64,000 nucleotides of DNA, from contig NZ_QKMF01000005.1 of assembly GCF_003208435.1 (NCBI RefSeq), positions 62,001-126,000 on the forward strand. The letters run 5' to 3'. This DNA is from Pelagimonas varians. GTDB lineage: Bacteria; Pseudomonadota; Alphaproteobacteria; Rhodobacterales; Rhodobacteraceae. The notes under the pieces were generated by a model. That model did not search any database and was not told where the DNA came from. It saw only the letters and a program-made list of their open reading frames with translations. The position numbers and the translations under genes are program-made. Below are positions 1 to 64,000 of this stretch, one piece after another. Positions within the stretch are counted from its first letter, which is position 1, and each line of letters starts with the position of its first letter.

Positions 1-115
1 AGACTTTGTCGTAGTCGGCAGTCCAGCGCGTCATACCCATCAAAAGCAACAAGGGCATGAGCACAATGAGCGGCAAAAGAGCGAGAATCAAAAGACGCAG
101 TCGGACAGACGACAT
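1..115 (-). CDS. Sensor histidine kinase, N-terminal fragment (runs off the left edge)
   Basis: Only the first 38 codons lie in the window. The ATG is at 115-113 on the minus strand. The product begins with basic residues (MSSVRLRLL), then one long hydrophobic stretch rich in Leu and Ile, then a polar segment starting MTRWTADYDKV. This N-terminal pattern, with one membrane anchor and a short charged exit, is what I know from membrane histidine kinases of Rhodobacteraceae, but no kinase domain is visible here. The family call is therefore inference from about 38 residues. The next gene upstream (the MORN protein) is on the same strand, with about 64 bp between. Confidence 0.5.
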   Translation of the reverse strand, partial: MSSVRLRLLILALLPLIVLMPLLLLMGMTRWTADYDKV

Positions 116-179
116 GGGGGCTCCGGCTATGGGTTGTCGGATACCTTATCGATCAGTCTTGGACTGCGCAAATGCGGCG

Positions 180-1619
180 TTATTCGTCCGTTGCAGGGGC
201 GGCATCGTCTTCGGCTTCCGTTTGAGGTTTGCCGGTCAGCGCGCCGTTCACCCAGTCGCCATCGGCTTCTTCGCCCGTTGCATAGCGCATGGTGCCTGTG
301 CCCTGACGTTTGCCATTTTTGAAGCTGCCAGTGTAGACGTCGCCATTGGCATAGGTTGCCGTCCCTTGACCGCTGATTTCACCGCGTTCCCAATTGCCGT
401 CGTAGATAAATCCGCCGCCCATGGTGATGATGCCTTGGCCGTGGCGTTGGCCGTCGCGGAACTGACCTTCGTATAAGGTGCCGTCCGGATATGTTGCTTT
501 GCCTGCGCCGTGACGCTGGCCGTCTTTCCAGTCACCCTCATAGCGGTATCCGTCCGGGTAGGTCATGATGCCAAAGCCGTTGTTGCGGGCGTTTACCCAT
601 TCGCCGGTATAGACAAGCCCGTTTGCATATGTGGCCTCCCCGCGGCCTTGAATCACGCCGTCAACCCAGTCGCCATCAAAGGTTGACCCGTCGGGATAGG
701 TGATTTTCCCCTTCCCATTGGCCAAATCGCCGTTGAATGCGCCTACATAGACAGACCCGTCTGGATAGGTGACTTGGCCCTGCCCTTCGATCTGGCCGGT
801 GGCCCAGTTGCCTTCGTACCGATAGCCATCGGTGCCGGAAAAGCTGCCAAACCCGTGGCGTTGATCGTTGTTGAATTCACCTTCATAGATGTCACCATTG
901 GCATACGTGACCTTGCCAGTGCCCTCGCGGCGACCATCAACCAATTGACCTTCGTAGATATCCCCGTTGGGCTGGGTCAATTTCCCCGCCCCATCAATCT
1001 GTCCGTCGCGCCACGTGCCTTCGTAGGTCAGCCCGTCGGGCATGATGAGCTTGCCTTGGCCTTCTCGCTCACCGTCGGCAACGCGGCCTTCGTAGGCAGA
1101 GCCATCAGGGTAGGAGATCTTGGCCTCGCCTTCCTTGACGCCATTGACCCAATCGCCGTTGTATAAATATCCATTGGGAGAGGTCATGGTGCCGCGACCG
1201 TGGTGTAGCGCATTGCGGAACGCGCCCTCATAGCGAACACCGTTAGCATAGATCGCAATGCCCTGTCCGGTGATCTTGCCATCGCGCCATGTGCCTTCGT
1301 AGGTGCCACCATCGGCAAAGGTTATTTTCCCGACCCCTTCGGGTTTGCCTTTTGCAAACTGGCCATCATAGACCGACCCATTGGGAAAACGGGCGACGCC
1401 CGCTCCTTTGATTTCACCTTCGACCCATTCGCCAGTGTATTCATATCCGTTTGGCAGCCGATAGGTGCCGGTGCCGTGCTGCAACCCGTCTAGGAACGTG
1501 CCTTCGTATTCGCCGCCATCGTCGTATTGTTTGGTCAAAACCTGATCGTCTTGCGCATGGGTCGGCGCGGCCAACAGCGATGCTGCGACGATCAGAGTGG
1601 TAATGCCTGCGGTCTTCAT
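180..1619 (-). CDS. Exported MORN-repeat protein
   Basis: A protein of 479 residues with a Sec signal peptide (MKTAGITTLIVAASLLAAP...AQ, residues 1 to about 22), followed by about 19 consecutive MORN repeats of roughly 23 residues. The repeats carry the hallmark Y-x-G-x-W/F cores such as YEGTW, YTGEW and YDGQF, up to about residue 455, then a short acidic tail. I chose the ATG at 1619 because the signal peptide starts there; the frame is open upstream but lacks signal character. MORN repeats are known to form elongated beta-hairpin rods that bind lipids or proteins. An all-repeat exported protein with no enzymatic domain suggests a periplasmic or surface scaffold. No partner is evident; nadE is divergent. 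Confidence 0.85.
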   Translation of the reverse strand: MKTAGITTLIVAASLLAAPTHAQDDQVLTKQYDDGGEYEGTFLDGLQHGTGTYRLPNGYEYTGEWVEGEIKGAGVARFPNGSVYDGQFAKGKPEGVGKITFADGGTYEGTWRDGKITGQGIAIYANGVRYEGAFRNALHHGRGTMTSPNGYLYNGDWVNGVKEGEAKISYPDGSAYEGRVADGEREGQGKLIMPDGLTYEGTWRDGQIDGAGKLTQPNGDIYEGQLVDGRREGTGKVTYANGDIYEGEFNNDQRHGFGSFSGTDGYRYEGNWATGQIEGQGQVTYPDGSVYVGAFNGDLANGKGKITYPDGSTFDGDWVDGVIQGRGEATYANGLVYTGEWVNARNNGFGIMTYPDGYRYEGDWKDGQRHGAGKATYPDGTLYEGQFRDGQRHGQGIITMGGGFIYDGNWERGEISGQGTATYANGDVYTGSFKNGKRQGTGTMRYATGEEADGDWVNGALTGKPQTEAEDDAAPATDE

Positions 1620-1768
1620 GCGCGTCACTTTCCCGGTTCGGGTGCCTTTTGAGTTGACGAAACGTACCCAAGGCGGGCGGTATGGGCAATCTCTTTTGGT
1701 CATTGCGCTTTTCACCAGCCGCGCATCTGCTATTTCAGGTTCGAAATGCGTTAAAGAGGGCAGACCTG

Positions 1769-3427
1769 ATGACCGATCGTTTTCGTCTGACACTGGCACA
1801 GTTGAACCCCACCGTCGGGGATTTGCACGGCAATGCCGCCAAAGCGCGTGATGCGTGGCAGCAAGGTAAAGAAGCGGGCTCCGATATGGTGGCCCTGCCT
1901 GAGATGTTTATCACCGGCTACAATGCCCAGGATTTGGTGATGAAGCAGGCGTTTCATGTCGATGCGATCAAGGTGATCGAACAATTGGCTGCGGATTGTG
2001 CCGATGGTCCTGTTCTGGCGATTGGTGGACCTTGGATCGAAGGGACCGACCTGTATAACGCTTATTTCATCTGTTCGGGCGGCAAGGTGATCCGCCATGT
2101 GCTCAAGCATCATTTGCCAAATGAAACCGTCTTTGACGAGGTGCGGATATTCTCTTCGGGGGCACCGGCCGGACCTTATAACGTTGGCGGTGTCCGGATC
2201 GGATCCCCGATTTGCGAAGACGCGTGGCACGAGGATGTAACTGAAACCCTTGAGGAAACCGGTGCTGAGTTCCTACTGGTTCCGAATGGATCTCCCTATT
2301 ACCGTAACAAGTTTGAAACACGCTTGAACCATATGGTTGCCCGTGTGGTCGAAACCGAATTGCCGCTGATCTATCTGAATATGACCGGCGGTCAGGATGA
2401 TCAGGTCTTTGATGGCGGGTCTTTTGTTTTGAATCCGGGTGGCCAGATTGTGCTGCAATTGCCGGTCTTCGAAGTGGTGGTGGCCCATGTTGATCTGGAG
2501 TGCACCTCGGATGGATGGCGCGCCTTGGAGGGGCCGTTTGAAAAGCATCCCGATGATTGGGAGCAAGATTACCGTGTGATGGTGGAATCCTTGCGCGATT
2601 ATCTGCGCAAAACCGGATTCTCCAAGGTTCTGTTGGGCCTGTCCGGTGGCATCGATTCTGCCATTGTGGCCACCGTTGCGGTTGATGCGTTGGGGGCAGA
2701 AAACGTACGCTGTGTGATGCTTCCTTCCGAATATACGTCGTCTGAGTCTTTGGAAGACGCCAAAGAATTGGCTGAAAATCTTGGGTGCCGCTACGATTAT
2801 GTGCCCATCGCGGAAGGACGCGAAGCCATCACAAACACGCTTGCGCCGCTGTTTGCCGGAACCGAGGCGGATTTGACCGAAGAAAACATCCAGTCGCGTC
2901 TGCGCGGGTTGCTGTTGATGGCCTTGTCGAACAAGTTTGGCGAAATGCTGCTGACGACCGGCAACAAATCCGAAGTCGCGGTGGGATATGCCACGATCTA
3001 TGGCGACATGGCGGGTGGCTATAATCCGATCAAGGACATGTACAAAACCCGCGTGTTTGATCAATGCCGTTGGCGCAATGAGAATCACCGGTCTTGGATG
3101 GCGGGTCAGTCCGGTGAAGTAATCCCCGATCGTATCATCACCAAACCGCCTTCGGCTGAACTGCGCGATGACCAAAAAGACAGCGATAGCCTGCCTGACT
3201 ATCCGGTTCTGGACGGAATTTTGCAGATTCTGGTGGATCGCGATGGCTCAATTGCCGATTGTGTTGCGGCGGGTTTTGACCGGGCGGATGCAAAAAAGGT
3301 CGAACACCTGCTGTATATCAGCGAATACAAGCGGTTTCAGTCGGCACCGGGCCCGCGTCTTACGAAACATGCGTTCTGGCTCGACCGACGCTATCCGATT
3401 GTGAACCGCTGGCGCGACAACAGCTGA
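1769..3427 (+). CDS. nadE: Glutamine-dependent NAD+ synthetase
   Basis: A 552-residue cytosolic enzyme that makes NAD+ from deamido-NAD+, ATP and glutamine. The N-terminal half (about residues 5-260) is a carbon-nitrogen hydrolase amidase domain with the glutaminase cysteine in GSPICEDAW and Glu/Lys residues in the usual positions (ALPEMFITGY, LKHHLPN). The C-terminal half (about 275-552) is the ATP-pyrophosphatase NAD synthase domain with the P-loop LLGLSGGIDSAIVA and GYATIYGDMAGGYNPIKD. I chose the ATG at 1769 because it begins MTDRFRLTLAQLNPTVGD, the canonical amidase start, behind an AGAGGG ribosome site. Length is typical of two-domain NadE. It converges with the TauE gene, with only 9 bp between the stops. 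Confidence 0.95.
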   Translation: MTDRFRLTLAQLNPTVGDLHGNAAKARDAWQQGKEAGSDMVALPEMFITGYNAQDLVMKQAFHVDAIKVIEQLAADCADGPVLAIGGPWIEGTDLYNAYFICSGGKVIRHVLKHHLPNETVFDEVRIFSSGAPAGPYNVGGVRIGSPICEDAWHEDVTETLEETGAEFLLVPNGSPYYRNKFETRLNHMVARVVETELPLIYLNMTGGQDDQVFDGGSFVLNPGGQIVLQLPVFEVVVAHVDLECTSDGWRALEGPFEKHPDDWEQDYRVMVESLRDYLRKTGFSKVLLGLSGGIDSAIVATVAVDALGAENVRCVMLPSEYTSSESLEDAKELAENLGCRYDYVPIAEGREAITNTLAPLFAGTEADLTEENIQSRLRGLLLMALSNKFGEMLLTTGNKSEVAVGYATIYGDMAGGYNPIKDMYKTRVFDQCRWRNENHRSWMAGQSGEVIPDRIITKPPSAELRDDQKDSDSLPDYPVLDGILQILVDRDGSIADCVAAGFDRADAKKVEHLLYISEYKRFQSAPGPRLTKHAFWLDRRYPIVNRWRDNS

Positions 3428-3436
3428 CCGGTCAGG

Positions 3437-4252
3437 TTAGCCCAAAACAACGTCAGCGCCCATGCGGGCGATGACAACCAGCAAGAACAGCCCGAACATG
3501 ATCTCCAGCTTTCGTTTGGACAGCTTATGCGCAAACCGTGCGCCCAAGGGGGCCGATAGCATGGAAAACGGGATCACAAGGGCCGCCGCCAGTAGGTTGA
3601 CGTAACCTAGTGACCATTGGGGCAATGTTTCTACGCCCCAACCGGCATAGATGTAGCCGAATGTGGCTGGGATCGCGATCAACACACCAAGGCCAGCTGA
3701 CGTCGCAACCGCCTGGTGAATGGATTGGCCAAAGCTGGTCATAAACAAGTTGTTCAGATTGCCGCCGCCAATTCCCATGAATGTGGACAAAAACCCGATG
3801 CCAAACCCGACGCCGTTTGTGACGGGCTGTGATGGAAGGTCTTCGGCCAAGGTCCAACTGTCGCGGTTAAACAGCATCTTTATGGCGATAATCAGTGCGA
3901 TGCCGACGAAGACCACGCGCAAGACATCTCCCGACACGTAGCCGACAATAAGTGAGGCTGTGACAACTCCGAAGGGCACCCACAGCACCCAACGCCTTAG
4001 CAAGGTTTCGTTGCCAGCACCGGCGTTGCGGTGTGCCTTATACGATCTGATGGCGGTCGGGATGATGATTGCAAGGGATGTCCCTACCGCCATATGCGCA
4101 ACTAATGAAGGATCAATGCCCAGCAGTGGAAAGGTGAAGATCAACATCGGCACAAGGATTGCGCCGCCTCCGATTCCAAATAGGCCGGCCAGCAGGCCTG
4201 AAACCAGACCGGCAACCGCCAATCCTGAAGCGAGCAAAAAGAAGTCAGCCAT
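3437..4252 (-). CDS. Sulfite exporter TauE/SafE family permease
   Basis: An inner-membrane protein of 271 residues with about eight hydrophobic segments. It carries two copies of the glycine-rich TauE signature: GLLAGLFGIGGGAILVPML near the N terminus and GFLSTFMGIGGGNLNNLF in the middle. Family members move organosulfur compounds, sulfite or other organic anions; the substrate cannot be told from sequence. I chose the ATG at 4252 (MADFFLLASG) over the in-frame TTG at 4267 because the membrane protein starts naturally there. It is probably monocistronic, since the next gene on the same strand is over 300 bp upstream. Confidence 0.9.
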   Translation of the reverse strand: MADFFLLASGLAVAGLVSGLLAGLFGIGGGAILVPMLIFTFPLLGIDPSLVAHMAVGTSLAIIIPTAIRSYKAHRNAGAGNETLLRRWVLWVPFGVVTASLIVGYVSGDVLRVVFVGIALIIAIKMLFNRDSWTLAEDLPSQPVTNGVGFGIGFLSTFMGIGGGNLNNLFMTSFGQSIHQAVATSAGLGVLIAIPATFGYIYAGWGVETLPQWSLGYVNLLAAALVIPFSMLSAPLGARFAHKLSKRKLEIMFGLFLLVVIARMGADVVLG

Positions 4253-4549
4253 TTCCGGAGTTCCCAAGTCAGTGGTCGTTCCGGCGATGCATACCGGTTC
4301 GCTTCACGTTAGGATAGCGTGTCTTCCATTCGGGTCAAAAATATCGCTTGGCGATGGCAGGTCCAATGCGATTGCGGACCATTTTGAAATCGGGTGGCGC
4401 AGCGTGATCTGTTAGGAATCGCAAATAAAATGGGGTGGCCATAGGTGATTGGCAAAGCGTTTGAACGTACTGCGCCGGTCGGGTCGATCCTCCCTGCCAA
4501 AACAACAGAGCCGACGGGGCAGGACCACATCGCCCGAAATGACATACGT
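4253..4549. other. Intergenic region without a supported gene
   Basis: This lies between the start of the TauE permease and the end of the octahaem cytochrome gene, both on the minus strand. An open frame at 4309-4545 (minus) has no recognisable features and is probably not a gene. The region should hold the promoter of the permease, but no convincing -35/-10 pair stands out. Confidence 0.5.
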
Positions 4550-4573
4550 CGAAGGGGGCAAAAGCCCCCTTTG
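4550..4573 (-). terminator. Hairpin behind the octahaem cytochrome gene
   Basis: Arms AAGGGGGC and GCCCCCTT pair perfectly around a four-base loop, immediately after the stop codon (4577-4575) of the minus-strand cytochrome gene. There is no good T-tract on either strand, so termination may be weak or the hairpin may protect the mRNA 3' end. It marks the end of the seven-gene moxR-bat-cytochrome operon. Confidence 0.6.
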
Positions 4574-4574
4574 G

Positions 4575-6533
4575 TTATTGCAGCAGATCGACCCGCATCA
4601 AGCTGAGCTCAACACTTTCCGGATTGGCGGCAATTGCCGCGTCAATCGTTTCAATCGCCATGTCCCGATCGTCCAGGGCGGCATGAATACGCACCATCAT
4701 AACCCAGGCTTGGGTCAATTGCGGATCGAGAGCGACGGCATCACCGAATGCCCCCAGCGCGGCTGGCATATTGCGCGTGGTCAAACCGATTCCCGCCAAA
4801 ACCATCTGGGTTTCAGGGAAATCCGCCTTGGCCAAAAGTGTTTGCTGCCATTCGGTCGTCGCGTTTTGCAAGTCGCGGTTCATCCGGTCGGGCAGTCGTG
4901 CGATCCGCATTCCAAGAAAATTGCGTGCGGCAGCAATTCGAACCGATTTGACCGGATCAGCCAGCAACCCCACCAGTCGGACGGACCTTTCAGTTTCGGG
5001 GGCTCCGCGCTGAACGGCAATGGCGTTGGCGCGTACCATTGGATCAGGGTCCGCCAAAAGCGGCTCTAGCCGAGTTGCGATTTCGGGGTTTGCGGCTGGC
5101 GTCAGCATTTCCAAGGCTGTTGCGCGAACAATGCCGGGCAGCTCTGTGTGTTCCGCGATCCCGATCAGGTTTTCAGTATTGTTGCGCAGGTCGGTGCGTG
5201 CGGCCGCAATGGCGGAAGAGAAATGCGGAACACGGTGTGCGCTGTTGGGATACCAACGTTCGGCAGCCTCGCTGGCCCAGCGTGCGGTTTTGTCCTTGTG
5301 GCAATCGTTGCAGGCGTTTGGTGCGCGGGTGGTTAGGGTCAGGTCGGGGCGCGGTACGCGGAATGAATGGTCACGCCGCCCGTCGACGCCCATATAATCG
5401 CGTTCGATCATATGGCAGCTTTTACACTGTGCCCCCTCGGTGCCTTCGGCATGAAAATGGTGGCTGGGGTCGTCATAGGTTTTTAATGGAAGTGACGCAA
5501 AATCGGGATTACCGGCCTCGGAATGGCACTGCGTGCACACCGCGTTGCCCTCTGCCTCAAGCTCGGCTGTGTGGGCGTCGTGGCAATTGTTGCAGGTCAC
5601 ACCTTTGGCATACATTTTGGATTGGACAAACGAGCCGTAGACATAAACTTCATCCAGGACTTGACCGTCTGGATGATATAGGTTGGTTCGCAATGTGCTC
5701 AGACGATAGGCATCGTGAAATGGGGTTCCGGGCAGCGGGTTGCCATCTTCGAAAGGTTCGCGGCGTGAATGGCAGCCGGCGCATTGTTGGATCAAGGTTT
5801 CCCCGCCTAATTCCAAATCAACCGTAAACCCGTATGACGACAATCCGCCTTCTGGCGCCAAGAGTGTTTTGAACCCTTCCTTGGCCATCGCATTGTGGGT
5901 TGACCCGGGGCCGTGGCAGCTTTCGCATCCGACGCCAATTTCCGTTTGGGTGCTTGCATAGGACTTGGTGGCCGGATCAAAGTTTTTCTCAAATCCGGTT
6001 GCGTGGCATTCGGCGCAGCGGGCGTTCCAGTTTTTGTAAGGGCCCGTCCAGTGCAGGCCGTTTGATGCGGGCAGATCCTGATCGGGATACAAGTGATACC
6101 ATTGGCGTTCCTCGGTATCCCAAACGACATCAAAGGATTGAAATTTCCCCGGTGCCGTTTCCAGAATGTATTGCTGAAGCGGTGTAATCCCGATCACACC
6201 TGCTACAGGATACTCTGTCATCTCGCCATCGGGACCGTCAGTTTCGATCATAAATACATCACCATCGCGAAAGAACCGCGTCGTGACGCCTTTATGTTCA
6301 AACGAGGCATCTTCGAAATCGCCTAGAATGTTTTCAGCGGTTGGGGGTGTCCATGCTTTGGCATGATGTGATGTGCTCCAGTCCTTGGTCTCTTCGAGGT
6401 GGCAGGCGGTGCAGGTTTCAGAGCCAACATAGTCAGGGGTTGCGGCGGTTTGGGCCGAAGCGCCAGAGGCAACTGCCGCCAAAGCCACAGCCGCGCAGCG
6501 CAATGTGCGTCGAAATTCTACTAGAAATGGCAT
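4575..6533 (-). CDS. Octahaem c-type cytochrome with HEAT-like and TPR C-terminal regions
   Basis: A 652-residue exported protein. A signal peptide (residues 1 to about 28, ending ASGASAQ) is followed by eight CxxCH haem-binding motifs: CTACH, CAECH, CESCH, CAGCH, CNNCH, CTQCH, CKSCH and CNDCH, spread over about residues 40-410. After the last haem site come alpha-helical HEAT-like repeats (PEIATRLEPLLADPDPMVRA...) and one or two TPR units near the C terminus (AFGDAVALDPQLTQAWV). It resembles periplasmic multihaem cytochromes of the cytochrome c-554/NrfA superfamily in haem clustering, but the reaction is not predictable. It is the last gene of the minus-strand moxR-bat operon, 103 bp behind batD. 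Confidence 0.85.
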   Translation of the reverse strand: MPFLVEFRRTLRCAAVALAAVASGASAQTAATPDYVGSETCTACHLEETKDWSTSHHAKAWTPPTAENILGDFEDASFEHKGVTTRFFRDGDVFMIETDGPDGEMTEYPVAGVIGITPLQQYILETAPGKFQSFDVVWDTEERQWYHLYPDQDLPASNGLHWTGPYKNWNARCAECHATGFEKNFDPATKSYASTQTEIGVGCESCHGPGSTHNAMAKEGFKTLLAPEGGLSSYGFTVDLELGGETLIQQCAGCHSRREPFEDGNPLPGTPFHDAYRLSTLRTNLYHPDGQVLDEVYVYGSFVQSKMYAKGVTCNNCHDAHTAELEAEGNAVCTQCHSEAGNPDFASLPLKTYDDPSHHFHAEGTEGAQCKSCHMIERDYMGVDGRRDHSFRVPRPDLTLTTRAPNACNDCHKDKTARWASEAAERWYPNSAHRVPHFSSAIAAARTDLRNNTENLIGIAEHTELPGIVRATALEMLTPAANPEIATRLEPLLADPDPMVRANAIAVQRGAPETERSVRLVGLLADPVKSVRIAAARNFLGMRIARLPDRMNRDLQNATTEWQQTLLAKADFPETQMVLAGIGLTTRNMPAALGAFGDAVALDPQLTQAWVMMVRIHAALDDRDMAIETIDAAIAANPESVELSLMRVDLLQ

Positions 6534-6636
6534 GAGACGGGTCCTGTGGGGTTATTTAGCGCAATGATCCTTGCTGCCGCAACGAGAGGCAACAGACATT
6601 TTTGTGGATATGGTCAAAAAATGGTGTTCGCCAAAA

Positions 6637-7959
6637 CTAAGCGCCGGGTGACTTCGATGTTGGATTTAACGAAGGTAGGGCAGGGGCGGTTTTGCGAAGA
6701 TGCAGGGGCGCGTTTGTCTTGCCGATGGCCTGTGCCAATCTGTGCCACTCTTGAGACGGTGCATTCGGAGCACTTGGACCTGAGTAAAGCGTTTCGGTCA
6801 GCCTGCGCAATGCGGCCGTCACTGACGGGTCTTGATGCCCGATGCGTTTTTCCAAAACTGTCAGTTCTGCAAGGGTGCGGGTCAAGTCTTTGGATTGCGC
6901 AGCCTTCACAGCCTGAGTGCGGGCGGCACGTGGGGTGTTTTGATAGGCACGGCTGGCCTTGTCCGACAACGCAATCGCGCGCGGCCATACAAACTGCTTG
7001 AGCGCCCATGCTGCGACAATCGCCAGAAGGCCAACTAGGATGGCCTTGGCGATGTCCTTGGGATCAGGATTAAAGGGTTCTGGCGGCGGCGGCGCGACAT
7101 CAAATGGCCGGCCCGGCAGGGTGATCGTCTCTATAGCGTTGGTTTTCAGATTGTACCAAGACAAGATGATTTCAGGGGCCTCGGCCTGACCGCCGGTCTG
7201 TGCAATATAAGTCGCCTGCAAAGTGCGTGTGCCGGACAAAATACCCCTGTCGAAACTTTCGTTCAACGTGGGTTCCTGCGGGTAGGTCGCAAACTTGGCA
7301 GTTTCGGGTGCATCAGGGTCTTGGGGCGTGTCGGGTTGCATTTCGGGTGTCATTGTCACCGGATTGGTATCGAGCAGATCCGGCACAAAAAGCGCAGAGG
7401 TGCCGGTAATCTGTGCCTTGAGACGGCGCACAACCGCGTCGCCAACGGCAAGCTGACCTTCAGGTGCCTCCCAATCTTGGGTGATCTGCAATCCGTCGGC
7501 CAAAATCATTGGATTCAATTCGCGCGCATCATCTGGAATAGTTGCGGTAAACGAAATCTCAGGAGAGGGTTCGACATGGCGCAGCTCTTCGCTGCTGTCC
7601 GGATCTTTGTATGTTATCACCACATCTTGGATCGGCAGAGTTATCTTGCCTTCAGTGGTTGGATAGATCCTGTAGGTCCGGCTGACACCAGCCCATGACG
7701 CGCCATCTATCTTTTCGCTAATAGGCGAAGTCGATCGGGACGGGAGTTTGATGATCAGGCCCGGTGTCTCAAAGGTTGGAAATACCGGCGGTTGCGGCAT
7801 GAAGGTCGGAACCAATACTTTGAGCCGCAGGATGAAAGGTTGACCGACAATCACGGGTTCGTCTTCAAAGTCGACTGAGACTTTGGGCGTTTCGGCCACA
7901 CCGGCGCTGCCGATCAAAAACAAAGTCAAAACAGCAAGGGTTCGGGCCCATATCCGCAT
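6637..7959 (-). CDS. batD: BatD-like membrane-anchored periplasmic protein
   Basis: 440 residues. A signal peptide (1 to about 22) is followed by a periplasmic beta-rich region beginning VSVDFEDEPVIVGQPFILRL, typical of the BatD (oxygen tolerance) family. A single transmembrane helix near residues 308-326 (AILVGLLAIVAAWALKQFVW) precedes a cytoplasmic helical tail. BatD is known to work with BatA/BatB VWA proteins and a MoxR AAA+ ATPase; the molecular role is not settled. Its ATG overlaps the stop of the upstream batB/C gene by one base (TAATG), so translation is probably coupled. Confidence 0.85.
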   Translation of the reverse strand: MRIWARTLAVLTLFLIGSAGVAETPKVSVDFEDEPVIVGQPFILRLKVLVPTFMPQPPVFPTFETPGLIIKLPSRSTSPISEKIDGASWAGVSRTYRIYPTTEGKITLPIQDVVITYKDPDSSEELRHVEPSPEISFTATIPDDARELNPMILADGLQITQDWEAPEGQLAVGDAVVRRLKAQITGTSALFVPDLLDTNPVTMTPEMQPDTPQDPDAPETAKFATYPQEPTLNESFDRGILSGTRTLQATYIAQTGGQAEAPEIILSWYNLKTNAIETITLPGRPFDVAPPPPEPFNPDPKDIAKAILVGLLAIVAAWALKQFVWPRAIALSDKASRAYQNTPRAARTQAVKAAQSKDLTRTLAELTVLEKRIGHQDPSVTAALRRLTETLYSGPSAPNAPSQEWHRLAQAIGKTNAPLHLRKTAPALPSLNPTSKSPGA

Positions 7960-9488
7960 TATTCGTCCCCCTGCGCTTGCTCAAGACGGAAACGTGTCGA
8001 TAGGAAATCACCCACATTGGTGTCGACGGCCCGCATCCAGTCTTCTGTCGTTAGACCGGTTGAAAGCGAATCTTGGTCGTCTGCGGAAATTTGGACCTGT
8101 TGACCTTTGCCGCTTTCGTTGTCGAACACGGTGTTATCCGCGCCGGGGCCGACATCTCCGGTTGCCGATTGCGATTGTGTGTTTTCTACATAGACAACGA
8201 TCGCTTTTGCCACGGCTAGATTATGTTTCGCCATGGCCGAATCCGGGTCGCGTTCAAGGGCTTTTTCAAAGGCGCGGACCCCGTCACGGTATTTGCGATT
8301 GCGCAGATGGGAAAGGCCTTCGCCTATGGCGGCGTCAGCCGTTTCCACAAAGCTATAGGTTTCGGACGCCTCTTCATATTTGCCAGATTTAAACTGGGCG
8401 TAGGCGCGCCAATCGGTGTCTTGAAACAGCTCGGCAGCCTCGGCGAAATCTTTGTTGTTATATGCGCGTTGTGCTTGCTGATCGGCCGTGAAGAACCAAT
8501 CAACCCAACCTTCGGCGTGGGCGGGGCGTGCCGCTGGGAGAATGAGGGCAAAGGCTAGTACCCATTGGACAACCCAGCCGCGGCGGAACCACAGCAGCAA
8601 CAAAAGGGCGGCAGGCCAGGCCAAAAGCCAGCCGCGATCATCCCAAGTTTGCGAGGTATCAGCCAAAAGTGCATCGCGGTAAGCTGACACCACGCGCCGT
8701 TCGATTTGTGTCAGATCGCTGTCATCTGGCGTGAGGTCCACAATTGACGAATTTGGAATCCCGCTAAGCTGTGGTAGCTCCGAAGCTTGCGGGCCGATCA
8801 CGAAAAATATCACGGGCGGCCGGTCAGCCGCAGCCTCGGAAAAGGCGGCAACATTGGCTGGATTGAAGTCATCCAGAACAACCAAAATCGCGCCGGGAGT
8901 TTCTGACTTGGTCAGCTCAACTTGCGCTAGCCCGAGTGCGAGATCGGCGCGATCCCCGGCATTTGGCATAATCTCGGGGGTAAGTCCCTCAAGATAAGTG
9001 CGGATGATGTTTGGATCTTCGGTCAGCGGGGTGACGCGATGGGCGCTGCCAGAATAGGCCAAAAGCGCGGTCTTGGCTCCGGCGCGGCGGGCGATCAGGT
9101 CAAGGATTTTGAACGTGGCGCGGGTTTGGCGGGTTGGTGTCACATCGGTGTTGGTCATCGATGGGGTTACTTTGAGTGCGACAATCAGCGGTGCCGTTTG
9201 GGCCAACAAAGGGTTCGGATAGCGGGTCCATGTCGGGCCCGCGGCCCCGATTGCCAGCAAAAGCAGGATGATCGCGGCGCTGTCGCGCGGTGTGATACGC
9301 TGGCTTGAATATGCGCCAACGGTCAGCGCCTTTGCCAGATGCGGAGCCAGCCCCTTGGCGGGGTCATCGGCCTTGGTCTTGCGCCGCCGCAAAAGCCACC
9401 AAATCAAACCAATCGGCAGAATGGCCAAAAGCCAAAGCGGGCGCAGAAAGTGGAATACGCCGATCCAGTCGCCAAGCGCCTCAAACAT
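7959..9488 (-). CDS. BatB/BatC-like VWA and TPR membrane protein with a degenerate MIDAS
   Basis: 509 residues combining two membrane helices near the N terminus (about 14-34 and 71-86), a von Willebrand A-type domain (about 98-275), another membrane region (about 285-325) and a C-terminal TPR segment (AFEKALERDPDSAMAKHNLAVAKA) with an acidic tail. This is the BatB+BatC fusion layout of proteobacterial Bat operons. The expected metal-site signature D-x-S-x-S at the end of the first VWA strand reads KVTPSM here (Lys about residue 106), so the metal-coordinating Asp is missing, whereas the neighbouring BatA keeps DISGSM. It overlaps batA by 8 bp and batD by 1 bp. Confidence 0.85.
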   Translation of the reverse strand: MFEALGDWIGVFHFLRPLWLLAILPIGLIWWLLRRRKTKADDPAKGLAPHLAKALTVGAYSSQRITPRDSAAIILLLLAIGAAGPTWTRYPNPLLAQTAPLIVALKVTPSMTNTDVTPTRQTRATFKILDLIARRAGAKTALLAYSGSAHRVTPLTEDPNIIRTYLEGLTPEIMPNAGDRADLALGLAQVELTKSETPGAILVVLDDFNPANVAAFSEAAADRPPVIFFVIGPQASELPQLSGIPNSSIVDLTPDDSDLTQIERRVVSAYRDALLADTSQTWDDRGWLLAWPAALLLLLWFRRGWVVQWVLAFALILPAARPAHAEGWVDWFFTADQQAQRAYNNKDFAEAAELFQDTDWRAYAQFKSGKYEEASETYSFVETADAAIGEGLSHLRNRKYRDGVRAFEKALERDPDSAMAKHNLAVAKAIVVYVENTQSQSATGDVGPGADNTVFDNESGKGQQVQISADDQDSLSTGLTTEDWMRAVDTNVGDFLSTRFRLEQAQGDE

Positions 9489-10476
9489 TGCGTGTCCTTT
9501 GTGCGCTTTGACGTGTCAAAAATGTCCCCAAGTACAGTCCAACAAGCCCAAGAACCGTCGCCAACGCAAACAGAAGGAATCCCATAGGGTCGCGGGGTTG
9601 AAAGGTAGACGTGTCGACAACGCGGGGGTTCAGCGCGTCAATTTCGGCATAAATCTGCGCCAAACCTTCGGCATCATCGGCAAAGTAAAACTGTCCGCTG
9701 GCCCGTTTGGCAATGCCTTCCAAAGCATCAAGATCGACTCTCTGCTCGCCGGTGCCATTGGCGTCGCCCACTCCGATTGTATAGATTGTTACGCCTTTCT
9801 CGGCGGCAATCTCGGCGGCATTCAGGGGACTCATCCGGCTGTTGGTATCTGCCCCGTCGCTAAGCAGGATCAGCAGTTTTTGATCAATTTCACTGGCCTC
9901 AAAGGTGCGCAATGACAGGCCGATCGCATCGCCTATTGCTGTGTGTGGTCCGGCCATGCCGACTTCGGTTTGATCCATCAATTCGGCGGCACTTGTCAGA
10001 TCTTCGGTGAAGGGCGTTTGCAGATATGCGCTTGATCCAAAGACAATCAGCGCGATCCGGTCGCCCTCGCGATTGGCGATGAAATCATTGATCACGGATT
10101 TCACGGCATCCAAGCGCTGCAAGGGCTGGCCCTCGGGGGTTTTCAAATCACGTTCGTCCATAGACCCCGAAATATCGACGGCCAGGATAAGATCCCGCGC
10201 GGCTTTTTCTATGACGATTGGTTCGCCTAGCATTTCAGGGCGGGCCAATCCAGCGACGACGCAAACCCAGCACAAAGTCACACAAAGCATTTGCCAAGCC
10301 CCGCGCCGGCGCACAATCGCGCCATTCGATGGAACCGTGCCAAGCGCTTCGGTCATTTCGGCGAAAAATGGCACCCGTACAGCAGCGGCGCGCTCCTTGC
10401 GCGGAGCGGCGAACTTCCAGATCAATAAGGGGAGGGGCAAAAGGGCAAAGGCCCAAGGCAGGGCAAAAGACAGCAT
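9481..10476 (-). CDS. batA: BatA-like VWA domain membrane protein
   Basis: 331 residues. Hydrophobic helices at both ends anchor the protein: about residues 3-20 (FALPWAFALLPLPLLIWK) with a second helix near 60, and a last helix near 300-320. Between them lies a VWA domain with an intact MIDAS motif, LAVDISGSMDERD, and the later Thr and Asp positions (GMAGPHTAIGDAIG, LLILLSDGADTNS). I chose the ATG at 10476, overlapping the stop of the DUF4381 gene by one base (TGATG); the longer frame from 10515 would start inside that gene. BatA is known as a VWA partner of MoxR AAA+ proteins. Confidence 0.88.
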   Translation of the reverse strand: MLSFALPWAFALLPLPLLIWKFAAPRKERAAAVRVPFFAEMTEALGTVPSNGAIVRRRGAWQMLCVTLCWVCVVAGLARPEMLGEPIVIEKAARDLILAVDISGSMDERDLKTPEGQPLQRLDAVKSVINDFIANREGDRIALIVFGSSAYLQTPFTEDLTSAAELMDQTEVGMAGPHTAIGDAIGLSLRTFEASEIDQKLLILLSDGADTNSRMSPLNAAEIAAEKGVTIYTIGVGDANGTGEQRVDLDALEGIAKRASGQFYFADDAEGLAQIYAEIDALNPRVVDTSTFQPRDPMGFLLFALATVLGLVGLYLGTFLTRQSAQRTRNV

Positions 10477-10970
10477 CAGATTGCCCCCTTGTGAGGCCGA
10501 TGTGTTTCGATCCATAGCCGCGCCATCCGGGCAAGATCTACGTTTGTGGGGCCTACGGGTTGCTGCTTCTGATACGGGGCCGTGGAAAGCAGATCGCCAG
10601 CTTGACTACCACTAAACGCGACCTTCGGGGCGGCTTTGTCCAAAAAGTCCAACCATTGGGCACCGTGCAGAGACGCAACATCGGACCGTGGAAAGGCAAC
10701 CAGTGCGGTGCGGCGCAAAAGAGAAGCAATTTCAACAGGGTCATCTTTGGCTTGACGAAGGGCTGCCAGAGCGGCCCGTCGATAGGCTTTGGCCAAATAG
10801 GATTTGCGCCAGCGCCACACTGCATAGCCAAAGGCGACCGTGACAAACACGGCTAGCCAAAGCCAACCGACGGTTTCGGGGGCCATGGAAATTGGCGGCG
10901 GTGGGTCAAGCAGTTCCAGCTGATCATACAGCTGGACAAGATCGAGTTTTGACAGCTCTTCTTCGGTCAT
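10476..10970 (-). CDS. DUF4381 family membrane protein
   Basis: 164 residues. A short N-terminal segment with the family-typical DPPPPISMAPETVGW precedes one transmembrane helix (about 36-52, LWLAVFVTVAFGYAVWRW) and a helical cytoplasmic domain (about 60-160). DUF4381 proteins are known as a constant member of MoxR-DUF58-VWA operons and have no assigned biochemical role. The ATG overlaps the stop of the DUF58 gene by four bases (ATGA) and its own stop overlaps the batA start, so all three are likely translationally coupled. Confidence 0.85.
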   Translation of the reverse strand: MTEEELSKLDLVQLYDQLELLDPPPPISMAPETVGWLWLAVFVTVAFGYAVWRWRKSYLAKAYRRAALAALRQAKDDPVEIASLLRRTALVAFPRSDVASLHGAQWLDFLDKAAPKVAFSGSQAGDLLSTAPYQKQQPVGPTNVDLARMARLWIETHRPHKGAI

Positions 10971-11929
10971 ATTGTGCCCCGCAATCCACCCAGCAGGCTT
11001 AGCATTTGCGGTAGGGTTTCGCGCGCCGACGATAGCGGCACCACAGGCACGCCGTATTTGTTGGCAAAGGACAAAAGGCGTTCCAAACGCCCTGTCGAAA
11101 AATCCAAGAGACGTTGGCGCTGCACACTGTCTCCCATTTGTACCTGTGCCTGCAAAATTCCGTCAGACAAAATGAGATCCAGATCCTTTGGCAGTTCGTG
11201 GGACATCGGATCACGCACGGAAAACAAGATCAGATCGTTGTTTCGCGACAAGGTGCGGAGCAGCTTTTCCGTTTCGTCATCCATGCCGTCGAAATCGCTC
11301 ATCATCATGATCAAGCCGCCGGTTTTGGCAATCCTTGTGGCCGCGCGCAGGGGCGTGTTGATGGACATCGGTTGCGTGACCGGGGTGTTGGCATCCAAGG
11401 CACAATTGGCTTTCGCCAGAACCGAGATGAATTGGTTCAACGCGCGTTGGCTGGCCTTTGGGCGCACTTCTACCATGTCAGTGTCGTTAAAAACGATGCC
11501 ACCGATCCGGTCGCCCATAGCTTTGATCCGAAAGGCCGAAATCGCAGCGGCTTCGGCGGCTGTGACGGATTTCATGTTCATTTCGCTGCCAAAAAACATC
11601 GACATGCGTTGATCTACCAGTAACATCACCGGTCGATCCCGTTCTTCCGTATAGACCCGCACATATGGCTCACCCGCGCGAGCAGTAACTTTCCAATCAA
11701 TGGTGCGAATATCATCTCCGACGGAATAGTGGCGGAGTTCTTCGAAGTTCAAGCCGCGCCCCTTGATTTTGGACGCATGTTGGCCGTTCAAGATACTGCG
11801 TGCCGGTTGACTTGGCCGAAAGGAAATCGCCCGAGCCAGCCCCTTGAGCGACCGCAAGTGCGCAGCATCTACATGGATGCGCGGGTCAAAAGGTTCGCCG
11901 GAGTTGGGGGTGTCAGCAGGGCCTGACAT
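10967..11929 (-). CDS. DUF58 domain protein of the MoxR operon
   Basis: 320 residues, no signal peptide or membrane helix, so probably cytosolic. It has the DUF58 core: LRHYSVGDDIRTIDWKVTARAGEPYVRVYTEERDRPVMLLVDQRMSM region, with the central R-x-I-D-W and a VWA-like strand VMLLVDQRMSM near residue 110. DUF58 proteins are known partners of MoxR ATPases. It starts one base after the moxR stop codon and overlaps DUF4381 by four bases, indicating one transcript. Confidence 0.88.
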   Translation of the reverse strand: MSGPADTPNSGEPFDPRIHVDAAHLRSLKGLARAISFRPSQPARSILNGQHASKIKGRGLNFEELRHYSVGDDIRTIDWKVTARAGEPYVRVYTEERDRPVMLLVDQRMSMFFGSEMNMKSVTAAEAAAISAFRIKAMGDRIGGIVFNDTDMVEVRPKASQRALNQFISVLAKANCALDANTPVTQPMSINTPLRAATRIAKTGGLIMMMSDFDGMDDETEKLLRTLSRNNDLILFSVRDPMSHELPKDLDLILSDGILQAQVQMGDSVQRQRLLDFSTGRLERLLSFANKYGVPVVPLSSARETLPQMLSLLGGLRGTI

Positions 11930-12910
11930 CTAGGGAAGCGCCACAAGCGAAACAATTGCATCAATCACGTCATCAGCGGTTTTGCCTTCGCCTTGGGCTT
12001 CGTAGCTTAGGGTCAACCGGTGGCGCAAAATGTCATGGGCGACTGCGCGAACATCGGCGGGATCCACAAAATCACGATCTTTGAGCCACGCATGCGTCCG
12101 GCCACATTTGTCGAAGGCCAAAGAGGCGCGTGGGCTGGCCCCCACTTCAATCCACCGGCCCAAATCCTCGCTTAGCGCGGCGGGGGTCCGGGTGGCATAG
12201 ACCAGATCGGCCATATACCGTTCCATTTCAGGAGATACATGAATAGCAGCGATTTCGCGGCGGGCTTCAAAAACTGCATCTTGAGGAATGGCGACCGGTT
12301 TTTCGGCACCGGATTCTTTTTGCTGCTTGGCCTGTTCTTCGCGGCGGACAAGCCGGATCACTTCGACCTCGTCTTCGACAGGGGGGTAATTGACCTGAAC
12401 ATGCATCAAAAAGCGGTCCATCTGTGCTTCGGGCAGGGGGTAGGTGCCTTCTTGTTCGATCGGGTTTTGCGTTGCCATCACAATAAACAGCGGGGGCATT
12501 TTGTGAGTGGTGCCCGAAACTGTAACTTGCCGTTCCTCCATCGCCTCAAGTAGCGCAGCTTGGACTTTGGCGGGGGCACGGTTGATCTCATCCGCAAGCA
12601 CAATATTTGCAAAAATAGGACCTGGGTCGAATTTGAACTCTGCGCCATCGTTTGTCTGGTGATAGACCTCGGTGCCGGTCACATCGGAGGGCAGCAGGTC
12701 GGGAGTGAACTGAATACGGCTGAATTCCGAATCGAGGTTTTTGGCCATTGCTTTTACGGCCCGAGTTTTGGCCAGACCCGGCAGACCTTCAATCAAGAGA
12801 TTGCCATTGGCCAAAAGCCCAATGACCAGCCGTTCAACCACATCGCGCTGTCCGATAATTGATTCGCCCATGCGCGTTTTCAGGTCTTCGATTTGGCTTC
12901 GTGCGGTCAC
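11930..12910 (-). CDS. MoxR family AAA+ ATPase
   Basis: 326 residues. Walker A is GLPGLAKTRAVKAMA (about residues 43-57), Walker B is IVLADEINRAPAKVQAAL, sensor 1 lies in FIVMATQNPIEQEGTYPLPEAQMDRF, and a C-terminal lid domain follows. MoxR proteins are chaperone-like ATPases that work with VWA-domain partners to mature or insert cofactors into target enzymes; the target here is unknown. The start is a GTG at 12910 with AAGGGA about 7 bp upstream; an in-frame stop just above rules out a longer form. It leads the seven-gene minus-strand operon and is divergent from the sulfatase gene. Confidence 0.9.
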   Translation of the reverse strand: MTARSQIEDLKTRMGESIIGQRDVVERLVIGLLANGNLLIEGLPGLAKTRAVKAMAKNLDSEFSRIQFTPDLLPSDVTGTEVYHQTNDGAEFKFDPGPIFANIVLADEINRAPAKVQAALLEAMEERQVTVSGTTHKMPPLFIVMATQNPIEQEGTYPLPEAQMDRFLMHVQVNYPPVEDEVEVIRLVRREEQAKQQKESGAEKPVAIPQDAVFEARREIAAIHVSPEMERYMADLVYATRTPAALSEDLGRWIEVGASPRASLAFDKCGRTHAWLKDRDFVDPADVRAVAHDILRHRLTLSYEAQGEGKTADDVIDAIVSLVALP

Positions 12911-13353
12911 GCAATCATCCCTTCATCCAAAAATCTCTACTCAAATAGTTGGGCGCACTAAAGCAATTTACATGCCACATATCAAGCCTGTCTGCAGCGC
13001 AGTTCGCCTGCCGACACAATGGGGTTATGCACCCCTTGGCTGTATTGGATGTTTGCGCCGGACACTATGCGCGGATATCCGCTAGCGGCTAAAGGTTTAC
13101 GTTAGGTCAGGATTAATGTCGTTTAATGGCAAGAAGTTACCCGTTCTTCATATATGAAAGAGGATCGCGCTATTTAGTTCATTTGTGCCTAAAAAAAAGT
13201 CGATATTTGGAAATTTGTGGGTTTTTTGCTAGTTTAAAAACGTTGTCTAAAAATCAGGATCGCCCTAAGGTGGCGGCCGAGTTGATACCGTAATCATCTG
13301 TCGCTCGGATTGTTTTTGGTTCGAAAGCTGGTTCGGGTGTCGCCGTGTTCGAA
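12911..13353. promoter_or_regulatory. Divergent promoter region between the moxR operon and the sulfatase gene
   Basis: About 440 bp without a gene. It is AT-rich near 13160-13255, unlike the surrounding coding DNA, fitting promoters for both moxR (minus) and the sulfatase (plus). Visible dyads are CCGCTAGCGG at 13079-13088 and a small GGGG/CCCC hairpin at 13021-13035. No single -35/-10 pair is convincing. Confidence 0.5.
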
Positions 13354-14946
13354 ATGAGGAGATCGACATTGCTTTCTAAAATTCCTTTCCAACAAACTTT
13401 GCTCGGCGGGATGACTGCAGTCGCGCTTGGTCTGGTGCCGGGCTTTGCGCTTGCGCAGGACAAACCCAATATCTTGGTGATCTGGGGTGACGATATTGGT
13501 CAGTCCAATATCTCGGCCTACACAATGGGCCTGATGGGTTACACAACGCCAAATATTGATCGCGTTGCTGACGAAGGCATGATTTTCACCGATTATTATG
13601 GTGAACAGTCCTGTACCGCGGGCCGCTCGTCCTACATCATGGGTCAGTCTGTATACCGGACAGGCCTGTCCAAAGTTGGCCTTCCCGGTGCAGCAGAGGG
13701 CATGAAAATCGAAGATCCAACCATCGCGGGTCTTTTGAAAGCTCAGGGTTACGCAACCGGTCAGTTCGGTAAAAACCACTTGGGTGATCAGGACAGCATG
13801 CTGCCGACCAACCACGGTTTTGACGAATTCTTTGGCAATCTCTACCACTTGAACGCGGAAGAAGAGCCCGAGAACGAAGACTATCCAACCGATACGGTTC
13901 TGCCGGACGGTCGTACGTTCCTAGAGGCCTATGGCCCGCGCGGTGTGATCAAATCCTCTGCTGATGGTGCCATCGAAGACACTGGCCCATTGAACAAACT
14001 GCGCCAGGAAACTGTTGACGATGAAACAATCGCGGCGTCGATTGATTTCATCAAACGCGCACATGAGCAGGAAAAGCCTTTCTACTTATGGTGGAGCGGC
14101 ACACGGATGCACTTCCGTACACACGTCAAAGACGAACTGCGCGGCATTTCCGGTCAGGACGAATATGGCGACGGCATGGTTGAACATGACCGTCACGTTG
14201 GTCAGTTGCTGGATGTGTTGGACGAGCTGAACATCGCCGACAATACAATCGTGCACTACTCAACCGACAACGGCCCGCACAAGAACACATGGCCTGATGC
14301 TGGTTCCAGCCCGTTCTACAGCGAAAAGAACACCAACTGGGAAGGCGGCTGGCGCGTTCCTTCGATGGTTCGCTGGCCTGGCAAAATCGCACCAAGCTCG
14401 ATTTCCAACGAAATCATGCACCACATGGACTGGCTGCCAACCTTGTTGGCCGCAGCTGGTAACGACAACATCAAAGAAGAACTCAAAGCGGGCGGCGTTC
14501 AGGCCATTGGCCGTGAATACAAAGTTCACCTTGATGGTTACAACTTCTTGCCACACCTGACCGGTGAAGCAGAAGAAGGCCCACGCCATGAAATCTTCTA
14601 CTTTGGCGACGGCGGCGAGCTGACTGCGCTGCGTTATGATGACTGGAAGATCATGTTCCTTGAGCAAAAAGCAGTTTACACACTGCGTGCTTGGATGGAG
14701 CCATGGACTGAACTGCGTACGCCGATGGTCACCAACCTGCGCCGCGACCCGTACGAGCAAGCACATCTGACATCCAACACTTACTTTGACTGGATGATTG
14801 ATCGTGTGTTCCTCTTGGTGCCAGCACAGGCATTCGTTGCGAACTTCCTTGCAACATTCCAAGAGTTCCCACCACGTCAAAAAGCGGCCAGCTTCTCGCT
14901 GACCAAAGTCTTGGAGACAATGGCGTTGAACAGCGGCAGCAAATAA
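13354..14946 (+). CDS. Exported sulfatase (arylsulfatase type)
   Basis: About 530 residues with an N-terminal signal peptide ending GFALAQ. The alkaline-phosphatase-fold sulfatase core starts KPNILVIWGDDIGQ with the metal-binding Asp pair. The catalytic cysteine, to be oxidised to formylglycine, lies in SCTAGRSSYIMG (CxAxR type, about residue 87). Further active-site signatures are GKNHLGD, TRMHFRTH, STDNGPH and NWEGGWRVP. It should remove sulfate esters outside the cytoplasm. The start is uncertain: the ATG at 13354 lacks a ribosome site, while a TTG at 13369 has GAGGAG 7 bp upstream. Codons are very uniform (GGT, CGT, AAC, GAA), suggesting high expression. It is divergent from moxR and ends in a strong terminator. 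Confidence 0.9.
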   Translation: MRRSTLLSKIPFQQTLLGGMTAVALGLVPGFALAQDKPNILVIWGDDIGQSNISAYTMGLMGYTTPNIDRVADEGMIFTDYYGEQSCTAGRSSYIMGQSVYRTGLSKVGLPGAAEGMKIEDPTIAGLLKAQGYATGQFGKNHLGDQDSMLPTNHGFDEFFGNLYHLNAEEEPENEDYPTDTVLPDGRTFLEAYGPRGVIKSSADGAIEDTGPLNKLRQETVDDETIAASIDFIKRAHEQEKPFYLWWSGTRMHFRTHVKDELRGISGQDEYGDGMVEHDRHVGQLLDVLDELNIADNTIVHYSTDNGPHKNTWPDAGSSPFYSEKNTNWEGGWRVPSMVRWPGKIAPSSISNEIMHHMDWLPTLLAAAGNDNIKEELKAGGVQAIGREYKVHLDGYNFLPHLTGEAEEGPRHEIFYFGDGGELTALRYDDWKIMFLEQKAVYTLRAWMEPWTELRTPMVTNLRRDPYEQAHLTSNTYFDWMIDRVFLLVPAQAFVANFLATFQEFPPRQKAASFSLTKVLETMALNSGSK

Positions 14947-14964
14947 GCTGACCATAACAAATTG

Positions 14965-15004
14965 AAATGGAGCCATCGTTTGTTCGGTGGCTCCATTTTT
15001 CTAT
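14965..15004 (+). terminator. Rho-independent terminator of the sulfatase gene
   Basis: A near-perfect hairpin (AAATGGAGCCATCG pairing with CGGTGGCTCCATTT, one G-T wobble, six-base loop) begins 18 bp after the sulfatase stop and runs straight into a T-tract. Confidence 0.9.
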
Positions 15005-15167
15005 TCAGGCCTGAACATGTCTCTCTGCTTGGGGACCATTTGTCGTTATCGGTGTTTTCTGCGCCTTTTAGCGACAGACAAAAAGAAGGGGCGGCATTCG
15101 TTTCCAAATGCGCCCCCGCTTTTTCTTTGCCGCTGTATATCCGAGGCCGATCAAATGCGAACCATGT

Positions 15168-15665
15168 TCACATTTGTTTTTCGTTACATTCGCGTCCCAT
15201 CGCGATAGCCTTCTTTGTACCAGTCAAATCAACAATAAAACTGTACTCTTTCTCTGGAAAGACGATCATTTCATACTGTTGTTCAATATCCTTGACGAAC
15301 ATCGGGTTGTCGCTGGTGACATAACCACCGGAATAGCCCGCTGTAATGTTTCCGCGCATCCCTGTCGCCGTTCCCACATAGATATTGTCGCCAATCAAGA
15401 TGGCAACGTCTTCCTCTTCGTCCCGCTTCACATCCGTCTCACCTTTGGTGAAAACGCCCAGATACCCGACGCTGCGATCCTCAGTGAGACCCATTTGAAT
15501 AACGTTTTCTGCACTATCCACCAATTCAATGAGGCATGATTTCTTTTCATGATCGATGAAAACGTTCCAACCCTCGACGCTACCGTATCCTTCGAAAGTG
15601 TCGGCGCTGGCTGTGGTCGCAAGAATACCTGCGAGGGCTGTAGCTGCAATTTTAAATTTCGACAT
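15168..15665 (-). CDS. Small secreted protein of unknown function
   Basis: 165 residues. It begins with a clear signal peptide (MSKFKIAATALAGILATTASA, cleavage near 21). The mature part is acidic, with beta-strand-like alternation and a cysteine near residue 44 and another near the C terminus (RECNEKQM). I do not recognise a family; the length and signal peptide suggest a soluble periplasmic protein. The ATG at 15665 has AGGATC upstream. Base composition is lower in GC than the neighbours. It is not close enough to the sulfatase or kinase genes to be in an operon with them. Confidence 0.7.
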   Translation of the reverse strand: MSKFKIAATALAGILATTASADTFEGYGSVEGWNVFIDHEKKSCLIELVDSAENVIQMGLTEDRSVGYLGVFTKGETDVKRDEEEDVAILIGDNIYVGTATGMRGNITAGYSGGYVTSDNPMFVKDIEQQYEMIVFPEKEYSFIVDLTGTKKAIAMGRECNEKQM

Positions 15666-15983
15666 ATAATTATGATCCTATTTTGGCCGCTGCATAGATA
15701 CCATGGAAAGTAGGCCATATTGGGCGCTTGGCAAAGTGTTTTTGAGCCAGACCGTTCCGCAATTAAAGGGTTTGCCCGTTGCTCTCTTCCGGCTACTTGA
15801 GAAACGCTTTTCAAACCATGAGCATCATCGACAGCTGATCCGGAATTTGCACCGCTCCGCGAAATTCGAACGGTCGGCGCATCAGCATTTTTGGAGCCCT
15901 TCACATAAAGAAGGCACGACTGTCGTTGCGTCCTTTGCAAGTGCTTTGGGCTGCCGTCTCGTATTTTTTTGATAGAAAATCCG
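15666..15983. other. Intergenic region without a supported gene
   Basis: Lies between the start of the small secreted protein and the end of the hybrid kinase, both on the minus strand. Open frames on both strands (15703-15972 plus, and a minus frame overlapping the secreted protein) show no domain or signal. It should contain the promoter of the secreted protein. Confidence 0.4.
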
Positions 15984-18900
15984 CTAACCCAGCAGTTCCC
16001 GCCTGATAGCGTCTATGAGATCCGCTGTCCTGAACGGTTTGGTAAGCAAAGTGTTTCCGGTTTTCGCCAGCTGATCCTTGACATGTGCATCGTCGGGGTA
16101 ACCGGACATCATAACCGCTTTTATAGATGGTCGTTCAGCCACAGCATATTGCACAAATTCAGGCCCGCTTGTGCCACCAGGCAAGACAACATCAGACAAA
16201 ATCAACGAAAAATCGGATCGGGACTGCAAAGCTTGTTTGGCCGAAGATGCATCCTTTGCGGAAACAACGCGATAACCGTGGTTGCGAAGTGTTTGTTCGG
16301 TGATGTCCTTCAAGGCAGGGTCATCCTCAACCAAAAGAATGACTTCTCCCGCTCCGAGCTGCGTGATTCTTGGGGTTTTTGGAGTCTTGACGGCATTTTT
16401 TTGCGTCGCCTTTGGTAAGAACAATTGAACTCTGGTGCCTTCTCCTTCGGCACTATTGATGAAAAATCCCCCACCTGATTGCTGTGCGAAGCCCATGACC
16501 ATAGATAAGCCAAGCCCACTTCCCTGACCAACCCCTTTGGTGGTGAAGAAAGGTTCGCAAGCATGATCCATCGTCGCCTTGGACATTCCGGTCCCGGTGT
16601 CAGTAACCGTCACGACGACATAATCGCCGGCATCGATCTGCAAGGACAGTGACGGGTCAGATTGTTCGTTGCGGATTGTTGCATTGGAGCAATTGATCGT
16701 AATTCTACCCCCCGAAGGCATTGCATCGCGGGAATTCAGCGCGAGATTCAACAGTGCGTTTTCCAGCTGGCCCGGATCCGCGAGCGCATTCCAAACTCCT
16801 TTGTCCACCGAAAGCTCTAGCTCGATTGTTTCCCCCAAGGCAGGTCTTAGCAGATCCGGCAAGCCAGAAATCACATGGGAAAGGTCAACCACTGTTGGTC
16901 TCAGTCTTTGCTTGCGTGAAAATGACAAAAGCCTTTGGGTCAGCTCGCCGCCGCGCTGTGATGCGCGAATTATGGCAGCGACCAAAGGCTCCAATTCTGG
17001 GCTTTCGATGATTTCTTCTATCAACTCGGCATTGCCTAGGATCACAGCCAGAAGATTGTTGAAGTCATGGGCAATACCGCCGGTCAGCTGACCGATGGCC
17101 TCCATTTTCTGCGACTGGTGAAGCCTTTCTTCGAGTTCGATACGAGTGCTGATATCTGTTAGTACGCCAGTTGACCGGACGGGGTTGCCGGATTGATCTA
17201 CAGCGGTCTGCCCTATCGCCAGGTACCATTTGTATTCACCGGCCTTGGTTTTGAACCGGTGTTCGTTAACAAAGTTTTTGGTCGGGTCCGTGATATGCGC
17301 GTTTAATTTAGTTTGGTAGGCTTCTAAATCATCGGGGTGGATGATTTGCGAAACAGAGCTCCGTTTTATTTCCTCGAACTCGTCTGCTGAGTAGCCCAAA
17401 GCCTCTGCAAAGCCCGGGGACAAATACAAATAATCTTTTTCAAGATCCCAATCCCATACGGTCAATTGCTGCACAGCCAGCGCTAGTCGTTCTTCGCTGG
17501 CGCGCAAGGCATCTTCGCTTCTGCGCTGTTCTGTGACATCTTGTGCCACTGTCGCAATGCCAACATTTTCCAGCTTTTGCTCTTGAATTCGTAGTATTTT
17601 TCCGTCGGATCGCGTGATCTCAAAGGGGTCTGCATGCGGACCGTGGCGCCGGGCAATGCTTTGCTTGATGAAATCATTTTCACGGCCTGCGGTATCCGTC
17701 ATATGTCCGCCTTCAACGCCGCCGCGAAGAAACTTTTCAAACGGTGTGCCCGGGACAAGGCATGCTGGAATATCTTTGTTCAGGTCCCGAAAGACACGGT
17801 TGCCAAACACCAGACGATCATCTGCGTCCCAGAGGCTAAAAGACTCTGCCATTCGTTCAACAGCACGGGACAATAGTAGGTTGGCTTGTTCGACTTGTGT
17901 TTTGGCTGCGACGGCTTTTGTAACGTCTTCGGCGATACCTCGATATCCTAGAAAAACGCCCGCGTCGTCGAACAACGGAATTCCGGATGTGCGTACCCAT
18001 TTCAAGGAGCCGTCGACCTTGATCGCATAAACGAAATCTTTGAATGAACGCCGCGCACGTAAGTCGGCAAAATGCGACTCCCAATTTTCGTCGTCTTCCA
18101 TCGGGGCGCGAAAATCTCCTCGACTGCGGCCAAGAAAGTCAGCACGTGTGACCCCAAAAAATGTTTCGATTCCATCGGAACACCATGTGACACGCAAATT
18201 GCTGTCCATCTCCCAAAACCAATCAGAACTGGCAGCGGCAAAGTCATGGAAGCGCGCGTCGCTCAGTCGTTTTGAAAGTTGGCGGTCAATCAAGAGGCGG
18301 GTCAAAAGGCCGCTCAATACAGCTAACAGGCCACCACCAATCAAAATGCCTGCACTTATGAAATTCGTGGTTTCATGAAGACGCGCATGTGAAGGAGCCA
18401 CCTTTACGGACCACTCTTGCCCGCCGACTTTGATGGTGTTGGTGTCATAAAAACGCTCGGCAACGGCGTTGGTGCTCGGGTTTGTTTCAAACAATACGAC
18501 ATCGCCGTCGGAAACACGGGCGGTATAGAGACCCTGCGGGCTTTCAGCCAAAGCGTTGCTCATCAAGGGTTCGGCGCGAAACACAATGTTGAGAAATCCT
18601 GTTTGTTGGCCGTTGGATGTCATTGGAATATAAGCGACAAATCCTGTTCCGCCTTGGGCCAAGGTTATCGGCGGAGTGATCTGAAGCATTCCGGATGCTC
18701 TGGCGCGGGCCAAGGCGGCGGTTGGTTCGGGCAAGGTGTTGAGATCGAGGCCCAAAGCCGCCGCATTTCCTTGTTCAGGTGTAACGATGCGTACGATCCC
18801 ATCCGGATCCACCCAATTCAGGGCCTGAAGGTCGCCAAAGAGTTGATGAAACAAAGTTGTTTCGGCCCGGAATGATTCAACATCCACTGGCCCGGCTTGA

Positions 18901-19121
18901 CTGAAATGTAAGGCCAATAGTTTGCCTGCATTCAAACGTGCAGCCAAATGCGTTTCAAGTCGAGCCGCAAAATTCACGCTCATAACGCGTGTTTCTGACC
19001 CCAGTTGATCGTCTTCGATTTTGAGATGAACAAAATGTAGAAAGACAGTCGTAGCCATTGTCACCAATGCGACACAAACTGGAATCCAGAGTTGTGACTT
19101 GGTTGATTGACCTGCCTCCAT
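15984..19121 (-). CDS. Hybrid sensor histidine kinase with CHASE and three PAS domains
   Basis: About 1045 residues. In order: transmembrane helix (about 12-30); a periplasmic CHASE-type sensor (about 45-240, with ALNWVDPDGIVR and GMLQITPPITLAQ); second helix (about 250-275); three PAS modules (about 285-410, 415-535 and 545-665); HisKA with phospho-acceptor His in GGIAHDFNNLLAV; HATPase_c (NALLNLALNSRDAM, DTGTGMS, GSGLGLSMV); and a C-terminal receiver domain (VILLVEDDPALKD, phospho-acceptor Asp in LILSDVVLP). I chose the ATG at 19121 because it starts the first membrane helix and has AGGA 5 bp upstream; the frame is open to 19316. No cognate response regulator or HPt protein is adjacent, so it is an orphan sensor. 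Confidence 0.88.
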   Translation of the reverse strand: MEAGQSTKSQLWIPVCVALVTMATTVFLHFVHLKIEDDQLGSETRVMSVNFAARLETHLAARLNAGKLLALHFSQAGPVDVESFRAETTLFHQLFGDLQALNWVDPDGIVRIVTPEQGNAAALGLDLNTLPEPTAALARARASGMLQITPPITLAQGGTGFVAYIPMTSNGQQTGFLNIVFRAEPLMSNALAESPQGLYTARVSDGDVVLFETNPSTNAVAERFYDTNTIKVGGQEWSVKVAPSHARLHETTNFISAGILIGGGLLAVLSGLLTRLLIDRQLSKRLSDARFHDFAAASSDWFWEMDSNLRVTWCSDGIETFFGVTRADFLGRSRGDFRAPMEDDENWESHFADLRARRSFKDFVYAIKVDGSLKWVRTSGIPLFDDAGVFLGYRGIAEDVTKAVAAKTQVEQANLLLSRAVERMAESFSLWDADDRLVFGNRVFRDLNKDIPACLVPGTPFEKFLRGGVEGGHMTDTAGRENDFIKQSIARRHGPHADPFEITRSDGKILRIQEQKLENVGIATVAQDVTEQRRSEDALRASEERLALAVQQLTVWDWDLEKDYLYLSPGFAEALGYSADEFEEIKRSSVSQIIHPDDLEAYQTKLNAHITDPTKNFVNEHRFKTKAGEYKWYLAIGQTAVDQSGNPVRSTGVLTDISTRIELEERLHQSQKMEAIGQLTGGIAHDFNNLLAVILGNAELIEEIIESPELEPLVAAIIRASQRGGELTQRLLSFSRKQRLRPTVVDLSHVISGLPDLLRPALGETIELELSVDKGVWNALADPGQLENALLNLALNSRDAMPSGGRITINCSNATIRNEQSDPSLSLQIDAGDYVVVTVTDTGTGMSKATMDHACEPFFTTKGVGQGSGLGLSMVMGFAQQSGGGFFINSAEGEGTRVQLFLPKATQKNAVKTPKTPRITQLGAGEVILLVEDDPALKDITEQTLRNHGYRVVSAKDASSAKQALQSRSDFSLILSDVVLPGGTSGPEFVQYAVAERPSIKAVMMSGYPDDAHVKDQLAKTGNTLLTKPFRTADLIDAIRRELLG

Positions 19122-19426
19122 TTCGATCCTGTACCAACTTACTCTTCCAAATGCATTAGAGGAGTTATGGCAGACGTAGTCAACCGGCGCGCCGAACGAT
19201 CCCAGACCTACAATGCAGATTTTAATGACAAGTCTCAGTGATATGCTGGCCCAGACACGGCCCAAAACAGGCATTCCAAACGGACCGTGCGGCTGCTTCG
19301 CAGGAACAACAAGCACGATGGGAAAACGTTAGTGAAACGTAGCCTCCTGAAAATGAAGATTCAGGCTCGCGACCCATTGATTTCCGATCTTCGGCATGAG
19401 CAACGGTTCAAAAACGAGCGGTAAAC

Positions 19427-19822
19427 ATGTCTGATCTACTGTGGCTGAACGACGAGCAGAATGTCCGTCTGGAGCCCTTCTGCCCTACCCCCCCCATGGC
19501 AAGCCGAGGGGTGATGATTGACGCGCCTTAAGTGGCATTCATCAATCCCAATGACTTACGTTGGCGCGACAATGGCATCTTCGATGAGAGGTGTGTCGGC
19601 CGCAGCGCTAATCTTGGTGAAGAGAAGACAATCATGGTCAAAGTAACTTACCTGAAAGCCCATCGGACCGTATCGGGATCATGTTCGGCGGGATCAAAGA
19701 CTGGGGGCGCGTGGCACAAGGTACGACAGATGTCCGAAGGGCTTCGTGTTGGCAACCGTTCTCGCTGCAATCGTCAGTTACTGATTATGAGTCCCGAGCC
19801 TAGTCGGCTTTGGTCAGGTTGA
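19427..19822 (+). pseudogene. Decayed IS5-family transposase
   Basis: Starts with MSDLLWLNDEQNVRLEPF, the usual N terminus of IS5-type transposases of alphaproteobacteria (MSDLxWL(S/T)DEQxxRLxPxFP). The reading then breaks at a stop near 19530 and resumes with INPNDLRWRD, GIFDERCVG and MVKVTYLKAHRTVSG, which match the family's xGLRWRDAP, GVFxRxxxx and (M)IDATYLKAHRT blocks. A block between LRWRD and GIF is deleted, and the C-terminal half with the last catalytic residues is missing. It is a non-functional remnant about 150 bp upstream of tRNA-Arg. Confidence 0.75.
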
Positions 19823-19977
19823 CACTGACTCCCACTTGAATAAAAGGTGATCGAAGGTTGACGTCTAATTCGATGCATTGCTCATAACTCTATCTCCGTG
19901 GGGGTGGAAACCGCTTTGAGATTAGTCGCTTAACAAGTAGTAACAATATGTAGTCTGTTTTGCAGTCTGCTTTCAGC

Positions 19978-20054
19978 GGCTCCGTAGCTCAACTGGATAG
20001 AGCAAGGACCTTCTAAGTCCGAGGTTGAGGGTTCGAGTCCTTCCGGGGCCGCCA
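19978..20054 (+). tRNA. tRNA-Arg (anticodon TCT)
   Basis: 77 bases including encoded CCA. The acceptor arms GGCTCCG and CGGGGCC pair (one G-T). The D-arm is TAGCTCAACTGGATAGAGCA, the anticodon loop CTTCTAA reads TCT, and the T-arm contains GGTTCGAGTCC. The discriminator base is G. Confidence 0.95.
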
Positions 20055-20119
20055 AATTCAAATTTAGCTTCGATAATCGAAACGGCTAAATCTTTCTTGT
20101 CCAAGTCTGCGCTTCCCTC

Positions 20120-20266
20120 GCGCGACCCCAACCTGCGCTTTTCGTTTCAGGCGGCACCGAGTATTTCCATGATGAAATATTAGACGACCCGCTGCCCGGT
20201 CTTAATGCTGCAATCGTGAATGCGGGCCGCCTGCTGGTGATCCACAAAAAGGTGGCTGCCGTGTAG
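20120..20266 (+). pseudogene. Coding-like fragment downstream of tRNA-Arg
   Basis: One plus-strand frame reads GGTEYFHDEILDDPLPG then LNAAIVNAGRLLVIHKKVAAV before a TAG at 20264. It has protein-like composition but no start codon or upstream part. It looks like the surviving C-terminal end of a gene whose front was lost next to the tRNA. I do not recognise the family. The rest of 20055-20359 shows nothing supportable. Confidence 0.3.
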
Positions 20267-20359
20267 CCGTAGCACGAGGTTCGTTCCAAAACCGCTCCTT
20301 CGCAGCTAGATGCGAAGAAACCCTTTATGATTTGCGTCAGCGCAGAGCGAAATTGTCGT

Positions 20360-21379
20360 TCAAACCTCGTCAATCCTGACCGTGCGTTGGTCCTCGGCCG
20401 ACCTTGTTATTGCTTCCAGAACTTCGATATTGTGGACAAGTTCCTCAGTTGTAAACGGATAGGGTTCTAGTCCAAGAGCGGCCTTTTTAAAGGCCTGCAG
20501 ATTATGGGTGACCGCATCTTCCCATTCATAGTTGGTTGTTGCGACACCGGTGTCGGTCCGGCCTTGGATATATCTGACATTGCCTCCGGGGGTGTCAGGG
20601 TGGGTTTCATTTATGACCTCAACCCATTCCGCTGTTCCGAACACATGCATGCGAATAAAATGGGGGGTGTGTAGGACCGCGCTTAGCGTGGCAGTCACAC
20701 CGGATTCAAATCCAAGCTGTGCTGTGACGACATCGCCGGTTTCCCATCCCAATGACCGGTTTGCGGTCATGGCCTGGACTGTTTCAACGCGCCCAAAGAA
20801 CGAGATGAACAAATCGGTCAAATGGATGCCCATTGCTGTCATACCCGCCGCGGGTGAAACGGCTTTGGTTGTGCGCCAATCGCCAATTGGGACGCCAATC
20901 AGCTTGTCATGACTAAAGGCTGCCTCGGCATGCATAATCGTACCCAGCGACTGGGATTCGATGGCCTGCTTAAGGGCCACCAAAGCGGGTTCAAAGCGGC
21001 GTTCATGACCAATACCGAGCTGCACACCTGCTTGGACGCAGGCCGCAGCGGACCGGCGCGCGCTATCGGCTGTCAGGCCCAGCGGTTTTTCGCAAAACAC
21101 ATGTTTTCCGGCCTTGGCGCAAGCGATGATTTGTTCTTCGTGTAGCGGATTTGGCGTTGTTAGAATGACGGCATCCATGTCCGGCAACTGCAAAGCTGCG
21201 TCGAGATCGTTTAGCGCTGTCAAAGACATCTCGGCGATCTTGCCGTGGTTGCCTTCAAATGGTTCAACAATGGCGCGGACACGAAAATCGGGATTGTCGA
21301 CCAGACGCTTAGCGATGTGGGTCCCCCACCAGCCAAACCCTGCGATAACAACGTTAAAGGGGGCGGATTGAGTCGTCAT
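20360..21379 (-). CDS. Gfo/Idh/MocA family oxidoreductase
   Basis: 339 residues. An N-terminal Rossmann fold (VVIAGFGWWGTHIAKRL, a GxGxxG type NAD(P) site) contains the family's dinucleotide-anchoring CEKPLG at about residue 95. A C-terminal alpha/beta substrate domain follows, with SPAAGMTAMGIHLTDLF carrying the usual catalytic His-x-x-D. Members oxidise or reduce hydroxyl groups of sugars, inositols and other polyols or cyclic compounds. The ATG at 21379 overlaps the stop of the flavin reductase gene by four bases, so the two are co-translated. It is divergent from the LLM monooxygenase operon. Confidence 0.85.
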   Translation of the reverse strand: MTTQSAPFNVVIAGFGWWGTHIAKRLVDNPDFRVRAIVEPFEGNHGKIAEMSLTALNDLDAALQLPDMDAVILTTPNPLHEEQIIACAKAGKHVFCEKPLGLTADSARRSAAACVQAGVQLGIGHERRFEPALVALKQAIESQSLGTIMHAEAAFSHDKLIGVPIGDWRTTKAVSPAAGMTAMGIHLTDLFISFFGRVETVQAMTANRSLGWETGDVVTAQLGFESGVTATLSAVLHTPHFIRMHVFGTAEWVEVINETHPDTPGGNVRYIQGRTDTGVATTNYEWEDAVTHNLQAFKKAALGLEPYPFTTEELVHNIEVLEAITRSAEDQRTVRIDEV

Positions 21380-21891
21380 AGAATTTCTCCGATGCGTGCA
21401 AAGGCACCTTTGTGAAACAGCAATGGCGACTTGCCTGCAACAGATTTGTACCGCTTTACACTCCCGATAAAGATCACGTGGTCGCCTCCGGGAATTTGGT
21501 TGACCGTTTCACATTCGATCACGGTGGCGGCCCGTGTAAGGACAGGCACGTCATTGACGCCATGACACCAGTTAACATCGGCGAACTTATTGTCCGAAGG
21601 GCGCGAAAAGTTCATGGCCAAATCGACCGAATCTTCACACAAAATATTGATCGCAAAATGCCCGTGGTTGCGAAAGGCGCTCAGGCTTGGTGCCGTCAGC
21701 GCCAGACTCCAAGCGACCAGCGCGGGATCTAACGAAATCGACGTAAAGGAATTTGCAGCAAGACCAACTGGGGCTCCGTTTTCGGCGATTGTTGTGATGA
21801 CAGTTACGCCGGTCGCAAATTGTCCGAAGGTGTCTCGTAGATCCTTAGGGTCAAAATTGGCGATCTCTGGCTGGCAGGTCATTGAATTCAT
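21376..21891 (-). CDS. Flavin reductase family protein
   Basis: 171 residues of the FMN-binding split-barrel flavin reductase family: DTFGQFATGVTVITT at the start, GLAANSFTSISLDPALVAWSL for flavin contact, and GDHVIFIGSVK near the end. Such proteins pass reduced FMN or FAD to two-component monooxygenases; the natural partner is the luciferase-like monooxygenase encoded divergently. I chose the ATG at 21891 because GGAGAG lies 6 bp upstream; further in-frame starts exist above and below it. It is the first gene of a two-gene minus-strand operon. Confidence 0.85.
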   Translation of the reverse strand: MNSMTCQPEIANFDPKDLRDTFGQFATGVTVITTIAENGAPVGLAANSFTSISLDPALVAWSLALTAPSLSAFRNHGHFAINILCEDSVDLAMNFSRPSDNKFADVNWCHGVNDVPVLTRAATVIECETVNQIPGGDHVIFIGSVKRYKSVAGKSPLLFHKGAFARIGEIL

Positions 21892-21974
21892 ACGACTCTC
21901 CATCGGTTTGGTTGCCGTATGATTCAAAACCTGCACCAAACAATCAACTTATGGTATTTGATGTCTTCCCTCAA

Positions 21975-22030
21975 AATTTCTGATGGGGCGTCCAAGAATG
22001 GTCATCAGGTAAACTGATATTATACATCAG
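21975..22030. promoter_or_regulatory. Repeated CTGAT/ATCAG half-sites in the divergent promoter
   Basis: Two inverted pairs occur within about 50 bp: CTGATG at 21980 with CATCAG at 22003, and CTGAT at 22014 with ATCAG at 22026, the last pair forming a compact 17-bp dyad around an AT-rich centre. Their place between the flavin reductase and LLM monooxygenase genes, with a LysR gene in the same cluster, suggests operators. Which protein binds is inference. Confidence 0.4.
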
Positions 22031-22101
22031 AAAGCATCATTTTCTCCACTGCGAAACTTCATGCTCTACAGAATGCAGCACTGAAAAAGGCGGAGGGACG
22101 C

Positions 22102-23211
22102 ATGAAGCTTTCATTTTTTACCATGCCGATTCACCCATTGGGGAAACCGGTTTGGCAAAGTCTTCAAGAAGATCGGGAAGCGTTTATTCTCGCGGATGAA
22201 CTTGGGTTTGTCGAAGGCTACTGCGGCGAGCACACAACAGATCACGCAGAGATCATTACGTCGACAGTCGCCTTTATGGCGAGCCTTGCCTACGAGACGA
22301 AAAACATCATCCTTGGCACCGGCACTGTCAATTTGCCGAACTCGCACCCCGCGCGCGTTGCGGCTGAGGTGGCGATGTTGGATCATATGCTAAAGGGGCG
22401 TTTCCACTTTGGTATCTCGCCCGGTGGTTTGATGTCCGACGCCGAAGTTTTCGGCAATTTGGACAACGACCGGAACGCGATGTTCATCGAATGCATCGAC
22501 ATGGTTCTCAAAATCTGGGCAGGTGAGCCTCCCTATGACCTCAAGGGCGATTTCTATGAGGTCTCGACGCGCAACACCATGATGCCAGAGATCGGTCAGG
22601 GCGCGATCATCAAGCCCTACCAAGATCCGCATCCTCCCATTGTCGGCACTGTTGTGGCACCGTTCTCAAAGGGTGTGACTGCTATGGCTGCACGCGGCTG
22701 GGAACCGATTTCGGCCAACTTCCTGCTGCCCAAGTGGGTCAAAACGCATTGGCCGAACTATGTCGAAGGCTGCAAACAGGGGGGCCGCCCGGCCAAGTTT
22801 GATAACTGGAGCGTCGCCAAGAATATTTGCGTCGCGGACGACATGGCCACAGCGCGCGCTTATGCCCGCGATCCGGCAAGCCCCTATGTCTATTACTATA
22901 GCCAGTTGTTGACGAAACTACGGGCCGGTGGCCGTCTCAATCTGTTCAAAGAAGATCAGAACATGAGTGATGATGATGTGACATTGGATTATGTCATGGA
23001 CAAATTGGTCATTTATGGTGACCCCTCCAGCGTTGCGGACCAAGTCCTTGAGTTTCAGGAACAAGTAGGCCCGTTCGGCAAGCTGGTTTACGCAGGCCAT
23101 GATTGGGCTGATCGTGATCTTGGTCGCCGTTCGATGATCTTGATGGCTGAAAAAGTCTTGCCCAAAGTGAACACTGCCCTTTCTGCGACGGCTATTGGTG
23201 CTGCGCAATGA
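22102..23211 (+). CDS. LLM-class flavin-dependent monooxygenase (bacterial luciferase-like)
   Basis: 369 residues with the luciferase-like TIM-barrel layout. It begins MKLSFFTMPIHPLGK, followed by DELGFVEGYCGEHTTDH, LGTGTVNLPNSHPARVAAEVAMLDHM and GRFHFGISPGG, the usual substrate and FMN-binding blocks. It uses reduced flavin from a partner reductase to insert oxygen into its substrate (hydroxylation, epoxidation or Baeyer-Villiger oxidation). The N-terminal half resembles limonene-monooxygenase-like members, but the substrate is not predictable. AGGGACGC lies close upstream. Its stop overlaps the start of the hydrolase gene (ATGA), so the two are coupled. It heads the plus-strand part of the cluster. 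Confidence 0.87.
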   Translation: MKLSFFTMPIHPLGKPVWQSLQEDREAFILADELGFVEGYCGEHTTDHAEIITSTVAFMASLAYETKNIILGTGTVNLPNSHPARVAAEVAMLDHMLKGRFHFGISPGGLMSDAEVFGNLDNDRNAMFIECIDMVLKIWAGEPPYDLKGDFYEVSTRNTMMPEIGQGAIIKPYQDPHPPIVGTVVAPFSKGVTAMAARGWEPISANFLLPKWVKTHWPNYVEGCKQGGRPAKFDNWSVAKNICVADDMATARAYARDPASPYVYYYSQLLTKLRAGGRLNLFKEDQNMSDDDVTLDYVMDKLVIYGDPSSVADQVLEFQEQVGPFGKLVYAGHDWADRDLGRRSMILMAEKVLPKVNTALSATAIGAAQ

Positions 23212-24014
23212 CCGATACGCTGACGCTACAAGATGGCATATCGATCAACTACCGCATTGATGGTCCTGAGGGGGCGGATTGGATTATCTTGTCCAATTCC
23301 CTGGCGACAGATTTGCGGCTGTGGGATGCAGAAGTCGAATATCTGAGCCAATCGATGCGGGTCCTTCGTTACGACACCCGTGGCCACGGTCAAAGCGATG
23401 CTAGCCCGGCTCCTTATACCTTCGATTTGCTCTGCGGTGACCTGGTTGCCTTGATGGATCACTTGTCGATCGAAAAGGCCGACATCATGGGGATTTCGCT
23501 TGGTGGGATGATCGCCTTGGCCATGGGCATAAACCATCCGGAGCGAGTGGGTCGCATTTTGTGTTGCGATGCCCGCGCTGATGCGCCCGCCACCTACAAG
23601 GCGATTTGGGATGGCAATATAGCCCGCCTTCATTCGGATGGATTGGCAACGCTCTGCGAGCCGACTTTGCAGCGATGGTTCACGGAACCTTTCCTTGCCG
23701 AGCCTGCGAGCAAGCCGAAACTGGACGTTGTGCGCGCGATGTTCAACGCAACTGCGCCTGATGGCTACGAAGGGGTGGCCCGATGCCTGCAATCCCTCGA
23801 TCTTCTGGCTGATTTGTCCAAGATCACGCAGCCGGTTCTGTATGTCACGGGTGCCGGCGATATGGCGGCACCCGTTGCGGTTATGCAGGCCATGTCAGAT
23901 GCCACGCCCAACAGTCGGTTCGACGTGATCGAGTCCGCAGCGCATCTTTCAAATCTGGAACAGCCCAAGGCGTTCGAGATGATTATTTCTGATTTTCTGG
24001 CGCTGTCAGCCTGA
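23208..24014 (+). CDS. Alpha/beta hydrolase, 3-oxoadipate enol-lactonase (PcaD) like
   Basis: 268 residues with the alpha/beta hydrolase fold: oxyanion segment LSNSLATDLRLWD, nucleophile elbow MGISLGGMIAL with the catalytic Ser near residue 95, acid in VTGAGDMAAP, and His in SAAHLSNLEQP. The LSNSLATDLRLWD and RYDTRGHGQSDAS blocks are close to PcaD enol-lactonases of the beta-ketoadipate pathway. No pcaC, pcaB or pcaHG lies nearby, so here it more likely opens a lactone or ester made by the preceding monooxygenase. Its start overlaps the monooxygenase stop by four bases. Confidence 0.85.
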   Translation: MTDTLTLQDGISINYRIDGPEGADWIILSNSLATDLRLWDAEVEYLSQSMRVLRYDTRGHGQSDASPAPYTFDLLCGDLVALMDHLSIEKADIMGISLGGMIALAMGINHPERVGRILCCDARADAPATYKAIWDGNIARLHSDGLATLCEPTLQRWFTEPFLAEPASKPKLDVVRAMFNATAPDGYEGVARCLQSLDLLADLSKITQPVLYVTGAGDMAAPVAVMQAMSDATPNSRFDVIESAAHLSNLEQPKAFEMIISDFLALSA

Positions 24015-24050
24015 AACCCAGCGAACACTACTTATAAAAGGAACGAAAAA

Positions 24051-24527
24051 TTGGGTGCAGTAAAAGAAAAGCCGATTTGGAAATTCAAGGTCACTGGTGG
24101 CCAGGATACGACGACGAAATCCCATGCCACAGCGCGTGGTAAAACAGTTGTCATTGACGAACCCATTCAGCGCGGCGGCACCGACGAAGGCCCTATGCCC
24201 GTTGAATACTTGTTCATGGGGCTGTTGGGGTGCACACAAGTGATTTCCAACAAGCTGGCGGCGCACAATGGCGTGTCGTTTACCAATATGGACATCGATA
24301 TCGCTGTGACCATGGACAGCCATGGCACACGTCTGATTTCCCCTGTCGCCATTCCTTTTCCCGAGGTGGTTTTGGACATCAACGTAACCTATGTGGGGGC
24401 CCGTGAAGGGGCCGTTGCTGTAACTCAGCAGCTGAAACACCATTGTGCGGTTTCTAAAATGCTGCAGGAATCCGGCACCCGCGTCATCGAAAACTGGGTT
24501 CTAAACGGCGAAGCCTTGTCCGCGTGA
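24051..24527 (+). CDS. OsmC family protein
   Basis: 158 residues. The OsmC/Ohr fold is shown by PVEYLFMGLLGCTQVISNKLA and HHCAVSKML, which hold the two redox-active cysteines (about residues 63 and 128). OsmC proteins reduce organic hydroperoxides; in a monooxygenase operon it may clear peroxide by-products or serve a thiol-dependent step. The start is a TTG at 24051 behind AAAGGA; no ATG is suitably placed. It lies 36 bp behind the hydrolase gene in the same direction. Confidence 0.82.
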   Translation: MGAVKEKPIWKFKVTGGQDTTTKSHATARGKTVVIDEPIQRGGTDEGPMPVEYLFMGLLGCTQVISNKLAAHNGVSFTNMDIDIAVTMDSHGTRLISPVAIPFPEVVLDINVTYVGAREGAVAVTQQLKHHCAVSKMLQESGTRVIENWVLNGEALSA

Positions 24528-24564
24528 CATGGCCGGTCTAATGCTGTGATCAAGGGGTAGACTT

Positions 24565-25344
24565 ATGACATTTTCGGTTTTGCCCCAGATCATGGTGGCT
24601 CCAAATGGTGCCCGCAAAAGCGTGGCGGACCACGCGGCTCTGCCAGTGAGTATTGGTGAGTTGGTAAGTGATGCCCGGCAGTGTTTTGCTGCCGGAGCAG
24701 GGGGCTTGCATGCCCATGTCCGCGATGCCTCAGGCGCGCATGTGTTGGATGCTGGTTTGTATCACGAATTATTGTCAGAAATGGCAGCGCAAATCCCAAA
24801 GATGCTGGTGCAAATCACAACCGAAGCGGTTGGCCGATATAGCCCCGAACAGCAAATGCAATTGGTCCGGTCTGTCAAGCCGCGCTGTGTTTCCATTGCT
24901 TTACGTGAAATGACGCAGGATCAAAGCGATGCGAAACTACGGGCGTTCTATCACGAACTGAACGATGCGCAGGTGAACGTACAGCATATTTTGTATTCGC
25001 CCGAGGAAATTGGCGACTTTGCGACGCGCGTTTCTAAGGGTGTTATCCCGCGTCACAATGCCGAAGTGTTGGTCGTGCTGGGCCGCTACGAAAAAAACCA
25101 ACAAAGCACACCTGCGGACTTGGTGCCCTTTATGGCGGGACTCCAAAGTCACGTGCCCGACATGCCTTGGGCGGTCTGCGCATTTGGCCACCAAGAAACC
25201 GCTTGTCTGGTCGAAGCTGCAAAACATGGTGGCAAGCAGCGGATCGGATTTGAAAACAATTTGTTCAATTCTGATGGCACATTGGCCGAAAACAATGCAC
25301 AGCGTGTTTCGGAACTGGTTCGTGCGCTAGGTGCGGATCAATAA
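24565..25344 (+). CDS. Beta-keto acid cleavage enzyme (BKACE, DUF849)
   Basis: 259 residues. The TIM-barrel enzyme shows the zinc-binding LHAHVRDASGAH (two His near residues 48-50), QITTEAVGRYSPEQQ on the next strands, and the terminal HGGKQRIGFENNL block where the catalytic Arg and metal-binding Glu sit in the Kce family. Family members transfer the keto-acyl part of a beta-keto acid onto acetyl-CoA, giving acetoacetate and a new CoA ester. Substrates in the family differ, so the natural one is open; in this cluster it would be the ring-cleavage product. About 40 bp behind OsmC, same strand. Confidence 0.85.
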   Translation: MTFSVLPQIMVAPNGARKSVADHAALPVSIGELVSDARQCFAAGAGGLHAHVRDASGAHVLDAGLYHELLSEMAAQIPKMLVQITTEAVGRYSPEQQMQLVRSVKPRCVSIALREMTQDQSDAKLRAFYHELNDAQVNVQHILYSPEEIGDFATRVSKGVIPRHNAEVLVVLGRYEKNQQSTPADLVPFMAGLQSHVPDMPWAVCAFGHQETACLVEAAKHGGKQRIGFENNLFNSDGTLAENNAQRVSELVRALGADQ

Positions 25345-25374
25345 CGGCATCTGCCAAGTGAAAGCCAAACACCT

Positions 25375-26262
25375 GTGATCCAAATCATCGACACAGTCGC
25401 CCCGATTTTCATCATCACATTGATAGGCTTTTTGTTTGGGCGTTCAAAGTTCGATCTTCATGTGGCCACGCTCAGCACGGTCGTTATTATGGTCGGACTT
25501 CCATCGCTGATTTTTTCTTCGTTGACGTCGATGGACATGTCGCTGGAACGCCTCGGAGAGGTGTTTTTGGCCGCCGTAAGCTGTATGGTGATTGCTGCTA
25601 TTTTCTCCTTGGGTGTTGTCAAAGCCTTCGGGTTTTCGGTGCGTACATTTCTTCCAAGCCTGATCTTTCCCAATTCTGGCAACATGGGTTTGCCATTGGC
25701 ATTTCTGGCGTTCGGAGACATCGGTCTTCGACTGGCCATCGCTTATTTCGTGGTGATCGCCCTGTTGCAACACACGGTAGGGATGACCATTGCGTCGGGC
25801 AAATATGATCTGGGATCTTTGTTGCGCCAACCGCTCATATATTCCGTCATTGGCGTGTTGATCGTCATTGGGTTTGACTTCACAGTTCCGAATTTCATTG
25901 TCTCTACAACTGAAATATTGGGTGGGTTGATGATCCCCTCCATGTTGATTTTACTTGGGAATTCACTTGCAAGCCTCAAGATTTCAGATGCAGGCCCAGC
26001 CATTGTCGTAGCCATTGCGCGTCTGGTTATTGGATGCGCCGCCGCCTTTGGCACTATTTGGTTTTTGGGCCTGTCAGGCACGCTGGCCGGCGTCGTGTTT
26101 TTGCTGTCAACAATGCCAACCGCAGTGGTTACATACGTCTATGCCGAACGGTTCCGGCCTGATCCCGAAAAGATCGCAGGCGCTGTTGTGATGTCGACAC
26201 TTTTGACATTCGCCCTGCTGCCCGGCCTTATCCACATTGCAAAAGCCATTTCGTTGCATTGA
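25375..26262 (+). CDS. AEC family transporter
   Basis: 295 residues with about ten hydrophobic segments, starting VAPIFIITLIGFLFGRS. It contains the auxin-efflux-carrier (AEC) hallmarks LPSLIFPNSGNMGLPLA in the middle and a second half that resembles the first. Members move organic anions such as malate or malonate, or auxin-like carboxylates. GTG start at 25375. It follows BKACE by about 30 bp and precedes the LysR gene; a role in exporting or importing a carboxylate of the same pathway is inference. Confidence 0.87.
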   Translation: MIQIIDTVAPIFIITLIGFLFGRSKFDLHVATLSTVVIMVGLPSLIFSSLTSMDMSLERLGEVFLAAVSCMVIAAIFSLGVVKAFGFSVRTFLPSLIFPNSGNMGLPLAFLAFGDIGLRLAIAYFVVIALLQHTVGMTIASGKYDLGSLLRQPLIYSVIGVLIVIGFDFTVPNFIVSTTEILGGLMIPSMLILLGNSLASLKISDAGPAIVVAIARLVIGCAAAFGTIWFLGLSGTLAGVVFLLSTMPTAVVTYVYAERFRPDPEKIAGAVVMSTLLTFALLPGLIHIAKAISLH

Positions 26263-26383
26263 TTTTGCCCGTGATTGCAGTCAATGTACGCCAATGATTT
26301 CAAGCGTTTCCTGCTCCGGTGTGGTTTTGCTATATTTTGTCCGAGGCTGGTCCTAGAAACAATAATCGGGTGTGGCTTGATCT

Positions 26384-27316
26384 ATGCGACATATCAAAAT
26401 CCAGCAAATGCGCTACTTTGTGGCGGTGTACGAAGAACGCTCGATCACGGCAGCGGCCCATCGTGTGAACGCGACGCAATCCGGCGTCAGTATGCAAATT
26501 CGCGACTTCGAAGACGGTATCGGACACAAGCTGTTTGAGCGGACGTCGACCGGAGTGACGCCGACCAAGGTGGGTGATCAGATCTACATTCGTTGCAATC
26601 GGGTTTTGTTGGAAGTTGACCAGCTGGCCGCTGATGTCGAAGCGCATACAGACCAGTTGTACGGTACGGTTCGCGCTGGAATTATGCCGACGTTCGCGAA
26701 ATCCATATTGGCCCCAACCTTGATCGAATTCGCCGGTGAACACCCGTTTGTCGATGTCAGGATTATTGAAGGTTATAGCGAAACTCTGACAGCCAAAGTG
26801 GCGCAGGGGGATTTGGATTTTGCGGTTGTTCCGGGTGGTGAATTGCCGATTGGCGTGCGCAGCACCCATGTTGATACTGATCTGGAAATTCTGGTGCAAA
26901 ACCGGAAAGACACCAAGGGCGATCCCGATCCGATCCATCTGACAACATCGCCGCCCCTCAATCTGGTGTTGCCAGGGCCAGGAAACGCGCGGCGCCCGCG
27001 CATCGACCGGTATCTGAGCAATATGTGCCAGTCCAAGCATTCCATTCTTGAACTCGATAGCATGATGGCGACCTTTGATTTGCTATATTGGGGGGGCTAC
27101 GCATCGGTGCTTCCCGGTTGTTTGTGCTTGCCGAGCATTGAAGACCCGAGGTTAAAGTTGTCGCCTTTGTTGGACCCCGTATTGCAAGTCGATTATCTGT
27201 TGATCGAACCGACCGCCAAGGCGCGATCCAAGGCTGTTTCCGCCTTTGCCGACAGCCTGTGTGCACAAATCAATAAGTGGTGTCAGTTCGGACGAGATAC
27301 ATACTCAAGAGACTGA
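26384..27316 (+). CDS. LysR family transcriptional regulator
   Basis: 310 residues. An N-terminal winged helix (MRYFVAVYEERSITAAAHRVNATQSG...) of the LysR type spans about residues 1-65, with the family's FERTSTGVTPTKVG segment. An effector-binding domain with a periplasmic-binding fold follows (about 90-300). It sits between the AEC transporter and the tripartite transporter genes, on the same strand, so it probably controls the cluster in response to a substrate or intermediate. Candidate targets are the divergent region near 22000 and the region before tctB. Confidence 0.9.
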   Translation: MRHIKIQQMRYFVAVYEERSITAAAHRVNATQSGVSMQIRDFEDGIGHKLFERTSTGVTPTKVGDQIYIRCNRVLLEVDQLAADVEAHTDQLYGTVRAGIMPTFAKSILAPTLIEFAGEHPFVDVRIIEGYSETLTAKVAQGDLDFAVVPGGELPIGVRSTHVDTDLEILVQNRKDTKGDPDPIHLTTSPPLNLVLPGPGNARRPRIDRYLSNMCQSKHSILELDSMMATFDLLYWGGYASVLPGCLCLPSIEDPRLKLSPLLDPVLQVDYLLIEPTAKARSKAVSAFADSLCAQINKWCQFGRDTYSRD

Positions 27317-27633
27317 TTATGTTCGGTTAAATGCAGCAAATAGACACCGATCAACCGGGATTCGCCTTCTTGGTCGCTGGAGGATACCTTGAAACACGCA
27401 GAAACATGCTATCCGGCCCTTGAAAAGAGATGTCGGGCCATCATGTTTTCTGATTCCGTCCATAAGAACTCATAAATTGTTTTGACGGCGTAATTCCATA
27501 TCATCATCAAAGATACACGTGAAGATCAGCAAATGCTGAGGTCGAAAACCCTCTCACATTTGCGGAATCACTTGAATCTCCGTCGCCAAAGGATCGGTGC
27601 CGGAACTCTGTGGGCTTAGGGAGGGCACCACCG
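27317..27633 (+). promoter_or_regulatory. Leader region of the tripartite transporter genes
   Basis: About 317 bp without a gene between the LysR stop and tctB. It contains a 14-bp palindrome (27536-27549) and AT-rich stretches near 27445-27520 that could hold the promoter. The ribosome site AGGGAGGG at 27618-27625 sits 8 bp before the GTG start of tctB. Confidence 0.5.
27536..27549. promoter_or_regulatory. Palindrome TCAGCAAATGCTGA before tctB
   Basis: Perfect six-base arms (TCAGCA/TGCTGA) with a two-base centre, about 85 bp upstream of the tctB start. The size and symmetry fit a dimeric repressor operator, but no matching regulator is identifiable. Confidence 0.35.
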
Positions 27634-28146
27634 GTGAAATCTATGAAACTAACGTCTGAGCAATGGATCGTACTTGCGCTATTTGCATGCGCGGCATTGT
27701 CGGCGATCTTTGTTAACAGTTTGGTCGCGCCACCCAAAGTTTTGTTTGGTCGATCATTAACTGCAATTACCCCTAGCCTGTTCCCGCTGATTATCCTCAG
27801 CGCTTTGGCTATTCTATGTGGGGCATTCTTTGTCTGGCGCCACAAAAATCCGGGCGACTTTGTCGGCAACAGATTGTCGACGGGGGCGTGGGTTCGCGGG
27901 ACAATGCTGTTCACCATCATGACCCTGTACGCCTTGCTGATGGAACCCGTCGGTTTCTGGATATCTTCCGCCCTGTCGCTGACTTTGCTGTCATGGTTGG
28001 CAGGCAACCGGTCTATCCCGCAAATTGCGGCCCTTTCATTAATCTCGCCAGTCTTGCTGTATCTCGCAGCTACACGGCTGTTGGCGGTTTCGCTGCCAGA
28101 GTTGAACACCATCGAACTGTTCTATGCGCGTGTTCTCGGGCTGTGA
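27634..28146 (+). CDS. tctB: Tripartite tricarboxylate transporter, small membrane subunit TctB
   Basis: 170 residues with four predicted membrane helices (about 10-30, 45-65, 88-108 and 115-150), the layout of the TctB subunit. The family is known to be poorly conserved; the identification rests on topology and on its place directly before tctA and tctC. I chose the GTG at 27634 because AGGGAGGG lies 8 bp upstream; an ATG at 27643 is possible. Confidence 0.82.
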   Translation: MKSMKLTSEQWIVLALFACAALSAIFVNSLVAPPKVLFGRSLTAITPSLFPLIILSALAILCGAFFVWRHKNPGDFVGNRLSTGAWVRGTMLFTIMTLYALLMEPVGFWISSALSLTLLSWLAGNRSIPQIAALSLISPVLLYLAATRLLAVSLPELNTIELFYARVLGL

Positions 28147-28185
28147 CCCGAACGCCAAAAATACAAAAATACAAGAGGATCTAGC

Positions 28186-29667
28186 ATGCTAGAGCAATTC
28201 ATGGCCGGCTTCGGAATGGCCTTGCGATTAGACACATTCCTTCTGATGAGTGCAGGCTTGTTTGGTGGAATGCTGGTTGGGGCCCTGCCGGGTTTCACAA
28301 CACTGATGGCGATGGCGATCTTACTACCCATTTCGTTTTTCCTTGATCCACTGGTGGGCATTCCTTTTTTGCTGGGGGTCTACAAAGGAGGAATTTTTGG
28401 CGGGTCCATTCCTGCCATTCTGGTCTCCATGCCGGGTACGGGCGCTGCGGTTGCAACATCGCGGGACGGCTACAAGCTGACGCAACAAGGTAAATCGCGA
28501 AAAGCGCTTGATATGGCTTTGTTCTCTTCGGTGTTCGGTGATCTTTCGAGCGACATCTTCACCATCATCATGATCTTTCCCATCGCCTTTTTGGTGATGC
28601 AATTCGGCCCGCCAGAGCTGTTCGCGGTCTTGTTGCTGAGCTTGGTCATCATTGCCGCCACATCGGGCGAAAATCCGGTCAAAAGCCTGATAATGATGCT
28701 TTTAGGGTTGTGGTTGTCCTTTATCGGTACTGACCCTTTGGGCGGCGTTGAGCGGTTCACCTTTGGGATTTTTGATCTGAAATCCGGCATTCCGTTACTG
28801 CCAATGTTGATCGGTGTCTTTGCCATCCCTGAAATCGCGGGTGTGGTTATGCGATCTGACGGAATTCGGCATCTTTCGAGCCTTGTTGGCGAACGCCTGT
28901 CGTTCAAAGAGTTTAGGGCCAGTTTCAAAACAATCTGTCGGTCTACTGTCATCGGAACGGGCATCGGAATTATCCCCGGCCTTGGGCAGGTAGTTGCCGC
29001 CATGATGGGGTACTCAGCGGCGAAAAATGCCTCTGATCATCCGGAAACCTTTGGTGAAGGCGAGCTGGAAGGCATCGCAGCGGCCGAAGCTGCCAACAAC
29101 GCTGTGAACGGGCCGACCATGGTGCCGCTACTGACGCTTGGCATTCCGGGTGACAACGTAACAGCGATTTTACTTGGGGCCTTTGTGGCGCAGGGGCTGC
29201 GGCCCGGTCCGCAACTGTTCGAAGAGCAGGGCGCAACTGTTTTTGCAATCCTGATTGCGATGGTATTTGCCAATGTCTTGTTCTTGGCGATTGGCTACCT
29301 GTCGATCCCGTTCTTTTCTCGGTTGGTTCAGATCAAGACATCTGTCCTGATCCCGATCGTTATCATGTTTGCTTTTGCCGGAACCTTTGTTTTCCGCTCT
29401 GACAACTTTGACCTGCTGATGCTGGTGGTCTTCGGGATCTTTGGATTGGTGGCGCAGGCTGGCCGGTTTGATGTGATGCCTATGGTTATGGGCTTCATCC
29501 TTGGGCCGCCCATGGAATACGCCTTTGGTCAAACGGTGGCGATGGGCAACGGCGCGACAATGGCCTTTTTGTTCGAGGAACGGGTTGGAGCCATCTGCGT
29601 CCTGATCGCGGCCCCGATTGCTGGCATCGCCCTTTGGCGGCGTATGCGCACTGTTTCAACAAGCTGA
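28186..29667 (+). CDS. tctA: Tripartite tricarboxylate transporter, large permease TctA
   Basis: 493 residues, about twelve membrane segments. Signature blocks are GMLVGALPGFTTLMAMAIL, GIFGGSIPAILVSMPGTGAA, GIIPGLGQVVAAMMGYSAAK and LGIPGDNVTAILLGAF, all typical of TctA. It forms the proton- or sodium-coupled channel that takes the substrate handed over by TctC. It lies 40 bp behind tctB and 68 bp before tctC. Confidence 0.93.
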   Translation: MLEQFMAGFGMALRLDTFLLMSAGLFGGMLVGALPGFTTLMAMAILLPISFFLDPLVGIPFLLGVYKGGIFGGSIPAILVSMPGTGAAVATSRDGYKLTQQGKSRKALDMALFSSVFGDLSSDIFTIIMIFPIAFLVMQFGPPELFAVLLLSLVIIAATSGENPVKSLIMMLLGLWLSFIGTDPLGGVERFTFGIFDLKSGIPLLPMLIGVFAIPEIAGVVMRSDGIRHLSSLVGERLSFKEFRASFKTICRSTVIGTGIGIIPGLGQVVAAMMGYSAAKNASDHPETFGEGELEGIAAAEAANNAVNGPTMVPLLTLGIPGDNVTAILLGAFVAQGLRPGPQLFEEQGATVFAILIAMVFANVLFLAIGYLSIPFFSRLVQIKTSVLIPIVIMFAFAGTFVFRSDNFDLLMLVVFGIFGLVAQAGRFDVMPMVMGFILGPPMEYAFGQTVAMGNGATMAFLFEERVGAICVLIAAPIAGIALWRRMRTVSTS

Positions 29668-29734
29668 CATAACGGGGTGGTTCGCTTCGCCCAGCCTGAC
29701 CGTAAAAACCAAAGAAGCACAATGGAGGAAACAC

Positions 29735-30694
29735 ATGATTAAATCTTCACTCAAAAAGCTGGCGGTTGCCGCTGGTTTTGCCGCTGCACTGCTGCCGTCC
29801 GCCGCCCTTGCGGAGTATCCGGAAAAGCCGATCACAATGGTTATTCCGTTTGGTGCAGGTGGATCGCATGACTTGAACGCCCGGGTGATCACGTCGATTA
29901 TTCCGACCTATCTGGAACAGGCGATGATTGTGCGTTTGACTCCGGGTGCGGGCGGACAAAAAGGCACGCAAGAAGTGGCCAATGCGGCGGCGGATGGCTA
30001 CACCTTGCTGTTCACGCACAACTACGTCGACATGTTGCAGCAGTACGTTGAAAATCTGCCCTATGATCCGCTCGAAGATTTTATCCCGATTGCGCGTGTT
30101 AACTATGCGCCGATTGGTGTGGTTGTGCGGGCCGATAGCCCTTATCAGACCTTTGAAGAACTGGTTGCGGCAGCTGAAAAAGATCCAGGCGGTATCCGCA
30201 TGTCGCATTCTGGCAACTGGGGGGCCTTGTTCGTTCCTGCTGCACAGATCATGAAAGAACGCGGAATTTCATTGAACCTCGTACCTTACAAAGGCGGCGG
30301 TCCGGCTATGCAGGCCTTGCTGTCTGGTGATGCGGACGTGACGATGGGGTTCCCTTCGACACTGGGATCGCAAATCGAATCCGGTACTGTTCGCGTCTTG
30401 GCAACGGCGGGTGCAGAGCGGATGTTTGATGATGTGCCAACCTTTGCCGAAGTCGGCGTCGAAGGCGATGTCGGCTTTATGCACCGTGTTTTGGTTGCGC
30501 CCAAAGGCACACCGGATGAGGTCGTTGCCAAGCTCACTACAGCCTTCGAGGCCTTGGTCGAAGACAAAACCTTTGTGCGAATGATGGGACGTTTGAACGA
30601 AACCATCGATCTTGTTGATGGTCCCGGCTACCAGAAGATGCGCGAAGATCAGGCTGTGGCTTACAAAGAACTGGTCGACGCACTGACCAAATAA
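29735..30694 (+). CDS. tctC: Tripartite tricarboxylate transporter, periplasmic binding protein TctC
   Basis: 319 residues. A signal peptide (MIKSSLKKLAVAAGFAAALL...LA) is followed by the Bug/TctC core YPEKPITMVIPFGAGGSHD, TPGAGGQKGTQEVANAAADGYT and NLVPYKGGGPAMQALLSGD. These proteins bind carboxylates (citrate, tartrate, aromatic acids and many others) with high affinity. I chose the ATG at 29735 for its GGAGGA site and because the signal peptide begins there; the longer frame overlaps tctA. Periplasmic partner of TctAB. Confidence 0.92.
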   Translation: MIKSSLKKLAVAAGFAAALLPSAALAEYPEKPITMVIPFGAGGSHDLNARVITSIIPTYLEQAMIVRLTPGAGGQKGTQEVANAAADGYTLLFTHNYVDMLQQYVENLPYDPLEDFIPIARVNYAPIGVVVRADSPYQTFEELVAAAEKDPGGIRMSHSGNWGALFVPAAQIMKERGISLNLVPYKGGGPAMQALLSGDADVTMGFPSTLGSQIESGTVRVLATAGAERMFDDVPTFAEVGVEGDVGFMHRVLVAPKGTPDEVVAKLTTAFEALVEDKTFVRMMGRLNETIDLVDGPGYQKMREDQAVAYKELVDALTK

Positions 30695-30818
30695 TCGGGT
30701 GCGCCCGACATCGGGGGCGGCGGGGGCCAAGTCAGGTTTTGCCGCCCTATTCACTACGCTTTGAACGAACCGGTGATCTATCGGCATATAGGCCCGGAAA
30801 ATGAAGATTGAGGAACGT

Positions 30819-31889
30819 ATGAGACAGGTAGAAGTCGCCGTTATCGGAACCGGATGGTGCGGAGGAATTCGGGCTGAGACACTGTCCAGATCTGCACTGG
30901 TGGATAAGCTGCACATCTGTGAAATCCGCCCCGAGCGCCTGCAAGAGGTCAAAGAGTTGACCAACCCTGCAACGGCGACGGATGACTACATGGATATCGT
31001 CAAAAATCCGGCGATCGAAGTTGTCTATATCTCAACAACCCCCGAACAGAGCCACTATCCGATTGCGCGGGACTGCATCAAAGCCGGCAAAAATGTTCTG
31101 TTGGAGAAACCACTGGCGCTTGAGCTGTCTGAGGCTGATGAGCTGATTGCATTGTCGAAAGAAAAGGGTGTCAAATTCACCATTGGCTATTCGCAGCGTT
31201 TCAACCCCAAGATCGCTTATGCCAAAAAATCGATTGCCAATGGCACCTTGGGCAAGGTGGTCAACGTTATGGTCAGCCGCCATTTGTCACGCAATCTGGG
31301 CAAGAAGATCGCCAATCGGGTCAAACTATCGCCAGCAGCGATGGAATCCACGCATGATCTCGATTTTGTATTTTGGCTGTTGGCTCCGGCGAAACCTGTG
31401 CGGGTCTATTCGCAAGGGGCTTACGGATACATGAAAGATCTGAACGGGTCTTACGATTGCATGTGGAGCACCGTCACAATGGATGACGGTACGCTGGTTG
31501 TAATCGGGGGCGGGTGGAATTTGCCGCCAAGTTTCCCGAATTACTGTGGTACTTGGATCGAGATTACCGGGACCGACGGGGCCCTAATTCTAGACGATAC
31601 CAGTCGCGACAACTGGATGAACACGGTGAAAGATGGAACATATTTCCCGATGTCCACAATGCCGGGTGAACAGGTGGATCATGCCTTCGCAGGTCAAATG
31701 GGACCGGAAACACTGCACTTCCTCGAAGCGGTGCTGTTGGATACCGAAGTAATGGTGTCCCCTGAACATGCCCGAACTGTGATGGAAGCATACACAGGGG
31801 CTGACATCTCGGCTGAAACCAATGAACCCGTCGGATTGCCATTGTCGAACCACTCTTTGGCGATATTGGCGGACCTGAAGGGGCACTAA
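30819..31889 (+). CDS. Gfo/Idh/MocA family oxidoreductase (second copy in the cluster)
   Basis: 356 residues. Rossmann start VAVIGTGWCGGIRAETL, dinucleotide-anchoring LLEKPLALEL and the substrate-domain segment ESTHDLDFVFWLLAP with His and Asp in the catalytic positions. It differs clearly from the copy at 20360-21379, so it is not a recent duplicate. I chose the ATG at 30819 (GAGGAA 3-5 bp upstream); another in-frame ATG lies at 30801. It follows tctC by about 124 bp in the same direction and closes the cluster. Confidence 0.85.
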   Translation: MRQVEVAVIGTGWCGGIRAETLSRSALVDKLHICEIRPERLQEVKELTNPATATDDYMDIVKNPAIEVVYISTTPEQSHYPIARDCIKAGKNVLLEKPLALELSEADELIALSKEKGVKFTIGYSQRFNPKIAYAKKSIANGTLGKVVNVMVSRHLSRNLGKKIANRVKLSPAAMESTHDLDFVFWLLAPAKPVRVYSQGAYGYMKDLNGSYDCMWSTVTMDDGTLVVIGGGWNLPPSFPNYCGTWIEITGTDGALILDDTSRDNWMNTVKDGTYFPMSTMPGEQVDHAFAGQMGPETLHFLEAVLLDTEVMVSPEHARTVMEAYTGADISAETNEPVGLPLSNHSLAILADLKGH

Positions 31890-32896
31890 TTTTACTATGC
31901 CGCTCTGAGGCTGCAATCCTTGCGGCCGCTTGATATGAAGGTCCCTGTGTGACGTCGTTGCACAGGGATTTTCTGGATCGCAACTGGCGTCTATTTCGCT
32001 CAAGATTTAGGTTGGCGTGATCTGAAACACCCTGCGAAACCTCGATGACTCTGCTCGGCTTTGCTTGCGAGAGAGTCTTTAAAGGTAGGTGCTGTTGAAC
32101 CACAGCCAAGCGCCGTTTTCTCAAACCTGAAAAGGAAGCAGCGCATTTCGACAAGTGGTGCCTGAGATAATGGCATAGGCTGCGAAGTTATTCTGCTGAT
32201 TTTCTTTGACGCCAAGTCTGTGAATTTAGGCCGTAAGGTTACGGGGATGGGTTTCACATCGCCAAAATACCAGCAAGCGCCAAGCTCAGGTTTGCAGAGG
32301 TCGCAGAGCAATAGCTCAGAGTGCGTTCCCGCGGGCTGGATTTGCCTGTTTCGGTATCCACTAATTATCCGCGCCATGAAACGCGGTCACCTAAAGCCCC
32401 TTTTGGGTGATTCCATCATCATAGGTTGGTCTGGACCTGAATTCAGTCTGCTCGTCCTACTGTGTCCAAACGACAGAGAAAAGCATGAGCTATGGTGATG
32501 ATAGTCAGTTTTACCTGGACCCCAGAGGTCAATTCGCAAAAAGGTTTGTCAGTTGAACTCCGGTACGCCCACCAACTGCCAATCGTGTGTAAATCAGGCA
32601 CCAAACTGATTTATCCGAGGGTTTGTAACGCGCGCTTTGGCGTGCGGTGACCACCCAATTGCCCATAGCACGGTATATTTCCATCGAAGCTATAGTGCTC
32701 CAAAGAGTGTCGCCGGCCACCCCAATCGGGTTTAGTATGCTCTTCGCTGACTTGCATTCGCGCCGTGTCATCGGTCGGACTGCCTCAAATAGGGTAAAGC
32801 GGCACCTGACAATCCGGGCTATCTGGGTATTGAAAATGCCCAGAAATGCATCGGTGTTTTGCACGAACTTTAAGACCTTCTTGGTGGAACAAATCC
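31890..32896. other. About 1 kb without an intact gene
   Basis: Several open frames exist (for example 32000-32377 minus, with CDLCKPELGACWYFG), but none has a recognisable domain, signal or ribosome site, and they overlap one another on both strands. Together with the remnants just downstream, this looks like decayed insertion DNA. Confidence 0.4.
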
Positions 32897-33025
32897 GACA
32901 ATGAGAAATTCAATTCCCGCGCATATGAGAAGGCTTTCTCAGATTTCATCATCATCGACGAATGCCATCGAGGCAGGGCCAAAGACGAAAACACGTGGCG
33001 CGACAGGATCGAAGGCGGGGTCTAA
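32897..33025 (+). pseudogene. Fragment of a type I restriction enzyme HsdR-like helicase
   Basis: A plus-strand frame reads AYEKAFSDFIIIDECHRG then RAKDENTWR before a stop at 33023. DFIIIDECHRG is the helicase motif II (DECH) region characteristic of HsdR subunits, and the following W-R matches the family's continuation. A second coding-like stretch (33028-33183, TSTVDTYVYDPEDEGGGGEI, interrupted by one TAG) may be a later part of the same gene. No ATPase motif I and no nuclease domain remain, so it is a dead fragment. Confidence 0.6.
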
Positions 33026-33169
33026 GGTCGTTCAAGGTGCGCCAGATGACCAGCACCGTTGATACCTATGTTTATGATCCAGAGGATGAGGGGGGCGGCG
33101 GCGAGATTGAACTTGACTACGAGTAGACCAAAATCGTGATCCCTGAGCGCGGGCAAAGCCGCGTTTATG

Positions 33170-33412
33170 AATTCACAGTGTCTGGACGGCGGGACGTTGA
33201 ACGCATTTGATGACTTCAATCGAGTGCGACCAAGCATTGAGGTTGATTTCCCGTTGCCTGCCGAACGCGTTGTACACAGCTTGAACCAGATCATTGCATG
33301 GCGTGGAAAGCCAAAGGCGATTCCGGTTGATAATGGACCCGAGTATGTCAGTGGAAAACTCATGGAATGGGTCGGAAAGCGCGATGTGCATCTTGAACAC
33401 ATCCAGCCCGGA
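33170..33412 (+). pseudogene. IS3-family transposase fragment
   Basis: One open frame carries LNAFDDFNRV, IEVDFPLPAERVVHSLNQII, WRGKPKAIPVDNGPEYVSG and HIQPG, the central DDE (rve) part of IS3-family OrfB. The N-terminal and C-terminal parts are missing, and after HIQPG the similarity ends abruptly. The same family is present on the opposite strand at 37110-37900. Confidence 0.8.
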
Positions 33413-33573
33413 CTACAAGATCATCCGTGTCGAGGGTCTGCTACCGTGGAAGACTGCTTTATAGGAGCGGCTAGGCCGGACGCGCAGGCGGTTCTTCCCG
33501 AAAGCCATTTTGAACAATCAAATAACAGGTCAACTAGGACATCTCGACGCTCGGCAATGCGGAGATTATGTTG

Positions 33574-33634
33574 AAAAACCGGTCCCCGGCCAACGGGGTT
33601 TTTCGGGGGCAGGTCACTCATAAGTGACCTGCCT
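33574..33634. terminator. Two hairpins behind the AraC gene
   Basis: A 10-bp perfect stem GCAGGTCACT/AGTGACCTGC with a four-base loop lies at 33611-33634, 14 bp after the AraC stop on the minus strand. Next to it, AAAAACC...GGTTTTT flanks CCCCG/CGGGG at 33574-33605, giving A/T-bordered ends on both strands. Together they look like a bidirectional terminator. Confidence 0.6.
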
Positions 33635-33647
33635 GCAATCGGAATGT

Positions 33648-34580
33648 TCAGACTTCCGAAGGAAGCCTACCGTAGATACTTTTATAGTAGCTGCCAAAAC
33701 GCCCAAGGTCATTAAAACCATTCGATAGGGCTATCCCTTTGACGGATGATTTCCTTTTCGTTCGCCCTGGAAGGCTATCGTGGGCATGGGCCAATCCTTG
33801 GAGCGTGAAGAAACGCCCTGGCGTTTCACCGACAACACAGCGAAACGCTGCAATCAGAGTTGGTGCGCTCACATGTAATTCGGCGCACATGTCTGCGACT
33901 GAAACGGCCCTTCTTTCATCTGCGGCAAAGATGTCTCTCGCCTCTTGCACCAGCGCGGTTTTTCTTTCCGACTTGTTTGCTACTCTTTGTGACTGCTGTT
34001 CTGACAAAGCGAAAGCAACGGCCAAAGTGCGTATCAAGTGGCGCTCTAGTGAGACCTGCGACAACTCGTGGGCATTACGCGAGATTATCCAATTCAAAGT
34101 CTGCACCAAATCTTGGTGTGTTCTGTGCGGCAACTTGACGACTGAGGTGTGGGTCAGCTGATTTTGCAGAGCAGTCCCCCCAAGGATTCCCAATTCGTGA
34201 AAAAAAGTTTTCGAGGTGATGCGACCGCATAGAGAATTCCTGCGGCTCGCAACAACTTCGCTTTCGTCTCTGCCGAAGTTGAAGAAAATTGAATTATTGT
34301 CCAGCTGAATACCATTCACTGACCAGCGCTCTGATTCACTTACCGGTACCGTAAAATGAATACACTCCTTGATCTGAGCGGTTCGAACGAGCGCTTTGGG
34401 TTCAAAACGCACTTGCGAAACACGAGATGCTTTCAGCTTCATACCCTTAATTGAGCCTTCATCCATTCCTGCCCCTAGCTGAACAACATCGCCTGAAAAC
34501 GCTTGGCTGGACATCAAGTTCCGCAAGGACCCCTGATAGTTTTCCGGGCTTGAACCTGCTGAAATCTTTAATTTTTGCAT
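33648..34580 (-). CDS. AraC family transcriptional regulator
   Basis: 310 residues. The C-terminal third (about 205-310) is an AraC/XylS double helix-turn-helix: VADMCAELHVSAPTLIAAF and VKGIALSNGFNDLGRFGSYY followed by YGRLPSE. The N-terminal two thirds is an effector or dimerisation domain without clear similarity. It is divergent from the exported amidohydrolase gene, 87 bp away, and so probably controls it. It lies inside the lower-GC block bounded by IS3 fragments. Confidence 0.87.
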   Translation of the reverse strand: MQKLKISAGSSPENYQGSLRNLMSSQAFSGDVVQLGAGMDEGSIKGMKLKASRVSQVRFEPKALVRTAQIKECIHFTVPVSESERWSVNGIQLDNNSIFFNFGRDESEVVASRRNSLCGRITSKTFFHELGILGGTALQNQLTHTSVVKLPHRTHQDLVQTLNWIISRNAHELSQVSLERHLIRTLAVAFALSEQQSQRVANKSERKTALVQEARDIFAADERRAVSVADMCAELHVSAPTLIAAFRCVVGETPGRFFTLQGLAHAHDSLPGRTKRKSSVKGIALSNGFNDLGRFGSYYKSIYGRLPSEV

Positions 34581-34667
34581 AGTGTTTTACCTAGAGTTGA
34601 AGTCACCGGCATTTTACCTTGCTACCGAGAATATTGGCCTGCGGCCACATTTTTTCTGGAGAGTGAC

Positions 34668-36011
34668 ATGCAAAACAAATACCTATTTCCTCTGAGCTTC
34701 GCAGTCGCGACAACTGTCGCGTCTTTGGCCGGAGCTGAAGAAGGCAACCCGGCACTTACCTTGATTACAAATGTTCATATTTTTGATGGTGTGAACGAAA
34801 GCCGGATCGAGAACGCGAACATATTGATCAAAGATAATTTGATTGCATCCATTGCGACAACCCCAATTGAGGCCGGTGATGCTAAAATCATCGACGGGAA
34901 TGGACGCACGCTGATCCCGGGCTTAATCGATGCGCATTGGCACACCACATATGCATACACGCCAGCATCTGTGCTTATGCTAAACCAAGGCGACATGTCT
35001 GAAGTTGCCATTCGCAGTATGACTGGTGCGAAAGAAACATTGTTGCGTGGTTTCACGACCGTAAGGGACACGGGCGGCAATCCGTTTTCGATCAAAAAGC
35101 TTATTGATTCAGGGGAGTACCCTGGCCACAGAATTCTACCGTCTGGTCCGTTTATGAGCCAGACATCCGGCCATGCTGATTTTCATAGCGTCTTGGAAAA
35201 CCCGAGATCCGCAGGATCAGAGTTGAGCTATTGGGAAAAAAACATGATGGCGATGGTCTCCGACGGAGTGCCTGAAGTGCGTCTCAGAACGCGGGAAATT
35301 CTAAAGTATGGTGCATCGCAAATAAAAATCACCACTGGTGGAGGCGTTTCTTCTCAGTACGACCCGCTAGATGTCAGCGAATACTCGGTTGACGAAATTG
35401 AGGCCGTTGTTGAGGAAGCTTCAAACTTCAATACCTACGTCGCTTCACACGTCATGACCGACGAAGGTATTCGAGTTTCAATCGAAGCCGGCGTCATGTC
35501 CATCGAACATGGCTTCTTTGCCTCGCGAGAAACGCTCGAACTTATGAAGGAAAAAGGAGCCTGGCTAAGCCCTCAGACCATGAAAGAAGAAGACATGGTT
35601 TGGGACAGCCCGGTAAGCGCCGCGAAATACAAGCAAGTGACTGATGCTGTAGCGAATTTGTATCCTATGGCAAAGGAGGTGGGTGTAAATCTCGCGTTTG
35701 GAACGGACCAACTCTTGGATGCATCCAAAGCATATCAGCAAAGCGGTTACTTGGTTCGTTTGGGTGAATGGTTTTCCCCATATGAAGTGCTGAAAATTGC
35801 CACGTCAGAAAACGCCCGCTTGCTCGAACTGTCTGGCCCGCGCCACCCCTATCAAGAAGGCCCTCTCGGCGTCATTAAAGAAGGTGCTTATGCTGACCTG
35901 ATCTTGGTTGACGGCAACCCGCTTGAGGATCTGTCGTTGGTTGGGAATCCAATTGAAGCCTTTGATCTTATTATGAAGAATGGCGCTATTTATAAAAGTG
36001 AACTGGACTAA
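34668..36011 (+). CDS. Exported metal-dependent amidohydrolase
   Basis: 447 residues with a signal peptide (MQNKYLFPLSFAVATTVASLAGA). The amidohydrolase fold starts at TLITNVHIFDGVNE. Metal ligands are visible: HWH in PGLIDAHWHTT (residues 90 and 92), Lys in GASQIKITTGGG, His in YVASHVMTDEG and SIEHGFF, and Asp in AFGTDQ. This pattern matches imidazolonepropionase-like and Xaa-Pro/prolidase-type amidohydrolases that cleave amide or lactam bonds. I chose the ATG at 34668 for its GGAGAG site and the signal peptide. Lower GC than the flanking core genes; probably transferred with its AraC regulator. Confidence 0.87.
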   Translation: MQNKYLFPLSFAVATTVASLAGAEEGNPALTLITNVHIFDGVNESRIENANILIKDNLIASIATTPIEAGDAKIIDGNGRTLIPGLIDAHWHTTYAYTPASVLMLNQGDMSEVAIRSMTGAKETLLRGFTTVRDTGGNPFSIKKLIDSGEYPGHRILPSGPFMSQTSGHADFHSVLENPRSAGSELSYWEKNMMAMVSDGVPEVRLRTREILKYGASQIKITTGGGVSSQYDPLDVSEYSVDEIEAVVEEASNFNTYVASHVMTDEGIRVSIEAGVMSIEHGFFASRETLELMKEKGAWLSPQTMKEEDMVWDSPVSAAKYKQVTDAVANLYPMAKEVGVNLAFGTDQLLDASKAYQQSGYLVRLGEWFSPYEVLKIATSENARLLELSGPRHPYQEGPLGVIKEGAYADLILVDGNPLEDLSLVGNPIEAFDLIMKNGAIYKSELD

Positions 36012-36018
36012 GGAATAT

Positions 36019-36052
36019 ACACTGGGGGTAGGGCTTCCCTCACTCCCAGTGT
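36019..36052 (+). terminator. Hairpin between the amidohydrolase and the outer-membrane-like gene
   Basis: Arms ACACTGGG and CCCAGTGT pair perfectly, with an inner AGGG/CCCT extension, starting 7 bp after the amidohydrolase stop. There is no T-tract, so it may attenuate or stabilise the transcript rather than end it before the downstream gene. Confidence 0.5.
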
Positions 36053-36130
36053 GACCATCCGTACTATTACGTCTTAAAAACTTCAGCTTCCTCAACATCA
36101 AAGCCAAATTAATGGTCAAAAGGCCGAGTG

Positions 36131-36976
36131 ATGAAACAACTTTTCAAGAAAATCAGATTTCTAACCGAATCTGGAAAACAGCACTGCCATTATAAAGACA
36201 CCCAAAACATAGCGTCCAAAAGAGTTTCTTTGTTGGGGTTGTTTTCTTGTTTGCTTGGCCTGCCGTCACTGGCCGCTGCGCAGGAGTTTCAGCAAATCAA
36301 CAATGGTACCAACCCGACCCTGCTGACAACTCAGGCAGGTCTTCAATATCAGTTGAACCGAGTTAATACAAATTTGGACACGGGTCTTCTTGAGGCCTTT
36401 TACACACGGCCTTTTGGCGACGGCAGCAAAGCCATTCGGTTCAATGTTCCATTCTCGGATGTACCCGCCGGAGAAGGCTTGACGTTCGGTGACTTCAGCG
36501 TGACATATATCGACGTTTTTCACTTAACAGAGAATAATGGCGCGGCCTTTACATTCGAATTGTTTTTGGACACTGCGGAAAAAGAGACTGCGGGCTATGG
36601 TCAAATAGCTGGGGAAACCTCTGTCTTCTATGCATGGTTTCTCAAAAATGGATCAATTTTCGCGCCCGCTTGGGTGCAGACCTTCGGTCTTGAAGGTGGT
36701 AATGATCAAGGACAAAGTTTGAACACGTCGACCTTTGACTTCTACTATGTTCCGAAATTGGCTAACTCCAAATACTATATGACGTTCGATCCGGCCATTA
36801 TCCATGATTGGGAAAGTGAAAAAACGTTTGGCAGTCTGCAGGTTACCATGGGTATGTTAACGGGCAAGGCATTCGGAGGAGACGGCCAGGTCTTCATCAA
36901 ACCAGGCGTTTTGTTCGGCGCAGACAAACCCGCTGACTGGTCGTTTCAGGTTGGCTACAAGGTTTTGAACTTTTAA
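36131..36976 (+). CDS. Putative outer-membrane beta-barrel protein
   Basis: 281 residues. A long positively charged N-terminal region (about 35 residues) precedes a hydrophobic core LLGLFSCLLGLPSLAAAQ that looks like a signal peptide. The mature part alternates polar and aromatic residues in strand-like runs (FYTRPFGDGSKAIRFNVPF, WSFQVGYKVLNF) and ends in Phe, the usual C-terminal residue of outer-membrane barrels. The exact family is not recognised. The start is the ATG at 36131, or the GTG three bases earlier. It lies 119 bp behind the exported amidohydrolase in the same direction, so it may admit or release that enzyme's substrate. Confidence 0.6.
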   Translation: MKQLFKKIRFLTESGKQHCHYKDTQNIASKRVSLLGLFSCLLGLPSLAAAQEFQQINNGTNPTLLTTQAGLQYQLNRVNTNLDTGLLEAFYTRPFGDGSKAIRFNVPFSDVPAGEGLTFGDFSVTYIDVFHLTENNGAAFTFELFLDTAEKETAGYGQIAGETSVFYAWFLKNGSIFAPAWVQTFGLEGGNDQGQSLNTSTFDFYYVPKLANSKYYMTFDPAIIHDWESEKTFGSLQVTMGMLTGKAFGGDGQVFIKPGVLFGADKPADWSFQVGYKVLNF

Positions 36977-37109
36977 CGCGCTGTCGAGCATAGGAAGTGC
37001 AGCCCTAGCACAAGTCCTGTTCTGTGAGTGTAGACAACATTTCTGCCATACTGAATTGCACCGGGTTTTCCGGAGATTCCAGAGGCAATCCACCCACTTT
37101 ATTTAGAGA

Positions 37110-37900
37110 GGGCCGGCCGTCAAATTCATTTGGCTGCCTTCAGTATCAAAGCGGCTGCTATGTCAACGGCGCCTGAAGTTGGATCATTCGTTATTACAAG
37201 TCCAAAGCCATTCGGACGCTTGTTCTTGTGTCTTCTCGATGGTTTCAAACATGTACTGGCCCAACCATTCACTGGGAAGGGTGTGGATATAACGCTCAAT
37301 ATCGGCGTTCTTCTGGGTTTTACGTGTCTGGATGTATTCGGGCCTGACATCGTGTTTCCCAGCCCAAGTCACAAGTTTCCCACTGATATACTTTGGGCGG
37401 TTGTCGACGCGGATCGTGTGCGGTTCCTCGCTATTGAATGAATTGGTTCAAGCCGCGAACATCTCGCTCAGCAGGCAGCGAGAAGTCGACCTAGATGCAC
37501 AAGTCTTCACGATTGAAGTCATCCAGGACGTTCAAAGTGCGGATAGAACAACCGTCAACCATTCGATCTGCCATGGTGTCAATCGACCAGTCTCGTTTGG
37601 CGTTTTTGGCACCGACAGCGGTTCAGACGTATCACGTTTAAAGAGCTTTTTGGGCCTAAACCATAGGTTCAACTCCTGCCCATGGTAGATCCGACAAACG
37701 CGTTTGTGATTCCAGCTAGCCTGTAATCTCATCATTCTCGTCGCTCAACACGGGGCCGTACCGATCACAGGTTTCGCTGATCTGAAATCTGCGGCATGCC
37801 TGCGCAATACTGACTTGACTCCACGCGACCGCATTCATGGCCTTCAATCGAAGCTGAGACAGCTTTTGCGCTTTTTTCCGAGGTTTCTATCAACAACTCA
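37110..37900 (-). pseudogene. Decayed IS3-family transposase
   Basis: Reading the minus strand across several frames gives the IS3 OrfB blocks in order: QACRRFQISETC, LSDENDEITG, ASWNHKRVCRIY then LNLWFRPKK, NVLDDFNRE, EYIQTRKTQKNADIERY, and SEWLGQYMFETIEKTQEQAS then EWLWTCNNE. Frame changes and stops separate them, so no functional enzyme can be made. It is of the same family as the fragment at 33170-33412 but in opposite orientation, and the two bracket the AraC-amidohydrolase block. Confidence 0.8.
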
Positions 37901-38620
37901 TTTTGAAAACTGAGATGCTCTGCATCGTCCTTTGGAAAGACGGTCCTAGCAACAGACATCGCATTTATTTCTCACGACTGCATCATTCAATCGCCGCTCT
38001 AGTGTTTCGGGGAAACGGAATAAGTTAAAGGCGCGTCCGGTACCGATCCGGCTATCGTGGACAAGTTGCGCCGTCTCACCCCCCCTGTAGATTGGCGGTA
38101 GAAAGAAACGCCTTTGCGTTTGACGAAAACCAGAGCGAAGGCCACCAGTTGCCTTGGTCTTTTTCGCCGAGAAGCCCGATGGCTGCTCTCAGCCTGATAA
38201 TTCTAATTAGCTCGCAGAACTGCCTGATCCACCTCTGTCAATTTCTTCTCTCTCTTTTCGTGCGATCCGATGGCCGTACTCTGCCACTTTTTCCCGCTGA
38301 CGGAAGCGCCAGGATCAGCCGACCTCAAATCCTGAGACTTTTGGACACAATGTGACCTTCAAACCTTGGCTCTCTAATTAGATTAGCGTTTTGTTAGATC
38401 TACGTAACCATAAGGCCATTTTGATTGGTCGATCATATTGGGTTTTAAGTATAAAACAGTATCGGACATTATGCGCGCGTTTTTATACTTCGAATTTACA
38501 CCGAGTGATTCAGAGGATCTAGGCATCCAGTTCTTTGGATTTCAACCGCCATAGCCTTTGGCACACTTTTTGGCGCGCCAACACCGCATACGTGTAAAGA
38601 TACTTCATATCCAAGGTGGG
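37901..38620. other. Intergenic region without a supported gene
   Basis: About 720 bp between the IS3 remnant and tRNA-Ser. A frame at 38092-38355 (plus) has no ribosome site, signal or recognisable domain. The stretch near 38380-38520 is AT-rich. No intact gene, repeat or attachment site could be made out. Confidence 0.45.
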
Positions 38621-38710
38621 TGGCGGAGACGAAGGGATTCGAACCCTCGAGACCCTTCCGGGCCTACTCCCTTAGCAGGGGAGCGCCTTCGACCACTCGG
38701 CCACGTCTCC
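38621..38710 (-). tRNA. tRNA-Ser (anticodon GCT)
   Basis: 90 bases with encoded CCA. On the minus strand it starts GGAGACGTGGCCGAGTGGTC. The anticodon loop CTGCTAA reads GCT, there is a long variable arm, and the T-arm GGGTTCGAATCCC is standard. The acceptor arm GGAGACG pairs with CGTCTCC. Confidence 0.96.
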
Positions 38711-38903
38711 ACCGACGCGTATAGCCGCGCTTGGTTGGAAAGTTCAAGCGTAAATCTGTCAGAAATGTAAAACAATACGGTGTGGTTAAGACCGTTGGTT
38801 TTGTTGCGTTCCTTTTCGATTTTGCACCTGCCGCTATTCGGTAGCCTGAGGCGCAAATGAACGGCGGATCCCTTTGGAAACGCCGTCGCAATCGATAACT
38901 TGC

Positions 38904-39752
38904 TTAAGCGAACATATGCGCCAAGGCTTCGGTTCGTCCTTTGGTAAGATCGTCAATGGCGCGAAGGCCGTGCAGAACATGATTCATTGCTTCGATCGGC
39001 ACTGTGTTTGGACCATCGCTGGGCGCGTTGTCGGGGTCTTCGTGGGTTTCCATGAAAATCGCAGCGCAGCCAACGGCCAAGGCGGCACGGGCCAAGGGCT
39101 CTACAAATTCGCGCCGGCCACCGGTGGATGTGCCTTGACCGCCGGGTTGTTGAACAGAATGGGTGGCATCAAAGACCACTGGCCAGCCTGTTGCGGCCAT
39201 TTCAGGCAAGGCGCGAAAGTCGCTGACCAAGGTGTTGTATCCAAACGAGGTGCCACGCTCGCATAGCATGATCTTTTCATTCCCTGTGCTGGCCAGTTTG
39301 TCAGCGACGTTTTTCATGTCCCAAGGGGCCAAAAACTGGCCCTTCTTCACATTGATCGCTTTGCCTGTTTCACCAGCAGCCAGAAGCAGGTCTGTTTGGC
39401 GGCACAAAAAGGCGGGGATCTGTAGGACGTCCACGACTTCGGCCACAGGTGCACATTGGTCTGGGCTATGAACGTCAGTCAGAACCGGCACACCGAATTC
39501 TTTACCAATGGTGCTCAGAATCCTGAGCCCTTCGTCCATGCCCAAACCACGTTTTCCGGACAGCGAGGACCGATTGGCCTTGTCATAGCTGGCCTTGAAA
39601 ATCCATTTGGTGCGGTTTGCTTCTGCGGCTTCAGCGATACGTTCAGCCAGCATGCGGGCATGGTCGAGACTTTCAAGCTGGCAGGGGCCTGCGATCAACG
39701 CAAAGGGTGCGTCATTGGCGATTTGAATGTCACCTATGTTTACCGTTTTCAT
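38904..39752 (-). CDS. kdsA: 3-deoxy-8-phosphooctulonate synthase (Kdo-8-P synthase)
   Basis: 282 residues. It condenses phosphoenolpyruvate with arabinose 5-phosphate to Kdo 8-phosphate in the cytosol for lipopolysaccharide. Clear family blocks are FALIAGPCQLESLDHA, FKASYDKANRSS, VLTDVHSPDQCAPVAEV, DVLQIPAFLCRQTDLL, NVKKGQFLAPWDMKNV and VFDATHSVQQPGG. Full length. Its ATG overlaps the kdsB stop by four bases; it is last in the kdsD-kdsB-kdsA operon. Confidence 0.96.
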   Translation of the reverse strand: MKTVNIGDIQIANDAPFALIAGPCQLESLDHARMLAERIAEAAEANRTKWIFKASYDKANRSSLSGKRGLGMDEGLRILSTIGKEFGVPVLTDVHSPDQCAPVAEVVDVLQIPAFLCRQTDLLLAAGETGKAINVKKGQFLAPWDMKNVADKLASTGNEKIMLCERGTSFGYNTLVSDFRALPEMAATGWPVVFDATHSVQQPGGQGTSTGGRREFVEPLARAALAVGCAAIFMETHEDPDNAPSDGPNTVPIEAMNHVLHGLRAIDDLTKGRTEALAHMFA

Positions 39753-40537
39753 TCGATGCCCTCCTTGGCCAAAACGCCTTCGATACGTTCTACGTCTACT
39801 GGATTGTTAAGCTCCCAGAACACACGGCCTTTGCCGTCGACAGGAACACAGGTGACGGGGATGCCGTTTTCCAAAAACCGCAACTGTTCAAGGCCTTCGG
39901 CCTGCTCCAGTGGTCCTTCGGGAGTCGACATATAGGCTTGTAGTGCGGCGGGTGTATATCCATAGACGCCGACGTGGTGCCAAACCTCTGGTGGATTTGT
40001 CAGGTCGCCGACATAGGGCAGCACTTCTTTGGAAAAGTACAAAGCCGAGCCATCCGCGCGCATCACCGCAGTTGTGCCGCCGACGCGGCCGTTTTGGCGG
40101 TCGGTCACAAAGTTGGTCAAGGTTTCAGCGTCGCACAGCAACACAGGCGTAGTCATTTCCACATCGCCTTTGGCCATGCGGTCAATCAATGCTTCGACAA
40201 ACCACGGTGGGGTCAAAGGCGCGTCGCCTTGCAGGTTTATGACAAAATCCGGCGGGGTCGGCAGTTGGGCCACGGCTTCGGCGCAGCGTTCGGTGCCGTT
40301 GCGTGCCTCTGGTGAGGTCATCAGAACATCTGCCCCAAAAGCGCGGGCAGCATCTGCAATACGGTCGTCATCCGTGAGGACAAAGACGCCGTCTGCACCG
40401 CGTACGGATTTTGCGGCTTCCCATGCGCGCTGGATCAGCGATTTACGCAAACCTGTCGCGCCGGTCAGTTGGACCAGAGGTTTGCCGGGATAGCGTGTGG
40501 ACGCAAAGCGCGCGGGAATAAAGATCACTCGTTTCAT
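39749..40537 (-). CDS. kdsB: 3-deoxy-manno-octulosonate cytidylyltransferase (CMP-Kdo synthetase)
   Basis: 262 residues. It activates Kdo with CTP for transfer to lipid A. Motifs: FIPARFASTRYPGKPL (nucleotide binding), VLTDDDRIADAA, RNGTERCAEA, INLQGDAPLTPP (metal-binding Asp), HHVGVYGYTPAAL and EQLRFLENGI. The internal spacing is normal for KdsB. It overlaps both kdsD and kdsA by four bases (ATGA junctions). Confidence 0.95.
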   Translation of the reverse strand: MKRVIFIPARFASTRYPGKPLVQLTGATGLRKSLIQRAWEAAKSVRGADGVFVLTDDDRIADAARAFGADVLMTSPEARNGTERCAEAVAQLPTPPDFVINLQGDAPLTPPWFVEALIDRMAKGDVEMTTPVLLCDAETLTNFVTDRQNGRVGGTTAVMRADGSALYFSKEVLPYVGDLTNPPEVWHHVGVYGYTPAALQAYMSTPEGPLEQAEGLEQLRFLENGIPVTCVPVDGKGRVFWELNNPVDVERIEGVLAKEGIE

Positions 40538-41487
40538 GCTACACCTGCTCTTAACGCATCGTGAATATGGAGAAGTCCAACCAATCGTTTGTCTTCGTCG
40601 ACAACCAAAAGGACGGTTCGCTTGGTGGCGTTCATGATGCCCAATGCCTCGGTCAAAAGGGTTTCCGGGCGGGTTGTCATCGGACTGCGCGTGGCGACTT
40701 GGCCGGCGGTGCGATCCATCAACCCATCCATGTTTCGGCGCAAATCGCCGTCGGTAATGATACCTGCCAATCCCATTTGGTCGACTAGAGCCGAGACGCC
40801 AAACCCCTTGCTGCTCATCGTCAACAAGGTTTCGCTCATCGGGGTGGTTTCTTGGACGATGGGAAGGTCATCGCCTTTGTGCATCACAGCAGAGACCCGT
40901 AGCAATTGTGCTCCAAGTGAGCCGCCGGGGTGAAAGTTGCCGTAATCTTCACGGCCAAATCCACGCATGTTCATCAAGGCAACAGCCAGCGCATCGCCAA
41001 GCGCCATTGTGACCGTGGTAGACGTGGTTGGGGCCATTCCGATTGCGCAGGCTTCGGGGGCGTCGGGCAGTTGCAACAGCAGCTCGGCGGCCTGCGCCAA
41101 GGTGCTGGAGGCTTTCTTGGTGATCGCAATCAAAGGCACCTGAAAGCGAGTGCAATACCCGATCATATCTGCCAATTCGCGGGTTTCGCCGGAATTTGAG
41201 ATCAAGATGACCGCATCATTTGGCGTAATCATGCCAAGGTCACCATGAGACGCTTCGCCTGGATGAACAGACTGCGCCGGGGTTCCCGTGCTGGCCAGAG
41301 TGGCGGCTATCTTGTTGGCGACATGGCCGGATTTTCCCATACCGGACACGATGACACGGCCGGATACGGACAATAGCAGACTGACAGTCTTGTCAAAATC
41401 GGCTGGCAGGGCGTCCGCCAGCTGCTTAAGGGCATTGCCTTCGATCGTCAGAACATTTCGGGCAATTTCAGAGGGTGATTGTGACAT
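40534..41487 (-). CDS. kdsD: D-arabinose 5-phosphate isomerase (KdsD/KpsF)
   Basis: 317 residues. An SIS sugar isomerase domain (about 30-180: VIVSGMGKSGHVANKIAATLAS, SNSGETRELADMI, ALGDALAVALM) is followed by two CBS domains (about 200-317). It makes arabinose 5-phosphate from ribulose 5-phosphate, the first committed precursor of Kdo. I chose the ATG at 41487 (MSQSPSEIARNVL) because the longer frame from 41589 adds a tail that does not fit the family. First gene of the kds operon and divergent from ugd. Confidence 0.93.
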   Translation of the reverse strand: MSQSPSEIARNVLTIEGNALKQLADALPADFDKTVSLLLSVSGRVIVSGMGKSGHVANKIAATLASTGTPAQSVHPGEASHGDLGMITPNDAVILISNSGETRELADMIGYCTRFQVPLIAITKKASSTLAQAAELLLQLPDAPEACAIGMAPTTSTTVTMALGDALAVALMNMRGFGREDYGNFHPGGSLGAQLLRVSAVMHKGDDLPIVQETTPMSETLLTMSSKGFGVSALVDQMGLAGIITDGDLRRNMDGLMDRTAGQVATRSPMTTRPETLLTEALGIMNATKRTVLLVVDEDKRLVGLLHIHDALRAGVA

Positions 41488-41646
41488 GATCCACTCAAAA
41501 TTGGGGGCTTTCCTTTTCTCTAGCTGTTGCCAAGGCTGATGTCCAACTGCGCAACAGATCGCCGCCGAGTGGCGGCTATGCGTTGACAAAACCGGATACC
41601 AAGGCCCATGTGGGCTAAAATTATTTTAGAGCAAAGGGACGCTCTC

Positions 41647-42966
41647 ATGAAAATTGCAATGATTGGCACTGGCTATGTTGGCCTTGTGTCTGGCGTTTGT
41701 TTCTCGGATTTTGGCCACGAAGTGGTTTGCGTCGATAAAGATCCCAACAAGATCGAGATGTTGGAGCGTGGCGAAGTGCCGATTTATGAGCCGGGGCTTG
41801 ATGCTTTGATGGCTAAAAATGTTGAGGCAGGCCGCCTTAGCTTTACCTTGGATCTGGAGCAGGCGATTGAAGGGGCCGAGGCGGTCTTTATCGCGGTTGG
41901 CACCCCGACACGGCGCGGCGACGGCCATGCGGATTTGACTTATGTGATGGCCGCGGCCGAGGAAATTGCCCGCACGGCAAATGAATATGTCGTAATTGTC
42001 ACAAAATCCACGGTCCCTGTGGGCACCAATCGTCGGGTCAAGGACACAGTCAGCAAGGCCAACCCAGCGCTTGATTTTGATGTGGCGTCCAACCCGGAAT
42101 TCTTGCGCGAAGGCGCGGCGATTGACGATTTCATGAAGCCCGACCGCGTTGTTGTAGGGGTGGAGAATGATCGTGCGGCAGAGGTGATGGCCAACATTTA
42201 CCGTCCGCTTTATCTGCGCGAATATCCCATCGTCACCACCGATCTTGAATCGGCCGAAATGATCAAATACGCGGCCAATGCGTTTCTTGCGACCAAGATC
42301 ACCTTCATCAACGAAATTGCGGCTTTGTGCGAAAAAGTCGGTGCGGATGTGAAGCAGGTCAGCAAGGGCATGGGGATGGATGGCCGGATCGGGAACAAGT
42401 TCCTGCATGCTGGCCCTGGCTATGGTGGATCGTGTTTCCCCAAAGATACCAAAGCTTTGGCACGTATTGGCCAAGAACATGCAGTTCCCATGCAGATCAC
42501 CGAAGCGGTGATCAAGGTGAACGAAGAGGTCAAACGCCGGATGATCGACAAGCTGCTTGATCTGTGCGGCGGGTCCTTCAATGGTAAAACGGTTGCGGTT
42601 TTGGGAGTGACGTTCAAACCCAATACGGATGACATGCGCGATGCGCCGTCATTGACGCTGATCCCGGCTTTGGTTGGCGGCGGCGCCAAGGTCCGCACTT
42701 GCGATCCGCAAGGCCAGCACGAAGGCGAAGCCCTGCTGCCCGGCGTGCATTGGATGGATGACCCTTATACCGCAGCGCAAGATGCGGATTTACTGGTGAT
42801 CCTGACCGAATGGAATGAATTCCGCGCGTTGGATCTGAGCAAGATAGCCCAAACAATGGCCGCACCGCGTATGGCCGATTTGCGCAACGTCTACACCGTC
42901 AAAGACGCCAGACAGGCCGGATTTGAGGCCTATGACAGCATCGGCCGCGAAGGTTTTGCCGAATAG
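41647..42966 (+). CDS. ugd: UDP-glucose 6-dehydrogenase
   Basis: 439 residues. It oxidises UDP-glucose to UDP-glucuronate with two NAD+. The Rossmann start KIAMIGTGYVGLVSGVCFSD, PTRRGDGHADLTYV, TKSTVPVGTNRRV, NPEFLREGAAIDDF and the catalytic-cysteine block GPGYGGSCFPKDTKAL are all present. The downstream UDP-binding domain contains VAVLGVTFKPNTDDMRDAPS. I chose the ATG at 41647, since the extra 13 residues of the longer frame are not family-like. It is divergent from the kds operon and supplies a sugar nucleotide for surface polysaccharide. Confidence 0.94.
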   Translation: MKIAMIGTGYVGLVSGVCFSDFGHEVVCVDKDPNKIEMLERGEVPIYEPGLDALMAKNVEAGRLSFTLDLEQAIEGAEAVFIAVGTPTRRGDGHADLTYVMAAAEEIARTANEYVVIVTKSTVPVGTNRRVKDTVSKANPALDFDVASNPEFLREGAAIDDFMKPDRVVVGVENDRAAEVMANIYRPLYLREYPIVTTDLESAEMIKYAANAFLATKITFINEIAALCEKVGADVKQVSKGMGMDGRIGNKFLHAGPGYGGSCFPKDTKALARIGQEHAVPMQITEAVIKVNEEVKRRMIDKLLDLCGGSFNGKTVAVLGVTFKPNTDDMRDAPSLTLIPALVGGGAKVRTCDPQGQHEGEALLPGVHWMDDPYTAAQDADLLVILTEWNEFRALDLSKIAQTMAAPRMADLRNVYTVKDARQAGFEAYDSIGREGFAE

Positions 42967-43011
42967 TTAAAACAAGTCAGAGACCTGAACTGAGGGTCTG
43001 GCGCCACAGCT

Positions 43012-43032
43012 GGGGGCAATTCGGTTGCCCCC
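43012..43032 (+). terminator. Hairpin behind ugd
   Basis: Arms GGGGGCAA and TTGCCCCC around a five-base loop, 46 bp after the ugd stop. No T-tract, so termination efficiency is uncertain. Confidence 0.5.
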
Positions 43033-43100
43033 TCTGGGTCACAAGCGGCTGACATGGTAGCGGTTTTTTGCTCGGGGGGGCACGATAGCTGAGGATTGCT

Positions 43101-44012
43101 ATGATCCGTCTATTCGTCATGGCGATTGCCGCTGTGCTTTCCTGCACTCAATTGGTTTCGGCTCAAGGTCGGGAAGCCATTGGATATGGGCGTCTTATAA
43201 ACAACGATCTTTTAGGGGATTTGGGCGACCGCTGGCAGTCTGGCTCGGTTTCGTCCAGCCGGCTGTACGGGGCCGGTTGGGATGGTGAATTGCCGGATCG
43301 CCCCTTTGATATTTTGGAGTTCCGACTGGGCGGTCAGGTGATCACCCCTCAGGACTTGCGGAACCCGCCGGATGGGGACCGGCCTTTTGCGGGGGTGCTA
43401 TCGCTCGGTTTGCACACACATTTTGAACGCGGCGGTAACGAAATCACGCTTGGTGGCGATTTGGTTTTTACTGGCCCGCAAACCAGATTGAGTGATCTGC
43501 ACACCGGTATTCATGACATGCTGGGCCAACCTCCGGCCCGCCCTTCGGTTTTGGAAGATCAGATCAAAGACGGTTTTTACCCGACATTTGTCGGCGAAGT
43601 TGGTCGGCAAATAGGCATAGGCCAAGGTGCATTGCGCCCTTTCACCGAATTGCGCTGGGGTGTAGAAACCATGGCCCGTATCGGAGTGGATTATACGTTA
43701 GGCAGCGTTGGGCAAGGTGAACTGTTGGTGCGTGATCCGGTGACGGGGCAACGCTACCGCGCAATTTATGAACAAGCTCCCGGTTTCAGCTATGTATTGG
43801 GCGGGGATGTCGCTTTTGTGGAAAATAGTGCTCTGCTGCCTGAGGATCGAGGGTACAAGGTTGAGCAGATGCGCTCCCGTGTTCGGGCGGGTTTGCATTG
43901 GCAAGGTGAACAAAATTCCACGTTTTACGGGCTGACGTATCTGTCTGAGGAGTTTGACGGCCAACCCGGAGGGCAGGTTGTAGGGTCGATCCGCCTGAAA
44001 ATCAGTTTCTAA
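43101..44012 (+). CDS. LpxR-like outer-membrane lipid A deacylase
   Basis: 303 residues with a signal peptide (MIRLFVMAIAAVLSCTQLVSA) and a strand-rich mature part ending in Phe, as in outer-membrane barrels. The LpxR features are the N-terminal GYGRLINNDLLGDLGDRWQ (Asn-Asp pair), the FAGVLSLGLHTHF strand, and FTGPQTRLSDLHTGIHDMLG with a candidate catalytic His. LpxR removes the 3'-acyloxyacyl chain of lipid A. ATG at 43101. It sits among Kdo and UDP-glucuronate genes, which fits lipopolysaccharide metabolism. Confidence 0.8.
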   Translation: MIRLFVMAIAAVLSCTQLVSAQGREAIGYGRLINNDLLGDLGDRWQSGSVSSSRLYGAGWDGELPDRPFDILEFRLGGQVITPQDLRNPPDGDRPFAGVLSLGLHTHFERGGNEITLGGDLVFTGPQTRLSDLHTGIHDMLGQPPARPSVLEDQIKDGFYPTFVGEVGRQIGIGQGALRPFTELRWGVETMARIGVDYTLGSVGQGELLVRDPVTGQRYRAIYEQAPGFSYVLGGDVAFVENSALLPEDRGYKVEQMRSRVRAGLHWQGEQNSTFYGLTYLSEEFDGQPGGQVVGSIRLKISF

Positions 44013-44162
44013 AGCCTCCAAAAGAGATGCTCATGTGGCGAGCGGGGCACACATTCAGGAATTGCGATGACGCCAGCAGTGCTGCCCGTATTCATAGGGT
44101 TTCCAGATTCTACATCGTTCGGTAATTTATCATCAATAGGGTTAAGAGGCAGGTAAGCAGGC

Positions 44163-45227
44163 ATGGGAACGGGCTATCGAGGCACGTTCGTCATATCTTG
44201 GTCACAGACGGAAATAGACGGTCTCCAGGCCGCGCCACCGTCATCGCTGACCGTTGGGGCCACATGGTCCTGGCAAGGCGACGCTGTAAGGGTTGACGGT
44301 CCAACGTCGATACTGCGGCTTGATCAGGCTGACGGGGAAGCCGACATTCGCAAACGCGCCGCACGTATGGTCAGACGCCTTGTCGGCGCTGCTGTGACGT
44401 ATGAGACGCGGCCTGACAGCGTTGAGGTGGATCAGCCGCTAAGTGACAGCAGCTTTGTGGTGACCGATGGGAACCAAAGCTTTGCGGTTACGTTGATCGA
44501 AGTCGGGGACGGTGCACATCCTTTGATGATGTTCCTTGATGAATTGCCCCCAAAGGGGCGCGATCTTTGGATTGTTCATCACAATATTGAACCAAAAGGC
44601 GGCCACCTGCCGGGTGAACATGGCAGCGGAGTGATTTGCTTTACGCCAGGTACACGGATTTTGACCCCGCTGGGCACCGTGCCGATTGAAACCCTGCGCG
44701 AAGGTGATTTTGTGCAGACCAAAGATAGCGGGGCGCAACAAATTCAATGGATAGGTCGGCGCCACATGACCGGTGCGCGACTGTTCGCGATGCCGAAGTT
44801 GCGCCCGATCCGCATTCGGCCCGGAGCTTTTGGAATTGGTGACCCGAACCAAGAAATTATCGTGTCACCGGAACACAGAATGTTGGTCAAAGGCGTTGTT
44901 GCACGGGCGCTCTTCAATACCCCAGAGGTGCTGGTGACAGCGGATGATTTGGTCAATGGCGATAGTATCGTTCGCGATACCCGTCTGCGCGAAGTGACGT
45001 ACATCCATATGCTTTTGCCGCGCCACGAAGTGGTATTTGCCAATGGCATAGAAACCGAAAGCTTCCATCCGGCAAATGCAGCTTTGTCGACCATAGGGGC
45101 CACAGACCGTGCCCGTTTGTTGCGCTATGTCCCGCAAGCTGCGGAGAACCCGCATGTCTATGGGTCTTATGCGCGGCGGAACCTATCAAGCTCGGAGGCC
45201 GCGATTTTGTTGCATCAGGTGGCGTAG
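44163..45227 (+). CDS. Hint-domain protein
   Basis: 354 residues without a signal peptide. The second half (about 157-320) is a Hint (hedgehog/intein) fold: it begins GVICFTPGTRILTPLGTVPIETLREGD with the nucleophilic Cys at about residue 159, then IVSPEHRMLVKG and HMLLPRHEVVFANGIETESFHP. Hint domains catalyse an N-to-S acyl shift that can cut or splice the chain; there is no intein C-terminal His-Asn, so at most autocleavage is expected. The N-terminal 150 residues match nothing I recognise. Proteins of this type are numerous in Rhodobacteraceae, with roles unknown. Confidence 0.8.
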   Translation: MGTGYRGTFVISWSQTEIDGLQAAPPSSLTVGATWSWQGDAVRVDGPTSILRLDQADGEADIRKRAARMVRRLVGAAVTYETRPDSVEVDQPLSDSSFVVTDGNQSFAVTLIEVGDGAHPLMMFLDELPPKGRDLWIVHHNIEPKGGHLPGEHGSGVICFTPGTRILTPLGTVPIETLREGDFVQTKDSGAQQIQWIGRRHMTGARLFAMPKLRPIRIRPGAFGIGDPNQEIIVSPEHRMLVKGVVARALFNTPEVLVTADDLVNGDSIVRDTRLREVTYIHMLLPRHEVVFANGIETESFHPANAALSTIGATDRARLLRYVPQAAENPHVYGSYARRNLSSSEAAILLHQVA

Positions 45228-45236
45228 TGCCACCTG
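45216..45236 (+). terminator. Hairpin spanning the stop codon of the Hint gene
   Basis: Arms CAGGTGGC and GCCACCTG around a five-base loop that contains the TAG stop codon. It could terminate or protect transcripts from the plus-strand gene and also lies 13 bp after the end of the minus-strand SH3 gene. Confidence 0.5.
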
Positions 45237-45248
45237 TGTAACCGCACC

Positions 45249-45746
45249 TTATTCGCGTAGTTCGTCAGCGCCCACGCCCCAGAGTTTGTCCTTCGGGGCC
45301 CAGCCTTTGAATCCGCCTGCGGTCAAGCGACACCATCCGGCGGTGCATTCCCCAAGACGGGCAATCACGCCGATTTCCAACTGTGCCGTCACCGGAGTTT
45401 GCGGGTCGGCGCGTTTGTGCAGTTGTAGGTAATCTTGCTCAACCAAAACCGTGCGAACACCCGATAGCAACGAATAGTGCACCCATCCGCCCGCTCCGTC
45501 GCGATCACGAACGCGGCGCCAGTGACCATGTTCGGCGGTGATTTCTAGCGGCATGTCTTGTCGTTTATACACCCAATCGATGCGATGGGTCAGTGACGGG
45601 CCGCGCCGTACGTTGCCTTCTTTGGCTTTCATCGACACAAAACGCGGCAAAGGCAGGTTGGTTACGGGACCGCGATCCTGACCAGCTGCGACAAGATTGC
45701 CAAACATCAAGAAAATAAGGGCGAAAGCCCAGCTTTTCCAAAACAT
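45249..45746 (-). CDS. SH3-domain exported protein
   Basis: 165 residues. A signal peptide (MFWKSWAFALIFLMFGNLVAAG) is followed by two bacterial SH3-like repeats: FVSMKAKEGNVRRGPSLTHR...WVHYSLLSG, then YLQLHKRADPQTPVTAQLEIG...GWAPKDKLWG. Such SH3 domains bind peptidoglycan or envelope partners. I chose the ATG at 45746 because the signal peptide begins there. It is divergent from the hydroxyacid dehydrogenase gene. Confidence 0.85.
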   Translation of the reverse strand: MFWKSWAFALIFLMFGNLVAAGQDRGPVTNLPLPRFVSMKAKEGNVRRGPSLTHRIDWVYKRQDMPLEITAEHGHWRRVRDRDGAGGWVHYSLLSGVRTVLVEQDYLQLHKRADPQTPVTAQLEIGVIARLGECTAGWCRLTAGGFKGWAPKDKLWGVGADELRE

Positions 45747-45851
45747 ATCCGATTCCTGCTCGCTTTTTTCGGCGGGGTTCTTGTGCCTCGTCCGATCCGA
45801 GTGCAGTTTAGCGTCATTAACGGTCATCATGGAAGTTTGGGGAGAGCCTGC

Positions 45852-46838
45852 ATGCCATCAAAACGTATAAGTGTTGTCGTGACGCGACGCTTGCCAGAAG
45901 TGGTCGAGACGCGGCTCAAGGAATTGTTCGACGTGACGTTGCGCGAAGACGATACGCCAATGACACGCGAAGAGCTGGTGCACGCTATGCAAGTGGCAGA
46001 TGTATTGGTGCCTACCGTTACGGATGCCATTGATGCCGGACTAATCGGTCAGGCAGGCAATCAATTGAAACTGATTGCAAATTATGGCGCAGGATTTGAC
46101 CACATTGATGTGGCGACGGCGCGACAGCGTGGCATTTTGGTGTCCAACACACCCGGTGTTGTCACGGATGACACGGCAGACATGGTTTTGGCTTTGATGC
46201 TAGGCGTAACGCGCCGCATCCAAGAGGGCCTTGCCGTGATGCAGACCGGTGAATGGCAAGGCTATGCACCGACAGCCTTCTTGGGGGGGCGTTTGGGCGG
46301 CCGCCGTTTGGGTATTTTGGGTATGGGCCGCATTGGTCAGGCGGTTGCGCGGCGCGCTGCGGCCTTTGGTATGCAGATCCATTACCACAACCGTCACCGC
46401 CTGCGACCCGAGGTCGAAGAAGACCTGCAAGCGACATATTGGGATAGTCTCGACCAGATGGTTGCACGCATGGATGTGATCAGCGTCAACTGCCCGTCGA
46501 CGCCCAGCACCTTCCATCTGCTGAACCCGCGCCGCCTGAAATTGCTCAAGCCATCGGCGGTGATTGTGAACACCTCGCGCGGCGAAGTCGTCGATGAGAA
46601 TGCGCTGACCCGGATGTTGAAAGCTGGCGAAATCGCTGGCGCAGGGCTGGACGTCTATGAGCACGGTATCAAAGGCAATCCCGAACTGCGCAATATGCCC
46701 AATGTGGTGATGTTGCCGCATATGGGGTCTGCGACGGTCGAAGGCCGCATCGAGATGGGTGAAAAAGTTATCATCAACGTCAAGACCTTTGCTGATGGTC
46801 ACCGTCCTCCTGATCAAGTACTGCCGGGCATGCTCTGA
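45852..46838 (+). CDS. D-isomer 2-hydroxyacid dehydrogenase (glyoxylate/hydroxypyruvate reductase-like)
   Basis: 328 residues. The NAD(P)-binding segment is LGGRRLGILGMGRIGQAVARR. The catalytic residues appear as Arg in IVNTSRGEVVDENAL, Glu in the following GAGLDVYEHG block, and His in VMLPHMGSATVEGR. It reduces 2-keto acids such as glyoxylate or hydroxypyruvate to D-hydroxy acids. I chose the ATG at 45852 because GGAGAG lies just upstream. The phnA-like gene follows in the same direction. Confidence 0.9.
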   Translation: MPSKRISVVVTRRLPEVVETRLKELFDVTLREDDTPMTREELVHAMQVADVLVPTVTDAIDAGLIGQAGNQLKLIANYGAGFDHIDVATARQRGILVSNTPGVVTDDTADMVLALMLGVTRRIQEGLAVMQTGEWQGYAPTAFLGGRLGGRRLGILGMGRIGQAVARRAAAFGMQIHYHNRHRLRPEVEEDLQATYWDSLDQMVARMDVISVNCPSTPSTFHLLNPRRLKLLKPSAVIVNTSRGEVVDENALTRMLKAGEIAGAGLDVYEHGIKGNPELRNMPNVVMLPHMGSATVEGRIEMGEKVIINVKTFADGHRPPDQVLPGML

Positions 46839-46861
46839 CGGCGACAAATAGGGGAATGACC

Positions 46862-47374
46862 ATGAGTGCATGCGCGTTATGCAAAGCGGCTGAGGCCGAA
46901 CAGTTTGATGTGGCCGGATTGGATACCCAAATGGCGCTGTGTGCGGTGTGCCGGGACGGTGCCGAAGTCGGACCAACGGATGCTCCGCATTGGCAATGCC
47001 TGAACGACGCAATCTGGAGCACGCAGGCAGCCGACCAAGTTTTGGCCTATCGTTTGCTGTCCCAGCTTGATGCAGCTTGGGCGCGTGACTTGTTGGATAT
47101 CGCGTATCTTGAGCCTGAACTGCTGGAGGTGGCCAAGGCCGGACTGCCCGATGAAAACGCAGTTGTTCACCGCGACAGCAATGGCACCATATTGCAAGCA
47201 GGCGATACCGTTACGCTGATCAAGGCGTTGCCTGTCAAAGGCGCTGGCTTTACTGCCAAGCAAGGTACGGCTGTGCGAAAAATCTCGCTTGAGATGGACA
47301 ATCCCGAGCATATCGCAGGCCGCGTCGAAGGTCAGAGGATTGTGATCTTAACAAAATTTGTTAAGAAATCATAA
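46862..47374 (+). CDS. PhnA domain zinc-ribbon protein
   Basis: 170 residues. An N-terminal zinc-ribbon-like pair (SACALCK and LCAVCRDG, two Cys-x-x-Cys knuckles) is followed by the C-terminal PhnA/YjdM beta domain (GDTVTLIKALPVKGAGFTAK then GRVEGQRIVILTKFVKKS). PhnA-domain proteins are widespread; despite the name their role in phosphonate use is doubtful. I chose the ATG at 46862 because AGGGGA stands 5 bp upstream; an ATG at 46856 would overlap that site. The stop overlaps the convergent gene by six bases. Confidence 0.85.
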   Translation: MSACALCKAAEAEQFDVAGLDTQMALCAVCRDGAEVGPTDAPHWQCLNDAIWSTQAADQVLAYRLLSQLDAAWARDLLDIAYLEPELLEVAKAGLPDENAVVHRDSNGTILQAGDTVTLIKALPVKGAGFTAKQGTAVRKISLEMDNPEHIAGRVEGQRIVILTKFVKKS

Positions 47375-47815
47375 TTCCTTAGCGGTAGGGGTGTCGGATG
47401 ACGTCTTGGGTGCTTTCGCTGCGATCGCATCCGGGGCCAACCCCAGCCAGTCCAATGCTGACGGGATGTCCTTTAGGATCTCGCATCGCATACTGCTGTT
47501 TCTAGTGATATTCGCCACGTAATCGGACAACAGAGCGTAATGCTTGAGATTGGTTGAAACAATGGCGATTTCCCAAGGCTCGGCCATAGCGCCGCCATCC
47601 GACGCGACCACGCTTGCGAGCATTGCAGAGCCGTCATAAAACACCCGAAGCTCGTTCAACTCGCTTAGATCACTTAAACTGTATTTCACCTTTTCGCTGC
47701 CAGGCGTATCCAGAAATTCACGGTATGTGGTCGAAATTTCGGCAAGAGCGACCTCTCCAGCGTAGTCGACCTTTAAAAGACGCAGTTCTGGATATATTTC
47801 AAAAGTGACCGGCAT
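47369..47815 (-). CDS. Hypothetical STAS/SpoIIAA-like protein
   Basis: 148 residues, no signal peptide. Strand-helix pattern starting MPVTFEIYPELRLLKVDYAGEVALAEI, then YSLSDLSELNELR and EIAIVSTNLKHYALLSDYV, with a Pro/Ser/Thr tail. This resembles the SpoIIAA/STAS-like proteins of marine bacteria, but similarity is by eye only. I chose the ATG at 47815 because AAGG lies upstream and the longer frame adds an unrelated tail. Converges with phnA with a six-base overlap. Confidence 0.6.
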   Translation of the reverse strand: MPVTFEIYPELRLLKVDYAGEVALAEISTTYREFLDTPGSEKVKYSLSDLSELNELRVFYDGSAMLASVVASDGGAMAEPWEIAIVSTNLKHYALLSDYVANITRNSSMRCEILKDIPSALDWLGLAPDAIAAKAPKTSSDTPTAKEL

Positions 47816-48000
47816 TCGTGGACCTTGTTCCGTTGTATGTTTAGTATTTCTAGGGTGAGCTAGAGCGGTCATTAATAGTTTCAACCAAAAGAAAATTCAC
47901 CGGCATGTCCTTTGTTTGTCAAGGAAAAATGACGCGCCGTGCGGGACATATCTGCGGGTGTCGACATGGTGTAAAATTGCAGCCATGCTAATGGGCGCGA

Positions 48001-48945
48001 TCACAGTGCGGTCACCTTGGTGATCGGCAAAAGTTCGTCCCAGTCTTTACGGCGGCATAGCTGTGTTCCCTCGCTGAGGACAGCGGCAGACGCAGCGGCG
48101 GCTCCGAATCGAAGCGCTTCGGTGGCCGGCAGGCCTTGCGCCAAACCCATCACAAATCCACCGACAAAGCTGTCACCGGCCCCGATAGCGCTGACCACAT
48201 GGTCATTGGCCGCGTTTACATGCCAAAGCCCGGTGCCATCAGCCATCACCGATCCGTCCTTGCCGCGGGCAATGATGACCAATTGGCCTGCCCCCTTTTG
48301 GCGCAATTCTTCGGCATAGGTGGCGCTGTCGATTTGGGTGCCCAAAGGCAAACCAGACAGGGTTTGCGCCTCGTGGCTATCCATTCGCAAAACGGCTGGT
48401 GCGGGCTGAGGGCCTTTGGCCTGTTCTTCCAGATGTGCGCCTGAGGTGTCGACAACCACCCGCCGGTTTGGCCCCAAACGTGCGCAGGCTTTTTTAACAA
48501 AACCGGGTTTGGCACCGGGCGGCATACTGCCAGACAGGACAACAAAAGCGTCCTTGGCCGCGATTTCATCCAACTGATCCAGCATGTGATCCAGATTTGC
48601 TTCGCTCCAACTCGGGCCAGCTAGAACAAAGCGGTATTGCTCGCCAGTGCTGCTGTCAGTCACAGCGAAACTGTGCCGCGTCTCAGATGGCGCTTCGATC
48701 CGCACGGTGTCCAAACCTTGCTGTTTCAGCAAAGCTCCGAGCGCGTCGCCCGTGTTGCCCCCCAAAGCCACCAGTGCCGTCGCATGTCCGCCCAGCTGCA
48801 TGACGGCGCGTGCCGCATTTACGCCGCCGCCGCCCGGTTCGGCGGTTTCAGGGCCGCAGCGCAGCTTGGGCCCCGCAGTCACATGATCGACAGAGGTGGC
48901 CAAATCCAAGGCCGGGTTCAGGGTCACTGTAAGAATCGGTATCAT
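48001..48945 (-). CDS. 1-phosphofructokinase family hexose kinase (PfkB type)
   Basis: 314 residues. The family signature blocks are PILTVTLNPALDLATSV, GGGGVNAARAVMQLGG, VLSGSMPPGAKPGF and the C-terminal AIGAGDSFVGGFVMGLAQG, which holds the catalytic Asp and the anion hole. Members phosphorylate fructose 1-phosphate, fructose 6-phosphate or tagatose 6-phosphate; no PTS gene is nearby, so the substrate is open. I chose the ATG at 48945 with AGAGG 6 bp upstream. It is divergent from gltX. Confidence 0.88.
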   Translation of the reverse strand: MIPILTVTLNPALDLATSVDHVTAGPKLRCGPETAEPGGGGVNAARAVMQLGGHATALVALGGNTGDALGALLKQQGLDTVRIEAPSETRHSFAVTDSSTGEQYRFVLAGPSWSEANLDHMLDQLDEIAAKDAFVVLSGSMPPGAKPGFVKKACARLGPNRRVVVDTSGAHLEEQAKGPQPAPAVLRMDSHEAQTLSGLPLGTQIDSATYAEELRQKGAGQLVIIARGKDGSVMADGTGLWHVNAANDHVVSAIGAGDSFVGGFVMGLAQGLPATEALRFGAAAASAAVLSEGTQLCRRKDWDELLPITKVTAL

Positions 48946-49081
48946 GATAACCTCTTTGTTATCGCCAACATGCCAAGTGATCGGCGCGCAGGAAAGACCG
49001 GAATGCCATTCCTCAATGCTAGGCAGAACTGGACAAACCTGCGCGTGTATGAAAACACACGCGCCTGACAGGAGGCCGCTT

Positions 49082-50425
49082 ATGACCGTCACCAGATTTG
49101 CACCATCGCCCACGGGCTATATCCATGTGGGCAACCTGCGCACTGCGCTGTTCAACTACTTGATCGCCCGTAAAAGCGGCGGTCAATTCATTTTGCGTAT
49201 CGATGATACCGACCCTGTGCGTTCCAAGCAGGAATATGTCGATGCGATCATGCAAGATCTCGAATGGCTGGGCCTGACATGGGATAGGGTCGAACGTCAG
49301 TCCGATCGTTTGGACCGCTATGCCGAAGCTGGCGACAAGCTGCGGGAAATGGGCCGCTTCTACGAGGCGTTTGAAACGCCGGTTGAGCTGGACCTGAAGC
49401 GCAAAAAACAACTGAACATGCACAAACCGCCGGTTTATGACCGGTCAGCTTTGGCCCTGTCGGAGGTTGAAAAAGACGCGTTGCGCGCCGAGCGCGGCAA
49501 TGGTGTCTGGCGGTTCAAGCTGGATCACGAGCGGATTGAATGGAACGACGGCATCTTGGGGGATGTGTCAATTGATGCGGCTTCGGTGTCCGATCCGGTT
49601 TTGATCCGTGCCGATGGTCAGGTGTTGTACACCATCGCGTCGGTTTGTGACGACATGGATATGGGCGTCACAAATGTGGTGCGCGGCAATGACCACGTCA
49701 CCAATACGGCAACGCAGATTCAAATGATCCGCGCGCTGGGCGGTACACCGCCCGATTTTGCGCATCATTCTCTGCTGACCGGTCCGCAAGGCGAATCGCT
49801 GTCCAAACGTTTGGGCACATTGGCGCTGCGCGATCTGCGGACCCAAGGGGTTGAGCCCGAGGCGCTGCTTAGCCTGATGGCGCGTTTGGGATCCAGCCAA
49901 CCGGTTGAACTGCGCATGTCCTTGGAAGAGATCGCCGACGGGTTCGAACCGTCGCAATTTGGCTCTGCTCCCACAAAATTTGACGTCCAGGATTTGTTCC
50001 CGCTGACCGCGCGCAAGCTGCATGGCTTGCCGCTCGAAGCGGTGGCAGAGGATGTTGCCGCCGTGGGCGTGCCTGCTGACAAAGCCGCGCTGTTCTGGAA
50101 AGTCTGCCGTGAGAATATCACCGTGCGCGGCGATTTGGCTGGCTGGTGGACTTTGTTCAGCGAAGGCGCAGAGCCGATGGTTGCGGATGAAGACAAAGAC
50201 TTTATCGCGCATGCCATGTCTTTGCTGCCCGAAGGCCCGTTTGATGCGGACACCTGGGGAAACTGGACCAAAGCCGTCAAAGAGGCGACTGGCCGCAAAG
50301 GAAAAGGTCTGTTCATGCCCCTTCGCAAAGCAATGACTGGCCAAGAACGCGGACCAGAGATGGCCGACGTGATGCAGCTGTTGCAAAAAGTTCCCGCACG
50401 GGCGCTGGCGCAGCCTCAGGCATAA
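49082..50425 (+). CDS. gltX: Glutamyl-tRNA synthetase
   Basis: 447 residues, normal for bacterial GluRS. Class I motifs are TRFAPSPTGYIHVGNLRTAL (HIGH variant) and GESLSKRLGTLAL (KMSKS variant), with FILRIDDTDPVRS and NVVRGNDHVTNT for Glu and tRNA acceptor binding. The C-terminal anticodon-binding helices follow from about residue 310. I chose the ATG at 49082 because the longer frame extends into the divergent kinase's leader. The last ten bases overlap the convergent gamma-glutamylcyclotransferase-like gene. Confidence 0.95.
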   Translation: MTVTRFAPSPTGYIHVGNLRTALFNYLIARKSGGQFILRIDDTDPVRSKQEYVDAIMQDLEWLGLTWDRVERQSDRLDRYAEAGDKLREMGRFYEAFETPVELDLKRKKQLNMHKPPVYDRSALALSEVEKDALRAERGNGVWRFKLDHERIEWNDGILGDVSIDAASVSDPVLIRADGQVLYTIASVCDDMDMGVTNVVRGNDHVTNTATQIQMIRALGGTPPDFAHHSLLTGPQGESLSKRLGTLALRDLRTQGVEPEALLSLMARLGSSQPVELRMSLEEIADGFEPSQFGSAPTKFDVQDLFPLTARKLHGLPLEAVAEDVAAVGVPADKAALFWKVCRENITVRGDLAGWWTLFSEGAEPMVADEDKDFIAHAMSLLPEGPFDADTWGNWTKAVKEATGRKGKGLFMPLRKAMTGQERGPEMADVMQLLQKVPARALAQPQA

Positions 50426-50979
50426 ACAATGCGGCTGGCCATTTTGGCCAGCGCAGCATCAACGACATCGCGGGTGTGATCCGAAAGGTTTTGTGCCCGC
50501 GAATAGACTGGATCGGCCCTGTCGTGCAAAATAGGGGCCTCCCAACCGCTGGTAGTGGCAAAGAATTGCGCGGCTCCGTCCTCCCCAAACTCCTGCAAAT
50601 ATCCATGGATGACCACATCCAGATAAGACAGCAAAATCGGGTTGTCGGCTGTCGGCCGTGATCTGCGGGACGGGGCGACCGAATAGATCGCAACCGATGC
50701 TGCGCCATTGGGGTGATCCACTTCGTGCCCGGCTTCGTGCCGTTCGTAGGCCTGTTCCCGCGCGTCCAGTGACGCCCAGTTTTGACCGGGAACTGGCGCT
50801 ACAAGCCCCATGATTTCGCTGCTTTTGTCACGAACCGCAGTCAGGAAACACAGGTCGCGATCCGGCGTTGCGCACCATGCGCGTCGCCACCCGGAGGCCT
50901 TTGCCGGCTGTGCTGGTGTAAATTCATGGGTGCGTTGGTCGACCAAGCTGCCGTAGCCGAAGAAATATGTATGTGTCAT
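50416..50979 (-). CDS. Gamma-glutamylcyclotransferase-like protein
   Basis: 187 residues. The GGCT fold starts THTYFFGYGSLVDQRTHEF, with the family's YGSL loop, and continues with WRRAWCATPDRDLCFLTAV and an acidic REQAYERHEAG stretch that may hold the catalytic Glu. GGCT enzymes cyclise gamma-glutamyl groups of peptides such as glutathione breakdown products to 5-oxoproline. It converges with gltX and is divergent from the Rrf2 gene. Confidence 0.75.
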   Translation of the reverse strand: MTHTYFFGYGSLVDQRTHEFTPAQPAKASGWRRAWCATPDRDLCFLTAVRDKSSEIMGLVAPVPGQNWASLDAREQAYERHEAGHEVDHPNGAASVAIYSVAPSRRSRPTADNPILLSYLDVVIHGYLQEFGEDGAAQFFATTSGWEAPILHDRADPVYSRAQNLSDHTRDVVDAALAKMASRIVYA

Positions 50980-50999
50980 ATTGCAAATATTTCGCCATA

Positions 51000-51013
51000 T
51001 TGACGTAAGTCAA
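51000..51013. promoter_or_regulatory. FNR/FnrL-type box
   Basis: TTGACGTAAGTCAA is a perfect inverted repeat of the form TTGA-N6-TCAA, the consensus for FNR/FixK-class regulators of alphaproteobacteria. It stands 60 bp before the GTG of the Rrf2 gene and 21 bp before the start of the divergent cyclotransferase-like gene. Confidence 0.7.
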
Positions 51014-51073
51014 ACCCATCTTTTGCGCAGGCTGTCATAACATCCCCAATTGAAGCAGCCCGGAGATTCCGTT

Positions 51074-51565
51074 GTGCGCGTAACAAAAAGAACAAACATT
51101 GCGATGCGGGTGCTGATGTACTGCGCGGCAAACACGGATCGTCTTGTGACGAAATCCGAAATTGCGAAGCGCTGCAATGCCTCGGAAAACCATTTGGCTC
51201 AGGTCATCAATCAGCTGGCGCAGATGGGGTATCTGCACACGCAGCGGGGGCGCAATGGCGGGCTCGAACTTGGCCGTCCTGCCACCGAAATTATCATTGG
51301 CGATATTTTTCGTGCGCTTGAAGCGCCAGTTCCAATCGCGGAATGCTTTGCCGATGTAGATAATACCTGCCCATTGACCGAATCGTGCCGGTTGCGCGGG
51401 GCGTTGCATGAGGCGTCGAACGCATTTTACGCAACGCTGGATCCAATCACACTGGATGCATTGGTGTGCGACAATAGTAGCCTATTGGAAATTATTGCGC
51501 CGCAAATCAAATGCAATGTGACGCATTCTGATGATTCTGTTGCAAGGGCTTCTGCGATCCTCTAA
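51074..51565 (+). CDS. Rrf2 family transcriptional regulator (NsrR-like)
   Basis: 163 residues. A winged helix in the first half (TNIAMRVLMYCAANTDRLVT, EIAKRCNASENHLAQVINQL, THREE-strand wing HTQRGRNGG) is followed by a cysteine trio: ECFADVDNTC and PLTESCRL, likely ligands for an iron-sulfur cluster. This is the NsrR/IscR/RirA branch. I chose the GTG at 51074 because GGAG lies 8 bp upstream. An FNR-type box lies just upstream and the glycine riboswitch begins 12 bp after the stop, so the gene may be transcribed with gcvTHP. Confidence 0.88.
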   Translation: MRVTKRTNIAMRVLMYCAANTDRLVTKSEIAKRCNASENHLAQVINQLAQMGYLHTQRGRNGGLELGRPATEIIIGDIFRALEAPVPIAECFADVDNTCPLTESCRLRGALHEASNAFYATLDPITLDALVCDNSSLLEIIAPQIKCNVTHSDDSVARASAIL

Positions 51566-51577
51566 GAGACAGCCACC

Positions 51578-51735
51578 ATGACGGGAGAACTGGCCCTTTG
51601 CAGGGACAGTGCCGAAGGAGCAACCGCCCCGGAAACTCTCAGGCTTCAGGACCGCCATGGGCCAAACACTCTGGAGAGAGGTGCCAATGCACCCGCCGAA
51701 GGGATAGCGATCTCAGGCGTCAGGACAGAGGGGGC
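51578..51735 (+). ncRNA. Tandem glycine riboswitch
   Basis: Two consecutive aptamers of the glycine class. The first contains GGGAGAAC, GCCGAAGGAGCAA, CCGGAAACTCTCAGGC and AGGACCG. The second contains CTGGAGAGAG, CGCCGAAGGG, GCGATCTCAGGCGTCAGGAC and a final AGAGGG. The short linker between them is normal for the cooperative tandem form. It leads gcvT, gcvH and gcvP, which break down glycine, so high glycine should switch the operon on. Confidence 0.93.
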
Positions 51736-51811
51736 ATGAGCGGCACGGATATCCCGTGTCGGTGATGCCTGACCACGCGCGCGTTGGTTCGGGAAACCAA
51801 TTGGGGCGCGT
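51733..51811 (+). promoter_or_regulatory. Expression platform of the glycine riboswitch
   Basis: Two hairpins lie between the aptamers and the gcvT start. The first (51733-51769) pairs GGCAT with ATGCC outside an inner CACGG/CCGTG stem. The second (51775-51811) pairs ACGCGC with GCGCGT outside TTGGTT/AACCAA and includes the GGGG ribosome site right before the ATG at 51812. The second hairpin would hide the ribosome site, which points to control of translation rather than termination. Confidence 0.55.
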
Positions 51812-52933
51812 ATGGATGATGATTTAAAAACAACCGTTCTGAACGATTTGCATGTTGGTCTTGGTGCCAAGATGGTGCCATTTGCGGGCTATTCCATGCC
51901 CGTTCAATACAAAGCTGGCGTTCTAAAGGAACATTTGCATACACGCGGCAGCGCGGGTCTTTTTGATGTGAGCCACATGGGGCAAGTTATTTTGCGCGGC
52001 CCGGACGTGGCATTGGCGTTGGAAAGCCTCGTACCTGTGAACATTGCGGGGCTGGGCGAAAACCGTCAGAGATATGGATTTTTCACCAATGATGCCGGTG
52101 GCATAGAAGATGATTTGATGATCGCTAATCGCGGAGATCATCTCTTTGTTGTGGTCAACGCAGCCTGTAAAGATGCCGATATAGCCCATATGCGTACTGC
52201 GTTGGAACCGCGCGGAATCCAAGTTGAGCAGATCGAAGACCGCGCATTGCTGGCGTTGCAAGGTCCGCAGTCCGAGGCCGTTCTGGCTGGATTGAATCCG
52301 GCTGTTGGCGACATGACATTCATGGATGTTGCGACCGTTGAACTGGTCGGAGCGGAGTGTTGGATTTCACGTTCGGGTTATACCGGCGAAGATGGTTATG
52401 AAATTTCCGTTCCAAATCACGCCGCCCTGGCTTTGGCCGAAGCCTTGCTGGCGGATGACCGCGTGATGGCCATTGGTCTTGGTGCGCGTGACAGCCTGCG
52501 ACTGGAGGCGGGGCTGTGCCTTTATGGGCATGACATCGATACAAAGACGACACCGGCGGCGGCGCGTTTGCATTGGGCGATCCAAAAGATCCGCCGCGCA
52601 GGAGGGGATCGCGCAGGCGGATTTCCGGGTGCAGACCTGATTTTGCAAGAGCTGTCGGAAGGGCCTGCCATGGCTCGCGTTGGTCTTCGCCCCGAAGGCC
52701 GTGCGCCAATGCGCGAAGGTGTCGAATTATTTGCCAATGCCGAGGGGGGCGCGCCGATTGGGCGTGTTACCTCTGGCGGGTTCGGGCCTTCCGTGGGCGG
52801 GCCTGTGGCCATGGGATATGTCCCAAGCGAATTATCGGAGCCGGGAACGGCTTTGTTCGGAGAGTTGCGCGGCAAGCGCCAGCCCGTAGTGGTTGCGGTT
52901 TTGCCGTTTGTTAAGCCAGGATTCAAACGCTGA
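51812..52933 (+). CDS. gcvT: Aminomethyltransferase, T-protein of the glycine cleavage system
   Basis: 373 residues. T-protein transfers the aminomethyl carbon to tetrahydrofolate and releases ammonia. Blocks include [77 protein letters not shown] and a C-terminal [20 protein letters not shown]. Directly under the glycine riboswitch. gcvH follows after 17 bp. Confidence 0.95.
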
Positions 52934-52950
52934 TAAGCAGGGAGAGCGTG

Positions 52951-53310
52951 ATGAAATTTACAGAAGAGCATGAATGGTTGCGTGTTGAAGGTGACGTAGT
53001 GGTGGTCGGTATTACTGCCCATGCCGCCGAGCAGTTGGGCGATGTCGTCTTTGTGGAACTGCCCGAGGCAGGAACAGAAGTCAGTCAGGACGAAGAGGTC
53101 GTGGTGATCGAATCAGTTAAGGCGGCATCGGACATTTTGGCCCCGCTGGACGGTGAAATTGTCGAAGTGAATTCGCCGATCGTCGATGAGCCAAGCAAAG
53201 TCAATGATGATCCCGAAGGGGAAGCGTGGTTCTTTAAGATGAAGCTGGAAGACATGAGCGCGATGGACGAGCTGATGGACGAAGCCGCTTATAAGAACTT
53301 CATCGGCTAA
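52951..53310 (+). CDS. gcvH: Glycine cleavage system H protein
   Basis: 119 residues. The lipoyl carrier of the system: the lipoylated Lys stands in [18 protein letters not shown] (about residue 57), and the fold shows [19 protein letters not shown] and [21 protein letters not shown] chose the ATG at 52951 with GGAGAG upstream; a GTG three bases earlier is also in frame. It sits between gcvT and gcvP. Confidence 0.95.
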
Positions 53311-53321
53311 GCGGCCTCAAG

Positions 53322-53395
53322 GGGGGGAGGGGGCGCTGCCCCCAACGCCAAGAGGCGTTCCCCCCGGGATATTTTCGGACAAGAGAAACCAGGGG
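53322..53395. repeat. GC-rich palindromic intergenic repeat between gcvH and gcvP
   Basis: The stretch GGGGGAGGGGGCGCTGCCCCC folds on itself, is followed by CGCCAAGAGGCG as a second small stem, then CCCCCCGGGATATTTTCGGA. Sequences of this composition with a trailing CCGGGATATTTT are common between genes in roseobacters. A REP-like role or effect on the gcvH-gcvP junction is likely, but copy number cannot be seen from one window. Confidence 0.55.
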
Positions 53396-53421
53396 CTTTA
53401 TGCTGGCTGGAGGAGATAGAT

Positions 53422-56262
53422 ATGACCTACGATCCGATTGATTATTTGCCATATGACTTTGCCAACCGGCGCCATATTGGACCGTCTCCTGCCGAGATGG
53501 AGGCGATGTTTGACGAGCTTGGGGTTGCAAGTCTGGAAGACCTGATGGACCAGACCGTGCCTGTGAATATTCGTCAGGCCGAACCGCTGGATTTTGGGCG
53601 TCCCCTGTCTGAGAGCGAGTTGCTCAACCGGATGCGAGTCACGGCATCCAAGAATAAAGTGCTGACGTCTTTGATCGGACAAGGGTATCATGGGACGGTC
53701 ACGCCGCCTGCGATCCAACGCAATATTTTGGAAAACCCGGCATGGTATACGGCTTATACGCCCTATCAGCCCGAAATTTCGCAAGGTCGGCTTGAGGCGC
53801 TTTTGAACTATCAAACGATGGTTTGTGATTTGACCGGGCTTGAGGTTGCGAATGCGTCCTTGCTGGACGAGGCAACGGCCTGCGCCGAAGCCATGACCAC
53901 TGCCCAGCGGGTTGCAAAGACCAAGGCGAAGGCGTTCTTTGTTGACGAAAATTGCCATCCGCAGAACATTTCGGTCATCAAAACCCGTGCCGAGCCGCTG
54001 GGGATTGAAGTGATAGTTGGATCGCCGGATGATTTGCAGGCCGACAAGGTTTTTGCCGCGATCTTTCAATACCCCGGCACCCACGGCCATTTGCGCGATT
54101 TCACCGATGAAATAGAGGCGTTGCATGCGAATAAGGCCGTCGGAATTGTAGCAGCTGATCCGCTTGCATTGTGCTTGTTAAAAGAGCCCGGCGCTATGGG
54201 TGCGGATATTGCGGTCGGGTCAACCCAACGCTTTGGTGTGCCGGTCGGATATGGCGGCCCGCATGCGGCTTACATGGCCTGTCGGGACGCGTTTAAACGC
54301 GCAATGCCGGGGCGGATTGTCGGTGTCTCGATCGATAGCCATGGCAACCGCGCCTATCGTTTGTCGCTACAAACCCGTGAGCAGCATATTCGCCGCGAAA
54401 AGGCGACATCGAACGTGTGTACCGCGCAGGCTTTGCTGGCTGTTATGGCTGGCTTTTATGCCGTCTTTCATGGGCCAAAGGGCCTGCGGGCAATTGCGCA
54501 GCGGATTCACCGCAAAACTGTGCGGATGGCAAAGGGGCTTGAGGATGCAGGATTTGTTGTCGAGCCAAAGGCGTTTTTTGATACGATCACCGTGGATGTC
54601 GGTCTTTTGCAGCGAGGCGTTTTGCAAGCCGCGGTGCGCGAAGGTGTAAACCTGCGCCGTGTCGGAAAGTCCAAGGTTGGTATCACGCTGGACGAACGCA
54701 CAACTCCTGAGACGATTGAAGCCGTTTGGCGGGCCTTTGGGTTGGTTCGCAAGGACAATGATTTCACAGCTGACTACATGCTGCCCGAGGGGTTGATCCG
54801 GACGTCAGAGTATTTGCAACACGAAGTGTTCCACATGAACCGGGCTGAAACCGAAATGATGCGCTATATGCGCCGGTTGGCAGACCGTGATTTGGCATTG
54901 GACCGCGCGATGATCCCATTGGGGTCTTGCACAATGAAACTGAATTCTGCCGCCGAAATGATGCCGGTGAGCTGGCGCGAGTTTTCGATGATTCATCCCT
55001 ATGTGCCCAAAGACCAAGCACTGGGATATGCCGAGCTGATTGGCGATCTGAGTAAAAAACTATGTCAAATCACCGGTTATGATGACTTTTCAATGCAGCC
55101 GAATTCGGGTGCACAGGGCGAATATGCCGGACTGCTGACCATTCGGGATTGGCAAGATGCCCGCGGCCAGGGTCATCGGGATGTTTGTCTCATCCCGACA
55201 AATGCCCACGGCACAAACCCTGCTTCCGCCCATATGGTGGGCTGGAAGGTGGTCGCGGTGGCTTGCGACGAGAACGGGTCGATTGACGTTGCCGATTTCC
55301 GTGCCAAGGCTGAAAAGCATTCAGACAACCTTGCGGCCTGTATGATCACCTATCCGTCGACACATGGTGTATTCGAAGAGACCGTGACCGAGGTTTGCGA
55401 TATCACCCATGACCATGGGGGACAGGTATATATCGACGGTGCGAACATGAATGCGATGGTGGGGCTGTCGCGCCCCGGCGATTTGGGAGGTGACGTAAGT
55501 CACCTCAATCTGCATAAGACATTTTGCATTCCACATGGTGGCGGTGGACCCGGTATGGGACCAATCGGTGTGAAATCGCATCTGGTGCCGCATCTGCCAA
55601 GCGATCCCCAAGCCGGGGCAGGGGCCGTTAGCGCGGCTCCGTTCGGGTCTCCTTCGCTGTTGCCGATTTCATGGGCCTATGTGCTGATGATGGGCGGCGA
55701 AGGTTTGACCCAAGCAACACGCGTTGCGATCTTGAACGCCAACTACATCGCCAAACGGCTCGAAGGGGCATATGACGTGCTGTATCGCGGCACCAAGGGC
55801 CGTGTGGCACATGAGTGCATTTTGGATGTCCGTCCCTTTGCTGAAAGCGCTGGGGTAACGGTCGAAGATATTGCCAAACGTCTTATCGACTGCGGTTTTC
55901 ACGCACCAACCATGAGCTGGCCGGTGGCTGGAACGCTGATGGTTGAGCCGACGGAATCGGAAACCAAAGCCGAGCTGGATCGTTTTTGTGATGCGATGTT
56001 GGCAATCCGTGCAGAAATCCAAGACATCGAGGACGGGGTCATCGCGGCGGACGCAAATCCGTTGAAATTTGCCCCCCACACAATGGAAGACTTGGTGCGT
56101 GATTGGGACCGCCCCTATAGCCGTGAACAAGGGTGTTTCCCGCCCGGCGCATTTCGCGTTGATAAATACTGGCCGCCGGTCAATCGGGTGGACAATGCTT
56201 TCGGGGATCGCAACCTGATTTGTACATGCCCGCCGATGTCAGATATGGACGACACCGCTTAA
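53422..56262 (+). CDS. gcvP: Glycine dehydrogenase (decarboxylating), P-protein, full-length homodimeric form
   Basis: 946 residues, the fused form of the PLP-dependent decarboxylase. The N-terminal half shows [17 protein letters not shown] and [19 protein letters not shown]. The C-terminal half holds the PLP-binding Lys in [19 protein letters not shown], preceded by [13 protein letters not shown]. It transfers the aminomethyl group of glycine to the lipoyl arm of GcvH and releases CO2. The start has GGAGGA about 7 bp upstream. It is the last gene of the riboswitch-controlled gcvTHP group. Confidence 0.96.
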
Positions 56263-56264
56263 AG

Positions 56265-56304
56265 AAAAACCGCCGCCCTCATAATCGGGGCGGCGGTTTT
56301 TTTG
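56265..56304. terminator. Strong bidirectional terminator after gcvP
   Basis: AAAAACCGCCGCCC pairs with GGGCGGCGGTTTTT across a short loop, with A- and T-runs at the ends. It serves gcvP on the plus strand and the convergent inositol monophosphatase gene on the minus strand. Confidence 0.92.
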
Positions 56305-56306
56305 TT

Positions 56307-57227
56307 TCAGCTGTCGGTATCGGCAGTGTCTTCTGGTTCAGGCGCATCCGCGGCAGCTTCGGGTGTATCGATCAAGAAATCGAACACGTCCCGGACCCGT
56401 TTCCACGTTTCTTCGTTGCATGCGGACAGCAAATAACCATCGCGGGTGTCGCCGCGATACTCTGACCCATCCAACATTGCGATATGCGCGCCAGCGCTGC
56501 GGGCGGCGACCACTCCGGCGGGTTGATCCCATGGCGTCAGTTTACCCGACAAAATGAAATTTACGTGCCCTTGGGTCAGCATCCGGAATTCATGTAGCGC
56601 GCAACGCAGCGAATTGATGCGTTGAAACTTTGGATAGGTCGCGGCCATCTCGCCTTGTTTGTCTTTCGGGATCAGAGCCAGTGGAATATATCCTTCCAGA
56701 GTCTCAACCGGTCCGCCTGTCGATGTTTTCAGTTTGCGCTTTACGCCGCGCGGCTGGATCAGCAACGCAGGGCTGTCTTGGTCCGCGATGATAACATCGT
56801 TCATCACCGGATCGTACATCAGTCCAAATACCGGACGACCAAATTGCAAGATCGCGACATAGACCCCAAAGCAGGTCAGCCCATGGGCGTAATTCCAGGT
56901 TCCATCCACTGGATCGATGGTAAAACAAAGCTCGGCATCTGCGATCTTGTCGATGATCTCGGGATTGTCGGATGCGTGCTCCTCTCCAACAACCAAAGCG
57001 TGCGGGAACATGCCCAAGATACCACGGGTGATCATCGCTTCGGCAGCTTTATCCGCATCAGTCACCAGATCTTGGGGACCTGTTTTTTGATTGATTTGAT
57101 GCGCTCCGAGTTGGCGAAAACGCGGCATGATCTCGGCCTTGGCGGCGCGGCGCACCAAATTCAAAAGTTGGGTGCGCTGGGCATTGGTCAGCGGGGCGGT
57201 AATGGGCATCGGCAGGGAATCGTTCAT
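56307..57227 (-). CDS. Inositol monophosphatase family protein
   Basis: 306 residues. Metal-binding motifs of the FIG superfamily: GEEH in LVVGEEHASDN, DPVDGTWNYAHG (the D-P-x-D-G-T motif) and WDQPAGVVAARSAGA (W-D-x-A/P-A-G). It hydrolyses sugar or inositol phosphates; members also include histidinol phosphatases and 3'-phosphoadenosine nucleotidases. A Pro/Ala/Glu/Asp-rich tail of about 20 residues ends the protein. I chose the ATG at 57227; the longer frame lacks family similarity. Shares a terminator with gcvP. Confidence 0.88.
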   Translation of the reverse strand: MNDSLPMPITAPLTNAQRTQLLNLVRRAAKAEIMPRFRQLGAHQINQKTGPQDLVTDADKAAEAMITRGILGMFPHALVVGEEHASDNPEIIDKIADAELCFTIDPVDGTWNYAHGLTCFGVYVAILQFGRPVFGLMYDPVMNDVIIADQDSPALLIQPRGVKRKLKTSTGGPVETLEGYIPLALIPKDKQGEMAATYPKFQRINSLRCALHEFRMLTQGHVNFILSGKLTPWDQPAGVVAARSAGAHIAMLDGSEYRGDTRDGYLLSACNEETWKRVRDVFDFLIDTPEAAADAPEPEDTADTDS

Positions 57228-57294
57228 GGGTCCGTCCGGTAATTGCTGCAGTTGCGGTCGTGATTGCCAGCCTCGGCGTGGCATTTCAAGGTGA

Positions 57295-59811
57295 CTATTC
57301 GCGCGCACGAAGCACGGATGCGGGACGGCGGGCCAAAGGACGCCACGCAAAAGCCAGTCCAGCCAGCAGTGTTGCGAGGATTCCACCAACAATGACCCCT
57401 ATGGCAGAGCCCCAAACAATCACGAAATCAGTCTCCATCACAAAATGCATAACAGCCCATCCGCCCGCGATGCCTGCGCCCAAAGAAATCAGACCGGCGC
57501 TTGCGCCAAGTAAGGCAGAGCGCAGGGCAAAGCTGCTCAAAATTTGCCTGCGTGATGCCCCGAGCGTTTTCAAAACGGCGGCTTCATACGTGCGGGCATT
57601 TTCGCCAGCGGCCGCAGCTCCGATAAGAACAAGAAAGCCGGTTAGCAGGCTGGCACCAGCCCCCCAACGCACAGCGTCTGAAATACCAGCCAGCATTTCA
57701 GACACGCGATCTATGGCATCGCGCACCCGGATTGCGGTGATATTGGGAAAGCTGTCAGCGAGGTCGCGCAAAATTTGCGCTTCGGCGGCTTCTTCTGCGT
57801 AGACGGTCGAGATAAAGCTGTGCGGCGCACCCTGAAGAGCTGACGGATTCAGCGTCATGACAAAGCCTATTCCAGCATTGGAGAAATTTACCTCGCGAAA
57901 GCTGGTGATGGTCGCGGTGATATCGCGTCCCAGGATATTGAGCGTCAGGGTGTCACCCAGTGAAAGGCCCAATTCTTCTGCCTCTTCTGCCGCAAAGCTG
58001 ATTTGCGGTGGGCCGGTGTAGTCTTCGGGCCACCATTCGCCTGCGATTACGGTGGTTCTGCTGTCAGGGGTGGCGGCATAGGTGATTCCGCGATCGCCGC
58101 GCACAACCCAGTGATCCCCGGCAACGTCGGCTGCATTTTCTCCGTTGATTTTGGATACAATGCCGCGCAGCATTGGGGCGCTGTCGACGCGGCTGACGGC
58201 GGAGTCGTTTTCCAAACGGTCCAGATATCCGGGCATTTGATCCCGTTGGATATCGACAAAGAAATATGAGGGCGCAATATCAGGCAAGTCACGTGAGATT
58301 GCGCTGCGTAGGTTTCCATCGATTTGGCCAACTGCAGCAAGGACTGAAAGGCCCAAGCCCAAGGACACCACAACAGCGCCCGCGCTTTCGCCCGGCCCGC
58401 CAACTGCAGAAAGGGCCCATCGCCAGATTGGGCGGCCACGGACTGCACGTGTAAAGCGCCGTGCCAAGGCGCGGATCAACCCTGCCGCAAGTGTCAAAAC
58501 CACCAAAGCGGCTAGAATGCCGCCCGCAGTCCATAACGTTAACATTGCGCTGCCCGAAAACACCATTGCGGTGCCGACCAACACAGCCAGCAAAGCCAGT
58601 GTCGCAGCGAGATACCTTCCGGCGGGCAAGCGCTGGGCCCCTTCAAGGGCATCTCGCATCAAGGTCGCAGCGCGGACTTCTTCGGCGCGGGCTAGGGGCC
58701 ACAGAGTGAACACGAGTGCAGTCAAAATACCATACAAGGCCGCCTCGGCCAGTGGACCGGGATGCAACGTGAACACGGCGGGAATCGGCAGTGCCGCGCC
58801 AATCAACGGACCGAATACGATGGGAACCACGCCGCCCAATGCCAACCCGATCACAATGCCCAATAAACTGAGAGCGCCAATTTGCAGGAAATAGGTTTGG
58901 AATATGATTGCTCTGGTGGCACCAAGGGTGCGCAATGTTGCGATAACTGATGTCTTTTTCGCCAGATATGCGCGCACGGCTGCAGACACGCCGACCCCGC
59001 CGACTGCCAAACCGGAAAGTCCAATCAGAACCAGAAAGCTTCCCAACTGTTCAACAAATCGGGCAATTCGCGGGGCACCATTGCGCGAATCCCGCCATTT
59101 CAAGCCGGTGCTTTCAAATTGGTCTTTTGCCTCTTGCGATAGGGTGTCCAGATCGGCCCCTGACGGCAGGGTCATGCGATATTCGGTATCGAACAACGAT
59201 CCCGGCGCAAGTAAACCGGATCCTTCAAGTGCGGCAGTGCGCACAATTGTCCGTGGTCCTAATCCAAAACCGTCACCTGCATCATCCGGTTCGCGCATCA
59301 AAATCGCGCTGAGTGTAAAACCCTGCGTTCCAAGGCGAAAATTATCCCCCACCACAAGGCCCAAACGGTCTGCCAAAGCCGGCGCCATAACTGCCCCTCG
59401 CCCCTCAAGCGCTGCAGAAATGGGCATCGGTGGGTCAAGCACCACCTCGCCCAATAGCGGATAGGCGTCATCTACTGATTTCACCTGGGTCAGGCCACGT
59501 TCGGTATCCCCGGCGCGATCAATCACGACCATAGATCGAAAATCAGTGACCTCGGACAGGGTCGCGGACACATCGTCAAGCCAATCGCGCTCTTCATCCG
59601 TTGCAAAACGGTACGTGAATTCGACCTGTGCATCGCCTCCGAGCAAAACGGCACCTTGTTCGATCAAGCCCTTTTCGATTGCAGCACGAACTGATCCGAC
59701 ACCGGCAATCGCCGCGACACCCAAAGCAAGGCAAGCCAGAAAAATGCGAAAGCCATGCAATCCGCCGCGTAGTTCGCGGCGGGCAAAGCGGGCCGATATG
59801 CGCAAGCTCAT
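57295..59811 (-). CDS. ABC transporter permease (YbbP/FtsX-like)
   Basis: 838 residues. A FtsX-family permease: a membrane helix near the N terminus (FRIFLACLALGVAAIAGVGS), a large periplasmic region, about six further helices in two groups (about 255-400 and 410-470), a second periplasmic domain and three final helices (about 720-820). This is the YbbP layout. Such exporters are known to act beside a thioesterase and to move or extract envelope lipids or peptides; substrates are unsettled. Overlaps the ATPase gene by four bases. Confidence 0.88.
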   Translation of the reverse strand: MSLRISARFARRELRGGLHGFRIFLACLALGVAAIAGVGSVRAAIEKGLIEQGAVLLGGDAQVEFTYRFATDEERDWLDDVSATLSEVTDFRSMVVIDRAGDTERGLTQVKSVDDAYPLLGEVVLDPPMPISAALEGRGAVMAPALADRLGLVVGDNFRLGTQGFTLSAILMREPDDAGDGFGLGPRTIVRTAALEGSGLLAPGSLFDTEYRMTLPSGADLDTLSQEAKDQFESTGLKWRDSRNGAPRIARFVEQLGSFLVLIGLSGLAVGGVGVSAAVRAYLAKKTSVIATLRTLGATRAIIFQTYFLQIGALSLLGIVIGLALGGVVPIVFGPLIGAALPIPAVFTLHPGPLAEAALYGILTALVFTLWPLARAEEVRAATLMRDALEGAQRLPAGRYLAATLALLAVLVGTAMVFSGSAMLTLWTAGGILAALVVLTLAAGLIRALARRFTRAVRGRPIWRWALSAVGGPGESAGAVVVSLGLGLSVLAAVGQIDGNLRSAISRDLPDIAPSYFFVDIQRDQMPGYLDRLENDSAVSRVDSAPMLRGIVSKINGENAADVAGDHWVVRGDRGITYAATPDSRTTVIAGEWWPEDYTGPPQISFAAEEAEELGLSLGDTLTLNILGRDITATITSFREVNFSNAGIGFVMTLNPSALQGAPHSFISTVYAEEAAEAQILRDLADSFPNITAIRVRDAIDRVSEMLAGISDAVRWGAGASLLTGFLVLIGAAAAGENARTYEAAVLKTLGASRRQILSSFALRSALLGASAGLISLGAGIAGGWAVMHFVMETDFVIVWGSAIGVIVGGILATLLAGLAFAWRPLARRPASVLRARE

Positions 59812-60497
59812 TCTGCGGCCTGTTGGTTGGTGTCCACCAGGCCGTCGTTGAGGCGAATGATGCTGTCACAGCGCGCTGCCAATTCGGGTGCGTGTGTGAC
59901 CAAAACCAAAGTGGCATCGTGCTTTTCGGACAGGCCGAATATCAGGTCCATAATCGCCTGACCGTTTACGCCATCCAGATTTCCGGTCGGTTCATCGGCG
60001 AGCAAGATATCAGGCCTAGGCGCAAGCGCTCGGGCCAAAGCAACCCGCTGTTGTTCGCCGCCCGACATCTGCGCCGGGTAATGATCGGCGCGATGGGCAA
60101 GACCAACAGCCTCCAATTCTTGGGCGGCCCGTGCAAATGCATCTGGATGCCCTGCCAGTTCCAATGGGGTCGCGACATTTTCGAGGGCTGTCATTGTTGG
60201 GATCAAGTGGAAGGATTGGAACACGACGCCCATGTGGTCGCGGCGAAAACGGGCTAACCCGTCTTCGTTCATCGAGGTCAAATCTTGCCCAAGGGCAGAG
60301 ACAGTGCCACGTGTGGCGCGCTCTAGCCCGCCCATAATCATCAGGAGCGAAGATTTCCCGGATCCGGATGGTCCGATCAGCCCCAAGCTTTCACCTTTTG
60401 CGACGTTCAAAGAGATTCCATGTAGAATTTCTACATCTCCGGCATTGCCTCGCAGGCTTAAAGTGACATCTTGAAGGGAGAGAACAGGATCAGGCAT
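59808..60497 (-). CDS. ABC transporter ATP-binding protein (YbbA-like)
   Basis: 229 residues. Walker A GPSGSGKSSLL, Q-loop VVFQSFHLIPTMTA, signature MSGGEQQRVALARALA, Walker B ILLADEPTGNLD and H-loop LVTHAPELA are all in place. This is the LolD/MacB-like class that pairs with FtsX-family permeases. I chose the ATG at 60497; the longer frame runs into the divergent esterase gene. Only 19 bp separate it from that gene. Confidence 0.92.
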   Translation of the reverse strand: MPDPVLSLQDVTLSLRGNAGDVEILHGISLNVAKGESLGLIGPSGSGKSSLLMIMGGLERATRGTVSALGQDLTSMNEDGLARFRRDHMGVVFQSFHLIPTMTALENVATPLELAGHPDAFARAAQELEAVGLAHRADHYPAQMSGGEQQRVALARALAPRPDILLADEPTGNLDGVNGQAIMDLIFGLSEKHDATLVLVTHAPELAARCDSIIRLNDGLVDTNQQAAE

Positions 60498-60516
60498 AAA
60501 GAAAGGTCCGAGAATA

Positions 60517-61182
60517 ATGGGTTTTTTTAAATATGGGGCGCGCGGCTCAGGCTGCAAGGCGGCAATCGTCGGAGTTTTCGTCACCGCGGTGCCGGTGAGT
60601 GCGGCCGAAGTTAGCATTTTAGCCTTGGGCGACAGTTTAACCCAAGGGTACGGGTTACTGGAACAGGACGGTTTTGTTCCACAATTGCGCAATTGGCTTG
60701 CCGATCACGGGCATGATGTGCGCGTGGTCAATGGAGGGGTGTCGGGCGATACCACAGCAGGTGGCTTTGCAAGGGTCGAATGGTCGCTAACCCCGGATAT
60801 TGATGCGATGATTGTTACGCTTGGCGGGAATGATGTTTTACGCGGGATCGCGCCGCAAGAGGCGCGGTCAAACATCGAAGGTATATTGAAAGTTGCGCAA
60901 GCGCAAAACCTTGAAGTTCTGTTAATCGGAATGGAGGCCCCCGGGAATTTTGGCGCGGATTACAAGCAAGCTTTTGATGGCCTCTATCCAGAGCTAGCCC
61001 AAACCTATGGCACTGTATTCTTGGATAGCTTTTTCAAAGGTTTGGATAGACAGGGGCAATCGTTGGCTGAGCTATCCGCCTTTATGCAAGACGACGGCAT
61101 TCATCCGAATCCTGAAGGTGTCGTGAAGATCGTAGAAACGGTTGGACCGAAAGTCGAAGAGCTGCTGTATCGACTGGACTAA
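60517..61182 (+). CDS. TesA-like SGNH arylesterase/thioesterase
   Basis: 221 residues with an N-terminal hydrophobic leader (about 12-28, VGVFVTAVPVSAAEV) for export. SGNH blocks: block I ILALGDSLTQGYG with the catalytic Ser, block II VVNGGVSGDTTAGG, block III VTLGGNDVLRG, and block V MQDDGIHPNPEG with Asp and His. TesA-like periplasmic esterases are known neighbours of the YbbAP transporter, as here in divergent form. Its stop overlaps the small membrane protein by four bases on the other strand. Confidence 0.9.
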   Translation: MGFFKYGARGSGCKAAIVGVFVTAVPVSAAEVSILALGDSLTQGYGLLEQDGFVPQLRNWLADHGHDVRVVNGGVSGDTTAGGFARVEWSLTPDIDAMIVTLGGNDVLRGIAPQEARSNIEGILKVAQAQNLEVLLIGMEAPGNFGADYKQAFDGLYPELAQTYGTVFLDSFFKGLDRQGQSLAELSAFMQDDGIHPNPEGVVKIVETVGPKVEELLYRLD

Positions 61183-61376
61183 GCGGCAGTTGCTTGGTTT
61201 CGAGATGAAAGCACACACAATGCAACATTGTATCCTGTAGTTAACATTCCAATGCCAACACCACTAAGTAAATACAGCCCGACCGCATTTGTCAGGGATA
61301 TTCCTAGAAATAAAAAGCCGATTAGACCGGTCACTAAGCCCAGTGTGCTGCCAATTAGAATTGCCACGATTGCCAT
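61179..61376 (-). CDS. Small hydrophobic membrane protein
   Basis: 65 residues, almost entirely hydrophobic, with two predicted membrane helices (about 3-24 and 30-52) joined by a short turn, ending in the polar tail SSRNQATAA. I do not recognise a family. It converges with the esterase gene by a four-base overlap. Composition and topology make it likely a real protein, though expression is unproven. Confidence 0.5.
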   Translation of the reverse strand: MAIVAILIGSTLGLVTGLIGFLFLGISLTNAVGLYLLSGVGIGMLTTGYNVALCVLSSRNQATAA

Positions 61377-61530
61377 GCTTCGCCTCCATCCTGAGGCGAC
61401 GATAGCGCCACAGACCTTTCAAAAAGATTAAAGAGGGGCAAATGAGGCAAGAATGCGGCAGTGGTTTGGCGGGGAATTGCAGGGTTCTTAAAATTGGCGG
61501 GACCCCAAAAAACATACTGGGAAGGACCCA

Positions 61531-61563
61531 AAGAAAAAGCTGGGTCGTCTAGCGGCCCAGCTT
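61531..61563 (-). terminator. Rho-independent terminator of the L,D-transpeptidase gene
   Basis: On the minus strand, AAGCTGGG pairs with CCCAGCTT and is followed by TTTTTCTTT, about 25 bp after the gene's stop codon. Confidence 0.88.
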
Positions 61564-61588
61564 ACAACTCGTGCAGGTGAAAGTGACG

Positions 61589-62137
61589 TTAGAGAACGGT
61601 CACTGTGGTTCCGATAGGTACGCGATTGTACAAATCTTCCACGTGCTCGTTCAGCATACGGATACACCCGCTTGAAACAGAACGTCCAATTGACTGCGGG
61701 GCAGTTGTCCCGTGAATTCGGAAAAAAGTGTCTCGCCCGTTCTCAAAGAGATACAAGGCGCGGGCACCTAGTGGGTTTCCGGGCCCACCGGGTTGCACAT
61801 AATCAGTGCCCTTGAACTTTCCGTACAGTTGCGGATCACGTTCGATCATTTCATTGGTTGGTCGCCAAGTCGGCCATTCTTTCTTAGCGCCGATTTTAGC
61901 AGTTCCGGAAAATTCCAGACCGGCTTTGCCGACTCCGACGCCATAACGCATGGCCTGACCGGGAGCGGTTACGAAGTACAAAAAATGGGCGCGCGGCAAG
62001 ATAAGGATCTGACCAGGCGCAAGATCTTTTTTGATTCCAACCTTCTGGGGGCGAAATACTGGATCAACTTCGAAGGCATATGCAGGCATTGCTACGGTTG
62101 CTGCAGCAGCAGCGACAAAAGTTCGACGAGAGATCAT
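61589..62137 (-). CDS. L,D-transpeptidase (YkuD domain)
   Basis: 182 residues. A leader with a twin-arginine-like start (MISRRTFVAAAAATVAMPAYA) is followed by a YkuD domain. The catalytic motif is FFRIHGTTAPQSIGRSVSSG followed by CIRML, with His and Cys in the canonical H-G-T...S-S-G-C-I-R pattern. Such enzymes make 3-3 cross-links in peptidoglycan or attach proteins to it. It has its own terminator. Confidence 0.92.
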   Translation of the reverse strand: MISRRTFVAAAAATVAMPAYAFEVDPVFRPQKVGIKKDLAPGQILILPRAHFLYFVTAPGQAMRYGVGVGKAGLEFSGTAKIGAKKEWPTWRPTNEMIERDPQLYGKFKGTDYVQPGGPGNPLGARALYLFENGRDTFFRIHGTTAPQSIGRSVSSGCIRMLNEHVEDLYNRVPIGTTVTVL

Positions 62138-62274
62138 GGCGGCACTATTCCTAAGACTACTTGCTCAACGTTTTTCGCGCAAACGAACGTGAAAATCAAT
62201 CCCACGAACAAAACTACATCTATCACGAAGGCGTGTCAGAGCTATAAAAGTCGGTATTTGTTGATGAAAACCGA

Positions 62275-62922
62275 TTACTGTTTTGGTACTTCAGCGTTTC
62301 GCCCAGCCAGAACAACACTGATTGTGTAGGCGACAGATGGACTGAGCCCAGCCAGAATAGAAGCGGCGGTGTCTGGTCGCATGCGAGCCAAGAATCCAGC
62401 AGAAAACTCTGGATCCATCTCTTCGAATAGTGCGGCCGCTTGTTTGGGTTTCATATTGGCATAGACATCGGTTAGATTGGTGATGTCATCCTCGGCCGCT
62501 GTTTGAGCAAGTGACATAGTTGCACGCAACTGATCTTCGGCTGCTTGCAATGCGATCATTTTTCGATCGATCTCTTGTTCCGCCACGGAAAGTGCCTGCA
62601 TTCTGATCGCCATGCTCTTTTCTCGCTTGCTGATCAACGCTTCGCGGTCGTTCATTGCCTTTAGAAGTGGCATAATTTCGTCATCTTTTAGCCCAAGGGG
62701 CTTTGGTTCGTTGCGTTCTGCGGGTTCTATAGCTTCGGACAAGGGGCCAGCTTGCGTGTCTATCATAGCGCCTTCGCGCGCTAAAGCTTCATTTGCTCCA
62801 ATTCCTATTCTTAGGGCTGCGGAGGCTAAGAGCAACGCGCCAATGGCAGAAAGGGTTCCGCGTGCTTTGCGTTTGGACCGCTTCTTAGGCTTGATTTGTT
62901 TTGGTGGGATCGGTTGAGACAT
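62275..62922 (-). CDS. MotE-like flagellar motor chaperone
   Basis: 215 residues. A basic N-terminal tail and one membrane helix (about 22-40, AIGALLLASAALRIGIGA) precede a coiled-coil region (about 95-140, MQALSVAEQEIDRKMIALQA). The C-terminal MgtE-N/FliG-like domain (MKPKQAAALFEEMDPEFSAG, LARMRPDTAASILAGLSP) is the usual MotE ending. MotE is known in alphaproteobacteria to assist MotC or stator assembly in the periplasm. It lies 9 bp behind the gene after fliL. Confidence 0.78.
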   Translation of the reverse strand: MSQPIPPKQIKPKKRSKRKARGTLSAIGALLLASAALRIGIGANEALAREGAMIDTQAGPLSEAIEPAERNEPKPLGLKDDEIMPLLKAMNDREALISKREKSMAIRMQALSVAEQEIDRKMIALQAAEDQLRATMSLAQTAAEDDITNLTDVYANMKPKQAAALFEEMDPEFSAGFLARMRPDTAASILAGLSPSVAYTISVVLAGRNAEVPKQ

Positions 62923-62930
62923 TCTTTACC

Positions 62931-63302
62931 TCAGTTTCGGGGGTGGCGGACGAAAACCGGATCGGCATTTTCCTGCACCGGGGGCGGTGTTTGAGTTTGA
63001 ATTACGCTTCCCCCGGTTTGCGGTAGATCATGCATCGAGGCGACCAAGAGTTCCAATCGTCTGGCTACATCTTCTGCCCGCTCTGTAAGCTCGCTCAAAG
63101 ATTTTGAGGAATCTCCTGCACTTTTTTGAGCTTGATTTAGCGTTTTTCCCAGATCGTCTACTTGGGCTGACAAGACAGCGACAGCCCCGCCTACACCATT
63201 TTCCAAATCTGTAAATTTGGTTAATCGACGAGCAAGAATAAAGCAATAAAACCCTGCTCCCATTGCACCTGCTACCAGTAATATATCTGCAATCATTTCC
63301 AT
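62931..63302 (-). CDS. Membrane-anchored coiled-coil protein of the flagellar operon
   Basis: 123 residues. One N-terminal membrane helix (about 3-24, IADILLVAGAMGAGFYCFIL) is followed by a coiled-coil-prone stretch (about 45-90) and a Pro-rich tail. I do not recognise a specific family, but small proteins of this layout sit between fliL and motE in Rhodobacteraceae flagellar operons. Short gaps (14 bp and 8 bp) link it to both neighbours. Confidence 0.65.
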   Translation of the reverse strand: MEMIADILLVAGAMGAGFYCFILARRLTKFTDLENGVGGAVAVLSAQVDDLGKTLNQAQKSAGDSSKSLSELTERAEDVARRLELLVASMHDLPQTGGSVIQTQTPPPVQENADPVFVRHPRN

Positions 63303-63316
63303 TCCCGTCCCCTTTT

Positions 63317-63832
63317 CTAGTTTAGTACGAATTCCAGTACCAATAGATCGCGCACACGGCCCTCACCCGCGACCAATCGTACCCTGCGTAACATTTGGCC
63401 CCGCAACTTAATAAGAGCGCCTGCCGCCTCGAGATCGCGGGCTTCAAGCGCGCGCAAATAGCTATTCAAAACATCCTGCACTCTTGGCAGTATACTCTCG
63501 ACCTCTGTTGTATATTTTTTCGGAACCTCAAGACTCGCTCGAAACCGTAGGTGATTGGCTTGTGCTTTCGGCCCCAAAGAAATTACCAAGGGTGGAACTT
63601 CAATAAAGGCGACGTCCGGTAAAGGCATTGTTTCGATACCTTCATCCTTGGTCGTTTCGTCAGAGGCCGAATCATGGGAAGCATCCATTCCTAAGTTTCC
63701 CAGCAAGCCTGATTGTACCGCGAAAAAACCACCCCCACCGCCAGCTAAAGCAAGCACTAACCCTATGATCATAGGGAGTTTGGACGGTTTCTTGTCCTCG
63801 ATGCCTTCGTTGTCAGCGGTAATGTCAGACAT
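63317..63832 (-). CDS. fliL: Flagellar basal body-associated protein FliL
   Basis: 171 residues. A cytoplasmic start, one membrane helix (about 18-40, LPMIIGLVLALAGGGGGFFA) and the periplasmic FliL domain (FIEVPPLVISLGPKAQANHL, VRDLLVLEFVLN at the end). FliL encloses the stator around the motor and raises torque. It leads the minus-strand fliL-motE group and is divergent from fliF. Confidence 0.9.
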   Translation of the reverse strand: MSDITADNEGIEDKKPSKLPMIIGLVLALAGGGGGFFAVQSGLLGNLGMDASHDSASDETTKDEGIETMPLPDVAFIEVPPLVISLGPKAQANHLRFRASLEVPKKYTTEVESILPRVQDVLNSYLRALEARDLEAAGALIKLRGQMLRRVRLVAGEGRVRDLLVLEFVLN

Positions 63833-63948
63833 TTTAAACCTCTTTTGTGGCGTTGAAACCGTTTTGCCAGAAATGGGCTAACTGATTGTTAAGTTGAATG
63901 AGCGAATGTGAAGGCACCCGAACAGAAAGTTTGGAGTGGAGGTCGATC

Positions 63949-64000
63949 TTGCAGCAATTAATTTCAGTCTGGGGAGCGTTAGGCGGTCGTCAAAGAGCGG
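63949..64000 (+). CDS. fliF: Flagellar M-ring protein FliF, N-terminal fragment (runs off the right edge)
   Basis: Only 17 codons are in the window. A TTG at 63949 is preceded by GGAGG 6 bp upstream and encodes (M)QQLISVWGALGGRQRA, which matches the usual start of FliF in Rhodobacteraceae. FliF forms the MS-ring in the inner membrane. The place, divergent from fliL, supports the call. Confidence 0.7.
   Translation, partial: MQQLISVWGALGGRQRA

What the first reader, a model, noticed from the sequence alone, without database searches (positions are those of the whole stretch)
20360..31889. Candidate new catabolic system: two-component flavin monooxygenase, lactonase-like hydrolase, BKACE and TTT transporter
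Seen: flavin reductase and oxidoreductase divergent from LLM monooxygenase, PcaD-like hydrolase, OsmC protein, BKACE, AEC transporter, LysR, tctBAC and a second oxidoreductase. Known: BKACE turns a beta-keto acid plus acetyl-CoA into acetoacetate and a CoA ester; LLM enzymes with a reductase oxygenate small cyclic or terpenoid compounds; TTT systems import carboxylates. Inference: import of a hydroxylated cyclic carboxylate, dehydrogenation by the Gfo/Idh/MocA enzymes, oxygen insertion to a lactone, hydrolysis to a beta-keto acid and cleavage by BKACE. I know no described pathway with this set.
Basis: inference. Interest (0 to 1): 0.75.

Follow-up and report, generated by a model that had tools for sequence, protein, structure and literature searches.

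The report
Co-inherited oxygenase–lactonase–transporter catabolic gene set
Twelve neighbouring bacterial genes look like one pathway that imports a small acid, oxidises its ring with a two-part flavin enzyme and opens it, but the enzyme thought to finish the job lacks residues known to drive that reaction, so its last step and its substrate are still unknown.

Summary
In 295 genomes of the same family the LLM monooxygenase occurs in 24; close relatives of OX1, OX2 and TctA occur in 20, 11 and 9, all within those 24 and nested, and some of them lie far from the LLM gene. The LLM model's best solved match is 3,6-diketocamphane monooxygenase, a type II Baeyer-Villiger enzyme, and the hydrolase scores just under the PcaD cut-off, so dehydrogenation, oxygen insertion and lactone hydrolysis is a sound inference. 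The BKACE step is not. The window protein keeps the zinc ligands, but Ile stands where BKACE has its catalytic Glu base and Asn where it has a conserved Asp, as in every sampled member of its branch (57 and 55 sequences). Glu-to-Leu there abolishes BKACE activity, two DUF849 groups are not BKACE (one decarboxylates), and relatives include an epoxide hydrolase (papers). Most likely it works without acetyl-CoA, perhaps as a beta-keto acid decarboxylase. New variant of a known kind.

The parts
20360..21379 (-). OX1, Gfo/Idh/MocA family dehydrogenase
   Evidence: PF01408 7.6e-22; EKP motif in 36 of 36 loci copies of at least 45% identity; present in 20 of 295 family genomes at E<=1e-110, all LLM-positive
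21376..21894 (-). FR, flavin reductase partner
   Evidence: PF01613 5.8e-39; GDH motif in 59 of 60; 31 of 34 complete close loci
22102..23211 (+). LLM, luciferase-like monooxygenase, type II BVMO-like by fold
   Evidence: PF00296 1.3e-37; model pLDDT 90.5, best PDB match 4uwm/5aec, E 7e-26, TM 0.84
23208..24014 (+). PcaD-like alpha/beta hydrolase, probable lactone or enol-lactone hydrolase
   Evidence: TIGR02427 248.2 bits, cut-off 255.85; GxSxGG in 59 of 62; a second, over-cut-off PcaD lies elsewhere in the genome
24051..24527 (+). OsmC-family protein
   Evidence: PF02566 2.1e-11; 15 of 34 complete close loci; the two-cysteine pattern GC...HC in only 15 of 28 copies
24565..25344 (+). DUF849 protein, zinc TIM barrel; matches the BKACE family but lacks the catalytic Glu and Asp
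   Evidence: PF05853 2.5e-50; H49, H51, E230 at the Zn-ligand columns, I142 at the base column, N231 at the Asp column; model pLDDT 90.9, best fold match Kce 2y7d/2y7e
25375..26262 (+). AEC-family permease
   Evidence: PF03547 1.6e-21; 19 of 34 complete close loci
26384..27316 (+). LysR-type regulator
   Evidence: PF00126 and PF03466; 33 of 34 complete close loci, weak matches included
27646..28146 (+). TctB
   Evidence: PF07331 6.9e-16
28186..29667 (+). TctA
   Evidence: PF01970 1.4e-129; 9 of 295 family genomes at E<=1e-180, all with LLM, OX1 and OX2
29735..30694 (+). TctC binding protein
   Evidence: PF03401 5.2e-49; nearest solved sequences are Bug/TctC proteins, BugD best
30801..31889 (+). 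OX2, second Gfo/Idh/MocA dehydrogenase
   Evidence: PF01408 1.6e-21; 11 of 295 family genomes at E<=1e-150, all LLM-positive, on another contig than LLM in 4 of 11

Best explanation
The genes encode one aerobic catabolic route for a small organic acid. Shown: LLM, OX1, OX2 and TctA are inherited together, the rest by conserved neighbourhood. Inferred: all the chemistry. TctABC (in other genomes a TRAP transporter) brings in the acid, under LysR control. OX1 and/or OX2 oxidise a ring hydroxyl to a ketone. FR supplies reduced FMN to the LLM enzyme, which inserts oxygen next to the ketone (Baeyer-Villiger) to give a lactone. The PcaD-like hydrolase opens it to an acid, probably a beta-keto acid. 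The DUF849 protein then acts on that acid at its zinc site without acetyl-CoA Claisen chemistry, most likely by decarboxylation.
For: Co-inheritance: LLM in 24 of 295 family genomes; OX1 20 of 20, OX2 11 of 11 and TctA 9 of 9 fall inside those 24. Hypergeometric p is 2e-27 for OX1 and 8e-14 for OX2. Most copies lie within 30 kb of the LLM (16 of 20 OX1, 7 of 11 OX2); the others are far off or on another contig of the same genome. The sample has 294 genera in 295 genomes, and the one same-genus genome, G218, has none of the four at the thresholds used. LLM fold: best matches are 3,6-diketocamphane 1,6-monooxygenase, ahead of luciferases, F420 enzymes and SsuD (one search agrees by sequence). 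The hydrolase is nearly over the PcaD equivalog cut-off. DUF849: zinc-ligand columns and Tyr144 kept, but Ile at the base and Asn at the Asp column. E171L abolishes BKACE activity (PMC11961710 section 9, read). Group G6 of DUF849 decarboxylates and is not BKACE (PMC4922564 section 22, read).
Against: DUF849 is found in only 20 of 34 complete close LLM loci and in 0 of 17 with LLM below 74% identity, so it is not essential to the LLM step. PcaD-like matches range down to 33% identity. 4 of the 24 LLM genomes lack OX1 at the threshold used, one of them with an LLM of only 43% identity. LLM enzymes also do other chemistry (desulfonation and epoxidation, PMC5395668 passages; N-heterocycle opening, recalled). 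I could not tell whether the window DUF849 branch equals group G6, G7 or neither. The p-values treat genomes as independent.
Confidence: 0.4

Rival explanations
1. One reading: lactone hydrolysis gives a beta-keto acid that a true BKACE cleaves with acetyl-CoA to acetoacetate and an acyl-CoA.
For: PF05853 over its cut-off; fold closest to Kce; Zn-ligand columns, Arg226 and the conserved Tyr kept. Pairing an enol-lactonase-like hydrolase with a beta-keto acid enzyme is chemically sensible.
Against: The base Glu is Ile (56) or Leu (1) in 57 branch sequences and the Asp is Asn in 55 of 55 that reach that column, against Glu and Asp in 31 of 31 canonical ones sampled. E171L abolishes BKACE activity (PMC11961710 section 9).
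Confidence: 0.12
2. The LLM enzyme opens an N-heterocyclic carboxylate ring (as, from memory, RutA, TgnB and PyrA do), and the PcaD/RutD-like hydrolase removes an acyl or formyl group.
For: The hydrolase also matches RutD (2.1e-29). More distant LLM loci, mostly marine SAR116 (62-68% identity), carry a CoxL-type molybdenum hydroxylase (11 loci), a PRK07236-type FAD monooxygenase (11) and PF04199 cyclases (12 and 10); such a set is, from memory, typical of N-heteroaromatic breakdown. Of four LLM relatives at 39-43% identity whose surroundings I read, three sit with a succinate-semialdehyde dehydrogenase and one (Ancylobacter) with RidA.
Against: None of the twelve window genes matched an amidase, isochorismatase or ammonia-releasing family. 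RutA is not among the 25 NCBIfam matches of the LLM at E<=1e-3. Two co-inherited Gfo/Idh/MocA dehydrogenases suggest a hydroxylated ring.
Confidence: 0.2
3. The pathway handles a sugar- or cyclitol-derived acid: OX1/OX2 are polyol or glycoside 3-dehydrogenases and the LLM splits the keto ring.
For: The best NCBIfam match of OX1 and OX2 is inositol 2-dehydrogenase, far below its cut-off. PDB sequence neighbours of both include inositol dehydrogenases, aldose-aldose oxidoreductase and DgpA, DgpA being the best for OX2. Five loci add a DapA/KDG-type aldolase and a Zn-dehydrogenase whose third-best NCBIfam match is scyllo-inosose 3-dehydrogenase.
Against: These matches are below the curated cut-offs. 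None of the twelve genes matched a sugar isomerase or glycosidase.
Confidence: 0.2
4. Unrelated genes that happen to be neighbours.
For: Gene order is shuffled between genomes and only 3 of 80 loci keep the eleven-gene order.
Against: Nested presence across 295 genomes, unlinked in several. None of 20 stretches around DUF849 relatives fetched from other places holds any other window gene at over 80 bits.
Confidence: 0.03

Closest known systems
Diketocamphane monooxygenases (camphor degradation, two-component type II BVMO; PMC8706424, passages)
   Same: LLM oxygenase fed by a separate flavin reductase; best fold match of the window LLM
   Different: 23% identity; the camphor route (recalled) has other entry and downstream enzymes and no TTT, OX1/OX2 or DUF849
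SAR202 dehydrogenase/FMNO (type II BVMO)/lactonase scheme for recalcitrant DOM (PMC5395668, passages)
   Same: Same order of chemistry: alcohol to ketone, oxygen insertion, lactone hydrolysis
   Different: In the passages read it is argued from enzyme families in other bacteria, not from a cluster with TTT, Gfo/Idh/MocA and DUF849 genes
BKACE / Kce (DUF849)
   Same: Fold, zinc-ligand columns, Arg and Tyr
   Different: Base Glu is Ile and Asp is Asn, as in the whole sampled branch
PcaD 3-oxoadipate enol-lactonase
   Same: Full-length match, nucleophile motif
   Different: About 7.6 bits under the equivalog cut-off; genome has another, over-cut-off PcaD
CESH[D], D-tartrate-forming cis-epoxysuccinate hydrolase
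   Same: Kce-like metal-dependent TIM barrel doing non-BKACE hydrolysis (PMC6429283, passages)
   Different: About 20% identity to the window protein; only two of the three Kce metal ligands are conserved in CESH[D] (same passages)

Membership tests
BKACE (PF05853) | Pfam match over curated cut-off | tested here: met
   171.8 bits, cut-off 24.8
BKACE (PF05853) | Zinc ligands His, His, Glu | tested here: met
   H49, H51, E230; HHE in all sequences that reach these columns
BKACE (PF05853) | Catalytic base Glu (E171 of P. denitrificans BKACE15) | tested here: not met
   I142 in the window; Ile 56 and Leu 1 of 57 branch members; E171L abolishes activity (PMC11961710 section 9). Column match by alignment, partly counted by hand; the small alignment places the Kce motif differently
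BKACE (PF05853) | Asp after the zinc Glu (Asp231 of Kce, numbering recalled) | tested here: not met
   Asn in 55 of 55 branch sequences that reach the column, Asp in 31 of 31 canonical
BKACE (PF05853) | Conserved Tyr (Tyr145 CcaKce, Tyr173 PdKce; PMC12871164, passages) | tested here: met
   Y144 invariant in 25 aligned sequences
BKACE (PF05853) | Acetyl-CoA dependent cleavage | not testable with these tools
   needs an assay
Type II (two-component, LLM) BVMO | Bacterial-luciferase fold with a separate flavin reductase encoded beside it | tested here: met
Type II (two-component, LLM) BVMO | Lactone formed from a cyclic ketone | not testable with these tools
   needs an assay
PcaD enol-lactonase | TIGR02427 equivalog cut-off | tested here: not met
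   248.2 against 255.85 bits
Tripartite tricarboxylate transporter | TctA, TctB and TctC subunits together | tested here: met
Rut pyrimidine pathway | RutA-type LLM | tested here: not met
   RutA not among the 25 NCBIfam matches of the LLM at E<=1e-3

The most novel reading that the evidence does not exclude
A pathway spread among marine alphaproteobacteria opens an oxygenated ring by Baeyer-Villiger insertion and ends with a new, CoA-independent DUF849 zinc enzyme (decarboxylase or hydrolase). Its branch, marked by Ile and Asn in place of the BKACE base and Asp, also serves a second, unrelated pathway with class-III aminotransferases and TAXI-TRAP transporters. Many proteins now called BKACE-like would then be something else.
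Probability: 0.3. Interest if true: 0.65.

Novelty: new variant of a known kind. Interest (0 to 1): 0.5.

Why it matters
It gives a short, testable gene set for an unassigned organic-acid pathway found in marine bacteria. It also shows that a sizeable, coherent branch of the DUF849 family (relatives of the window protein at E<=1e-40 in 34 of 240 class genomes), which genome annotation usually names 3-keto-5-aminohexanoate cleavage protein (name recalled), lacks, in every member sampled, the residue known to be needed for that reaction. Correcting this would change metabolic models of such genomes.

Tried and rejected
Looking for the substrate through OX2 outside LLM clusters: 4 of 337 class genomes at E<=1e-90, own included; the other three have copies at 46-52% identity; their surroundings were not read, so no clue. 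Rut membership: rejected. Homarine, trigonelline and pyridine pathways as a described match: the listings gave no paper with this gene set, and I opened none of those papers for it; TgnB and PyrA are from memory only. Two-component BVMO plus TTT literature: listings, nothing matching; only open-licence papers are held. I considered tying the window DUF849 branch to groups G6 or G7 of Bastard et al.; the logos are figures and could not be read, so this stays open. A beta-glutamate idea for the aminotransferase-linked copies is a guess and was not tested. Marinovum's second LLM cluster was checked as a homologue of this one; its LLM is SsuD-like and matches the window LLM only over 56 residues (34%), so it is a different system. 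Of 19 plasmid records with an LLM relative I read the surroundings of six.
Full report
OBSERVATION. The twelve genes are present at the given coordinates with the given families. OX1 and FR overlap by 4 bp on the minus strand and diverge over 207 bp from LLM. LLM overlaps the hydrolase gene by 4 bp. OsmC, DUF849 and AEC follow at 30-37 bp, then LysR at 121 bp. After a 329 bp gap come tctB, tctA, tctC and OX2, with gaps of 39, 67 and 106 bp between them. This reads as three transcription units (inference).

CONSERVED SET. A scan of one genome per species with the LLM protein confirmed 195 relatives, of which the best 80 were kept; many are cut by contig ends. Using matches over 80 bits, 51 loci have at least 7.9 kb on both sides, and 34 of these have LLM identity of 74% or more. 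In those 34, FR is found in 31, LysR in 33, the hydrolase in 31, OX1 in 21, DUF849 in 20, AEC in 19 and OsmC in 15; TctA of over 60% identity is in 19, a TRAP transporter in 9, neither in 6. In the other 17 the hydrolase is found in 11, FR in 12, DUF849 in 0 and AEC in 0. So LLM, FR, LysR and hydrolase are the core; DUF849, AEC and TTT belong to the closer clade. Weak matches are included except where an identity is given (hydrolase down to 33%). The eleven-gene order OX1 to TctC is kept in 3 of 80, with OX2 next in 2; OX1-FR-LLM-hydrolase in 12 more, one of them (L040) with a LysR gene in between. Some genomes add glutathione transferases and a peroxiredoxin (Marinovum plasmid), malate/lactate-type dehydrogenases, or LeuC/LeuD (five loci of that cluster); CaiB- and acyl-CoA-dehydrogenase-like genes beside them were named by eye in L025 only.

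CO-INHERITANCE. In 295 family genomes from 294 genera, LLM is in 24 (E<=1e-60), OX1 in 20 (E<=1e-110), OX2 in 11 (E<=1e-150) and TctA in 9 (E<=1e-180). I chose each threshold beforehand; relatives below it are not listed. By the genome lists, all 20, all 11 and all 9 lie within the 24, and the sets are nested. Hypergeometric p is 2e-27 for OX1 and 8e-14 for OX2, not corrected for phylogeny; 4 LLM genomes lack OX1, one of them with an LLM of 43% identity. OX1 lies more than 30 kb away or on another contig in 4 of 20, OX2 in 4 of 11; some of these are draft assemblies. In G243, OX1, OX2 and TctA sit together on one contig and the LLM on another. As a control, 20 stretches (2 of them short) around DUF849 relatives, taken from 20 of the 34 genomes found, hold none of the other eleven genes at over 80 bits.

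LLM AND HYDROLASE. The LLM model (35 sequences, pLDDT 90.5) matches 3,6-diketocamphane 1,6-monooxygenase best (E 7e-26, TM 0.84, 23% identity), then RslO1; luciferases, F420 enzymes and SsuD rank lower. The sequence search agrees. Landry et al. proposed the chain alcohol dehydrogenase, type II BVMO, lactone, esterase for SAR202 (PMC5395668, passages). The hydrolase is 7.6 bits short of the PcaD cut-off; the genome has another PcaD over the cut-off, so this copy is probably not the protocatechuate enzyme.

THE BKACE QUESTION. An alignment of 88 DUF849 proteins and a tree of 86 fall into two sides joined by a branch with 100/100 support. I sorted sequences by the base column; the Asp column and the tree were not used for sorting and agree. 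Canonical: Glu and Asp in 31 of 31. Window type: Ile in 56 and Leu in 1 of 57; Asn in 55 of 55 that reach that column. Zinc-ligand columns are kept wherever present. Limits: the canonical sample is 30 loci from the best-scoring matches plus one own-genome copy, so DUF849 diversity is not covered; the set holds near copies; the tree program warned that the long branch of that own-genome copy (L003) may be misplaced. The base column is Glu143 of Kce and Glu171 of P. denitrificans BKACE15, by counting by hand along the alignments (Kce numbering recalled); the alignment agrees in pairing the canonical ExE motif with QxI, but the small alignment opened a gap and placed the Kce motif four columns off. 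E171L abolished activity and E171D kept 5% (PMC11961710 section 9, read). Of seven DUF849 groups, G6 (70 proteins) decarboxylates and G7 (139) was inactive (PMC4922564 section 22, read). BsfD and CESH[D] are further members or relatives with other chemistry (PMC12871164, a preprint, and PMC6429283, passages); CESH[D] appears among the fold matches of the window protein right after the DUF849 structures and in the profile search at 4e-7. I therefore do not file the window protein as a BKACE. It may still act on a beta-keto acid: zinc, Arg226 and Tyr144 could suffice for decarboxylation (inference). The genome has five other BKACE-family copies scoring 300 bits or more, so a true BKACE may act elsewhere.

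SAME BRANCH ELSEWHERE. In the 20 stretches above, the DUF849 gene sits with a class-III aminotransferase in 16, a TRAP permease gene in 12, an NMT1-like (TAXI-type) binding protein in 12 and a SIS-domain (RpiR-like) regulator in 9, by sequence clusters of which one member each was checked in Pfam (the print was cut). The window's own genome has such a copy (L182). This fits an enzyme that takes beta-keto acids from more than one source (inference).

SUBSTRATE. Not settled. Two dehydrogenases of the polyol type and carboxylate-type transporters favour a hydroxylated cyclic acid; molybdenum hydroxylase, FAD monooxygenase and cyclase genes beside more distant LLM relatives favour an N-heterocycle for those.

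VERDICT. A real, co-inherited gene set, undescribed as far as my searches reach, with a sound oxygenation-hydrolysis core and a probably mislabelled last enzyme that is the most interesting part. Literature statements rest (listings) and on the passages and sections named above, in open-licence papers only.

Noticed in passing
L182 (own genome, C5:214000-229500), outside the window: Second window-type DUF849 copy after a DAO/GCV_T (dimethylglycine-dehydrogenase-like) gene and one small ORF before a class-III aminotransferase, with TRAP permease, TAXI-type binding protein and regulator genes.
   Followed up: partly
L163-L182: DUF849 of the Ile/Asn type with a class-III aminotransferase in 16 of 20 stretches and TRAP permease or TAXI-type genes in 12 of 20: a second conserved system with unknown substrate.
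   Followed up: partly
L183:2066-12493 (Marinovum pMaD9): Neighbouring cluster with SsuD-like LLM, FerA-like reductase, two Gfo/Idh/MocA dehydrogenases, aldo-keto reductase, esterase and sugar ABC transporter.
   Followed up: partly
L183:20511-21302 and similar ORFs in L031, L033, L038, L043, L060: Short LLM-like paralogue (about 260-290 aa, 27-34% identical to LLM) a few kb from the main LLM in TRAP-type clusters; possibly a second subunit.
   Followed up: no
L088, L091: LLM match with one in-frame stop counted in each, although open frames of 368 and 373 aa are reported; may only be the end of the gene.
   Followed up: no
L185, L187, L188: LLM relatives at 39-43% identity sit with riboflavin genes (ribB, ribBA or riboflavin kinase) and a succinate-semialdehyde dehydrogenase, suggesting local flavin supply.
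   Followed up: no
window 33167-33574: Short ORF that looks like an integrase/transposase fragment downstream of the cluster (by eye only).
   Followed up: no
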